Shown here in pieces: positions 1 through 64,000 of a stretch of DNA of 64,000 nucleotides. Below the pieces are notes generated by a model. It had not been told where the DNA came from. It worked only from the letters and a program-made list of their open reading frames with translations, and made no database searches. The position numbers and the translations under genes were made by a program. Position 1 is the first letter of the stretch; the number at the start of each line of letters is the position of its first letter. Source of the stretch: Terfezia claveryi. Its lineage: Eukaryota; Ascomycota; Pezizomycetes; Pezizales; Pezizaceae. The stretch lies in contig WHUX01000074.1 of the NCBI GenBank assembly GCA_015179025.1, positions 186,001 through 250,000 of the forward strand, written 5' to 3'.

Positions 1-656
1 ACGCCTCTTCTGAGCCAGCACTCATCCCTGGTGCAGAACGCAGGCCAAGCTCGGTTACCTTAACACTTGTGCCGCCTTTCCCTAGGTCCTACTCGAATAG
101 CCCCGCTACTAATACCACCACTACGCCCAGGACGAACAGTATGGGGATGGGACCAGGACGGCGAATCTCAGTCGATAGCGGTAGCTGGTCTAGCTCACTT
201 CACCCCATTGACTCCCGCGGCGGTTCCGCCTCTCCATGCATCGAGCCGGGACCCTCAGCCCGTCCTCTCCGTGGGCAAGGGGGTCAACTAGCCACTGAGC
301 AAGTAACAACTGGTGCCTCTTCTCCATTGGAGGGTCTAATTCGTACGCATCTACCAAGTGGTATCACCTATGATGAGAGCAATGATGTTAGGTCTTTGCC
401 ACTGCCACAAACACCAAAGAGGTGGGCAGTGCAGGAATGGATTCAGAGTTCACCGAGTGCGTGGGAGGATCCAGAAATGGAGAGTGTGGTTTCTGTGGGG
501 ACGGAAATGGAGTTTGGAGGGGCGGAGGAAGGCGGAGAGCAAGACGGGGCGATAGGGGTAGGTGGTTGGAGGGCGGCGGAGACATTGGTGGAGAGCGATA
601 GTGTTAGTCGAGTGGGGCTAAAGTCTAACAATGTTGGATTGGGAGGGAGTATATGA
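1..656 (+). CDS. C-terminal exon of unrecognised low-complexity protein (partial)
   Basis: An open frame runs from base 3 to a TGA... stop region ending at 656, with no in-frame start needed before the left edge, so this is the 3' part of a gene that begins outside the window. The translated part (about 217 residues) is rich in Ser, Pro, Gly and Thr, with a small Trp-containing patch (KRWAVQEWIQSSPSAWEDPE) and a Gly/Glu-rich tail. A pyrimidine tract followed by CCTAG at about 75-90 could be an intron acceptor, so the frame before about 90 may be intronic. No domain is recognised. The style is that of a disordered C-terminal tail of a fungal signalling or transcription protein, but this is only an impression. 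Confidence 0.5.
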   Translation, partial: ASSEPALIPGAERRPSSVTLTLVPPFPRSYSNSPATNTTTTPRTNSMGMGPGRRISVDSGSWSSSLHPIDSRGGSASPCIEPGPSARPLRGQGGQLATEQVTTGASSPLEGLIRTHLPSGITYDESNDVRSLPLPQTPKRWAVQEWIQSSPSAWEDPEMESVVSVGTEMEFGGAEEGGEQDGAIGVGGWRAAETLVESDSVSRVGLKSNNVGLGGSI

Positions 657-1627
657 TTGCAGTGAACGAGATTGGTCTGTGGGCTACAACATCGACTTGG
701 TTTTGAGATATTGCTTGTTTTTATTTACTCTTTTAATGGATGGAGGGTGTGTGGAGCGTTATATTAGCTTAAATTTTGATTGCATAGTGTAAGGCTTCTC
801 GAGGAGAAAATTTTTAGCGGAAAAAAATAGTAACCTCCTGCAGTGAAGTAGGTCTGTTGAGCTCAATGGGTCCGGCTTTAGGAACAGAGTTGCAAGATAG
901 CTGAGAATCACATGGTTTTTCTCCTGGTGAAATCATGGCTTTTGATACATCGTCGTGAAGCAAGCTTGAAGGAACTGAATCTAGCTTGTGAAAAAGACAC
1001 GACATATGGTAGCTATAGCTGAGCGTATATCCATTACGTTATACCCCATATATGGCCATATGTATGGTCATAAAACTCTCTACAAGGGGCCGTGCAACCT
1101 GTGTACCGAGTTGTGCGACTCAAGTTCTGGGAAGAAGTGTTTAGTATTTCGACCAAATAGTACGAATATTAGTACTCATTCCTAGAAGTTTGGTTGTAGG
1201 TATTTTAGGGTATATGTAGTATGTTAGGTGTATCCGAGAAATTAAGTAAGTAAAACACCGGCCTTACAGTCATGTACAAATATTGTTGCGAGGAACAACG
1301 GTATCCGTAAAAAAGACTAATAAAATATTCTGGTAAAAACACAAATTAATACTTCGACGGGATTTTTTTGATTTGGTTTCTGGGGTAATTTGTTCCCAAG
1401 TGTGTATCTTACTACTGGGGTGGAGAAAGAAGCTTAATATCTAGCTTTAGTACTGTGCCTAGTTGGGATATAACTACCAGACTGGGAGTGAATATCTACA
1501 TAAGAGTCGACACTATCCCCTATGGACCGGGCAGTTGCGAGATGCGAGATTGCCCGGGCCGTTCCGGGATGACATAAATATCACATATGTTAGTTTATAC
1601 ATAAGTTATATAAATAAGAAAAGCTCT
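657..1627. other. Intergenic, AT-rich
   Basis: This stretch downstream of the left-edge gene holds only short frames without protein-like composition. I see no RNA gene or intact repeat. Confidence 0.5.
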
Positions 1628-1755
1628 GCTTGCTCAATCCCCTGCTTGCTCAATCCCCCACTACCTCAATCCCCCGCTTGCTAAATCTCCCGCTTACTCA
1701 ATACCCCGCTTACTCAATCCCCCGCTTGCTTAATGCCCCACTTGCTTAATGCCCT
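1628..1755. repeat. 16-bp tandem repeat, 8 copies
   Basis: Eight head-to-tail units of 16 bp start at 1628, 1644, 1660, 1676, 1692, 1708, 1724 and 1740. The consensus is GCTTGCTCAATCCCCC. Units differ at one to five positions, the last two sharing TTAATGCCCC. The strand is C-rich with no coding frame across it. It is a minisatellite in a spacer. Confidence 0.85.
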
Positions 1756-1763
1756 ACCAGCGT

Positions 1764-1982
1764 TTACACTGAATTCGAACATGGGTGCTGCCCTGACCCA
1801 GTATGGCAGAAGGCAGTACACGAACGTCCTTCTTTTTTGCATTGGCAACGACGTTCAGCACGTGAGCCTTTGCATTTGCAGCCAACCACAGATCTAGCAG
1901 AAGGCAAGACGTGCAACCTCATATAGAGACTTTGGTTTTTGGCTTTGCCATGCCAATCTCTGACTCGGTTTATTTCGTCCAC
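1764..1982 (-). mobile_element. Cys-rich (CXC-like) relic, probably from a retroelement integrase tail
   Basis: A 72-codon minus-strand frame contains VRDWHGKAKNQ followed by GCKCKGS, RRCQCKKEGRSCTAFCH and HPCSN. The spaced C-x-C-x-C and C-x-H pairs resemble the CXC-type zinc-binding tail found after some integrase/transposase domains and in tesmin-like proteins. The preceding Arg/Trp/Lys segment resembles the end of a gypsy-type integrase. No catalytic core is visible upstream, so it is a fragment. The assignment to a mobile element is inference; a stand-alone small Cys-rich protein cannot be excluded. Confidence 0.4.
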
Positions 1983-3144
1983 ACAGTTGATAGTGCTATA
2001 AAAGTTCCGTAACCTATACCAAATATTAACATTAACATATACTAAGTACAGTAGATTATTGGAACTTTTGGGGTGGCGTGACGGCTCAAATAGACTTTGA
2101 CCTCATTGCGATTAATTCCATGATACTTCTTAGCAATAGTTGCATAGGTTTTGTTCTTGCCTGCATGTAACAAACACATCATGAATATGTGCAATAACAT
2201 CGCTCTAAAACTACTCGCTTCCCATGATTATTTTTCCCGGAAATAAAATATAAAGTATCATTGCGTAACTCATATTCCTTTAGTGTCTTTGAGGGCAGTT
2301 TAATTGAAGTTGTATTACCTTTAAGTGCCTTCAGATTTGGATCTCGGAGGTATGCTTTAATTTTGCGATATGTAGGTAGTACTTATTTTAGCTACTATAT
2401 CCAAGTTCTATCTATACTAGAAAAAGATTATTGGGAATTACTTCTCAAAGGTCAATTGAGATTTGTTACACCTTGTATGCAAATACTGTTCAAACTTGGT
2501 ACGAGCAGCACTAGAGAATGCTTCAATGGCGCTCGTAGATGGAGCACAGCCTAGGGGATGAAACTGGTAGAGATCGACCCCACCATGATCTTCTGTAACG
2601 GATATTGATTGAGCAAGGAGCTGGTAATGTTAATGTAGAGGACTGGTAAAGGTGTGATCAAGCAAGCGCTGATTAAAATTCCCGTGTTTATTGCAAAGGA
2701 GTTGTGGTAGAAGCTATGTGCTACATCCTCTCGTTCTTTGACCTAATGTTTCTCTACATAATAATCTTCATTTCGGGTATGTCCCTATTTAGTAATTATA
2801 ACGTTCGCTGTGACCGCTGTGGCCGCTGTGGTGTTGTAGTAAATCCCTGTTGCGTGGCATTGACCAATTTCAATGTGGCGAACATATAAGTATATTTGTT
2901 ATATAAGCACTACTTTAACCTACAATACTATAGCCCCAAAACGAAAACGTGGTCCAATTCGACCAATAACTGTTTGATATTAAATTTTATAGGGGTAAGT
3001 GCAGAAAATATGCGGAAAACAAAAACAACTGGCTCATTTCCTTCACCGAAGCCCAACTTCCGAAGCCCTCAAACCCAAAAACTTACAACGCAGGAAGACA
3101 TGAGCCACAATAACGCTCTAAACTCACTCACACCTAACACTATT
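1983..3144. other. Intergenic, nothing recognised
   Basis: AT-rich DNA between the Cys-rich relic and the 3' end of the NLR gene. Several frames of 60-97 codons exist but none shows a motif or coding bias. The NLR 3' UTR should lie at the right end. Confidence 0.5.
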
Positions 3145-6100
3145 CTAATCCTCCAGCATCCATGAATCCGGATCATAGATTTGATATTTAGTCAACATCT
3201 GGGTCACCTGTGAATGACCCCCAAAGCGGGCCCAATCCAACGGGGTTCGCCCCATATTGTCTTTCGATACTGGATCAACGTCCTTTCTTCCCAAGAAGAG
3301 CTTAACTATGTCACTGTTCCCTACTTCAGCTGCGTAGGATAAAGGCGTCCTGCCAATGAGGTCTTCTGAGTTGGTATCAATGATGAACTTTCCTTCCAAG
3401 AAGATCTGAACTGCCTCATAGTTACCGGAGCCGGCCACGTAGGATACAGGCGTCCTTCCAGTGAGGTCTCTTGAATCGGGATTGATAGCATCGATTTTTT
3501 CTAAGAGGAGCTTAATTGCGTCCGTGTTTCCCACTTCAGCCGCGTAGGATAAAGGCGACCTACCAGTGAGGTCTGTTGAGTCAGGATTGACAACATCGAT
3601 TCTTTCCAGTAAGAGCTTAACTGTGTCCCTAGAACCCTTCGCTAAGCTAGCAGCGTAGGATAAAGGTGTCCTGCCAGTGAGGTCACCTAAGTCGGGATTC
3701 ATGGAACCCTCTCTAAGTTTCTCCAACATGGCCCTAACTATGGGATGGTTTCCCAAGCCTGCCGCGTAGGATAACGGCGTCCTGCCGGTAAAGTCTCCTA
3801 AATCGGGATTGATACCATTCAATTCCAGCAGCCTGTAGATTATGTAGGCTCTCGCTCCACCATTGGGGGTAAGACCAGAGCGTCCCATGTTGCGCACTGC
3901 GATGTGGAGAGGCGTGCCAGATTCTTTTCCTTCTCCGGAATTAGGTGTGAAATCGCAACCAGTCTCGATGAGTGCATCAAAGAGAAAATAATTCCCGGTG
4001 TCCACTGCTAGATGTGTTATTGTTCGACCCTTGCTGTCCAAAGAATTGTTATTCGAGGCATTAGCATTGAGTAAAAGCTTGTACACCTCTTTCTGTATAC
4101 GTATCGGAGTGCTGATGGCTTTCTGATGATTGATATAAGTATCACGCGGGACGCCCCATGTGCTTAAAAGCCCCGACAGCAATGTCGACGCATTGGCCTT
4201 GACCCAATCATGATCATGACCAATACCTGGGTAGAGGTACAGTAACTTCGCTACCAGTTCTGGGCTGCGAAGCTGCAGCTGGTTAGCAAACTTCAGCAGA
4301 CGATCCATAGATTCTAAGGTGCTCCCTGAGGAGTTACCGGATTGTTTTTGTGCGTGTGTCGCTAAGGGCTGCAAGGTCCGGGGAACATCAGATTCCACAG
4401 ATTCTATAGCAACTGGTCTGGTATAAATACAGCCCTTGTCATTTGTTAAGGTACGATTCAGGGCTAATATTAAATTTTCTAGGCAATGGTCGGTGTCGCA
4501 ACTGATTTGTAGTATTCTTTCCACTGCAGTTACACTATACTCCAGGGGAAATTGCACACATGCAGTGGTAAAAATATTCGACTGCTTGCGGCCAATCAGA
4601 CCTACAACACCAATGTCGATTTTGGGACAGTCCAGCAAGGCCCTGAGGATCTCTGGGTCCCGTCGCCTGAAAGTATCACAGACACCAGTTCCAATTGCCT
4701 GAAAAAGTGGGAATGGGCAGCGATATACATAACACTGTTCCTCTGAGCTTTTCGCGCATATGTCGCTGGGCTCGGCATGATACCTATCTCGACCCCCAAG
4801 GTCTTTGGTGATAGTCTCTTGGTCATGGTGCGGCCCTTCGATATTAGGATTGATTTTGGGATCAGCCAGAAGCAACTTGACCATAGTCGTATTTGCACCT
4901 TGAATGGCAGCATGAAGTGCCTGACCCCCTCGATGGTTCACGTCCACTCTGTCATCAGCCAGAAGTAGACGTGCAATTGTCTCTTGTCCTCTGTAGACGG
5001 AAATAGAGAGAGGTGTCATAGCAGTAGAGCAGTAAGGTGAATTCTTGTCATGCACCTTCTCATAAGATTTCTCTAAATTCGGGTCCACTTTATCATTCCG
5101 CAGAAGTACTTCTACAACTTCTACCATGTTATATGCGACTGCTATTGTGAGTGGTGTTTCAAGAGTCTCTGTTGCACGAGAATTAGGGTTTACATTTGGT
5201 AGCCCTAGTAACATATGCAAAACCCCCACGCTGCCATACTGGGCTGCGAGGTGGACTGGTGTAACCAGCACACAATGGGGCTGGTAGCCGCCGACCATGT
5301 GGTGGTAAGTTCGGCGCAAATGGCAATTTTCAGAACAGGGTTTCCCGAAGATGTCAGTTAAAACATTGGGGTCTGCATCCACAGCCAAGAGCTCCGCACA
5401 GGTCTGGATGTCATCAGCTGCACTAACTAGATGAATGGGGTGCCACCCGCCATTCTTCCAACAGCCACCAATCTTCTTCAGCCGCATGTGGTGCGGGTCA
5501 TCCTCTTTCCAGGTGCCACCCCTGGCGGGCCCCAGATCCGTGTGGGCCTCGCGTCACCAATCGTATCTTTCTCCCAAGAAGCAGGATTTAGTCGCTTTGT
5601 TAGTGCGCACGAAGCATCCCGCTCCTGATGCAGTACTGCCCAACACCATAACGCTTTCTGGTCCTCCATGGCACTCCTCGAGGTATCCAAGTCAATTTCG
5701 GGGTGCAAGATGAGGAGCCTCATGATTTCATAGTGTGAGCTCAGAATTGCCCATCGAAGGGGTGTGAGACCTTTATTGTCCGTTCTATTCGGATCGAGAC
5801 CATGCCTTTGTAGTAGAATCCTTGTAGTAGGCTCATGGTGGTTGGCAGCTGCCCAACGAAGCGGAGTCCAGCCATTTTTGTCAGCCAGGTTAGGATCAAC
5901 GATTTCGTTATCCAAAAGCAATTGTACGACCTCCTGGTGACCGGCTTTTGCTGCGTATATTAGTGGTGTACAGGAGTCTTCTGCATCCTGTGAGTTTGGA
6001 TCCACATCCCCAAACCTAAGCAGAATCTCCACCACTTCCTGATGTCCTAGTTCTGCAGCTATCGATAACGCCGTTCTGCCCTGAGGGTCGCAAAAATCAA

Positions 6101-8617
6101 CATTAACCCCCTCTTCAACTGCTTGTTTCACAATTTCATTGTAGCCGAAAAAAGCGGACCTTAAAATTGAGGACCCAGCCTGTGAGCGGAAAGTTTCGAC
6201 TTTGGAATCAACGGTGGTGCCCCTGATTGAGTAGTCTCGAGTGCGGATAATTTGAATATTGGAAGCTGCATTTCCTGCACGTGCGAGGAACTTGGAAACC
6301 AAGGGTCTAAGATTATCTCCGAGTTTGGCGCTGACCTTCGCATGTTCACTCCAGTTGACTGCCGCATATTTGAGCAACGGGTTCGCGTGAACTCGCTGAC
6401 GCAGCTCCTCCCCGGATGTGCAACATTCTTTGAAAGTGTCAAAAGACAGATACGATAACGATGTGGCCACAAGCTCCCTGTGGCCTTCAGGGAAATATAT
6501 TGCGTGATTTTTGTCGAAGTATTCTTGCGTCGAATAATGCACTAAGCGAATGCGCTGACTTGCTTTCTCAATCCTCACCAGGCCACAACACACCAATACC
6601 AGCCTCCGTGGATCGATGATTCCATCTTGCGCAAGTGAAGTGAGTTCAGGATTGCTGCTAGTTGCAAGTGCATGTTGGAGCTCAACAACAGACAGTGGTC
6701 GAAAGGCAGTGGTTATCCAGGTGAGCACAAGTTTCCCTAACTGTGAGCTGTCTGCCTGTTGTCCTAAAACCCTAGCCATAGCAGCTTCATACGTCTGGTC
6801 GAGCCCCGCTGGCAAGCTCTCTACTGTTTCTCTCATTTGTCGTATGGAATGCTTCGCCGACACTGAATCCATGTGGAGTTTTGCAAGCAAAAACCTACAT
6901 CGGTTAGTGTGGCTTTAACACGGGAGGCTCTACTTACATCCCATCTGTCCTCTGTAAGATCAGTTTGATAATATCCTCTTTAACGGAAGTGGGAAGCACC
7001 AAATCTGGACGTGACTCCTCCAAAATAGACAAGTGCTCCGTCAAATACCTCTCCACATCAGATTCTTGAGCCTGGATCCTCAGGGGTTCGCCATCTTGTC
7101 GGAACCAGTCTCGTATATACCCAATATTTCGTGCTGTGACTAGTATATTGACATTACCATGGGCACAAAGACGCTTGCATTCAGTCATCAGCTGGCTGCC
7201 AACACTGCATTCATCGAGTGCATCGACCACAATATAGAAGTGTGACACGGAGGCAACATGGCCCTGTAGAAGTGTCGTGATTTCCTGTACCGTCGGCCTA
7301 GTCTTCTGGAGGGCATGTTTTTCGTACAGCTTCTCAACGCCTGTCACCACAGTTGCACCAATTTTTGGGTGCAATGCCAACTGTGATAGCAGGCTACCAA
7401 GGAGATTCGGTAAAGTTTGTGCTGCTTGTTCTTTGTAATTGCAGTACAAATAACCCACTCCCATGTTTTCCGTTGCTAATGATGTCTCAAGCAAATTGAT
7501 GACCATAGAGCTATAGTTTACAGGGAAAATCAGAAATTAATTTCCTATTTCAAAAACTTTTATCTCGGAGATATGGTTTCGTACGCTATGACACTCTTTC
7601 CGACACCAGCTGTAGACAGCGAACATCCCAATCAGATAATGAATCGTAAAAACCATACAGAGTATGAAGGGTATTTATTTTTTTCCCACTGAGCTGACTT
7701 ACGATCTCCAGGGCAGAACAAAGTGCCCCCTTTCCCGGCACGCCAGTTCTTGTAAGAGTCGTGTTCTGTAAACCATTGGCCAGTCCCGTTTTGCATTCGA
7801 GCGAAAGTATCTTGTTGTGTCTTTCCAAACGTCAAAGGCGTCACCCATGTAATTAATCTTTCGACTTTTTGCAGACCCTGGGCCCTTTTCACTGCTTTCA
7901 CATCCTCACCCACAACTTCAACCTTCTCATGGATTTCCTGGGCTAGCACATTGCTCTTCTTGACCTCACTTTCGAGAGTGTTCACTTTGCCGTAAATTAC
8001 CCGAGCTAGTTCCCTATGTATCACATATTAACAAATTTGTTAGCCAAACTTTGCGCATGTTGGATTGCTCAAAATAATAAAAAACCTAGGTTTTGGAGGA
8101 CTTACATATTATCATTAGAAAGCGCTAGTTGGATCCATGATTTATACCGTTCGATCTTAACAAGTAACTGATACACTTCCACTTCTTTGAGTGGCCATAA
8201 TGCCCTCTGATAGATGCTTTGCGATATAATAGCTGCAGATTTGGGCTTTTTCCACTTCCCCTTCACACGATTCAACCAATCACCACGGGCAATAATATTT
8301 GAAGACCCGGAATTGGATGCTAGGCTGGGGGAGGAGTTACTGGCTGGCTTGACCTTCGAGTCCACTTCAAGCAACAGTCCATGAAGACAAGTCAGGGGAC
8401 CTTCCGGTGCCATTAGTAGCTTGGTGCATTCTGCCCATGTCTCTGCCTCCCGTTCTGCTCCTTTTGACAGGAGTGATTTCATGAGCGTCGTGACAATGTC
8501 CATTTCAGCTTGAATCTTCCGACAGCTTTCCGGAGCATCGTAGACTCCTTTAGCATATCCTGCTACTTTCCCACACATTTGGACAATAGTCAACGAGAGA
8601 CCAATTATATCCGCCAT
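3145..8617 (-). CDS. NACHT-ankyrin NLR-like protein (fungal STAND family)
   Basis: Six exons on the minus strand: 8106-8617, 7703-8013, 7585-7609, 6938-7510, 5558-6894 and 3145-5504. Together they make 1705 codons plus stop. Residues 1-165 (MADIIGLSLTIVQMCGKV...) match the helical N-terminal domain typical of fungal NLRs. The Walker A motif CPGDPGVGKS (about residue 275) is split by introns around a 25-nt micro-exon. Walker B is FYIVVDALDEC (about 375-382). The segment RTDGMFLLAKLHMDS and the following winged-helix-like part are typical of NACHT proteins. From about 710 to 1690 come many ankyrin repeats. Fungal relatives act in non-self recognition and heterokaryon incompatibility through ligand-driven oligomerisation. 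The last intron (5505-5557) ends in the weak acceptor AAAG and has no clear branch site. The alternative there is a frameshift, or two genes with the second starting at the ATG at 5487. Confidence 0.85.
3180..3850 (-). repeat. Near-identical ankyrin repeat block within the NLR gene
   Basis: The 3' part of the NLR gene encodes about six successive ankyrin units that share the core DLTGRTPLSYAA followed by VKLLLE and NPDS, at roughly 35-37 residue spacing. They are far more alike than the upstream units. At DNA level the words GCGTAGGATAAAGGCG and CCAGTGAGGTC recur on the plus strand. Confidence 0.8.
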
Positions 8618-11600
8618 ACCGAGCTTAGATTTGGGGAGTCTATCAAGGATATTGGCACGATGTTTATTGTATTTTTGATCGATGATTGTATATAATTCTG
8701 GTGTTAAGTTGGATTATGGAAACTCCAGATGCTGAAGTCGAGATTTAATACAAATTCAGTTATATACACAAATTAATCTCTGATTTCTTGAAATGCGCTG
8801 AGATATTATAGACAGGGATTCATCGACAGAAGCCAATCAAAATATAGGTTATACTCAATCAGAGATCTCACCTTCATGCATTAGGAACTTCTGGTTGTGT
8901 TTTCAATCTACCTAGAATTTGCTTTTCTGAGTTTGACGATGCATATGATTTAGGACAAGACTTACCATCCAGGCGCCTCCTCCCTCTTGCCGATTGGTGA
9001 CAAGAATAGATCATACATACTTACAGTTCAGCAGGCAATTCAACCGTAATCTTCTAGTACTCTGTATATAAAACCAGCATTACTGCTCCGCGGTTGACAA
9101 CCTATAATACATGTACATAGATGCTGATGACCCCTGAGGATAGTATTCAAAGGCGTATGGAGCCCGCACAGAGCATTTACCTACTTACCACCGAAATTGT
9201 AACATACTATGTATTTTCCTAAAACATAAGTGCCAGTCTCGGAACCGATTTCGGTAAGATTTCGCCAAAAGTGTTCGTATCTAAATATACGTCTCATATC
9301 TAGACTTAGTATTACGTACTCCGTATGGTAAGAGATAAGTGTACTCGGGAGATCATGTCTGAAATCATCGATATTGGTCTTAATTGGCATCTACGTGCAT
9401 GTAGCCCCAGGGCCCTGGCCGTAATAGCATAGGCCCAGAGTGTTTGTACTCGAGTAAGTACAGTAGGTACCAGCAATTTGGATCTATGCACAGTACCTAA
9501 ATTGCTTTTGCTTTTTTTTTTTTTTTTTTTTCCTTTTCTGTACATGTAATCTAAAAAGAAAAAAATATAAGTGAAGCAGCCTCCCCTTTCATTTTTTTAC
9601 TTCTGCCTTCGACAGAAGGAAAATAGGATCTGATGTTTGTTGATTACAAAAATAGTAAATTTTTATACTCACAATTGTTGAAAGGTTGGCCACCACAACA
9701 GCCACAACACCAAGGATCATCTGTTGGACAATGTTATATTTGATGGCTGGTGTTTCATATGTTGGTATGGATCATCCATACTGAGTTATCGTGATGGATT
9801 GGTATTCTCGGATTACTGCTCTTTTCTAATGATCTAGGTGAACAAAATAATGTACGGTATACAGTACCGTACGACCTTGGTAATTTGTAATAAGCATATT
9901 ATTGACCTGGTGAATTTTTTCCCTTTTCTTTTTTTAAGTCTATACGTCTATGGAGCATAATACCATGAGAATTTATTAGGAAAGAGGCAGAGAAGTAGTA
10001 TAATGTAGAGCATAGATCCCTCACGTGGTCAACAGGTAAATTGTTTCTGTTTAAATTTAATGATATAGTTAACTACACATTGCATACAGCAGCGATCCAG
10101 GACTGGCGTTCTTTGAACTGAACTCAAACCTTCCACTCCTTAGATATCTGCAATACACCATCCGGTATGTCGGGTTGAACCCCAGCACTACCTACAAATT
10201 GCTTAAAGAAGGTGTCACCTCAACACTAACTGATAATTCTACATACTGTCTGACACAAAGAAAGCTTTGCTAGGAAGATATCCGATATTCCTAGGGAAAG
10301 TGGGTGGGTCAACGACCATTAAGTATTACCTACAACATAAGGTGGCTTATTTTAAGTATATGCCAAATAACCTTCCACACGCCAAAGTCGAAACAATCTC
10401 GTAGGTTATACTGTTTTCTGCATGTGACATGTCATACAGAAGGACCTGCTTAAAGTTGATGCTGGTCTCCCAGAATCTGTTCCACAAGGGCGTCAGAAGC
10501 AGCCCTATATACAGGTCAGCCCAACGCACTACTGTATGTCCGAGAGTATTTGAACCGGAGCTCACATTACACTCAGGTGGCAAACAGATCAGAATTGCTC
10601 ACGTCGACCCCAATCAATGCACTTACATAGGGGGTGAAGTAGGAAGAATGGTTTTAAATATCTAATTACTTGGACTTAGTCTCGGAGTATCCAAGTTCAA
10701 AATAATCAAATATTTCTTCTGGAGTGACTTAACCAATCTTAAATGGCCCACCAATTGGCTTCCCAGGCCCAGGCTTGATGCGTATTTCAGATAAATTCAC
10801 ATACAAAGTGTTTTCTAACGTATATAAGTTATAATCATCTAGAGAGCGGAAATGATATTTATTGGTGAGTTTGGACAATGAGAAGGTATGGCTTGCTAGT
10901 ACTAAATAAGCGAATTTATAACCTAGGTTTCCCCGTCATTCAACGGTGGAAATCTATTCAACCCTATATATGTATAATGCGGAACGTATTAAGCTATGTA
11001 ACGTTTAATAAGCGTGCTATTCAATTCTGGCAAACATCATGTGTTCTCGTGCCTAGTATCTCAGATGTATATCCTCCTCTGTTCCACCAGTACCACCAGC
11101 ACATCTCCGTCCTCACTTAACTTAGCCTATTCACGAGTCAGGTATGTGATGAGCTTTACATGGCGTATAGAGATGAATGAGAAAGGTTTACTAATTGGGC
11201 TACCAGTATGTTGCCTTCCCTAGGCTTCCATTCCATCATAATGATCCTCCGTGGGTCATCTCCGCTCGGCAGCGACTGTTGTGAACAAACGTCTTTAAAC
11301 TTGGAGTGGCAGCAAAGGGTAGTCGTGCCCTCAGGAATCTACGAATTCGAGTATTGGTGCAAGTTTTGCAGACGTTTGGGCAACTCGAGACTGGTTCGCT
11401 GGGTAAGAATGACCTCATGATGCTGTCTTTACGTCTCGTAGGGTAGAGGGATCGATCTCGAGCCGAAGATGAGTGGGTGTGTGGCTGGCGTTCCCAAAAA
11501 CAAAAGTCCGTTCTATGACACAAATGACTATATGAACTTCTACTTTCACTCAGACTTATCACCATCATCCAAAAGACCTGAATATATCGACATCACCATC

Positions 11601-11746
11601 TCGAATACATTGAACTCATCAAATCTGAACTCTAAACCCACGTTAAGCCAACCATACCCACTCATGGGGAACTACATAATCTAAATCCACCTCATATCAA
11701 CAGCGTACAAGTTACATTCCTCTGTTTTCCACATCTATCTATAATC
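8618..11746. other. Divergent intergenic region between NLR and fasciclin genes
   Basis: About 3.1 kb of AT-rich spacer containing both promoters. It holds a poly-T run near 9509-9531 and the palindrome-like word TACGTACTCCGTA near 9313. Open frames of up to 110 codons (such as 11236-11568 minus) have no recognisable domain. No tRNA or intact transposon is seen. Confidence 0.5.
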
Positions 11747-13747
11747 ATGCGTTTGTCCTTACTCACTGTCCTCATCCCGGTAGTGGTGGGATTCATTATT
11801 CCCACCCCGAAGATGGCGTACCAGTTTGTTCTTGATCAGATTGGAGAGAATACGGCTGGGGAGGTGAATCCAGTCACAAAAGCCTTCAAAGATGCTGAGA
11901 TCGGTAAATGGAAAAATAAAGAAGCCCAGACACCGTGGGAGGCTTTTATTACGGGCCAGTGGGCGCGGAGTAGTGTCGAGGATACTGATGACGGATGGTT
12001 TGGGGATATGAAGAAAAAGAAGGGCAATCGGGGTCATCGTGGGGGCCACCATCATGGTGACCATCATCATGGTGACCATCATCATGGTGACCATCATCAT
12101 GGTGACCATCATCATGGTGACCATCATCATGGTGACCATCACCACCATCACCACCACGATGGAGATCACGGGAAACATTCAAAACATGGACATCAGGGCG
12201 ATGTTGACGACGGCGACGGAGACCACCACCACCATCACCATGGTGGAGCGGGTGACCATCATCATCATCATGATGGAGAGGGGGACCATCATCATCATGA
12301 TGGAGAGGGTGACCATCATCATCATCATCATGATGGAGGGGGTGACCATCACCACCATGATGAAGATCATCATGGGCATCATGAATCGCCTCACCACCAC
12401 CAATCACTCCACGACATCCTCCGCCATCATGGCTTCCACAATGACCATGACAAATATCCCCATTCTCAACCGCACGGCGATCACGGTCACGACGGTCTTT
12501 CCGGTCACCACTCGTATCACTCTATCCCTATGCCGCATCGTGATGGCCATTACCATTCCAATTCCACCCTCTGGGACCTGGTCAACTCTTGTCCTCAAAC
12601 ATCTACCTTTGCCTCCCTGGCCAAAAATGATACAATGTTCTACAATCTACTCAAAGACTCACACCAAAATGTTACAGTTTTTGTACCCTCTAACCACGCT
12701 TTCAAGAGGTTGTTTAGGTTAGGATTAATACCAGAACATGACATCGACAAGGATTTGTTGAGTAAAGTACTCAATTATCATTCGGTGATCGGGACCCATG
12801 TGAGCGATGATTTGATTCATCACAATACAATCATCAGTAGGCTCCAAGAGGACCATTTGGGTAAGGGAATGCATCAAAGGTTGAGGCTTGGCTTGGATCA
12901 AGTGCATGGGCCTAGTGTCAATTTTTTCGCAGATATATTACTGTCCGATGTGGTTTGTCCCCCAAAATCCCCCCCAAATGTTGCCTAATTTTGCTAATAA
13001 TGCTTTAAGCTTGCGAAAAATGGAGTTATACACGGAATCTCTGCCGTCCTTCTCCCTCCGCCATCCATAGTCGATATATTGGAACTCCTTCCCACGGAAT
13101 TCTCCACCACCACTGGTGCGCTTTACCGCACAAGTCTTATTGACGATTTGCCCAGCCTTTTTGGCCATGGCCTTACTGTCTTTGCTCCCTCTAATAGGGA
13201 CTGGGAAAAACTGGGGTGGAGGGTTGGTGCTTTCCTTTTTTCTGATAAAGGAAAAGACTACTTGAAGGCGATCTTGAAATACCACATAGTCCCCAGTCAA
13301 TCGCTTTACTCTGACGCGCTGGATCGCCAGCACGATAAAGACTACAAGGATGTTGGTGAAGAGAATGAAATGGATGATTCAGCAGGTCTACGCCCAGGTT
13401 ATACTCACTTGCAACTCCCAACCCTGCTCAAGGATGCGGAGTTGTCTGTTGATATCACCCGATATGAGCGGTTCTTGAGTTTCAGAGCCAATGGGTACAG
13501 TAATATTATTATCTCGGATGGAGTTGCCAAGGAAGGGGTAGTGCAGGTACCAAATCATGTACTCATTCCGCCCTGTACGCATCATAGCAGTAGCAGGATG
13601 GAGGAGGAGGAGTTGCTGCAATCGCAAGAGAAAGTTTTGCAGGCGCAGGAGGAAGGCACGGATGTTGATGTGGAGGATTTGAAGAGGATCTTGCAGCCAT
13701 ATGTCGAGAGGGAAGCAGACGAGGGAAGGCGTGAGGAGGAGTTGTAA
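11747..13747 (+). CDS. Secreted His-rich protein with two fasciclin (FAS1) domains
   Basis: Exons 11747-12952 and 13010-13747 are joined across a 57-nt GT-AG intron with branch-like CTAAT. The product is 647 residues. Residues 1-16 form a signal peptide (MRLSLLTVLIPVVVGFI). Residues about 95-255 are dominated by GDHHH and GEGDHHHH repeats, six GDHHH units being consecutive. FAS1 domain 1 (about 273-420) has TFASLAKNDTMFYNLL and TVFVPSNHAFKRL and ends with NGVIHGISAVLLPP, which the intron removal restores. FAS1 domain 2 (about 421-590) has TVFAPSNRDWEKLG and ends VVQVPNHVLIPP. The tail is Glu-rich. FAS1 domains mediate adhesion at the cell surface or vacuole; the tandem pair resembles yeast YLR001C-type proteins. 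The His array is likely to bind Zn, Cu or Ni, which is inference. Confidence 0.87.
12056..12130 (+). repeat. 15-bp coding tandem repeat (GDHHH)
   Basis: Five identical copies of GGTGACCATCATCAT begin at 12056, 12071, 12086, 12101 and 12116. A sixth at 12131 has CAC for one CAT codon. Perfect identity implies recent expansion by slippage or unequal exchange. Confidence 0.95.
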
Positions 13748-13775
13748 GCAGAATGGAGGAGTTGTAAGCAGAATG
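13736..13775 (+). repeat. 20-bp tandem duplication across the stop codon
   Basis: GAGGAGTTGTAAGCAGAATG occurs twice in a row at 13736-13755 and 13756-13775. The first copy carries the TAA stop of the fasciclin gene, so the second is in the 3' UTR. Confidence 0.95.
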
Positions 13776-15500
13776 ATTACGAATTAGCAGTAGCGGGTCT
13801 TTGGTGGTTGCGGAACTATGAAGCAGTGATAATGTGAAATTGAGAAAGAAAAAAGAATCTCTTAGATTCCTGGTACAGTGGTGAAATGTAACTCGGTAGT
13901 AGGCACCTTAATATATTATAGAGCTCCCCAAGCCCACCCGTGCACTACATGCTGACGCGGGAAAAAACTCAAATGATATTGTAGTATTATAAGTAACTGA
14001 GTTTATACCCTTCCCGATACACGGCGTAGGTGGAGCAATTAGTTATTTTCCTATGACTACTATGGTAGTGAATAAACAAACATGTTACCCTGATATTCTT
14101 GGTTAAGTAATGAGTATTAGCCTGTTTGTGACCTTGCATTGACATGGCTAGAGACTATGAAATAGTGTTAAGTCACAACCTGACATGATTGAGTACATGG
14201 GAAAGATATTGTCCTTTGGGTTGCTGTTAGGCTAGGGAGAATTTCTATCGTCCAATGTGACAAATACCCGACCTTCCGTGTGCGAACTTGGAATGTGGAT
14301 TCCCCCCCCCCCCGCCTATATATCTATGATATATAGGCGCTTACTTAATTCATAGCATGTAATGCATATGAATTAGTAAGTTTTAATTATTATTATCTAG
14401 TCTCACGGTACGTACGTTACATACGTTGCATACACACGATGCCCCAATATCGGTGCACTGGAGGTAAAAATGGCAACATCGAAGTGTCGCAACGAGGGGC
14501 ACTAGCCTCCGGCTTTATAAAAAATATATATATATATATATATATATTCTTCCAGAAAGCTCTCATTAATATTGAATTAATCCAATCCTCTTTCATCGAT
14601 TGGCCACCCCCCCCCCCCACACACACACACACACCTCAATCTACGTCAGGGGCGCCTGATAACACCTCACAACGGCAGTCATCTATATGTATTTCCCCTT
14701 ATATCCCGGTTTAACAATTTATTAGAGAAAAACCGTACCGGGGCAAGTTAGTAGGTGGGAATACACTTGTCATGTAGGTTCTTTGGCTGAATGAAATAAA
14801 GGATGGGTACATAAGTAGCCAAGCGAGGAGGTTTGTGCTATGCTAATGCATCCATATTTGATGAAGTGCCTAGAAGCAAAATGATTATTGAGGCATTAAC
14901 TTTACCTTGCCCATTGGCCTGCAATCATGGATTTCTGAAAGAACAAAACATTTGACGCAATGGTATCCCCCTTCGAAGCATTCGCGTAATGCTGGGTTCA
15001 AACACCCTTCCCCAAAAAAAAAAAAAAAAAATCACGGTGATTAGTTTAACCTACAAATGTATGATGTGGCCGTGAATTTATTCGGAATGGCGGGATATTG
15101 GAATATTCACAATCACATCAGCCCCACATCAGAATAATAATACTAACTATATTAAGCTCTGTACTAATATTACAAGTCACATAATAACGCACATGGGTAC
15201 CTACTACATGTACGGAGGTGCAAAGGATTGCAATACTTATTCCCACTACACATAAACAATACAAATGAATAAACAATCAATGCAGGAATAAAACCCAAAA
15301 GAACAAAACACAGACCAGGCAAGACAAAGACAGTACGAAACACAAACAGCAAAAAAAAGGTATGGAAGGAGATTTTATCATCCCACAATAATCTCAACCA
15401 CAAACACATTACCTCCACAGCAACCTACTACTCGCTATTCTCCAAACCCCACCTTAACCCCGCTTCATCAAAAAAATAAAAATAAATGCCGCAGTATCCA
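13776..15500. other. Intergenic between convergent genes, simple repeats
   Basis: Spacer between the fasciclin gene and the 3' end of the large Gln-rich gene. It carries a poly-C run at about 14303-14313, an (AT)n tract at about 14523-14547, a C-run followed by (CA)n at about 14605-14633, and a poly-A run at about 15015-15031. No gene is supported. Confidence 0.6.
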
Positions 15501-18500
15501 CTACTCCGCATCCCCCATCCAGAAACATTCCGGCTCCCAACCCATCCCCGGCCAGCTTGTCGCGCTCATAACAATCCTCTCCTCTTTCTCCGGTTCATCC
15601 ATAACCGGAATCTTCTCATCTGCATAATCCATATGCACAATTGGCAACGACACACCCGGTGGTGGACCACTGGGCTCATTCGCAGGGTACTTCTTCGCTG
15701 TGGCCATGGAGGGCGAGGAGGGAGGTGTTATCCTGACTTCTGTAGAGCTGGAAGCTACTGGAACTGCGACTGGGGCCGCAGCTGGAGGAGGAAGGGATGC
15801 TGATGAGGAGGATGTGATTACGGAACTAGGAGTTTGCTGTTGAGGTGATTTAGGCGGCTGCTGGCTTACAGGTGATGGAGTGACCATCTGCGGAGACGAT
15901 GCCGACGAGGTGGAAAAACCCCCTGTTGAGCTCGGATCAACTCCCGGAGACCCTCTCCCTTGCTGCATCTGCTGCACGTGCGGAGGTTGTGCTGGCGAGC
16001 CTTCCCTTCTAATCGAATCTGTCCTCATCCTAACACTAGCCGGCAACACCGGATCCCCTGGCGCCCTCTGACTTGGGTCCCGCTGCGGCCTAGTATCATT
16101 CTCTGGTTGCCTAGAAGCAACAGCGTAGTTTACAGGGCCTTGTTGAGGCCCTCTTCCCCCGGCAGCAGAGATACTCCCATAAGGGCCATCATACGGATTG
16201 AACTGACTCTGTCGCTGCCCTGCTGGTCCTGGTTGCCCAGGCGGGGGTACAGACGGACCGTATTTCCCACTTCCCACTGAAGGCGCCGGAGACTGTCGAT
16301 CCTGAGGCCCTTGCGGTTGTTGCTGATAGTCTGACATTGGGCGCTGCTGCGGCTGGATTTGCTGAGGCATCCTCCTCTGACCAGGGGGGACGATATATTC
16401 TCCCTGCGCAGCTCGATACATCGGAGTAGGCACCACTTCATGCTGCTGCTCCTCCGGAACTTGATTCACCCTCAATATCCCACCAGGAGGCGGCGCCCGT
16501 CTAGCAAGGCGTGCTTGGACTTCTTCGTAGGTTTCATATTCACCGGTTTGGGAGTTGTAGATCTTAGGGATGCGCACTCCAGGCTGTTGCTGGGGTTGTT
16601 GTTGTTGGGGGGGTCTAGGTGCGTCAGAAGGCGGTGGTCCACCCATAGGAGATCCACTAATAGGAGGAGGTACACCCATAGGAGGAGGGGACTGGGCAGA
16701 CAGACTGAGTTTGGGAGGGCTACCTTGTCCAGGATAAATTTGTGATCCGCCGACTTGCTGCTGTGGTGGGATAAACTGCCCCTGTTGCTGCTGCGGCAGT
16801 GCTCTCTGTTGCAGGTGCTGTTGTCCCGGCTTTCCTTGTGCAATAACCTATTGAACGCTCCATCAGCAAATCCCTCACTATAATCATCTAACGATATAAA
16901 AATAATGAGAAGTACTAACCATATTCCCCATCTCCCACAACGAAGATTTCTTCTGTCCCTTCTCTCCCTTCCCTCCCTTAGCCCCTAATACCCCTCCCAA
17001 AAAGCTACTCACCCTCCTTCCCTCTCCCTTCTCCTTTTTCAAGACGGTAGCGGGAGCAAAACTATTAGCCAGCGGATGCGGTTTCTTATCCTCCTGAGCA
17101 ACCATAGAAGGACTCTGTGGCCTCCCTCCCATGGCTAAGGCAGCTCTCAGAGGCCCAGGTGAATTTGATCTAGGAGGGTATCCTTGTGACGATTGAGGTG
17201 GTTGTCCATGGCTGTTTTGCTGTACGGCCGCCATGGGAGAACTCGATAACGAAGGCGCGTATGTCGATCCTCCGTGTTGGGATTGTGGTGGGGAAATAGT
17301 AGTTCCATCTGGGAGGACAACTCCTGTGCGGGGATCGTTGGTGTCGACTCGGGCTAAGTTCTGTTGTTGAATAAATTGCTGTCCAGAGACAGAACCCATA
17401 GATCCATGCCTCGTATGTGGTGACCCTTGAGTGTTATCCCTAAGAGCGACGATGGACGGCTGCGTGCCGAAGGAGCTTACTGAGTCTCCACGAACATGTT
17501 CCCCATGGAACTGTTGGTCGTGAGGTTGAGCCTGGAAACCTTGCTGCATCGGGGGCCCAGCTACAACAGGACTCTGGTTTGCAGTTGGTGTAGCAGGAGA
17601 CTGGTATCCCCCTTGTCCTGGTGTCTGCCTTGAATCCTGCTGTTGCTGTTGCTGTTGCTGTTGTTGCTGTTGTTGCTGTTGCTGCTGTTGCTGCTGTTGC
17701 TGACCATATGGTCCTACTAATCCTAAGCCTTGTCCAACATTCCCGGGGCCCTCCCATTGATACTGCTTTGGTGCCAGTGAGTAATGTTGTTGTTGACCAT
17801 GCCTCTCCCCTACATCCGACGACAGCTGGCGGAAATGTCCCTGCTGTATCGGAGGGGCCTTAAACCCTTGCTGATCTATCGGTGCTGGTGACGTAGCCCT
17901 GAGCGATGGCGGACCCGTACCCTGTCCCTGTCCCGACATCGTCTGGCTGGTAATCGAATAATTCCTTTGATACCCTATCCCAGCACCGCCGGGGCCCATT
18001 CGTCCAATTTGTTGCTCCGGCTGCGGAGTACTCCTTGGGTTGGAATGCAAACTCGATACGTCACTTTCATATACACTTCTTTGACTTATCGATGGATGTG
18101 GGGCCCCACCCCTCGAGATTTCATATTGTGGGGCAGTGATAGGTTGGCAGTTGACGCTGGCATCCGAGCTTTGACTCTGCTGTTCCGGATTTCCCTGCAC
18201 CTGTTGCTGTTGTTGCGCTGATTGTGGTACCTCGCCAACCCCCTCCTCTTCTACCGTCCCCATTCCAATCTGTCCCTTACCCCCCTCCCCATGCCGACTC
18301 TCCGCTCTAGTCTCACTCTTCTCACGATTAAAATCAATTGTCCCTACAGGCTTAATCGGTGGTAACACCGGCACCGGTTGGTCCTGTCTGCTCTCATGCC
18401 CACCTCTGTATTCTTCTTCCTCCGGAATCCCATCATGCACTCCTTGGCTATAACTGGGCCCTGGAGCACCTGACCTAGTATAAGACTGTCTATTCCCACC

Positions 18501-21500
18501 TATACGCTCATCATCTGTCGGTTCACTTGGTGGAACATCAGATTCGCTAATAGAAGGAGCAGAGACCTGAGAACGGTTCGCGGTAGAGACGTTTCTGTGG
18601 GGCCCATTATTGGAATTGTCTGCGTAGTTCTCGGCATAGGTCACTAGGTTACCTGGGTGTGGTGAAACGGGGGGAACGTAACCTCCCTGTCTTGAAAGGG
18701 TTGCTTGGGATAGGTCGAGACCAGGACCACGTCCTTGAGGGCCCATTAGGCGGGTATCGCCAGGTCCACTGGGTCCACCGGGTTGTGGGCGGCCATAAGG
18801 ACCTTGAGCGTGGGAGAACGATGCCGGGATTGGGGGCACGGGGAGAAGCGGAGGCTGTTGTATATGTGGTTGCTGCTGTCGTGGCCCCGTGGGCTTGGAT
18901 GCGGGAGGAGCAACGGGGTTCGATTTCTTTGGAGGCGCCTACAAATTATTAGCAAATAAGAAACAGAAATAAATAAAAATTCTAGGGACATACCTTCCCC
19001 TTCCCAAACATCGCCAACAGTCCCTTGGTCTTCTCTTTGAATCCATGCTTCCCCATACTTTGCTTCGACGGGTGCTCCTCCGGAACTCCCGCGAACGCAT
19101 CTTGATACGGTTGCTGGGGCCCCATATACTGCCCCCCTGGGCCTTGCTGCTGTCCATACATCCCCTGGGGACCACCTTGCTGAGGCGGCAATTGCTGTGC
19201 TTGCCACGCAACCTGCTGTTGCGGCGTACTAGGTTGATCCAAAGGCGTCCACATATTCTTGTTCTGCTTAATGAGTTTCTTCTCCTCTATCCACTGCTGC
19301 TGGAGCATAGTTGGGGAACGAGCAAGTTGTGGTGGCCACGGTTGGTTGAGGGCGGGGGCTTGTGGCGGGTGGTGAGATTCTTGAGGGGGGACGGGGCCAT
19401 GTTGTCCGTGTGGAGACAGCTGTTGAGAGGGGGGGGAGGGTGGACCATTTGGGTCCTGGAGGCCCCGAGAATCTCGCGGAGGGTAGCCCTGTTGTTGAAT
19501 ATGAGACACGGGCGGTTTTTGTTGCGGAGGTGGACCGCTTTGGTAGCCCTGCTGTTGTGGTAGTCGCTGCTTGCCTTGGACGTTTTGTGGAGGCTGTTGT
19601 TGCTGTGGTGATGGCTGTTGTTGATAACCTCCTTGCTGCGGATGTTGAGGTCCTTGTCCCTGCCCTGGCTGATGATACAACTGATACTGCTGTAGACCTT
19701 CGCCATACCCTTGTTGCTGCTGTTGCGGTGGCATTTGCTGCGGAATTTGCCTTCCTTCCTGCGGTTCAAACTCCCCGCCTTGCTGTCGCAGTGGCTGTTG
19801 ATACCTCGGCCCTTCCTGATACTCCTCCGTCGAGGAGAACTGTGTGGACCCAGACATAGGACGATCATACAGCTGCGCTCCCACAGGAGATAGCGAATCC
19901 TGCTGTTGGGCATTCCTGGGATTAAACGCCTGATATTGAGGTTGCACTTGAACTAGTGGCGGTCTATGCTGTTGCTGCGACTGTTGGACCTGTTGCTGAA
20001 GGTGTTGGTTCTGTTGCTGGGGATTAGACGGGAGTGGGTATCCTCTGTCAGAGGCAGTGTCACTACCTGGTTTTTGCATTGTGGGTGATTGCCGTTGGTC
20101 TTGTGCTGATTGAGGCTGTACCGTAGCAGCGTTTCCATTTCCGTTTGTTTGTCTTCCCCAGCCCCCTTGCCCCTCTTGCTGTTGTTGCTGTGGTTGCTGT
20201 GGCCCCCGGGTCAGTGAGGAGCTTTGATATTGCTGTTGTTGCCCCACCGGACTTTCATTCCCATTTCCATCTTGCATTTGGTACTGCTGACCCACATTCT
20301 GCGGGGGATACTGTCCCTGCATCATCGTCTGAGCGTAAACAATCCACGTCTGCAGCCCTGTATCCATATTCGCGAACACCCTCCTCTGCTCCTCAAATGC
20401 CTTAATCCTCTGCTCGCTATCTTGCAACTGCAGAATATCCCGTATATCAATCATTTTCCCTACGGTAGTATTGTTGTGGAACGACTCCTGCTCTTTCTGG
20501 CCTTGGGCTTGCTCTTGCTGAGCGATCTGCTGGAGTCGGCGTTGATGCGCGAGATAATCTTCTCTTTGCTCACGCTCGCGCTCCGTTTGTTTCTCAGGTT
20601 GGGGAGTAGGAGCTGATACTGGGGAGATGGGGCTCATGGATCCGTCATCATCATCGTGGTTGCTATGGGGCTGACCTCCACTATCACCTTGCATCAACGT
20701 GGAGTGGGATATCTGCAATTTCATCGGAATACTCTCATGTCTGGAACTAAATGTCCCATCATCCGATGCATAATCAGGGCCCACCTCCGCTGGTACTGCA
20801 TGATGCACCTCCCTCACATCAACTCCCCTCACCCGCTCATTAACTTGCTGATCAAATGTATCCTTAACCGGCGTGGTATCAACACTTCCTGGGATAGGAG
20901 ATAATGGAGTAGGCATCAATGTCATCGCATAAGCCGCCCCTTCCTCCTCCACATTTTCCGATTCCTCAACAATATCATTCTCGCCCTGTTGACTGGTCTG
21001 CTTGCTCTCTTCTCCCACAGATTTCGGACCCCAATCCCGAGATTGTGGCTTCTGACCCTTGCTAATCATGCTATACCTCTCCGCCCTATCCAAGTAATTA
21101 TTTCTCGCACTCACGAGCTCCATAAACTCTGAATCTGGTAGCTGCGTACTCGTCGGTGTAGGCGAAGAGACGTCTCTATGCGGGGGTGGCTTGTGCGTTG
21201 GAATCTCCACTTGCACCCTTACACTCGTAATGGTAGTAGTCGTAGGCGACTTCTGCGTAATAACAGGAATGATATGTCCAATTGAAGCATCATAAGATCC
21301 ACGGCGGGGGGATTTTTCGCCTATGGGGGGAGGGACGTCGTTAACTGGGATGGACAGATTCGGGAGTTGATATCGTGCTTGTGGTGGATTGCCATTGGCG
21401 CCTTGTCCTGGGTTCGGACCACCAGTGACAGCCAGAGCTGGATTAAATTTAGCCTTCCGTTTATAAGTAGATAAATGCCATTCAGGTCATATAAATACCA

Positions 21501-24500
21501 GGATAATTATCAACAGCCTTACCCTTCCCTTTGTCCACCTTCGGCTTCATCTCCTCCTCCTCACCATCATTACTTTCTGGTTCAGCATAAATAATAGGCT
21601 CAGTTGTGGCAGCATCTTTCCAAAAGAAAATCAGCCCCAATCCAAGTTCGGAAGTAACCCGACTTCTACAACAAAGAAATTATAATCTTACCTTTACTAG
21701 CCACTTCCTCGGGTATTGAAATTGATGAATCGGTAACCCAAGCACCGGGCAACCTCGGCCTCCTGCCCTCTGGGATCGGACTAACCACACCTTCCTGCTG
21801 CATACCGTTTGCCCACATCTCCGTTCTCTCTTCACTTGTATCCTGCCTGCTAGGTGGTACCAATGCCACTCCCCCTTCACTCACAAAACTCGGTTTCCTC
21901 ACCAATTGAGTCGATATCTCCTCATCTCTCCCCGATGCCCTACTCAAACTTCTCTGAACCAACTCCGGCCATGGACTAGGCATAGGCAGAACATCTGGTG
22001 TTCCGGAGCGCTTCTTCATGGTCTCAATACGCACAATTTCGCTCTTGACCCTCTCCCTACTAATGGACCTATGTAGCTCTCTTTGCCTCTGCGCAGCTTC
22101 TTCTGTGGTGAAGAGGCCTTCGGAGCCGATACTACTTGTGCTTCCTGTGCGCAGCAGGGTAGGGCGGTCTTGGTCGTGGGAGCGGCCGCGATCTTGAGGA
22201 GGAGACATGCGTGCGTATATATCTGCTGGACACATGAATGCACGGGGAGGGGTGCTGACGGAATCGGAGGTCACGGTGCGGCGGAGTGAGGTACGGAGTT
22301 CTTCTTTGGGAGTAGATGGTTCCACGACAATCGTGCCAGAGGCAGCATAGACCTGTTCCTCGTGTTGTAGGGGAGGGGTAGGCGCTGCAGAGGTCGCACT
22401 TGAAGATGGGTCGAAGAAAGTTTGCCCATTGTCTTCTTCGCTTCTCGTTGAACCAGAAAATAGATCTTCCTTATGAATTTGTTCCACCTCGTGAGCCGAG
22501 ACTGGCTCCGAAGGCCCAGTTCTGCGATGTGGGGAACCCGTGATCGAAACCGAAATCCTTGGACTCTCCCACCGCGTAGGACTATCAACCCCCTGTTGTA
22601 GTGGTGCTGGGATACTAGCATCTAAAGAAATCGTTGACCTCACCGACCCCGTGACATTAGGCAGTGTAGCCTCTTCCTCTTCCTCTCCTTCCTCCTCCTC
22701 CTCCTCCTCTTCTTCCTCCTCCTCCTCCCCAGCTGCTTGCGCTCCGTGGTGTGCTTTTCCCTCCGCCTCGGCTGCCAACTTGTCCTCTTCCGCTGCCTGC
22801 CTTTGGCGTTTAAGCTCGGCTTCTTCAGCAGCTCTCTTCTCCGCCTCCAAGACTTGTATTTTTTGCCTCCCAGCCTCCGCTTCTGCAACGTTTCTCCGCT
22901 CATCGCCCCTGATCCGCTCAGCTTGTTCGGTAGCAGCTCTTTGTCTCTTAACTTCCTCTTCTTCACCTGCAACCCTCTGCCTCTCCGTCTCATCTTCAGC
23001 CGCTCGCCGCTCTGCTTCAAGCCGAGCTTCTTCCGCACGTCTCCGCTCCTCCAGCGTAGCCTGCATCGCGGCTTCCTCTTCCCTCTGATTCCTATCTGCT
23101 TCAATCGCAGCGAGCCTTTGTCGCTCAGCTTCTTCCTCCTCAGCGATCCGCCGTCCTTCGGCTACTTCCGCAGCGAGCCTCCGCCTTTTTGCCTCTTCCG
23201 CCGCCAGTCTTTGCCGTTCAGTTTCCTCTTCCGGGGCAATTCGTCCTCTCTCAGCTTTTTCAAAGGCAAGACGTTGTTTTTCAGCCTGTTCCGCTACCAG
23301 TCTTTGCTGTTCTGCCTCTTCAACTACTAATCTCTGCCTTTCTGCCTCTTCCGCCGCCAGTCTTTGCCGGTCGGTTTCCTCTTCCGCAGCAATCCGTCGA
23401 CTCTCAGCTTCTTCGGAGGCAAGTCGTTGACTTTCATCCTGTTCCGCTGCCAGTCTTTGCTGCTTTGCTTCCTCAACTGCAAATCTCTGCCTTTCAGCTT
23501 CCTCCTCTCTCTCTTTCTTAGCAATTTCCGCCGCTGACCTCTGTCTCTCGGCTTCTTCGAAAGCAAGGCGTTGTTTTTCTGCTTCTTTCTTAGCAAGTCT
23601 CTGCTCCTCTATCCACCCCATCCTCTCCTCATCCTCCTTCTTCTCTACCATTTGCCTCTCCATTTCTCTCTCTTTTTCCTCCCCCTTTCCCTTCTCTATT
23701 CTCTCCTCCTCCCTCCTACATTCATCCCCTTCTTCCGCCTCTCTGGCCCTTCTGATCTCAGCCTCAATAGCCAACCTAATCCTCTCCCGTTCCTGTTCTT
23801 CCTCCCGCCTCTCTGCCTCCCGCCTTAACTGTTTCTGCCTCTCAAGGTCTACATCCTCATAGCCCCGAGGTTCAGGAGTTGTAGGGAGAGGGATTAAATC
23901 TGGCTGAGTTGATCTTCTCACAGGGCTCGGTTTCCTAGACAAAGAGAAAGTTTTGAGAGGGATTGACCCAGGATTGAAAGCAATAGCGGTTGTAGCTTGT
24001 TCTGATACTAAAGCCGTATAATCACCCGAATGCACCGAAGTGTCCACAGGTTTGGGAGTAGTGCTTCGACTATTTCCTGCGCTACTTGGAGGTGGCTTCC
24101 TTGCTATTGAGTGCTGTCTCGCCGGAGCGTCAAATTGCTGCTGTGGGCCTGGAGGGGGGAATATTTGAATTTGTGAACCTCCGATGGGAGAGGTAGTGTG
24201 TCCTGGTGGCTGGGGAAAGTCTGGAAGAGGGGGTGGTGGTGGAGTAGATGGTGCTGATGATGGCTGGCTTCCTTGGTTGTAGTTGGGGTTTGGATTATGC
24301 TGGTACATTTGTTGTGGAGAAGGGGAATAAGGTCGTCCTTTGGCAGGCTGATATTGCTGAACCTGGATCAAGGGAGGGGGTGGTTTTGTATACGCTGGAG
24401 GAGGTGGAGGTGGAGAAGGCGATTGAGCTCCGCCTTTTATCAATCCCCCAAGTCCTTTAATAAGGCCCCCACCGAACAACCCTCCACCTCCACCTCCGCT

Positions 24501-25112
24501 TGAATTCCTATTATCCATTCCCGGAGAAGGACTACCAGTCCTGCTACCGCCCCAGTATCCCGCCAACGGACCTGGACCCATGGTTGTGCTTCTTGCCGGA
24601 GACCTAAAATCGCCAGGTGGTATAGTCCCATCATCCCCTCTTTCAAAACTTCCCTTCCGCTCCACACCCGAATACTGTGAGCTGTCAAAGGTCTGCGTCC
24701 TGCTAATCCCTGGTATAGGAGAGGGTGGTTTGTAATAGTTTGCTGGGACGTTTTGCACCGGAGGTGGTGGGGGTGTTGATTGTGCTTGTGTAGGCTCATA
24801 TTCATCATATTCATCCACCCCCCAGTCTTCCCCGTCGTAGTCGTACGTCTTTGCCTGCACCCAACGCGTGGATTTAATCCGGTTGACGTTTGGGACGAAA
24901 CTGGGGTTGCCGGTTGGGGAGAGGAGGCTCGATGAGGGGTTTTTGGGAGTGGGACTAGGAGAGCTGGGGACGGGGCTTCTAGACTCAAGTTAGTTGTGCG
25001 GCTGTATAGAGTTTCCTGATAACCGACAGCTGTGATCTCACGTAGTCATATTTCTGTGTTGTCCCAACGGTCCCGGAGACCCAGCGCCGTATGGCCTTGC
25101 CCGATTATCCAT
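15501..25112 (-). CDS. Very large Gln-rich, coiled-coil disordered protein (3086 aa)
   Basis: Six exons splice cleanly: 25042-25112, 21692-24978, 21523-21615, 18994-21437, 16920-18938 and 15501-16847. They give 9261 nt, or 3086 residues plus stop. The start MDNRARPYGAGSPGPLGQHR lies in a 71-nt first exon. Around residues 54-75 is a compact motif, RWVQAKTYDYDGEDWG, that looks conserved. Residues about 400-795 form a charged helix with repeats like AEEAERQRLA, ending in a poly-Glu run. From about residue 1200 on the protein is Gln/Pro-rich, with a run of about 22 Gln near residue 2380 (17638-17703). Islands resembling conserved motifs are TEPIIYAEPESNDGEEEMKP, PHPLANSFAPATVLKKEKGE and RIPKIYNSQTGEYETYEEVQ. 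I do not recognise the family. The build suggests a scaffold or tether, possibly septal or cortical, which is inference. The intron 21616-21691 uses a weak AAAG acceptor. Confidence 0.85.
17638..17703 (-). repeat. CAG/CAA poly-glutamine tract
   Basis: About 22 consecutive Gln codons, CAA and CAG mixed, lie within exon 5 of the large gene. The mixed codons suggest an old, relatively stabilised tract. Confidence 0.9.
22660..23860 (-). repeat. Internally repetitive charged-helix coding segment
   Basis: Within exon 2 of the large gene the heptad-like unit AERQRLAAEEAE recurs many times with DNA similarity (plus strand words such as GCCGCCAGTCTTTGCCG). It ends with consecutive Glu codons (TCC/CTC runs at about 22675-22730 on the plus strand). 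Lys/Arg and Glu alternate at i to i+4 spacing, as in single alpha-helices. Confidence 0.75.
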
Positions 25113-26250
25113 TCTTCCTTCAGGCGTCCCTTCTCGGAATCCGACGTCGGTAATAACTGTCAGAGTTCTCAGCGCCAGCTACTTGAGCATGCGCTCAAGT
25201 AATTAAATTATGTATCTGCTGCGGAAGCGTCGATCGCGTTCGAATTCGTCTCGAGGAGGGACGGGTTTCAACTCCAAATTGGCGGTGAGGCTGAGGCTGC
25301 CTGCCCCGTAGAGATGCAGTACCTATGTCCCCACGAGCGCTACGATGAATGCTCGCAAGACACCTCCTCGGGCTTATTTGACTGCAACTGTGCAGCGCTG
25401 GCTATGTAGGTGCCAATTAAACGCGCGATTATCAGGATAGGTCAGAGTTGAGGGTGATGTTCACGCCCAAGGCTGCAGCGAAGAAGCACCGGTATATACG
25501 GAGTACGGCGCCAAATCACCGTGCCGTCCCCACGCTCAGCTATTCAGCCAAGTGATCCCCTCCTCGCTTGTACAACCACGGCAGCAGCAAGCATCAATCC
25601 AATTCTGATTGCCAATATGGTTGAAAAGGAGACCAGATCAGCTCCAGCCGAACCCAAACTAAGGTACCCGTAGTGACGATCAGCTTACTTTGGTTCGATT
25701 TTCACCATGGCCCCCCCACACAAACATCATCAGTAAGCAGCAATCCAAAATAATGCCAACATACCGTATGTACAGTACAAGCCCCTCTCCACAAACATAC
25801 GTAGTCTGGTTGGCACAATATCCCGGTCAGCTCAACTAGTACTAGTACCAACCAGACCTAACCTGAAGTTGGTACATATGTACGTGCCAAACGAGCCAGA
25901 TCAGAACAAGTATGATGACAGTCTACCAGGCACAGATCCCCTGAATTACATTACTCTGCAATTTCTCTCATTCTCCCCATTCCATTTCGTAAATCCCAAA
26001 TACAAGATAATCCTGAACCCCATTCATGACCTGTTTCCCATATACTAGCTTTCCCAATATTCCCAATTAAACCCCGACTTTCTAATTATAAATTGAAAGT
26101 AAAGCACAAGATGTCGAAAAGAGAGTCTCTACCAAGCATCAATCTTAAAATACCAAGAATACACAATTGCTATATAACCATGTGCCAATATCAACTGCAG
26201 CTTCGCACTGCAGCTGCCGGCTTATCGTTTGGTTCATAGTTTGGCCGCAT
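25113..26250. other. Intergenic: promoter of the large gene and 3' flank of the glyoxal oxidase
   Basis: GC-richer near 25.1-25.6 kb, as expected for a promoter and 5' UTR, with TACGGAGTAC at about 25498. A copy of the short TAGTCTGGTTGGCAC word pair lies at 25802-25860. No gene is supported. Confidence 0.5.
25802..25860. mobile_element. Imperfect foldback of the TAGTCTGG word family
   Basis: The left arm TAGTCTGGTTGGCAC (25802-25816) is mirrored on the opposite strand at 25845-25860 as TAGGTCTGGTTGGTAC, with one extra base and one substitution. Only 28 bp separate the arms, including ACTAGTACTAGT. The flanking nine bases do not match each other, so the target duplication has decayed or never existed. 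Confidence 0.5.
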
Positions 26251-28865
26251 CTAGGCAATCATGACAAATTGCCCAATGCCGGGGACACCGTCAACCTAGA
26301 CAACAAAAATTAGCCTTTTTCTGGTTAGAGCTGTGTAAAGTGTACATACCACGACGTAAATAACGTATGGTCCAGGTGGGCAAATGTTCTTGTTTGGTGG
26401 GGTCCTGGACCTAACAACTTGCGCAGTCTGGTTCGGCTTGAAACCTTGCCTCTCAAGTACCATCATTCTGTGTCCCATGTGAAGATTGTGTGTGACAAAG
26501 CCGCCATAGTAGAGGACGATTTCAACGTCCTTTGCCCCAGTTGGAGCATTGAATTCTACTTGAAAGAGTTCATCAGCGTGGAGCGTTTTAACTGGGATGA
26601 CAACGTTAGTTGGGCGTCGATCTGCGTTGGCTCCACTCAGATATGGCGGCGTATAACGTTCCACCCGGAATTCCGTGATATATGGAGCCTGCGGTGTTAC
26701 TGTCTGGACTGGCATTTCGTTGGGGTTGCTTCCAGCAACGAGAACAGTACCGTCCAACAGTAAGAGTGCGACAGAATGATATAGGCGTGGAATCGTGGAA
26801 GTTGCAAGTTTACTCCATCTCTGTCCAGCAGCCTTAGCCGGGTCGTATAGCAATGCTGTCATCGTGGGTTTGCTAATAAAAGCATTAGTTTACACATTCC
26901 TACGAGGAATGACGTTGAGACTCACTCGGCGAGAAGGAAACCTTGAGCGCCCTGGTTGGCACCGTTCAACCACAATACCTTTCCGTCTGGCAATAGAACA
27001 CCTTCAACCATAACACGTCCTTCAGGCATGGATTCCATCTCCCAAGTTGGGGTTGTATCCTCTGGAGATATAAGACCACAACTAGCGTCTGTTGGGGAAG
27101 ATATGTCTTGATAGGAACCACCACCGCAAATCATAATTCTGCTAGCCCACCCATTGGCATATGTCAGCGGGAGCAGCACGCTACCGCCAGTGTTAGGATA
27201 AGTTCTATATAGACCTGGCAACTCAGGCATACTTTTAACCACCATGTTCATTTCAATATTGAAGATTTGAGAGGATTTAGAGACAAAAATGAAGACAAAA
27301 CCATTGCGGAGGAGGTGTATGAAAGGATACATGTAGTATGGCTGGTTCTGAACTAAGATGTCTAGATTGACGTTCTTGCCGGAACTGATGCCAGTTGGGC
27401 TTAAAATCTCATATGTAGGGTTGTTGTTTGCGGGAACTGATGGATCTAAGCCGTTGAGGGAACCGGAGGCGACAAATACTCTTCCATCGGCTAGAATTTG
27501 AGCTGATGCATACCACCTTGGTGATGCAAGTTTGTTTCCAGGCTCTTTCCAGGCTTGCCCGTTCAACGCAGCATTGGAAGATGACCTAGTCAAATAGCGG
27601 ATCGCATCAAACCCATCAGTAACTGTTGGGTCAATCCAACTCAATGGTCCGTTTCCGCCGAGCGAAACAAAATCTCCATTCTCAAGGAATATGCCTCCAG
27701 AGCAAAATGCATTGGTCTGGCACAAATGTCAATAAATTTTGCACAATTAAAATCTAAACACTGTCCCCACTTCCAGAGTATATATACCTTATACGCTAAC
27801 GGTACTACCGTGTTTGTGTCGGGATCATATTCGGAAGAGTATGCGAATTGGCCATTGGGGAGTTTGAGTTCGGTGAAATCCTCAACCTTATCCAGAAATA
27901 CTACACGCCCATTTGGCAGCAATCCAGCATGCATAGCAGGGACACCGGATCTTCCAACGATTGCAAAGCTCCCAGGAGTCGGGTTCGCAGGACCCGGAGC
28001 TGGAGATGGACTTGGAGTACTGGGGCCGGAGCCTCCAGTGCAAGGTCCAGACTGACAGCCAGCTCCACAGTGGGAATCTGTATTACCGCACCAACCGTAC
28101 ATAGAACAACATCCTCCGCTGATAAAATTGTTAATCGTTATAAAACGGTGTCATCAAGGTCAATACTCACGTCGACCACCCAACGCAGGTTTTGCCTCCG
28201 TTGTCCCTTCCACAAGTTCCATCCGTTGTGGGAGTTCCAGTGCTAGTTGGGGGGGCGGGAGTCGTAGACGTACACCCAGAGACACATCCGGTGCCACAAT
28301 GCTATTCTCAAAGGATCAGCATCTTAACACAGAAATAAACTGGATCCCTTACATCTACAGTATTACCGCACCAACCAGCAGCCTTACTTAGTATTAGCTG
28401 ATGAAGTCAACGTCGTAAATGTAATTTGTTTTGCAGATGACGGTGATATTACCGAGCAACAAGACCCCTATTTGAAAACACCATTAGCATCAATCATCAA
28501 GTCACTAGGACATGAGCCTTTCCGCACCTTGTATACAGTAGAGTTAGGATCACAGATGGTACCTCCGTTACTCGGTCCACATCTTCCATCAGTAGAAAGA
28601 GCTTGACGGCGAATGCGAGGGTATGATGCTGATGTGAGCTTCGAACGGTACACTGGAGTTCGACACCTAAGCAAGGGGTTAGATTCCTATTAACGAATTC
28701 GACAAATGGTGAATCCGAAATTTACCATGTATCCCCAGAAATGCAGTATTTTCCCACTGGGCAAATCTCTTTGCACATTACGTGAGGTTGGGGTATATGG
28801 AGGTTTCCTAAGACGACATGACTAAAGGCAAAGAACCCTAAAATGGTTCCAGACTTGAAAAGCAT
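26251..28865 (-). CDS. Glyoxal oxidase (AA5-type copper radical oxidase) with two CBM18 domains
   Basis: Nine exons: 28726-28865, 28528-28666, 28453-28467, 28353-28382, 28171-28301, 27788-28118, 26926-27716, 26350-26872 and 26251-26295. They sum to 2145 nt, 714 residues plus stop. The N-terminus MLFKSGTILGFFAFSHVVLG is a signal peptide. Two hevein-type chitin-binding modules follow (RCGPSNGGTICD...CCSAAGWCGN...HCG and TCGRDNGGKTC...CCSMYGWCGN...HCG). A Pro/Ser/Gly linker leads to the kelch-like oxidase. Expected copper and radical residues are visible: Cys in NAFCSGG, Tyr in SPRWYASAQ, Tyr-His in RLYHSVALL and His in LHMGHRMM. These enzymes oxidise aldehydes to acids with release of H2O2 outside the cell. 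The CBM18 pair should hold it on chitin. Exons 3 and 4 are only 15 and 30 nt. Confidence 0.93.
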
Positions 28866-31800
28866 GCTGGTGTAGGTCCTCGACCTTCAAATTGTTAGCA
28901 AAATGGATATATAAACGTGCTGGAAAAAAAATGACATGAGAAATCCGTCCACTGTGCTTGAAAGAAGCCACTATTATCCAAATGACGGCAGCTTCTGGAT
29001 AGACTCATGGCCAGAGGCCTCTGCATTCCCGTCGATCGTGATATCAGGTGGATGGCGTACCTCTAGCTGCTCTTGTGCCAACCAGGCTATCTAAGGTTGA
29101 GAACAAGGTAGTCTCGGGCTCAACGTGTGGAATCCTGATCTCGGTGGATATAACAATGCTTAAAATGGCTGGGAGAGAAGTAGTCCAGTTGGAAAAGATT
29201 TTCAGTCGAGCCTATAAGCTGTAGCTTATCTTGAAGCTATATCAAATGGACAAAATACTACCCCATTTGGTTAGCAGTCTGTGTACCTATCATCTAGCTT
29301 GGCACCTTCATCATCCCATAAAGGTTTGCATGCTTTTAGCTTTGGAGGATTCAGGAAATCCGCTGCCTCACTAAGCTAGAATTTTACCGTGTATACATAA
29401 AATACACAATCAAACAGCCCCCTTCAGCTGACTCACATATCATACAAGCCCCTTAACAGCATTGATGTCCATCCAGCTGAAGGTGATTTTGGCACCAGTG
29501 ACAGTGTCCCTCTGTCTTCAGTAAAGAGTTGAGTAAGTACTTACGTATATCAGCGTCCTCCCTATAATAAATATTCGCCTAGAAACGAGGGAACTTTTAA
29601 AATCTGGGTCCGGTATCGTTGCGTGATACTCGTGAACGAAAGGCTACGCTGCAGGGGCGTGGGATGTGACAGTGAGGTGCGGTGAGAGGAAGCTGATAGC
29701 TGGACAAGAGGCACTTTATTACATTCAAAATTGTGAAGGGTTTCTTTGTCAATTTCGGTGATTGGCTGGGATTCGATGTAGTACACATCCTTTTCTGTCG
29801 GGAACCACCACACATAGCCAATCCTCCTGCCTACTCCGTACAGTATACCCCTATGCAAGGCATACGTTAACGAGGTTGTGGGGCATAGGCGAGGCCGAAG
29901 TGAGAGTACTGGTGTTTCTGCACGGATAATTGGAAGGTTTTTTTTAGCGTTCCTTCTGCTCAACTGAACTGACGACCGATTGAGTACTCTAGCAACTTCG
30001 GTCGCCCGAAATCGACTGCTAAATTGAGGGTAGCTTCATCGCAGGCTGTGATTGCTAACCTTATGGGGGCAAAATATTCACGAGTGACGTTTTTGTAGAA
30101 CCGCAAGTCGCGAGCCCTTGCTGTGAGCGGTAGCTACCTGTTTACTTCCCGCATCCTTCATTATCCGTGAGACATAAATCTAAATGTGACATGGAGCTGA
30201 GCACCTACTTTCGAGAATGGAGCCCTCGTCATCACTTGCTCTTTCCTAGGGTGTTTGTTCGTTGGATCTCGGTGCGTCAGCAACCCTGCGATCTTTCGGA
30301 AGTGGATGCTCAGCCTAACTGAGCTAAGGTAGATTGGGACTTTCTTAGACCTACCGTATCCCCTTCCAGACGGAGCAGAGTACCTAATATGAGAATAGCC
30401 ACGTGCTGCTTAATTCAAAATTCTCTGCATGTTCCTCAAGACTTACTGGCATTAGTTTTCCCTGTTCTATTATTAGCAACGCAGTAGCCTCAAGGTTGGC
30501 CCCCAGAATTAAGATTCAACACACATATGTAGGGTATGGTGTCTTCTTTCCATTGGGCCCTTAATTGATCAACAGCTGCAGGAACACTGGAATCTGCTAC
30601 GACATCCTAGAATACCCAGGTCCAGGTTATGCGTGGAACCACAGTTCGAAGAGAAAACTCATTTGATTGTCAGCATTTATCAACCTTCAAATTCGAATGA
30701 TGCAATTCAGATATTGCTCAAAATTTATTGTAATCATAATTAGTTATATTGTTGATAGTTTTGCTACACTGACTGATGATTCCACCATACCGCAGTCATC
30801 CCTTTATCGAATGTATTATAGCACTGCAAAGAATCAATAGACTAGATTCAAGTGCAATATTGAATATCGCAAACTTCCCAGCTGGATAGAGCTTCAAATC
30901 ACAAGCTGTCAATATTTCGCATTTGGTATTTCTACATGAGCCATGTGCAGCAATCTGCTGCACTGCAGAATGTTCGATCACATCATCCAACTTCCAGAAC
31001 TCCGTATTTCCGGTGTCAATATAAACCCAAAATTGCAAATGCCTACCTTCCAGGCCGGAGCAAGGACGAATTGAAGCTAATCAAGGAGAAGACGTGCGGA
31101 TGCGTTGAACAATTGTATCTGTACAATAGTCTTAGTGAAACATCGAAAACACAGCCAAAAGAGCCAAAAGTGTCCATCGTACATAGATACCTGCAAAATT
31201 GTACTTATCCTCTGAATTCTGTGACGATTTTTGGTATACAGCTTGAGCTTGATATGAAGTCCCTAATTCCAAGTTTAGAGATCAGCAGCTCCTCAGCTGT
31301 GCTAGAGAATTTCTGAAAGTCAATGAAAAGTGAAAAGTTGCCAAAATACGCTATTCCCCATATATCCGTAAATCAGCGTCCATTTTGCTTTTTTTTTTTT
31401 TTTTTTTTTTTTGGAAATGGCACTCTGCAGGCCACTGTGTGTCAGGACCTCGCAGCTACCTACGTCAAAAAATTAGAGAAGAGTATCTGGATTTCTTTCT
31501 TAGATTCAATTAATTTTCGTGTTATTCTCCCGCAAACTCGATTCTAACATTTTTTTTACGACGGCCACTTTTGGCCATTCTGCCTGTGTTTTTGATGTTT
31601 CACCAAGAGGGATTGTACTGCTGGCCGCTCGTAGAGATAACCTTTAAGCTTCTCATTCTGCTCAACCCAATTTACTCAGCCTTGAAGGCTAACTCTGACT
31701 GCTGAATTTGAAGTTAAACAGGTTATCTCGAGTATTGATGATTACTGTATTTGCACCGTGAATCTCGATCTCAAATGCTACGAGGGTCTGATCGAGACTA

Positions 31801-32260
31801 TCTCAAATGGGACTATCCCAAATCCAAAAGTCAGCTTGTCATGATCATAATATCTTAAGTAGCCTAATCATATCCAGACTCATGCAGTGCTGCACACGCA
31901 AATCTCGGTTCTATCTCGGGTATTAAGTACATCCAGAAAAGTCCTATATATATGTACGGATATAGTATTAAACCCCTGCGCAGAAATGTAGTAGTATTCA
32001 TACTGGATAAACGGATACTTAGCAGACTAACTTAGCAGTTGCTCGAACAATTATGTTTCGGTAAATGTTGACTACACCTATTACAGCTAGATTACCGGGA
32101 AAACCGAGACCACCATTTAGTTGAACTCGGAATCCGGGTAACGAGAGGCTATGCACAATGCTAATAAGCAGCCTTAAAATTTTAAGTTCAAACCTGTTCT
32201 GTGTCATTGACGCCATGTCTGATTCTATAAGCTTCACTTACAAACCCTAAATATCTAAAC
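28866..32260. other. Gene-poor spacer upstream of the glyoxal oxidase
   Basis: About 3.4 kb. It contains one diverged TAGTCTGG-family word at 29075-29089 (minus), a 133-codon minus frame at 29562-29963 without recognised domain, and a poly-T run at about 31389-31411. A short minus frame near 29434-29520 (DTVTGAKITFSWMDINAVKG) looks protein-like but has no supported gene model. Confidence 0.45.
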
Positions 32261-32339
32261 GCCTCCTTAGCTCAGTTGATAGAGCATCAGTCTCATAGAA
32301 GTGCGCTGAGTGTCATCAGTTCGATCCTGATAGGGAGCA
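32261..32339 (+). tRNA. tRNA-Met (CAT) with 6-nt intron
   Basis: A full cloverleaf is visible: acceptor GCCTCCT/AGGGAGC with discriminator A, D arm GCTC/GAGC, anticodon stem TCAGT/GCTGA, loop with CAT at 32294-32296, and T arm ATCAG/CTGAT around TTCGATC. After A37 the bases GAAGTG (32298-32303) exceed the 7-base loop and sit at the canonical intron site. Acceptor pair 3 is C-A. A T-rich Pol III terminator follows at about 32369-32384. The TTCGATC loop and the sequence around the CAT anticodon fit an elongator tRNA-Met. Confidence 0.9.
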
Positions 32340-35300
32340 ACATTCCAGTCTTTGGACCAAATATTCTTTTTCCTTTTTTTTTTGCTTTCTCCTCAGTCTA
32401 GCTTTAATTTTGCTAGATAATGCTGCCCCTGGGATCGTTTATTTCCGTTGTAAATGATTACTGATAGCACAGAGTCGCGACTACGGTACATCACTTCTTA
32501 CATCACAGCATAGGAGTTCAGCTTTAAGATCGTTTGTATACCATGAAACTAATATCATACGGATATACAATTGCCTACGTTTCTTCCGTATATAGTAAGG
32601 TTTTTTTGTAGAGTTACAGCGTTCTCCACGTGGTGTTCTCGTGCCCGGGCCAATTTCTTTGATGGGTAGCTTTACCGTATAAATTCTACCTGTTCAAGTT
32701 TATCACTGTGTATACTTGTACGATCTTTGTATGGGTCGAAGTACAATGCATATGCTTAGATATCCATATTTGTTACAACGAGACAGCAAGGGTTCGTACT
32801 GTAAGTGAACTTAGTCCGGTTAGTACTTATACAGTGGCAACTGTGAACCCGTTTTTTTTGATATCTCATAATTACTTTGCTTGTATTTATATAATCTCGA
32901 CGTCCCCTAATTTTTCATCTACGTTGACCTCAAATTAAATAACGCTTTTCATGACCTGAATGTGTAACCAAAGCAAATGCTACACTTATTTCATGGCACA
33001 TGAAGCTCTGGTGGGAGGGTCGGTTAAGACCTATGGAATCCCTTTCATTTGGCAGATAGAGACCCGAGTTTTGATGGGTGGGTATATATTGCTCTACATT
33101 TGATTAATTTGGAAATAATCTGGAAGAATCAAGAGCCGTTCCTAGAGAGGGCAACAAAGATCGACTTGAAACTAGGTTACCACTGCGGGCCCGTACCTGA
33201 ACACGAAAAGCTAGCAAAATTGCATCCGTCCTACATAAACTTTGTTTACCTCCAGCTCATGAATATAATTTCCCCAGCTATCTATCATATGCATCTATGG
33301 TATTCTCCACCTTGCATTAGCCACACGGGGCTCACAGTGTGAGTGTTTTGTAACTGTGATTAGAATTAGATGAACAAGGATCTCCAATGTGAGAACTGCC
33401 CCATACTCACTCAACCTATAATTAGTACTAGTAAACTTTTGTCATGGATCTGTTGGTCTAGGTAATTCCTTGCTGAGCGTTGGGAGAGATCTGATTTATT
33501 TTAGAATTGCGATATCAACGCGTGCTAATCACACTATGGTCCTACCTGCAACTATTACATAAAAGATGTATTGCATATAGCTCGGGTCCAGTGCATGCGG
33601 CCCTTCCTGATCTGGCGCACCCAGAGTCCAGAATTGGGTCGCACAGAACAATGAAAAATGAGTCCACATTCGAAACACGGTGCAGGAATTCATAGGTGAT
33701 AAAAGATATAATACCAGAATTGCCAAGGATGATTTGACTCCAGGCGTTTGGCAGGAGATTTCCGGGTTCTTTGGTGTTAGTAGCCGAATTACCCATGCCG
33801 ATAACCGAGTAGCTTATCGCCTATTTCACAGCAAAAACCAATTGGCGAACAGGAAAGGAGTATGTAAGAGGAGGCTATAGACAGCTTTCTCACAGGTATC
33901 GAATTTTGGTTGCTGAAGGCAGAATGCGAACTCGTTGGTTGGTGGGTCTGATGTCGCAAAAACACTCAAAACCCCTGTGACCACTAGTCGTATAAGCCGA
34001 GAAAAAGTGAAGTCATTTATGGAATCCTCGAAAACCCAGTCGCGTCTGTGTAATTGCATCCTATAAATGCGCGCAACCTCTGTTATTGCATTCAATACTC
34101 AGCACCAACAAGGGTGTTACCCTCAGAAGGTTACTCTTTATCCATATCCTCCCCATCTGCATGGAACCCTGTGTAATGTAATATTACAACCAAGGCAGTC
34201 CGCAACTTCTTCAGCACCATGCGGAACTTTGATAGTCTTAGTTATCGACCGCGAGAAACTGGATCAACAATCTAGGGACCTATACCATAGAATCTGCATC
34301 TGTTAACTCCATATTATTATGTACTTAGAATACTGCTTTGATTTTCCCTTTGCTAGACCTATTTCTACCTGAATGATGATCGGCATTGTAAGTCCCACTC
34401 ATTCGTTTCGACTCGCCTGTGCACTTTAGCTTCTGAGGAATGATTGCCTCACTCGTGGGTCCTCGGTAGATTTGACCCTAAAATACCATCATTCCTGCCT
34501 CGATCAAAATATTTAGCTTGGTGACAAGAGATATTTGAGGAGTCAGACAATACTGCTTCAGCCCATAGCCCTTCGTGATGTGAAGTAACTACTTTCGAAT
34601 CCAATGGAACGTGTAAAATACAACGGGCACTTTTGACCTTTTTTGCGGTGTTTTTTTGTACTGCTAGGGGTCAAGGATTGCCTAGGACTATGTACTGTAT
34701 ATGTAATGACAGGCGTGCGCTTATAGTGATGTAGAAGCGCAAAGCTGTGACTTGTCAAGAAATAATAGTGGTGGTTAATTAATATCGTAGTTATTGACGG
34801 TAGTTGAAAAAAAACGATTCAACAGCGCAAAACAATTCAACTTAAAACACCTAAACAGCACCATACGACGTAAGCAGCAGAAATCAGCTTAAAGCTCAAC
34901 GTTGCCCCATAATTATTTATTTTGATTAATGCCGTCCGAAAAACCACTCGGGGCTAAGGAAGGTTTTGAGCGGCTTGTATGCTAGATGAAGGAACACCAC
35001 GAAAACCTTCGAGGCAAACTAGAGCGGCACGGCATAAGGATGTCAAGGAGCAGGTTATTGCCGAGGATCCGAACAGATCATTCCTACTGCTCCCTTTGAT
35101 TTGATATATATTAAGAGCAATTCTTAATCTTTCTAACCCCCCACCCAAAACGCTACCCAAAGTATATAAAGCCACAGCGAGTTAGGACGAGGTCGTCTAT
35201 AGTCATGGCATTCGTTGGCCATATTGGAGTTATAATACCCACAAGAACCCAAAAGGAGGTTCGATGCATTCTGAATAGATTCAAGAATGCTGACTCTGGA

Positions 35301-36356
35301 TAATTCCTATTAAGTTCTCCATAGCTGATGTTCCCCCAGGCGGCGTGCTGATATTATCATAGACTTCCCAATGCTCCTTCAGTAGGTCTATTAGTTCGTT
35401 TCCAAAATCATACATCATTAAGTGTATGTGCTGTTACACTATCACAAGAAGTTCTCCTAGCAATACTTGTCGTTGGGTCAATCGAGGAATGTTGAGCTGA
35501 CTAAGAATGCGTAACCGGTGCTTTCACGCAGAGCGGTTAATTAAAAGACTTGGGCATTGCATTTCAAACCTCAGGTTATTAATTGACCACTTCTATACTT
35601 TTGACCCATAAACAACTTCCTCTTCACAAACCGCCTAGCCGCACAAGTGTTGTAATCACTTTCAAAGATATGCTCTGTTCACCGGGTTTGTTGGCTGCCA
35701 ATTTTTCACTGATACCAGCACCTACCTCACGCATATTAAAAAGTCCAGTTTTCCCGTTTTTACGGACGCATCCTCGATGACGGCTGGTGTCATACGACTC
35801 TCTGTGTTTATGTAGGACGAAAATTCAGACAGGTGAATCGATCAGGATATGTGCAAAATCTCTTGCGGTTCTCGCTCCGCACAGGGAATCTGAATTTAAC
35901 TCAGCCAAACCAGAATCTCTCAAAAGCAGTGAAGAAACCATCGGGGTCCTGTTTAAGGAGAAGCTCTAGTGGGTATATAAGACCCGCGGCTCCCTCTTCA
36001 ATAACACCCTCTAACATAAGTCCCTTCTCCATTACCATAGCACAACCTGATATGAATTTTCTTAAGAAAAAAAGGAAATTCCATAGCCGCTTTGGTCAAG
36101 GGGAGTAGGTTGTCCTCTTCTCAGGGCGCTTCCTAAGCTGCTGAAGAGCAGCCCCGACGCCGTTGTTTTTTTTTTTGGGGGGGGAACACGGCGGGGATTA
36201 TGCCACGAGGGAGGAAGTTGAGGGGCTACACACAACCACTGGGAACGGGAGCTGGGGGTGTTGAGGGGCGAACAAGAAATGGATGTCTACGCATTGCGTC
36301 AATGGGATTGTTGCCTTGGGAAAGCTCTCTGTGGGGGAAGGTATTTCATTGCTAAT
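32340..36356. other. Gene-poor spacer
   Basis: Low-complexity and AT-rich DNA with many stops. Minus frames at 33529-34095 encode hydrophobic stretches in different frames that might be a decayed membrane-protein gene, but no family is recognised. A T-run followed by a G-run lies at 36166-36183. A G-rich word (GAGGGAGGAAGTTGAGGGG) occurs near 36208. Confidence 0.4.
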
Positions 36357-36641
36357 TTACTCTGCTTCGACTTCCTCGTCCTCTCCCGCTTTCCCCGCCT
36401 CGGCGGCCAACCCTCCTGTGCGGTTGCCCTCTTCCGACTCCCTCACCTTACAGTTTTGTGTCATCTGTCCTGGGGTCATGGCAGCACCTGAGCATGGGAA
36501 ATCCTCCCACCCGACACACTCCAAAAGGAATACATCATACTCGTTACCGGTGTCTGTCTTCCTCCGCCACCCCTTTGTTTTGATCTTGACCTCTATGTCA
36601 GTACACCAACTCGAGTATCTAGTAACAGTTGTTTCCTTCTC
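36357..36641 (-). pseudogene. Possible 3' exon or remnant of an unrecognised gene
   Basis: A minus frame of 94 codons follows an acceptor-like GGGGTAG at 36642-36648 and ends in TAA. Its translation (TVTRYSSWCTDIEVKIKTKG, then NEYDVFLLECVGWEDFPCSG and an acidic tail) looks like real protein. Upstream frames (36642-36953 minus, with STPFDPTTGTKSYMQCLP) could be earlier exons, but I could not join them in phase with standard splice sites. It may be a decayed gene. Confidence 0.3.
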
Positions 36642-36953
36642 CTACCCCACACAATCATGTAGGGCCACCCCAGCAGATCGATGGAGCTGTTTTTGATATT
36701 GGATGGGTAGGCACTGCATATAGGATTTCGTTCCAGTGGTTGGGTCGAACGGCGTTGATGGAGCACCTGTATTAGCATTGCCGGAGCCATCTCCTTTACC
36801 ACATTGTGTAGGAAATACTCTCGCATCATTCGACTTGAGTGGGATGTAAACATAGGAACGTGAGTGGGTCATAACGTCCGAAAGGACCTCATATACATAT
36901 ACTCGAAGTATTTGAAGAATTGGGTGTATAAGGTAGAGAAAAATCCTGTACAT

Positions 36954-38300
36954 AGATTCCGGAGGAGTCTCAGCCAGTTACTACAGTAGCTAATGGACGA
37001 ATACGAAACGTTTCACCTCAATCGCTTGATTCAAACACCAAACCTCCGAGCCTCGTAAATCCTACACTTCGGTAAGTCCTTAGTCTTTGGAAAGAGTTAT
37101 GGGGGGATTTCCAATTGGATGGGCCAGGTCCCAGGTTGTAAACCCACCTCCACAAGCCCCATATAATATTCTTCACTCATACTAGCCACGATATGAATGC
37201 ATTGAATTATGGCTTATTAGCGTAGCGCCACACTTCGAGCCAGACGCTTCGGCGAAGCAGACCAACCCATGCCGTCTTGCCAGTGAAATTGAGGTATCTG
37301 TTGCAAGCTGCATCACTAACCTCATCCGCGTTAATTGTCTGTCTGTTTCTTCCTGGGATCCCTAATTATCGAAGGAGATTATATCCCATTTTTGCATGAA
37401 ATGAATGAGCTGCTCTGATGGGCTCAAACCCTGAAATAGTTGTACGAGAGGAACCTGATTCTCCGCCGGTATAATATCTTTCCTTCCTCAATTTGTAAAA
37501 GAGCGTAGACTCTGGCCCTGACCAACCACTTTACCGCATCTTCTTACAAATCTTGCTGCTTATGTGTCCAATTGACGGTAGGGGTTTGTCAGATGTGGGC
37601 AGAATTCCACCTCGAATTAGCACCTTGGGGTGTCTGCTCCTGGAATCCGGATTCGATTTATTGTTGAAGATGGCATATAATAGACCCGGCAATGGCCACG
37701 ATATTTGACCCCAAAGGAAGTTCGCCTATTGCTGCGTTCGCATTAATCGGATTCGTAGCCTTTTGTTGGTACAATTGTAGTCGGCAATAAGAAGGTTATA
37801 GTGTCGGAGTCCGGCAGATCGTGTTCGAGTACAGTTGCGTTTTCAATCCGAATTTGCACGTTTTTATGAGAGGTGTTGTAACCAGAGTGGGGAATCCACT
37901 GTACCTGCTGGCAGGAGATAGCTCCAGCTATGAAAAGACGGGAGTGAGGGCAGTGGGATAGCCGTGTTGATGCCGGACCCACGTCAGGAGCAGGGGGTAA
38001 ATCCTGAGTTGAGGAAGGACTGGTAGAGTCGGGTATGTGGAATGCTAAGGAGAGATGGGTAGGTTGGAGTAGTCTTGGTTGCACTACCCCTCTCAGGTTG
38101 GAGAGCCGCTGATGATTGTTTGTGTTTCCTTGTGCTGTCTAGTCTGGTTGGCACGACCCCTCGTGTTCTTCTTTCTGATGTTCTCCTGTCCATGTTTACC
38201 TTAGTTCACATACGAGACCCCCTCCGTTACCTGAGATCTAAATACATCTTGCAAAACGTCATGGAATCAAATCTAGTTATGTTTTATCTATTCATTAGTG

Positions 38301-38334
<34 letters not shown>

Positions 38335-39256
38335 TTTGTCGGTTTTATTGTTCACGACGATACAGTTTTTGTATTTGCATTTATATGCAGCTACGTGGAT
38401 ATCACTTGCAGCTGGTATGAGAACTACGTATATACAGCAAACGAGGAGGAATAAGTCTGAAGGATTAGTCGAGAATTGAGTCATTTTTTTTTTTTTTTTT
38501 TTTTTTTTTGCATGTGGGTGTGAGATTCAGGGTAACATGTGTCTCAAACTCACTAACTATTTTTTAGCACATGGAAAAAAATATCGGTAGATTGCGTATA
38601 AACCAAAGTTCTTGTATGATAGATAAATACTCCAGCAGCTGATTGAACAAGTAGCCTAGCAGGGTAAAGTATATGCCTGTGAACAAAACCCTAAAATATA
38701 TTTCGAAAGAAAAAGCATAGGTAAACAAACTCCAGTGTGATGGTTTTAGTTTAGTGGCGCTATACCTGTTCACGTAGTCACTGCCTTGTTTGGCAGTGGT
38801 TCTGGTTGGCACAAGCAGTTCTTCGTTGTCATTTGCAATTGCCACCTATGTGACTAAACTAGATGTCAATGCTAAAAGATTTGATTCTCGTGGTGTTGAG
38901 GATTGTTGTTTAGCAGCTGAAGAGAAGAAAGAGTTTAGCCGGAATACCCTATCTTAATTTGGGATCCGGCAAGCCGAAGCCTAGGTGATTCTCAACCCTA
39001 GAACTACTTATAAACAACGCCCATGGACCCTTTGCGACTCTTCTTTTTCCATACATATAATGTATAATCCCTTCTATCCTAAATCTAAGGATGTGTTCGA
39101 CGCGGGATAATACTAATTTCTGAACTCTTACTCAAGTCCCTGAATCTATTGTTTCACACATATTACATGGTTCATAACATCTGCCACACGGGCTTTCTTA
39201 TTGTGAAATATATAAGAATAATCTGTGCTCCCGTCCACGAAAAAGGCAAATCAGGA
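36954..39256. other. Gene-poor spacer with homopolymers
   Basis: Contains poly-T runs at about 38302-38333 and 38485-38509, and TAGTCTGG-family words at 38140-38154 and about 38799-38815. A 113-codon minus frame (37743-38084) has no recognised domain. Confidence 0.45.
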
Positions 39257-40228
39257 ATGTCATCTCCGGAACAAACCATTAACGAGCACCACTCTCACCA
39301 CTCCCGCAAGGCCTGGCCCTGGACAAACCAAAGCACAAGTCCATGTCCACCCGCTTGCGCCTGCGGAGGAGGATCCGGAGCAGTTATCGACATCCCCACG
39401 GCAGCAATGCTACCGGTGAGGGCCACTCCGTCGTCTCTCGTCAATGGTCTTTCCCCCGCTGCTTCTCGAAGAGGGACAATGTGCTCTTCTGCCAGCACTG
39501 CCGTAGACTCTCCACGGTATGGTGTCCACACGCAATTCTCGATTATCCCCCCGATGCCGGTATACAGCCCCCTGGGCCCTGGTAAAGAACTCGAAGATCC
39601 CAGTCGGGATCCAGATACTTGGTCTCTTGCTACCCGAGCTGTCGGTAGCAGACCCTCAACAATCCGCGAGAACACCAATAATGGGGCCCTCGGTACTTTC
39701 CCTCTCGTGAGCTCCAAACCCTCAGATTCCGGAAAGGAGGTAGCAATATTTGTCTTTGCCTACTTCACGACCTATATCCTCCCTATTCTTTTCATACTAC
39801 CGCCCTTGGTAGTCTTCTACATCTGGGCTTGTCAGATTGGGTTATATCCTATCCCCGGGTCGGACTTCTACCAGAAATATGCCTGGTTCCATACCTACCC
39901 CTCTCCGGGGCTCACCTCGGGTGGTGCGTGGTCCATTGCTGCGTCTCTGTACTCCATCATTGGAGGGGTTTTCCACCACGTCTTCTTCAAGTCTTGGGTA
40001 GAGAGAATCCGTGAGGAAATCACCCCCTTGCGCCGGGGCGAACGGCGTGCTATGAAGAATGGCATTCATTCGAGATTGTGTTCGTGTAATTGCTTCCGCG
40101 TGTCGTTTATAACGCTGGCTGTTTTGTATATGCTCATGGTTCCACTGCTTGTGTTTATGGGGTTTTTGTCCGTTTATACGTTGTTGACGAGGCCTGCGCA
40201 TGGGAAATCTCAGGGAAGAAGTTACTGA
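39257..40228 (+). CDS. Fungal multi-pass membrane protein, unrecognised
   Basis: A single-exon frame. The ATG at 39257 (MSSPEQTINEHHSHHSRK) is preferred over the upstream ATG at 39149 because the sequence between reads like leader. That start gives 323 residues. The first half is disordered and Ser/Pro-rich. The second half has about four hydrophobic segments: IFVFAYFTTYILPILFILPP, LVVFYIWACQIGLYPI, the segment after GGAWSIAASLYSIIGGVF, and VSFITLAVLYMLMVPLLVFM. A basic loop (EEITPLRRGERRAMKNG) lies between the last two. The topology suggests a cytosolic N-terminus in the plasma or an organelle membrane. No family motif was recognised. Confidence 0.65.
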   Translation: MSSPEQTINEHHSHHSRKAWPWTNQSTSPCPPACACGGGSGAVIDIPTAAMLPVRATPSSLVNGLSPAASRRGTMCSSASTAVDSPRYGVHTQFSIIPPMPVYSPLGPGKELEDPSRDPDTWSLATRAVGSRPSTIRENTNNGALGTFPLVSSKPSDSGKEVAIFVFAYFTTYILPILFILPPLVVFYIWACQIGLYPIPGSDFYQKYAWFHTYPSPGLTSGGAWSIAASLYSIIGGVFHHVFFKSWVERIREEITPLRRGERRAMKNGIHSRLCSCNCFRVSFITLAVLYMLMVPLLVFMGFLSVYTLLTRPAHGKSQGRSY

Positions 40229-42177
40229 GATAGGGGTAATGCTGGTGGCGAGATTCCTGCGCATTCTGCACTACTTACTTGCGTATACCTGGAGTCAGTC
40301 TGTTAACCTTTTGTCTCAGACCAGCATTAAAAGCGCCGATAGGTTGTCAGAAAACGCAAGAATTCTGCTGTAGGTGCTTGCACCTTTTTAGGTCAGCAAA
40401 TCCATGAGTATGCAAAATACTAATTAAACCTCCCCGTGCCCTCAACGCCGCATGCAAGTACGGAGTATTTAGAAAAAGAAATGCCCCTCACAACCAGTAG
40501 AACACCGTTTTTCAGTTACTTATACACATAGCTCGCGGGTCGAAGCTCCTTCGATTGTTCGTTTTCCCATAGTTCCAGGTCTAATCACCTTCCAGACCTC
40601 CCATTCAGTCAGATGAGTACTTCCACGATTTCTAGTGAGACATTTAGCCAGATGTTTCATTTTCACGACTACTCTCGATCCGATATTTGTATTTAGTTCC
40701 AGGTAATTCCTGAGCCGCTCGGCATGCCCCTTACTAGGACCGACCGCATCCGAGTACTGAGTGTTTTCTAAGCAAAAAAGGGCTCCCTCAACGCTCTCCT
40801 CCGCTGGGCGTAACTGCAGGGACGCATCAGAGAAGAAGCAATGACAGCGAGGATAAGGAGAGGACGGTGAATATAGCGAGTAATGCGAATGAGGAGGATG
40901 GTTTATAGATTGAATGATACCTGGGGATGATTATGGACCTTCCACGACGCAGTGCCATCTCCGTCATATACACCTACAAACGCCTCAAACGCCCGCAACC
41001 AGACTACAAACGCCCCTACTCTTATGAATCTACCTTCACCACACCCCGCTAGCCTCGGATTACGGTGCATAGCCACCGCTATCGCCATCCCGAGGCTATA
41101 ATCGTAGCACGGGGAATTCTAGTGCCAGATGGGGTGGTAGAAGGGGTTGATGGCGCCGCGTGTTGTACTACAGCTGAGGGAAGGGAGTTGAGGGTGCCAT
41201 GGAGTAGGAGGCTGGAACGTCCTGGGTTTTGCCGCGGGGAGGGGTTGAAGATAACCTGCGGCTCCCTTTTTACCATAAGATCCGTCACTGCCTTAAATAA
41301 TTAGTAGGGTACAGCCTTAATAAAAAGAAAGTGGCTGCTTTTCCTTTCTCTTTTTTTTTGCCCTGGATTAAACAAACGAACTACATCAACTATTGAGTGT
41401 GAAAAAGCATCAGTACAAAGAACCAAACCACCTCTTATTAGTCTGGTTGGCACACCTCTTATATAACTTCCATCACCCGAATTGAGGGCACCAAGGGTTG
41501 TGCCACGGAAAGGGGCTAGGGGATGCCAATATTCTCTCTCCCACCCCAACCCAATAGGCCAGATATGCCACAAATGACCTCATGACAACTAGGAGGCTTC
41601 AAATCAACACCTATATCCCGCAAAATCAGTGCCTTTGCAGAATCAGCGCAACTCCCTCGACAAAAGCGGCTACTGAAGCCCAGAGCTCGGGGGGAAGCAC
41701 TGGAAAAGCTCTCTGGGTGCCGCAGGGGAGGGAGTTGAGAGGTCTAGGGTTCATAGAATCCTCGTAGGTCCTTTTGAGCCCCCTACCATCTAATTCTCCC
41801 TGGTTCCGCTTTTGATGCTTTTCATATAGTCTACCCCGCGAGTACTAGTTCAAGTATCACGTCAGAATGAGTATATGAAAGGTGGGAGATTACCAGATGG
41901 TTGAATGGTCGAGGGTTGGTGTGCAGTGTACGCACTGTCTCGAAACGTAAGAAAAACTTCTGTCAGATTGTTATTTAGGTCTTAAGACCAGGAAGCGCAT
42001 AACATACTCCACATTGGTTTATGTTTGTCCCCATTGGGAGAGAAAAACTCATCCACAAAGTGAGACTCCTATCTGATATGACCATGGAGTTGGCTTCGTG
42101 TAGGATAGACACCGTAACGATGGCCATATTGATGATATTGTAATTCCTTAAACGACGATCTCATAGATTTGGCGTGT
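40229..42177. other. Spacer rich in short repeats
   Basis: Contains G-rich words related to GGGAGGGAGTTGAGGG near 41171 and 41721 and, reversed, near 40440 and 40790. A short insert with 9-bp flanking repeats lies at 41430-41462. Minus frames at 40903-41288 could be repeat-derived. No gene is supported. Confidence 0.45.
41430..41462 (+). mobile_element. 15-bp insert flanked by perfect 9-bp direct repeat
   Basis: The word TAGTCTGGTTGGCAC (41439-41453) is bracketed by ACCTCTTAT at 41430-41438 and again at 41454-41462. The word is the same as the arm of the 51-bp palindrome at 53236. Confidence 0.7.
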
Positions 42178-42552
42178 TTATTCAGTTGGTTCACGAGGTA
42201 AGGGTTTTGTGTGAGCATCAGCAATCATGTCCTCCGTAGCGATGTATTCATTCAAATACTGGCCAGATTCGCCCACATGAGTGATGTTACATCCTCAGAT
42301 ATGGATATGTTTTGTGTTGGGCTATATTCATGATGTTTTGCTAGTGCAAGGGCACCTTTGTTGTCACCATAAAAAGGAATCTTTTCCGCCATATTGATGT
42401 TTTCCAGGGAACTCGAGTTCACACGAACAGCTTCTGTGCCGGCAATGGATTCTGCCTCTGTAGAGCTTAAAGGTGACCAGTCCTTGTTGCTTCTAGAATC
42501 ATTATATCAATGCATCATGCAGAAACCAGATATAGGCATCAGTAGATTTTCT
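42178..42552 (-). mobile_element. Ty1/copia retrotransposon RNase H relic
   Basis: Read on the minus strand the region gives RKSTDAYIWFL, then LSSTEAESIAGTEAVR, FYGDNKGALALAKHHEYSP, and after a frameshift THVGESGQYLNEYIATEDMI followed by ADAHTKPL and a stop at 42178. These match, in order, the RKST, LSSTEAE, DN-x-x-A-L and ADxxTKPL blocks of copia-type RNase H at the end of Pol. In-frame stops near 42510-42520 and the frameshift show it is dead. No LTR was found. Confidence 0.8.
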
Positions 42553-42570
42553 GCATGTGGTGCACTCCAT

Positions 42571-44104
42571 TAATGAACCGAGTCTGTGTGTGAGCGGAAA
42601 TAACGCAATATTCTTATAATCCCAGTCCAGTGCCTGAGAGTCAGTCAGATGAGCCTTTGTTACAAATCCCGAATACAGATCATTCCCACCTCTCCCACCT
42701 CCGAATATCAATCCCCCAACCGATCAGAGTACAAATACAATACCACCAAGCTTAATTCTAGGTGCAACTAACCTTAGAATTTTCACCCACCGTTCGTTCA
42801 TTCCCTTCCCGTTCTAACTCAGCCTGCGCCTGTTTGGATCCTGACAGATGCCTTTCGGACCCAAATACTAGATATGACTGTGTAGTAGTTAGGCTGTTGC
42901 TGGGAGGCAGAAGCACCCTCGGAAGAAGCCTCCTCGACCAAAACGACCTCTAAAATCCAACGGGGGGTGCTATAGAAGCGGAGGTGGTTGAGGATACATA
43001 CATAAGATGTATGTTAAAGGTTGGGAGGTTCATCGTACATCTGGCAATGCATTACTTCAGCTGAGCACCATGACTTTCCGTGGTACCAGGGTCCAAGTCA
43101 GTGCAAATCGTTGCCAGAGAGGGTACATAAGGGCAGGCATACATGTCAGCCCCATTCTGTAGAGGCAGACCGAAACACAAGCAATTTCTGGATTATACCG
43201 ATCATGCACGCGCTTTCACCACGCTGCGGCAGGGCTCTTACATATGTATAGGTATCCCAGATTCTGCGGCGCCACCTCGTCAACCATGGAGTTCTCACCA
43301 ATGTACACCTTGTATGTACAGTGCCATGCGGATACTTTTCCTCGCATGCAATAAATACAACTACAATTATCAGGCCGGAAAATCCATCCTACCAATCAGA
43401 TCATTGAGGGCCCACCTCCACCCTGTCGACGCAGCTACATAATTCTGCACCTGCAGAGATAGTAGGTACTGTACATGTTATATATTCTGCCCGCCGTCTG
43501 TCCTATCTGTCATCATCGATATATATAGTATGCGAATACATTTGTAAATACCAGGCATACCCACCCTACTATACCCCAACACCTAATCAAATCCATACAA
43601 CCACACAGTACATACAAAAAATATATTTAAATAGGCCTTATATAGCTCCAAGCACTCCACAGAGAGTTCAACTTCTATCCTCATTTTTCTTGGACCTCCA
43701 GAAATCGTAGTTGTATAGAATTTCAGATTGTAGAACAAAGAAAAAAAAAAAAAACCCACATACTCCCTTACTGAACAGAACAGAAAATAAGATACCCCAT
43801 TAACCCGCAAAATAGAGAGCCCAAAATACAGAAATCGGAGTATAAATAAGGTAGTATTAATGACGGTTGAGAACACCAAAGCAAGAATAAACATGCTCAA
43901 CCCGCAATAATCCAAAGAGAGACATGCCACAAAGAGCCAATTTTTGACACCACTAGCCCTCAAAAACACAGGTAGTGGGATATAAGGTATATCGTTGGAT
44001 GATGCTGGAAATTCAGAACAAATCGTACATAGAGAGCCGTAGGGCATATTGCGTCAAGCAGCTCGCGTAACCATCTCTTCCGCTCCAAGCCAAATCATTT
44101 GCAT
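42571..44104. other. Intergenic, 3' side of the OPT gene
   Basis: AT-rich. Minus frames at 42502-42711 may belong to the copia relic, and those at 43583-44047 likely lie in the transporter 3' UTR or spacer. A poly-A/T run lies at about 43738-43754. Nothing else is recognised. Confidence 0.45.
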
Positions 44105-46711
44105 CTAGCACATTAGATCGTATGGACAACCAATAGTACTGCCCCGACCGTTTTCTCCAGCAATCCCAGATATCTGGAAAACAGCATTGACAACACCGCC
44201 CATACCTTCTCCTGCAATACCTCCCGCCGCGACAGCATAACAGTACGTGTCAAATCCAACAGGGTATTTCCTCGCCCAGAAGTATGCAATCAATGCACCC
44301 ATCAACATGGCTGTTCCGTAGACGGTCTGAGAGAGCACGAACGCTAATCCAACCGCCATAAAGTTGGGCATGTACATTCGGTACTGTTCACGATGCTCGA
44401 CTAGGTAGTAATGCCTCACCAGAACCGAGAAGCTACCAAGCAAGCCAAAAATGAGGGCGAATATTGCTGATGTTTTGGGGACTGGGAAAGTTTTTTCTGT
44501 GACAGCCAAGGCAACAGCTCTCCATGCCGCCACCGATGGAGCAGAAAACTGGCAGTGGGTTTCTTTAAGGTCAATAACACAAGGATAAGCTTTGACAAAA
44601 AGAATAAACATTAATGGGGCAACGAAAACGGCAACGATTGAGCCGATGGCTTGTGCAATCCATTGCTGTCTCGGAGGGGTACGTAGTAGAAATCCGACTC
44701 TGAAATCAACCACGAGGTCGGTAGCTTGTGAAGCGGCTCCAGAGGCAATGGCTCCACCAATGAGATTGAGCCTTTGGGATAGTTTTGGGCCATAGCCTTG
44801 CCCACTTGCTGCACCTCCAAGTACGAGTTGGGTCGCTTTTGCGGCGGTAGTGAGGGGAGTAATATCCGTTGCCCCGGTACACTGAATTGCGAGAAAAGCA
44901 AAGATGAATCCAAGCAGAATGGCAAGGACTGACATTCCCACATTAAGATGCTATAAACCGTCAGTGCCAGTCCTCCAAATATGCAAACGGTGTATACAAA
45001 CATATTGCAATCCCAAAACGATGCAAGTGACTATAACACAAGCTGATAATGGAGGAGCCCACATCCACATTGCAACCTGTTCCTCAGGGCCCGCAATATC
45101 GTCAACATAGTATTCGTCCGTGTTTATCCTCTCTGATTTCTCTAGAAGCTTGATGCTACGCCCTATACGTCTTTTCACAATGTCGTTGGTGGAAACCGCT
45201 ATCGCCCTCCAAGCGCACTTGAATGCATGCCAAATCAACTTGTATTGAACTCCAAGCTCGGTGAAAGATGTGGTGATCATGACAAGAACTCCGGGCCATA
45301 ACAGCCAGTAGCGGGGGGAGGGGGAACCTCTGGGATCGTCCAAATCAAAGGAGGTAAAGCTCATTACTTTACTCCATCTTGAGTTATCGTGGACCTTATG
45401 GGGTGGAACACCATGACAAATACCAGCGTGCACGAGAGCAGGGCCAATTATACCTAGAGACAAGCTCTATTAGCAGCATTCATAAACGAAACCAGGTAAC
45501 TACTCACCCCATGCCAAAACACTTCCACCAAAAAATGATATAGCGGGATTCAATCCCACTAGAAGACCTGTTCCTATGAAAGCAGGAGTCCACTCAATAA
45601 ACCAACCCCAGTTGTCAATGTGAATCGCTCCATTGGTGTACCCGCTCCAGTGGTAAATCCATAGGAAAATATGCCAATCCCAAAGGATCCCTGGGGCATA
45701 TTGAGATAATACCCTCCAAATTAAAGAACCACTAAACGTTATCGCCAATGCTCGAGTCCTTTGCTTTGCTGCTGCCCCCGCATTGCTTCCGATAGCATGC
45801 ATCGACCGTATCGTCATCGCAGTCGCGGTTGCTGGGACATATTAGCATGGTCCTGATCGCGAATACGTAGTAACTCTCACCTGTCGGAAAGATGAGTCTC
45901 AATTCCCGAGCCACATAAATGATAAAGAACTTTCGTAGTGGTGTCGCAAACAAGAGACCATAGTATGCCGAGACAATAGTAAATGTCAGGAGTCGTAAAA
46001 AATCCTCCATCGGTGTCGCTAACAGTAAATCCTGCTGGTACAGTGCAGGTATAGCCGACACAAAAATACCACCAAAACCACCAGCTGCGGTAGCAGCTGT
46101 TTGTGCGATAGCATTCTCTTTGGGTCCAAAGCTCCCTCCTAGCAAGGGAAAGTTTTCGGCAAAGGTTCTACTGCAAAACTTCAGAAAGGCGAAACCAAAA
46201 ATAGCACCAAACATGTTGGCACTGAATGTCCAACCAGTTTTTAAACCTATTGCTTGCATTAGAAATCTGCGCTTTTGCGGCTGACCGACGTCGACGTACC
46301 AAGGTAAACATTTGAAGCATTGACAAGAGCACCCAACAAGCACCCAATGAACACAGCTCTGAAGGTTAGGACGTTCTTCTCCTCCGGTAAATGGGTCTCT
46401 ATTGGAAAAGGAAGAAATGGATCCACATCCAGGTCTGCTAGAGAGCTAAAAACACTCTCTCCATCGTCCTTTATCGCATCCTTATCATGGTCATTTGAAG
46501 CGATCCGCTCAGCCTCATCCAAGTCTTGTGTGTATGTCTGTTCGAGCTGGGGCGGTTCGTCGCTCGCGGCTGTGGCGGTGGTTGAAGTTGAGTTTCGTGC
46601 TGACCGGTGCCTCAAATATTGTGTTGTGTGATCAGTCCCCTCTTGCCCAACCCGTGCTGATTGATCTGTCATCTCATATCCAGGCTCTTGTGGTCTTGTG
46701 CCGTCTGTCAT
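44105..46711 (-). CDS. OPT-family oligopeptide/metal-chelate transporter
   Basis: Five exons: 46300-46711, 45881-46246, 45508-45831, 45002-45453 and 44105-44950, separated by introns of 49-54 nt. They total 2400 nt, 799 residues plus stop. The start is the ATG at 46711 (MTDGTRPQEPGYEMTDQSAR); the frame extends upstream only through non-ATG codons. Residues 1-115 are a polar, acidic cytosolic tail. The membrane part opens with LTFRAVFIGCLLGALVNASN followed by VYLGLKTGWTFSANMFGAIF, a hallmark of the yellow-stripe-like branch of the OPT superfamily. It also has the segments GSFGPKENAIAQTAATAAGG and TATAMTIRSMHAIGSNAGAA. Proteins of this type import oligopeptides or metal chelates with protons at the plasma membrane or vacuole. 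The substrate cannot be read from sequence. Confidence 0.93.
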
Positions 46712-49700
46712 CTTGTGCTGCACCCTTCGAAAAGGGGACCTTGGGAAGGTTCTCTGTTGAATCAAGAATGGAGGTAGATTGAAACTACAACTCGCCAAGA
46801 GAATTAAGGTACCACCAGGAGATCAAGAAATGTATCGGCAGGAGAAAGGAAGAGAAGCTGGGGGGAGCCTGGGGGGTGGGTGTTGGTATTATATTCCAAG
46901 CCTTTTTGGTGTGCACAGCAGCCTCACTCCAGAGTATCCCAGCCAGCTTTCTGCGCATGCATCTGCCACACGTTTTCTATGTGCATTCACATGCTGCGTG
47001 AGATCCCTCATCAACGACTCTTCATATAGGCAGAGTTTGGGTGACAGAGTATATCCCGAATGCACCCAACTACACCTGAGATAACTCCAAAGACATGGAT
47101 TGGTGTACATCATCCCTTTCCATGTCGCGTGGTGATGAAGGATGGTACCTAGTATATCTGAGAATAGTCTGGTTGCACATCTGAGAACGCCAAAATTCCA
47201 ACCACAAAGAGAAACGGTCAACAACCGTAGGTACCTAACTCCTCTCTAGGTAGTAGGAAGGTACCCAGTACCGTCCTTAGGTACCTCGCTCGCACTTTTT
47301 TCTCGAAAATTCTCCCCTGTTGTAGGTAAATGATGCCTCCACATGGGTGTCGTTGTAATATTTCGCGCATATGCGCATGCCGCAATGCATGGTCAAGTTA
47401 CATGTGCATGTAATAATTGTGACCCATGCTGTGTGGACCAATTGGCGGGAATTGACTGATGTTTGAATCTTAGGTAGCAATTGGTTGGTGTAACGATCGG
47501 CACTCTGATAGCTAGCCTGGTTATATGTAAATAGCTAGGTTAGTTTCTTAAGCAGCATCAAGAACAATCCAACAGGTTTGGGTGCCGTGATACTATTTCC
47601 CAAGTCCCAGAATGCCAGGCTGAGGTACTATAGCCAGGGCACAATTCGTAAATGCGTATCACTTTCCATAACCTCGCATCTCTCCCTACAATATCTTAGG
47701 CCTAGTAGACGAGAATTAATATGTAGTACTGATTAGCTTAGATAAGTTTGCGAGGATTGTATACTGTATGCGGTATAGCGAAAAATTATTGTCATGCATG
47801 CATGCAGCTTGCAGTTTCCAATTATCAACTGCTTTGGTGGACTGGCCAATGCAATCCTGGTCTGCAGGCTACATAATTTATCGTCGTACCGAGTACATGG
47901 TTATTGTCCTCCTATAATCCTGGAACTTATCCCGCTGCTGGCCGCTTGTGACGGTAGATAGTCCGTGTAACATCTCGAGTGGAAACACATTTAAGAACCC
48001 ACTTCATTAGCATAGACACATCCACCGTTGTTTCCAGCGTGCGAACAGAAGGCAGTTCTATATCTACCAGAGGTTGAGTATATGCAATCTTGCTCCATGG
48101 CCGGCCATAATATATTGTCACCTACAGAGTACACTTTAAGCATAGGTTAACAAACATGATGCAAGGTAGTTTGCAGCAAGAGAAACTACGGCAACCAGAC
48201 TAGGCGTTACTGCGAGGGTCAGGCAGACGCCTGGTGGCGCAATGCATGCATTCCGATTTCCCTATTCTTCACTACTGCAACTAAGTTAGGTATCATAAAA
48301 TGGTCTCAATATCTCAGACATTTAAGTGTTGTCAGGCATCTCCCTGTTGAGCAAATTTGCTAGAAAAAAGAATATGGGATGCCAAAGAGTGTCGTCAGAG
48401 GGGTGGGTGGCTTGATTCTAGTTTTGTCCAGTTGTTCACCAATCAGGGCTTCAGCCTATGATACATTGATATTTTCTTGTTCCTTCCACGCCATGGTGAG
48501 CCTAGAAGTATGTTATGGGTACTGGTACTTAATAAACCAAGTTCAGTGTGCATAAACTGATTCCAATCTTTTTGGAGAGCTGCGAAAGATATGCCGTAGA
48601 TCGAATCAATCAGTAAGCATGATTCTTATGGCTCGCCCCTTCAACTTGGGTATTTTTCGACTGCCACTTTAGGTACGGAGGCCACTTAGTCTTTATCTGG
48701 TAATCCTGTCTCCTGTGGGAATTTCTCCCTCGCAATTGCAGTATCTAAGGGGAGTGATAGCGGGAGACGGCAGGGACCTTACCTCTAGATGCGAAGACAG
48801 CAATAGGCTAAAGTAACGATGTTCTTACACGAGATCTGCCAAGGTCACTACCTACTTTGGTACCTGTTGTCCTGTATGAGGGCATGCTTAATATATCCCT
48901 ATATAAATAGAACCTTCCAACACCAAGTAGGTAGGAAAGCCAACTCCAATACTCACTCATGTGCCTTCCGTGGGCGTTCTTGATCCATCCCTAGCCTGGT
49001 TTCACAACCCCTCGGTAGTTCATGTCTAGTAACCACCCTCTTCCGATGTTGGAATACCATCTAGCTAGCAGCACTATCTTCCCCTTCGGTACATGCTCGC
49101 TTCTTTTGTTCCTGCCTTTCTATCTGATGTCCATCATACGCTTCTATCTCTACATTCTTTTAAGTGTTTTTTCCATCACCTCCCAAAGTCTTTACTTCTT
49201 CTCATGCCACGTCCACCTCTGACTGCAGTGGTGGCGTTTCCTCCCTTGTATTATATTTTCCCAGATGTTCCATGGAGGCCATAAAATGCATCTTTGAGCC
49301 TAGAGGGCTTTTATTCGATATACCACTGATGATAGTATCCGAACTACCTGTGAAGTCAGGTTCAATCTTAGTTCCATTTTCTTTGGATAACTCGGACTCA
49401 CAAAATCGCCTGGTAGAAATATTAAGGGGATTGACTTACGCCATAATATTCTGCTAGTACTCTCTTGCTCCATCCTCATTGCTGCTTCCGCTTCCTTTCG
49501 TCTGTTCGTTCCATCTTCCGTGGTTTGCTAGGCCTTATGATTTTCGCGTCAATATGTTCGATCTGTTAACACATGCGGAGAAAAGCATGTACAAGCTGTA
49601 CTTATAGTGAACCTCATACAGTAGTCTACGGGATAGGATAACTATATATAGCCGCTATATTCTATGAAGACAGCATAATCGGTGTCTAATCCCTGTATTT

Positions 49701-49938
49701 CTGTCTGCCTGGCGTTTTCCTCTCATGGGCCTTTTTTCCACCTTGTATGGTTGCCCTTACTTACCCTCTCTAGGTAGGAACGATTTGCAGTCAATTTTGC
49801 ATCCCAACACCTACTTTCGCAGCTGGCTAGATTTTGCCCTGAAAAGCATAGGTCTACCATTGGTGGCCCGTGCATTACAGATAAGTATGGTAGGATGATT
49901 TTAGGATGAACCCCTGCAAAATATCCCTGTATGTTTAG
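46712..49938. other. Gene-poor spacer upstream of the OPT gene
   Basis: Promoter of the transporter at the left. Further right are repeated GGTACCTA/CTAGGTAG words (47220-47290), TAGTCTGG-family words at 47165, 47513, 48191 (minus) and 48992, and no frame that looks coding. Confidence 0.45.
47156..47187 (+). mobile_element. 14-bp insert flanked by perfect 9-bp direct repeat
   Basis: TAGTCTGGTTGCAC (47165-47178), one base shorter than the family word, is bracketed by ATCTGAGAA at 47156-47164 and 47179-47187. Confidence 0.7.
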
Positions 49939-49941
49939 ATA

Positions 49942-50072
49942 CTGGGAAAACTGGTGAATAAGACTGTCTGTATCTTTCTCTTTCCTTTTTGTGGTAGGGG
50001 AGTTACTAGTTGTGGGCAGATTAGCGTTCTTGATTGGATTTTGGACTTAGTCTTATTCACCAGTTTTCCCGG
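49942..50072. mobile_element. 131-bp TA-flanked MITE
   Basis: Terminal inverted repeats of 24 bp (49942-49965 and 50049-50072) match at 23 of 24 positions; each begins CYGGGAAAACTGGTGAATAA read inward. The element is flanked by TA on both sides (49940-49941 and 50073-50074). The 83-bp interior has no coding potential. TA duplication and size fit a non-autonomous Tc1/mariner-type element. Confidence 0.8.
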
Positions 50073-51118
50073 TATGTACCTAGGTAGGCAGGCATACCTA
50101 GGTAGTAGGATATTTTTTTTTGGAAGTTCCAAGTAGGGTACCTATTCGCTGGGCTCATGAATCATCCAAATCCTAGCGGGACCCATAGGGAACCATTTCT
50201 TTCTCTCTGCCGATCGTTGCAGATTAACCTGTCCATTTTACTAGCTGATCTATTTAAAAAAATAAAATAAAAAAAAAGGGGGTGAAACCTTCCGCTGTAC
50301 CATGGAGTACATAGGTACCGGTAGGTACCTAGTTGTTTTGGTTTAGGATGTTGTACAGTACATGTAAGTAGGCCCCAAAAAAAAAAAATTTTTTTTTTTC
50401 TGTTTTATTTTGAAAACTAACTCCTCCTTTAGGCAAGGATCTAGATACAGTCGGCGTTGAGTTGGTCATGTCGGTTATTAATATAGCAGACCGAGCCAAT
50501 TATGTAGTAGGTAGGGGTAGATGGGAGAGAAATCATATTGCAAAGGTTTGGTATTGGCATTCCTAACCTGCGGCGCCCTGGTATAAGCAGCATCGGGGGA
50601 GGGGGAGGGAGTTGAGGGTAATAAACTAGCTTTTCCCTGTCTCACAGAATTTACCTTGAATCCACTAGTGTGGTTTGTATTGGCGATATTATCGACCCCG
50701 TAAATAAGATTTCAATTGTTAGATTTCAATTTGCATTTGCCATTATCAATCTAATACTACCGCTTCAGCATTGTGATCAAGGAAATAGGTTTTAATAAAA
50801 CATGTGCTTTGCAGGCGCAGAAGGAGAAAAGGGTTGTATGTTTGAAATAACCAGACTAGGTTTGAGAAGGAGGATAAGGTACATGTACAAGGGTTAATTA
50901 CATGTGTGAAACATAAAAAGTGGACGACCCACACTTCTATCAGCAACTATTTTGAAGTCAAATCAAAGTCCATTTGCAATACACAGACTAGAGAATCCTC
51001 GAGGTATCATTCAGATCACTGTATTATATTTGCAATCCCACCTGCATAAACTCTCTCGAATATTTGATCAATTCTAGTGGATTTTCCTGCCCAGAGGTCC
51101 ATATGGCCCCAAAATCCT
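50073..51118. other. Spacer downstream of the BTB gene
   Basis: Contains CTAGGTAGG/GGTACCTAG words (50076-50110, 50310-50335), an A-run followed by a T-run at 50377-50399, a GGGAGGGAGTTGAGGG word near 50607, and a diverged TAGTCTGG word at 50848-50858 (minus). No gene is seen. Confidence 0.45.
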
Positions 51119-52234
51119 TTAACACGCTTTATTCCTCCTTATGTCGCTTCCACCAGGCTTTCTAATGCCGATTTTCCGGGATAGGCAATGCTGAAGCATA
51201 GGTGGCACCATCACGACACCTGCTGCAAAGTCAGGGATGTCCTTGAGAAGCTCCACAAAAGCCTCTTCTGCTCTTAACGCGCACAAATGAGATGCCGCCA
51301 CCTCGCAAAGATGTTGTAGCAGCCCCTCGACCCTCCCGATTGCCTCTCTGGGACTTCTACTGGAAGAAGTTATTGGACCATGCACGAAATCAAGTAGCTC
51401 TCCTCGAGCACGATTCAGGGGATGAAGGATCGGTGGTGTAAGACTATTGTAACTATATCTGACAACTTCAATGAAGTTGTCGAGGAAATCCTTTGGCACA
51501 GTAAGATTCTCGAAGGATGCCTTGACCAGGTTTTCAATGCATTTACTGTATACGAAGCGCTGGGTGTGAAATACTGAATCCTTGATAAAGGCATCGTTGA
51601 GTCTTTGAATCCTTTCCAGTGCGTAGGTTTTAAGGCTACCAATGTTGAATCTGTCAGCAAGCACATACACCTGTGCATGTTTCAATACCGTTTCCTTGTA
51701 TCCCTTACGCCTTTGCACCAGTGCCTCGGTCTCCGTTTGGGGGACCGACTTCTGCAATCCGTGGTATGCTTGCTTGAGTACCAAGGGCATCCCTTTCAGT
51801 TTCTTTAGTTCAAACTTCGAGATGTCCATACTTTCCCAGCTGGGATAATAGCCCACTTTTCCCCAGGCAAGGAATCTCTTCATTGTATCTGGATCGACAT
51901 CCTCAATAGTCATGCTAGCCTTCACGCCTTCCCTCATTTTGTTGTGGGTATGCTTGTATAATACATCTGAGAGGCCACCAAAAGCTTCGAGCTCAACTGT
52001 AAAGGAACGCCTTTTGCCTTTGACGCCAGCGGTGATGGTGAAAAGGCGCCCAGGAGGGACAAGGTCACCTCTTGCTGATTGGAGTTGTTCAGTCGTGCCC
52101 CAGCGCTTCTGAAACCGCGCTACTTCTAGAGGTACTTTCTGCCTCTTTTGGGGTTTAGGATTAGTATCAGCACCCTCAATAGCCTCAGCAGCCTTGCATC
52201 TGCCTCTTTTTTTTGTTAACGCGTTCCTGTTCAT
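51119..52234 (-). CDS. BTB/POZ-like domain protein
   Basis: A single exon of 371 residues starting MNRNALTKKRGRCKAAEAIE, a basic Lys/Arg-rich head that could be a nuclear signal. The middle (about residues 65-215) follows the fungal BTB pattern: FTITAGVKGKRRSFTVELEA, then an LSDVLYKHTH helix, DVDPDTMKRFLAWGKVGYYP and LKHAQVYVLADRFNIGSLKT. The last motif is a common BTB/BACK junction in Pezizomycotina. The C-terminal 150 residues are mostly helical. Such proteins often serve as adaptors for Cullin-3 ligases or as homo-oligomerising regulators; the role here is unknown. No intron is required. Confidence 0.8.
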   Translation of the reverse strand: MNRNALTKKRGRCKAAEAIEGADTNPKPQKRQKVPLEVARFQKRWGTTEQLQSARGDLVPPGRLFTITAGVKGKRRSFTVELEAFGGLSDVLYKHTHNKMREGVKASMTIEDVDPDTMKRFLAWGKVGYYPSWESMDISKFELKKLKGMPLVLKQAYHGLQKSVPQTETEALVQRRKGYKETVLKHAQVYVLADRFNIGSLKTYALERIQRLNDAFIKDSVFHTQRFVYSKCIENLVKASFENLTVPKDFLDNFIEVVRYSYNSLTPPILHPLNRARGELLDFVHGPITSSSRSPREAIGRVEGLLQHLCEVAASHLCALRAEEAFVELLKDIPDFAAGVVMVPPMLQHCLSRKIGIRKPGGSDIRRNKAC

Positions 52235-55200
52235 CTTGATATCCTAAATGGGAGATAGCTTGGTGGGAAGCTTGGTTGGTAGGTTGCGTGGAGGTCGCTG
52301 GGAGTGATATGATGGGAGCAGATTGGCCTTTGTGTAGGATTAATTATAGTCTGGTTAGGTGAACTTTGGGGAAAGGACGAGGCATGTAGGGAAAAGCTGC
52401 AATGCTGCTGCATTCAGTGAAGCCTGATTAGCACACGTTCGCCTGAGCTTTAGGCACGTGTACTTAGAAATCCGGCCTCAGAAACAGTTGATCTGGCATG
52501 TTCCACAAGTCAACCTTGTGCAGAACTCACAATAACTGGGTGCCTGTGGCGCTGCTGAGAAACATTCTGAATACCAACCGTCCTTCTCAGGCCATTCTCC
52601 AATTGCTCCTGCTTCTTCGCCATCAACTCTGCCGATATTCTAAAGATGCTGGCTCAACCAAGGCCCAAAACATCAATGAAGACTGCCTGCAAGCCCTAGA
52701 GAGGGCGTTTGATAATCCCAGAGAAGAGAGCACGAATGTTTCGAGGGATTAAGTTGCAGTCCTACACTTAAGCTGTACATGTAATCCATTTGAGAATTGT
52801 TTGAGGCTATTTTGTAGTTGAACTACTAGATTTTTAAATGTTCTCTGTATATTTAAGATTGATGGTATAGTTGAATATCCTCGTATATTCCAGACGTGCG
52901 AATAGGCTTTTGCCCACGGGCTGTAAGTAAGTACTTAATCACAAGAAGCGGCTAGGGACGAGAGAGTTGTGGAAGTATACCCAAGTCATGAACCGAAATT
53001 CAGAATATATTTTATTAGCACTTTGAGGGTGAAAGTTATCGAGGAATAGGATCATGCTGAAAACAGGCTCAGGGCATTGTCTCGAGTTCCAACACGAGGC
53101 TGTCGGCTAATGAGCCTTCTTCCTATGGAGTCTCTGGCCCCGCACTCACCTAATAACAGCGGAAAAGGATGACTCCTGTATCGTCGGGCTTTGGGCAATT
53201 AATCGGATTCGGCAGGGGCTGTGGCCGCAAGCGAGTAGTCTGGTTGGCACAAGCCCCTCTACGAGGGGCTTGTGCCAACCAGACTAGCAAGCGAGGTGGA
53301 TTCAGCGAGGGCTGTGTTTTGAGTGCCAAAGAGTCACGAGAGCAGTGGCTTTGGTAGGTTTGGTAAGCAGAGCTCGTTTCGGTTCAGCTGGGGGAGCTCG
53401 GGCGGGCGCGGCGGCGTTGAGAAGAGCATGCGCGGTGGCGTTGAGGAGATCGCGCAGAGGGACAGCCTAATAAGATGACGCAATTGGTCAACGGTGGCTT
53501 AGTGCTCTTGGCCGGGCATTGTAGATTACCCATGGAGCCCCATCCGGCTGTTATATTAGGGAGTTGTCACAACCGCCAGCAGGTCAGGATTCTGCGGGGC
53601 CGGGGAGTGGTGACTCTGCCTCTGCGACCGCATCCAGGACCGATTCCTTCCTGTTGTCTTTGGTGGTTTTGTGTGGATGTGGATTGGTGGGGTTTGATGG
53701 GGTTCTTTTGTCAAAATTTTCCTCGGTAATGGTCGAATAGGTTCTTGATGAGCTTTCATAGAATATATTCATTGAGTTCATTGCGAGAGACCTATGGAGT
53801 TCTATGGATGATAGCCTTATTCGTCCACAGACTCCTTATGTCAGTATATTCTTTGTCCAGTGTATCAGTAATATGTTATGCATCTTCCCTCCAAACTCCA
53901 TTATCCTGCGTAAGTGGTTGTGATGGTCGGGCCACGGGGTGGATTATGGATACGTATACTTCGCGAGTTACTTATATCAAGAGGTTTCTTATAATAAGAT
54001 ATGTGCCTAGAAAACTAGGAAATGTCCTGAAAACAACCCGTGATGGTTTGTTTATTGCTGTGTCCTTCAACTCGTTCCTTGTAGACTCTAAATGTCCTGC
54101 TTTTCCCAATATAAAAAGTGCCTCTAGATTCTCGCCTTTCTGTGAATAATGAGATGGGGAATGTAGCATAACATGAGCACGGATTTTCATCACGCCTTTT
54201 TCTATCCATCCCTGTCGAGTTTTAGCTTCCCTTGATGACATGATAACTTGCTATATACTTGTTAATTAATTTTGAATTGGACCCATTATTTGGAAACATC
54301 GGTACCTATTAGTATGTAAGTATGGCGGGTTCCGTTTTGTATTTAAAATTTTATAACTATATTCCTTAGTTCAGGGTAATTACTTATTGCAGTACATAAC
54401 AGCTATTGCGTTGCAACATAGCCTGGCTACCTAGTAATGGTAGATTGGTTGCCTATTTGGTAGTTAGAGCTCAGGTAGGCGCGCGGGGGGGGGGGGGTGG
54501 TTATATTGAAAACTCTCCCGGGTGGTTGAGAGGAGGGGGTTGAGTGTGCACGAGTTGTGCCTCGGCGGAGCATGCAAGGGGTTGTGCTGCGGATGGGGAA
54601 AGTCGAGGGGAGCGTCGAGGGAAGAGGATTTTGTTGTTTCCCATGACTTTTTTCCTTCCCTATGCGATTTCCCACACATACATCCTATCCGAATATTCCT
54701 CGGTTTGCAACCCTGACCTTCACGAATACAAACAATGTGAACAGATCGATGAAACTTCGTCAGAATCGGAATCGGAATTTAGAACGGACGAGAGCTCAGA
54801 AGCAGAATGTATCGAAGAGCCAAAATCGGAATCAATGGAGGATGGAGCATAAGAGTCGCAACCAGCCTACTTAGTATCACCAGTTTCATGCGTTCAATTC
54901 AAGGTATCAGCTTTGCCGGTATCCCACGTCCACAGCCACTTCCCCAGTACAGTCACATCCAATCCACATTTTTGCTCTTATAGACGCAATTAAACCAATA
55001 CGATAGATACAATATTACCGTACATATAATAGTTCCACTTTCTCTTGAAGTTGAGATTCTTGTTCACAAGGCTATCGGATTTACCCTGAACTCTCGAGTG
55101 AACTTGGCGAAGTACTTGGTGTGTAATACTGGCAGTTTCAGTGCAAAGGAAGATGAAGGGTAGACTACTTTCAATGTAATATAATTGAGACTAAAGAGGG

Positions 55201-55740
55201 TACACTTCGTTAGAACTTTTGCAAAATATACCTAGAATTCGTTTTTGGAGGGGATAAAACGCCTGCTGATCCCCATGCCAAACGCCAGGCAGAACTCAGA
55301 GTCAGCTGAACCCTTCGTAAATAAGAATTCCTATATTTAGCACTACAGAGCACGTTTTGGCGTCCAAATCTAATTAGTATACATATTTTCCTTCTTGATA
55401 AAGCCTCCTTCTGACTCTCGGATATGAACGACAGTGCTAGTGGGTTTACTTCCGTATCTCGTAGTTTATCGTATGATCAAGCCCAAGATCTCTACTGAGA
55501 GATTCAAGTACCGGTTGGCATACAACAGCATCTAGACGAATAGGCTGGCTATTATCTTCAAATTGGACAGTTACCTTCTAGAAGTAACTTGATTGAGAAA
55601 AACTTCAATAATCATTCTGTCAAGAAAGAAGCCAAGCTGATATATACTCTTCACTATCCAGACTATACATTCTTCACATATCAGGATTTATACCAAAATA
55701 TTGAATATATCCAGACCCAGCTCCCCTTCCACCTTGCCCC
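52235..55740. other. Gene-poor spacer with micro-foldback
   Basis: Contains TAGTCTGG words at 52347 and 54419, the 51-bp palindrome at 53236-53286, a G-run at about 54485-54497, and small frames (such as 52498-52752 plus, 84 codons) without recognised domains. Confidence 0.45.
53227..53295. mobile_element. 51-bp palindromic foldback element with 9-bp target duplication
   Basis: 53236-53286 consists of two 24-bp arms that are exact reverse complements, separated by only TAC. Each arm starts TAGTCTGGTTGGCACAAGCC and continues CCTC. The nine bases GCAAGCGAG lie directly on both sides (53227-53235 and 53287-53295). Confidence 0.85.
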
Positions 55741-57972
55741 TTACTCGAGCATTCTCGTTAAAAAGTCCCTAAAGCTCTTATCTTCCCTAGTGACCTCCCT
55801 AATTCTATCAATCAAATCCCTATTATATTTCCTCGCATACGCAATCTTCACACGGCGAATATGCTCGCGATCCCAATGGACCCTAACGCATCTACTGATG
55901 AACAAGTCATCCTTGGGGTTCTCAGATGCTGCGATACTGATGATTGTATCTTCAAGGAGTTTTGCATCGCGGAGGGGTTTGTCGATAATCCCAGAGAGGA
56001 GATGGGTCAAGGATTCTCCCTGGAGAAAGTATTAGTCATTAGGAATGATGAAAGTAAATTTTAGGATTAGAGAGCCATATACCACTAGATTTGGGCTGTG
56101 TTTGATCACCACTCTGCTTAGGTCCTTTTTATGCATCTGCCTATACCACCTAATCACCTCTCTCAAATGCACCTGACTTCTACATAGTAGAATCTGCATC
56201 AACACCGTCTCCCCAGTCCCCGGTCTCCCATCCAAAACTTCGTACAACGTCTTCACATCTTCATTAACCTTATCCATCTTCACACTCTCGGGGTCCGGTA
56301 CCGCATGCCCCCACACTGATCCCAAATATCCCTGATGCTCAGGCTCTTCATCCCTTATTCCACTCTCAGTGTCCAAAGTCATCAAGATCACCCCCCTAAA
56401 CTTGTGGGCTCCCAGCTCATTTTTCACTGCTCGCTCTAGTGAGTTCCCATACTTATCATCCTTAAAACCTTTTTTGATCTTTCTTATTTCCTGCACGGTT
56501 TTACCAACAAGTGCTTCGATGAGCAACTCATTCCGAGAAACTGCTTTCTGGTACCAGCTGTTCGCAAACCAACCTTCGGATTCATATGGACCAAGGGCTG
56601 TAGCCCACGCAGTTTTTCCAAAAGCCCCAGTTCCGCATTGCATCTTGATGTGTTTGGCGATATTCACTTGATGGAATAAACGTTTATATTCCGCGCGCAG
56701 AGCAACAAGTTGGGCGGGGCTAAGGCGGGGAAGAATCTTGATTATGGGTCCTGGTTCGATGCGAGAGATGTTATGATTAAGACAGGCAAGAAGCTCCTTT
56801 GCGTGTGGGGTAGGGTCATAGTCGGCGTCCCTGTCATCTTTGGAGGTCGGTTTCACTATTGGAGGAGGTGCAACAAGGGGTGCCCCAAGAGAGAATCCTT
56901 GGGTACCGAGGTCATGGGAAGAAGAAGAGGGCGAGTACGAGATTGGAGGAGCAGAAGGAGATGGAAGTGGGGAGATATTTTGGTAGGTTCCTTGGTAGGG
57001 TTGGAGAGCTGGAGACACGCCACCAAGAGACAAGCCAGCCATACCAGGAATAGAAAGTGAAGAAGTGTGACCATGAGAGGGTTGGTGGGTTGGTGGACCA
57101 CCGCTACCATATTGCGTAGGGGGTGCATACCCTGGCGAAGGAGCATAGTGGGGCCCTACATTCGGTGATGGTGGTGGGAGGGGATTACCGTGATGAGGGC
57201 CCAAGCCGGGGGATACAGCCATGTAGGAGCCGGGTCCACAGATGCCACCAATTGCTGCATGGGAGGATGACGATCCACCCGGAGCAGCAGATTCTGACCA
57301 GTATTCGGGATTTTTATGTCCGGCATAGTAATCAGGGTTGGAGTCCGCCGATGGAGGGGGCGCTCCGTACCCCTGCTGGGGAGGGGGGATTGGGGCTGGA
57401 GGCATCTGATATTGGTATCCTTGAGACGTAGTATGCGTTGGGGAAACAATAGATCCGTACGGAGTTGGTGCTCCATACGTAGGTGGTGCTCCATACGTAG
57501 CTGGTGCTCCATACGTAGCTGGTGGTGGAGCTCCATATGGTGCCTGTGCTGGTGGAATGGGTGCTTCGGGAGAGGAATATTGACCTGCAGTTCGTTAGGA
57601 CCTTGTCATAGCTCATGATATTCAAGACCTTGTTGAAATCACCATAAGCGTTGAGGGGGGATGTCACGGGGCTGAAGCTGCCCTGAATACCGCCGTATCC
57701 CGAGACGGGTTGGTAAGTTGAACCGTATCCCCCTCCCCGAAGCTCCGGTCAGTGGTCTCTGGCGCTGGCGAAGGATCGCGGGAACGAGATACAGAATTCC
57801 CCCGTGACCTCGATCCACGCCCCCCAGCAGAAGGGTCGACGCTCAGTGTATCGGTTTTTTTGTGTCCTCTCCCCTCCTTCCGGACCGTGGAAGAACCTCG
57901 TACTCGGCTGCAGTCCCTCGAAGGCTCACGAGTTCGGGATTTGTCCCGGTGTCTGCGCTCGCCATCCGACAT
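55741..57972 (-). CDS. Annexin with Pro/Gly/Tyr-rich N-terminal extension
   Basis: Modelled as exons 57793-57972, 57643-57742, 56083-57584 and 55741-56019, giving 686 residues plus stop. The head (1-60) is Arg/Ser/Asp-rich (MSDGERRHRDKSRTREPSRD). Residues 60-340 are Gly/Tyr/Pro-rich with repeats of the type PATYGAP. The annexin core (about 345-686) has four repeats: DPTPHAKELLACLNHNISRI; SWYQKAVSRNELLIEALVGK; a third containing LYEVLDGRPGTGETVLMQIL; and a fourth with GESLTHLLSGIIDKPLRDAK and IRRVKIAYARKYNRDLIDRI. Annexins bind acidic phospholipids with Ca2+; fungal ones are linked to secretion and membrane organisation. The first intron (57743-57792) has a CTGAC branch but a weak GAG acceptor, so that junction is the least certain. 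The other two introns are canonical. Confidence 0.9.
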
Positions 57973-60670
57973 GGCTTATTGCTTGACTGTTGGAGTAAAT
58001 GAGAAACGAAGCAGAGGGGAAAAGAATTGGTTGATTTCGGTACGAATACTGGAGGAAGAAGCTGCGGGGCAGCACACAAAACTCGAGCAGCGAAACAACA
58101 GGTATTATAGGACTCGGAAAGAAAACAGCACGACTCCTTATTTTCTTATCAGCCTCATCAATGCAATAACAATGTTGATTCAACAAGTGAGCCACGTACA
58201 ACCCTCTTGATCATGATTGGCTTAGCTAGTAGCAAGAGGAAGCAATTCCAATACATTGCACCTCAGGCAAATTGGGTACACACCAAGCATACGTAAGTGC
58301 ATGGATTAACAGCCTCTTCATGCAGCTGTGGAGTATCCACCGCCAATCGTAGAGTTGATGAATATCGATTTCATTGCTTTTGGTTGAGCGGATAACGATG
58401 CTGCAGATTGATCAGTGCGGGGTGTATGTACAGCCAACAATCACAGCAGTGGCCCGAGACAACGATGGGAGAGGATCGGCAATAATCATTGAATTTCCTT
58501 AGCATAAGCTTATGAAAGTATGAATGAGGATGAAAATATGACTTTAGAAGTACTGTACATTGCGGCGATTCCCGACCTCCAAAACGTGACACCTGGACCA
58601 GGGCCTTTCCTCCAAGTGTGGGTGGGGTACTGAGTATATTGTCATCGTCACCTCCAATCCTTTCGTCGCGGCGGCTCTGCAGCGACCCTTTTCCTTACGT
58701 CTGCCTCGAGAGGGTTTCACAGTCCGCCGATCGAATTATAAGCTTGTGCAATAGAGTATAGCTAGGTAGGCCCTGACGAAGCGAACGAGCCGTTTAAACT
58801 TTTCTCAGGAGCGTCGTGCTCTCTTGCTCGTCAACCTTGTTTTACTTCGTACCATTGGCGCAGGTTGTCAACACGATGTTTTGGAAACAGGGGCCAGCAG
58901 CAATCGCAAGTGGGGGGCGGGTCTGAGATTGATGCCGAGAGCCATTCCAACGTTCTACTATCAACTATCGCGACGGCTCTCTTGATGCTCAAAAGCCCCC
59001 AAGCCATTTCCCAAGCTGTGTATCAACAACCTCCAATTTCCAGGCGGCCGCGTGGGGTTCCTATTAGGGCCAGTCCCTCATTTCTCTGTGACTTAGGCCC
59101 TGTCATCTTGCGAGCATTGACCGGGGCGCACCCAGTCTTGCACCGGGCGCACCATACCGTTTACAACTATCGCCCATCCGTTATGTGCCCTCGTCTGTGT
59201 GCCCCTTATTCCACGAATGATTCCAGCTTCGCGCATCTCAGTAATCAATCGCTGGGCGGCCCACGTACTCTAAAACGAACCAACGGGACCATTCTGGCGT
59301 GCAGGAAGTAAAGTTAGCCGCAAGGTGCAGGGACTCTCCGCTGTCCTTTCAATTTGCCTGAAGTCTGAGTCCTCCTCTGCTTTTGCTCCTCCTCCTGAAC
59401 TACCTGCCGCAAAGTGGAAAAATCATTGTTCCTTCCTCCTCTCTCTTCCTCCACTCCTTACAGATACAATCTTTTGAATCCTTTTTCCCTCTCCTTCTCC
59501 CGCGCCCCCCCTTCCTCCCTCTTCCGCCATCCCCCCCACGGGAAAAAGTCACGACTAAAGTATAATAACTGTTGGGGCAAAATTCTCGTTCGCTGTGCGT
59601 CCACTTGTATTTCACACTCGTTCAACGTTTCACATACTCGGCCAGAAGTCCCAGTTGCTATTTGCAGTGCATGTGTGTGCAGTGTTTCCATTCCTTTACC
59701 CCCCTGGCCTACTACCTCTTTGCTCTGCCAAAACGACTGTTCTGACGAAGCCGGTCATTAGACAAGAGTTGCAGAGCAGCATAGCAGCCAATTACCGTCC
59801 ACGATATCATCGTTGTACATTGACTGCAGCCTGGTACAACTGGACGAGCCAACGCACCACCAGTGCAGCCCCGCTTTATCATCTCCCGACTCGACCTCAC
59901 GACTACCAGCTAGTTTGCCCTCGAGCTCCTTTTTTCACAGACGACCGCCCCGGAGGAGGACAGAAACGGCTCTTTTGTGTTATTAACATCCGTTCGGACT
60001 GTTCGATTCGTTGGATTACTCGTCAGGGCGTGTGATTTATTTCCTAAAAGTACCTACGGTGTCAAACTGGGAAATTTAATTCGTTTAGGTAAGTCGACGG
60101 TTATAAACATACGAGTGTGCAGTTGTGTTTTGTTTTGCGCCTGAATGCGGTGGAAGGCACGCGATGTTCGGCGTTTTCCAATGAGCGGAATTCGTTTAAT
60201 TTCATCATACTCGCACCCTGATTATTCTCCCCGGCATGCAGCTTGCGCTCGCTTGGGCTGCCTCGCATTAGCGTCCCGAAATCAGCGATAATCTGCTTAA
60301 CCAAAAATACATATGTACTTACTTGCTCTGACGCTGACCCTGTGCTACTTGCTAGAATACAAAACTGTGTCACAAAAAAACCTGTTTCGATCCGGGCGCT
60401 CGAGAAATACACCCGGGCTCGAAAACAGCCTGCAAAGGAACGCTCATTGTTTGTTGCTTCCCCTGTCTGCGAGACCCTCAAGGGTTTTATCCAATATTAC
60501 TCCTACGCCCAAGAGCGTAGCTACAGGTGCTGGAACTACTTACTTCTACATTCTGTCGAGACACCCCCCTTGCCATCTTCCATCTTCCGTCTTCAGCAAC
60601 CACCTAATCTGGCAAATTAATAAGCCCCATAATACATACCATCAACTCTCCATATAATCACTCACGAGCT
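57973..60670. other. Divergent promoter region between annexin and septin genes
   Basis: About 2.7 kb. The right half (59.3-60.67 kb) is C/T-rich on the plus strand, as often seen in fungal promoters and long 5' leaders, for example CTCCTCTCTCTTCCTCC near 59436. Frames of up to 148 codons here (58865-59311, 59595-60035) lack protein-like features. An upstream intron or uORFs of the septin mRNA could lie here but cannot be defined. Confidence 0.5.
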
Positions 60671-62416
60671 ATGCAGCCCCCCCGAGACCCCTCCACGGCC
60701 CCCAATACCGTTCCAAAAAGGCCCATCACTCCTGGAAAGACCTCTCCCTTCAAGGAAAACAATCCTCCAGGTCTTGATATTCCACAGTCCAGAAAGGACG
60801 AAAAGAAAGAAAAACGATCCTCTCTTGCCTTCTTGCGTCGTTCAAAGTCCAGTGATCGTGGCAATCTGAGGCCTCTAGTTCCCAATATTCCCCAACAAGC
60901 ACCAAAGATACCCGACCTCTGGAACGGGAGCACACCGCCCCAGCCCCTACGGACATTTGGCGGGCCTGAAATCAGAGACTCGGTGGCCATTGTAGGGGGA
61001 TTGGACATTCCTGGTATGTCTCCAGGTAGGAGGAGCATCGATACTGGCTTCAGTGGTTCCAGTTCTGCCCATGAGCCAGGAAAGAGTAGTGGGAAGGACT
61101 CAGCTGGAGAGGAAGCTTCTCTGAATGCAGTTGCGAGTATGGCACACCGAGGGAGGTATAGCTTCGCGTCGGCTGGATCGACTGTGAACTCTCCCCGGAG
61201 AGTACGGAGAAGAAAAGATCCTACGCCATTCAAGTGAGATACCTAGTATCCCTGTAAATGTATCAACTATAGAGCTAATGTGATGGATAGCATCCTGGTT
61301 ATTGGTGCCCGCAACAGTGGTAAAACCTCCTTCATACAATTCCTTCAACAATCACTTGCTGTCAAGCCGTCAAAGAACGACCCCCCGATGGAACCCACAC
61401 CAGAAGAGCCCCCGGTACCTTCAAAATCGACATTCATAAAGACTTACTTGGAGACGGAAATCGATGGCGAGAGGATTGGTTTGACTCTATGGGACAGTCA
61501 AGGATTCGAGAAGAATATCGTTGACCTGCAACTACGGGAGACTATTGCCTTCATTGAGTCCAAGTTTGAGGAGTCATTTACCGAGGAGACCAAGGTTGTA
61601 CGAGCTCCTGGTGTGAGGGATTCTCATATTCACTGTGCCTTCCATCTGATAGACCCCGCAAGGCTAGAATCTTCCATCATCCGAGCAACTACTTCTAACT
61701 CTAGTGCTAATGGAAACATTTTATCTGGTGGCTTGGATGAGGACTTGGACTTGCAGGTGTTGAAGGGTCTCAGGGGTAAGACGACGGTTGTGCCTGTGAT
61801 CAGCAAGGCAGACACCATAACATCGGCACATATGAATGTGTTGAAGCATCTGGTGAGGACGAGTTTGAAGAGTCAGGGGCTGGATCCCCTGGAAGCGTTG
61901 GAAATTGACTTGGAGGCTTATGGGATTACCCCTTCTCCGATACCACCGAACATGTACACGGCTAGTCCGGAACCCAAGGAGCAGACCAATGGAGGAAGAT
62001 CTGCGGAAGAGAATGCAGAGGATGGAATCATTGATGAGGATGAGGAGGAGGGAGAAGATGAGCGTACGCCGACACGTCGCCGTGCAGTGTCCCGAGCTTC
62101 ACTTGAGACTACATCAACGTCCGCGACCGAGAACCCGATGACGAATGTGGAGTTTTTACCGTTATCAGTCATTTCCCCGGATTCCTACGAGCCTGGGGCT
62201 ATTGGGAGGAAATTTCCTTGGGGATTTGCAGATCCGTTCAATGCCGAGCATTGTGACTTTTTGAGGTTGAAGGAGGCGGTATTTAATGAGTGGAGAGGAG
62301 AGTTGAGAGAATCGAGCAGGGAGATTTGGTATGAAAATTGGAGGACGAGTAGGTTGAGTGGGCCTGGAGGTATCATGAATGGAGCGGTGAGGAAGAATGG
62401 GGCGAAGAGGAGATAG
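60671..62416 (+). CDS. aspE: Septin, AspE-like (group 5)
   Basis: Exons 60671-61233 and 61273-62416, joined across a 39-nt intron (GTGAGA...CTATAG), give 568 residues plus stop. Residues 1-188 are a disordered, basic, Pro/Ser-rich head. The GTPase domain starts at ILVIGARNSGKTSFIQFL (P-loop). Switch II is LWDSQGFEKN, where DSQG replaces the usual DxxG of DTPG. G4 is VPVISKADTI, and the septin-unique part is KFPWGFADPFNAEHCDFLRL followed by KEAVFNEWR. An acidic, Arg/Ser-rich insert (about 425-470) precedes the last block. Assignment to the AspE type rests on YLETEIDGERIGLTLWDSQG and GGLDEDLDLQVLKGLRGKTT, which I recall as typical of that group. These septins help organise hyphal septation and cortical assemblies. 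Confidence 0.88.
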
Positions 62417-63571
62417 ATGGTTTGGTCTTTGCTTAGAGTAAGTGGATCGGGTTAGGAACTTGGTATCGTCGATATGGCGTGATTGAGGGGGGGGACATCT
62501 GGGGTTGATGTGTGCAAGTGACGTTGATGATTGTGGACAGTTGTTTGTGAAGGCTTTGTGTCTTTTCTTCTTTCTTTTTCTCTCTTCCGTTTTCTTTCTT
62601 TTTCTCCTGGATGGCTCGGTTTTATTAGTAAGGGCGGCGGTTCTTCTCATGTAGCCTCTGATTCCAACGTTAACTCATCTCATCACTCAACCAAACCCAC
62701 TCGTTCATATTTTCATTTTTCATTTCTTTCCTTGATATATTCACAGTGGTTTAGTTTTTTGATGCATCCATGCAGCCTTCGCTTTTTTCATTTGATCGAT
62801 CTCGTATATCTTTATTCCTTATACCTATTTTTTTTCTTTCGTAGTTGTATGTGGCTATTGAGCGCGGGACTGCTGGCTTTAAGTTGGTTCATTGAAAGGT
62901 GGTTTCTTCTTGGCTTGGTGTCGGATGGTAGCTGTCTAGCGTAGCGTAGGGGTTCTTTTGAGACTAAAATTTATCTACATAATTTCATGCCGGTTTATCT
63001 GAATCACTTGTATACAAGAGCTTGTGAGAGGTCCTTAGTCAGTGACGTTCATACTGAGATTAGTCCCAAATGGGCCTTGGTAGTGGAGGATTGGGGTGCG
63101 TTCTGAATTCCGAGTTGGCTCGTCATGGTCCCCAAAACGGGACCCCGGTTAATGAGTTGAAAAAAAAAAAAAAAAGAGCAACACAAAGCCCGAATTACCC
63201 TGAAGACCGAGGTTTATTGAGCTATCCTAGTCCTGCATACCAATCAAATCATGTCGCGCTAAACTGCCAGTAGTTATATCCGCATGCGATGAAAATAACC
63301 CATTTCGAAAAATAAAACCCACCCAGACTTAGCCACTTCCATCACTTGAACCCACCAAGGCTTACAACTCAAAAAATCCACCGCAACTCAAATACTGACA
63401 AGTTGGCAACACAGGGCTCAAGTACCGGTAAGACACCTGTGGTTAATCCTTTCAGTTCCTAATTAATTATGATAAGCAAAAGAGAAAGAAAAAAAAATGG
63501 AAAAGCAAAAAAAGAAAAGCAAAAAAAATATATTAAAAAAAAGAAAAGAAAAAAGAAAAAAGAAAAAATAT
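62417..63571. other. Intergenic, 3' side of septin, purine-rich tract
   Basis: 3' UTR of the septin gene followed by spacer. A-rich tracts lie at about 63160-63175 and 63476-63567, the latter an (A)nG purine tract directly downstream of the stop of the right-edge gene. No further gene is seen. Confidence 0.5.
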
Positions 63572-64000
63572 TCAGCCCTTACGCTCTCGGAGAATTGATT
63601 TGATCTCAGACAATTGCACCGTTAGGAGATCCACGTTCAGCTTGAGCTTTTCATCGAAAGAGGCCTTGAGCTCCTGGTTGCTGGCATCAAGTTTTTTGTT
63701 GAGCTCCTGGTTGCTGGCATCAAGTTTTTTGTTGATCTCCTGGTTGCTGGCATCAAGTTTTCTGTTGATCTCCTGATTGATATGGTAATAGGAGAACAAC
63801 TATAAAGTATCAATTAGTAATTGTAAAGTGTATGTACTAACCTGGGACATTACTTACGCCTCCAAAACCATAGGCCAACATAAAGCTCAGCTGCATCCGA
63901 GCGTTCGACCGAATATCCGCCTTATCAGTCAACCAGTGTTCATAAGCCTGGGCATTCTATGCCTACATAATATGTTAAAAGATGTCACCTGTAACTCATC
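63572..64000 (-). CDS. Coiled-coil protein with 11-residue repeats, C-terminal part (partial)
   Basis: Exons 63572-63799, 63858-63947 and 63989-64000 continue beyond the right edge; intron 63800-63857 is canonical, while 63948-63988 (41 nt) has an alternative acceptor at 63957. The visible 110 residues read AYEHWLTDKADIRSNARMQL, then SFMLAYGFGG, then repeats of NQEINKKLDAS (about four, period 11) and a final amphipathic helix LTVQLSEIKSILRERKG. An 11-residue period favours a hendecad coiled coil, here strongly polar. The family is not recognised; the upstream part outside the window is needed. Confidence 0.7.
63666..63764 (-). repeat. 33-bp coding tandem repeat, 3 copies plus partial
   Basis: Units start at 63666, 63699 and 63732, with a fourth truncated unit at 63765. 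The first two are identical and the third differs at two bases. They encode NQE-(I/L)-N-(K/R)-KLDAS. Confidence 0.95.

Follow-up and report, generated by a model that had tools for sequence, protein, structure and literature searches.

MITEs form families of similar, mobile copies, and the footprints usually left by transposon excision are a few nucleotides long. AcademH DNA transposons were reportedly described by Kojima in 2020; terminal inverted repeats (TIRs) are a feature of Academ, and the mechanism of AcademH has been little studied. In the parts of the published accounts drawn on here, AcademH is a low-copy, helicase-bearing fungal transposon (PMC10799480) with a target-site duplication (TSD) of 9 or 10 bp, as against 3 or 4 bp in AcademX (PMC10045372), and solo-TIRs are known for Galileo (64 cases, a 630-bp TIR end having been compared; PMC3573991) and for Styx (36 bp, 25 cases; PMC10853768).

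The locus studied here lies in a stretch of 64,000 nucleotides, hereafter the window, from the desert truffle Terfezia claveryi (genome 72.56 Mb, 794 contigs). One protein encoded in the window shares 89% identity with a protein of Terfezia boudieri.

The window foldback and its parent element

The preliminary description of this locus as a perfect 51-bp foldback with 24-bp arms, a 3-bp spacer and 9-bp flanking repeats was confirmed down to the exact coordinates. The foldback occupies window positions 53236–53286, between two copies of GCAAGCGAG, and is made up of the following features, the parent being a transposon on contig C135.

53227–53235, plus strand: left target-site duplication GCAAGCGAG
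53236–53259, plus strand: left end stub (24 nt), belonging to the terminal inverted repeat of the parent and the same as nt 1–24 of the C135 element
53260–53262, no strand: spacer TAC (GTA on the opposite strand; compare the parent TIR, ...CTCGTAGAGGG)
53263–53286, minus strand: right end stub; from the right side, 32 nt match the parent TIR
53287–53295, plus strand: right target-site duplication GCAAGCGAG

The arms are complementary at 24 of 24 bp. Compared with the parent TIR, 32 nt match from the right side (TAG...CTCGTAGAGGG) and 24 nt from the left, and the two stubs, as counted from the sequences, overlap by 5 nt (CCCTC/GAGGG). This indicates that the window foldback consists of two end stubs that meet in a short stretch common to both, an anatomy that is well supported in that it follows from the sequence; the pathway that joined the stubs we infer. 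The earlier wording, "no interior at all, only two inverted ends", was accurate for these two TIR stubs, and a transposon origin, also proposed at that stage, is borne out by the match of the arm to the start of the TIR of the C135 element. As single-stranded DNA, the foldback has a predicted folding energy of −30.6 kcal/mol (z −14). No further match to the arm (up to 3 mismatches) was found in the window beyond the two foldback arms, and none occurred in 100 window shuffles.

The parent lies at C135:449886–459000 (9,115 bp), with arms at 449886 (+) and 459000 (−). Its TIRs are identical over 120 bp, both begin with the arm, and a perfect 9-bp TSD, CGTTCTGGT, flanks the element on each side. 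Its content was read outside positions 454861–456689 and 457841–458836. The plus strand carries P0005, a protein of 695 aa for which no Pfam family was matched, and a RecQ-like helicase that is in pieces, its frame broken. The pieces match RecQ family TIGR00614 (E 4.7e-13 and 4.8e-16) below its curated cut-off because the helicase is fragmented, and the helicase domains PF00270 and PF00271 are above cut-off inside the parent. The broken frame suggests that the C135 copy may not be the active one. The minus strand carries a DUF6589 protein, a putative Academ transposase; no paper naming DUF6589 was found in the literature searched. Taken together, the helicase, the 9-bp TSD and the TIRs point to AcademH, and the parent would be AcademH-like rather than a MULE.

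A single full-length match to P0005 was found in the genome, together with nine that are diverged or partial. With up to 3 mismatches allowed, the first 37 bp of the TIR match at 17 places; two of these matches are exact, and several of the remainder are stubs. Among the listed matches, three pairs of exact arms in plus and minus orientation lay within 10 kb, and the C135 pair is the element; the arm pairs on C199 and C268, tried as long elements, were rejected as separate single ends. At L031 on contig C38, the one end read continues past the arm into parent-like sequence. Arm copies are roughly a hundred times as numerous as the parent ends that can be recognised, a count that diverged TIRs escape.

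End stubs across the genome

The genome-wide arm search proposed in the preliminary description gave 1,684 matches to the 24-bp arm with up to 3 mismatches (821 + 863), and the reversed control gave 0. Most arm copies examined are single pieces of about 10–33 nt beginning TAGTCT, many of which lie between exact 9-bp repeats. Of 74 exact-arm hits examined from 100 listed, 28 repeat their left flank exactly over 9 bp within 100 bp (25 one-ended hits among them), and a further 17 do so with one mismatch; the one-mismatch repeat of L067, 96 nt off, is probably due to chance. The other 29 had no 9-bp repeat with up to one mismatch: two are parent ends, one is L031, and 26 are unexplained, perhaps as a result of age. 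The 74 include four hits (L022, L032, L076 and L090) that represent one shared old insertion. A repeat of about 300 bp, in several cases near contig ends, is present at L090, L022, L032 and L076 (contigs C179, C31, C42, C126 and others).

The length of the flanking repeat was compared with expectation from shuffled flanks at 142 unique arm-core hits, drawn from the first 92 loci with each foldback arm counted separately. The flank was repeated downstream over exactly 9 bp in 39 cases against 0.25 expected, and the neighbouring lengths gave 13 against 0.5 (8 bp), 11 against 0.2 (10 bp) and 7 against 0.35 (11 bp). An exact 9-bp flank repeat within 70 bp was also found for 95 of 447 TAGTCT occurrences versus 53 of 4,438 for 30 permuted hexamers, counting redundant loci as well as both strands. 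The repeat over 9 bp is a feature of the family and not chance, in agreement with its first interpretation as a target-site duplication. Extra filler-like bases were seen between the left repeat and TAGTCTGG at L020:1501 and L038:1501.

Further one-ended stubs between 9-bp repeats are present in the window itself.

40986–41015, minus strand: one-ended stub TAGTCTGGTTGC, 12 nt at 40995–41006, between 9-bp repeats CAAACGCCC
41430–41462, plus strand: one-ended stub TAGTCTGGTTGGCAC, 15 nt at 41439–41453, between 9-bp repeats ACCTCTTAT
47156–47187, plus strand: one-ended stub TAGTCTGGTTGCAC, 14 nt at 47165–47178, between 9-bp repeats ATCTGAGAA
38061–38103, plus strand: one-ended stub with a variant end (TAGTCTTGGTTGCACTACCCCTCTC; length 25 nt), flanked by 9-bp repeats AGGTTGGAG
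31769–31809, minus strand: one-ended stub TAGTCTCGATCAGACCCTCGTAG (23 nt, from a second end family), flanked by 9-bp repeats TCTCAAATG

The second end family, TAGTCTCGATCAGACCC, has 266 + 238 genome matches (up to 1 mismatch; control 2) and in L085 makes a foldback of 39 bp that has a 9-bp repeat; no parent element of this family was found. More TAGTCTGGTT starts occur in the window at 25802, 38140, 48193, 50849 and 52347, where a 9-bp repeat was not found, and these are perhaps older stubs. The window also contains an inverted repeat at 49936–50078 (30-nt arms, 93% complementary, 83 nt apart), a possible ordinary MITE, and short tandem repeats at 12050–12370, 57466–57520 and 63666–63760, the first of which encodes a histidine-rich stretch of ORF 11747–12988.

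Unique inserts that begin TAGTCT and have exact 9-bp repeats numbered 81 (67 one-ended and 14 two-ended) in tables that omit low-complexity flanks, L075 thereby missing from the hairpin-base analysis. Insert lengths show a sharp onset at 10 nt. Only four inserts are shorter, at 1, 2, 4 and 6 nt; three consist of the end sequence overlapping itself or in tandem, the single 6-nt insert being a tandem of two stubs; lengths of 5, 7, 8 and 9 nt are absent, and there are five inserts each of 10 and 11 nt. One-ended inserts include 20 at 10–15 nt and 27 at 28–33 nt, and two-ended inserts range over 23–54 nt. In the hairpin-base analysis, the four one-ended rows longer than 36 nt are L052, a foldback with a shifted repeat, and L003, L018 and L019, nested or odd inserts. 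Of the 37 one-ended inserts that reach 26 nt or more, 15 terminate exactly at a hairpin base (4–6-bp stem, 3–5-nt loop), whereas 25 of the 592 alternative cut points within these inserts would do so; the loops at these ends are GTA, GAAA, GGTA, CTCA, ACA and TCGA. Stability of the stub hairpins beyond chance was not found when the folding model was compared with shuffles (z −1.3 to −0.2; z 0.03 for 60 nt of TIR). The hairpin-base analysis set held one-ended and two-ended inserts at 65:14, a count that over-represents foldbacks because L001–L008 and L039–L052 were chosen as foldback-like. Across 530 TAGTCTGG-like occurrences (redundant loci included, in stretches mostly up to 1.5 kb), all two-ended inserts with 9-bp repeats were at most 54 bp long except one nested case of 78 bp, which suggests a lack of ordinary internal-deletion derivatives.

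In the genome, 27 foldbacks have an exact 17-nt core in each arm and up to 30 nt between the arms. They comprise 24 distinct sequences, with lengths of 39–62, and thus look like scars formed singly, not copies of a self-moving micro-element. There are three identical pairs: C3/C408, which lies in duplicated flanks, C424/C434, and L049/L050. The last two loci share a 49-bp foldback, their flanks differ, and the 9-bp repeat is perfect at L050 only; this pair represents either a recurrent junction or a moving copy.

Empty sites, a further check suggested at the outset, were sought by comparing the joined flanks of 29 sites, then 22 more, with the genome. Insert-free paralogous copies were clearly present within the same genome at five of the 51 sites (inserts of 13–54 bp), with one doubtful case. 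Base-by-base alignment gave five empty and two filled copies of the surrounding repeat for a 13-nt stub, an empty copy 98% identical for a 27-nt stub, and one empty and two filled copies for a 31-nt stub. At these sites, the filled copy equals the empty copy plus the insert and one extra 9-mer, with two further base differences in two of the five empty copies at the 13-nt site. Judged from coordinates only, the 54-bp foldback L042 has 44 uninterrupted matches across the junction and the 49-bp foldback L047 has one (96%). The doubtful case is L061 (31-nt stub), with an 89% match spanning 10 bases more than the query. The existence of insert-free copies indicates that stubs and foldbacks are true insertions. 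No insert-free match was seen at 45 of the 51 sites, including the window foldback, L005 and L007; a missed empty site says little, because 40 of 64 and 40 of 215 candidates were scored. All ten full-length matches of the L090 repeat, judged by span, carry one shared stub, and L090 is therefore uninformative.

Origin of the stubs

The identity of these inserts as end stubs is well supported, and for the route of their formation we put forward one proposal. With about even confidence, we regard the foldback as a scar, two end stubs of an AcademH-like transposon of about 9.1 kb, left by failed integration. The scar reading is based on stubs that correspond to the start of the parent TIR, the 9-bp duplication, the missing interior and the insert-free copies of other scar sites, together with a large arm population in which single stubs outnumber foldbacks. 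The transposase would cut the target with a 9-bp stagger and join one or both transposon 3' ends to it. Transposition would then fail, and the transposon body would be lost except for an end shielded by protein (almost never below 10 nt) or, alternatively, through cleavage at the base of a small CCTC-loop-GAGG hairpin in the unwound TIR (31–33 nt), the single strand being supplied by the element's RecQ-like helicase. The cell would fill the 9-nt overhangs and join the remaining pieces. One attached end would leave a lone stub that directly abuts the second TSD, and two attached, trimmed ends would give a foldback, with two stubs fused tip to tip within the 9-bp TSD of the transposon. Under failed integration, one side would be flush with an intact TSD because that target end never joined the transposon, pieces would hardly ever be shorter than 10 nt because bound protein protects the end, and many pieces would end at the hairpin base because the unwound strand is cleaved there. 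Counterpoints to the scar reading are the 26 of 74 arms without repeats, the foldback shared by L049 and L050, hairpin stability at chance level and the extra bases in L020 and L038.

Failed excision is the chief alternative. If full elements at every site had left again, with one end cut precisely and the other trimmed or part-copied by gap repair, a stub would remain between TSDs made at the original insertion; it would begin like the parent TIR, and the products would be identical. The products do not separate failed integration from failed excision. Exact or near-exact 9–11-bp repeats lying 9–14 bp apart were also found at 9.7 per distance versus 5.5 at 70–120, a modest and unspecific excess (six redundant loci omitted) of the sort that clean footprints would leave, though ordinary tandem repeats could explain it too. 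However, TIR-derived pieces of 5–9 nt are absent apart from the 6-nt tandem of stubs, the two-ended inserts stop at 54 bp apart from the nested case, with no internal-deletion derivatives, and recognisable parents are few for 1,684 arm hits. Excision is therefore considered the less likely route and, in itself, an unlikely if credible one. The preliminary description had also raised a palindromic micro-element. On this reading, a unit of about 50 bp would itself transpose, and the one-ended copies would be its decay products. Possession of both ends and a perfect TSD, the 27 foldbacks with exact 17-nt cores, the identical foldbacks of L049 and L050 in different flanks and the insert-free sites for the 54-bp and 49-bp foldbacks are all consistent with such an element. 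It nevertheless appears improbable, given that foldbacks are a small minority with 24 distinct sequences among 27, that the identical pair C3/C408 sits in duplicated flanks, and that a sharp 9-bp TSD is kept at the one-ended copies that make up most of those examined, where decay would not have spared it.

The 9-bp duplication had originally been linked to Mutator-like elements, and MULE loci with 9-bp direct repeats do occur in this genome; L093, L094 and L096, for example, have inverted ends and 9-bp direct repeats (CGGACTGACTC..., ATACGTGCTC...). A 9-bp TSD is common to MULE and AcademH and is thus not diagnostic. None of the 21 PF10551 (MULE) matches lies on the parent contig C135, the parent instead holds the RecQ-like helicase and DUF6589, and candidate MULE ends with 9-bp repeats, readable at five of the 21 loci, are unlike the arm. 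The 21 MULE-domain loci were also scanned for the arm as a possible MULE parent, and this candidate was rejected: they gave only a lone TAGTCTGG (L104) and internal TAGTCTGGTTGGAGAG in the long-TIR loci L098 and L109, taken as coincidence or an old stub. A MULE-derived mini-element is accordingly the most improbable of the readings considered. Scarcely more probable is the insertion of short RNA or oligonucleotide copies by reverse transcription, in the manner of tiny 5'-truncated SINEs. This would fit one constant and one variable end together with target duplications, but the duplication is fixed at 9, the TIR that the ends match belongs to a DNA transposon whose TSD is equally long, and no A-rich tail was seen in the listed inserts.

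Failed integration, as preferred here, can be extended to the transposon itself, although more tentatively. AcademH-like integration might proceed one end at a time, through a helicase-unwound strand with a terminal hairpin cleavage point, with most attempts failing and more than 1,000 half-site products of 10–33 nt kept as a fossil record of the intermediate. The identical TIRs make the parent look recent, and the genome holds a great number of tiny products with one or two ends, many of them within exact TSDs. Cut points, the length of the protected end and the roles of the TIR hairpin and helicase would be readable from stub sequences and open to testing. Insertions of 10–50 bp with 9-bp flanking repeats usually go unannotated and can be a transposon's main genomic trace.

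Comparison with described systems

A search for the exact 17-mer found no paper, and no published end stubs of comparable kind were found within the one literature library searched. AcademH, the closest described system as far as the consulted parts of its literature go, shares with the parent the 9-bp TSD, the helicase, the low copy number in fungi and the TIRs; no report of end-stub scars was found for AcademH.

In common with MITEs and internal-deletion derivatives, the window foldback and the other foldbacks have two TIR ends and a TSD and are non-coding. They differ in that lengths and junctions vary from site to site and the interior is gone, with 24 distinct sequences among 27 foldbacks and lengths of 39–62. 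Excision footprints likewise consist of transposon-end pieces between TSD copies, whereas the pieces found here start sharply at 10 nt and cluster at 28–33 nt, with no TIR-derived pieces of 5–9 nt save the stub tandem.

The solo-TIRs of Galileo and Styx, as presented in the portions of those reports considered, are similarly copies of a DNA transposon cut back to one terminal repeat. They are, however, whole terminal repeats defined by a missing partner, in contrast to pieces of 10–33 nt held within exact 9-bp TSDs, and it is a further difference that the stubs in Terfezia claveryi far outnumber the ends of their parent.
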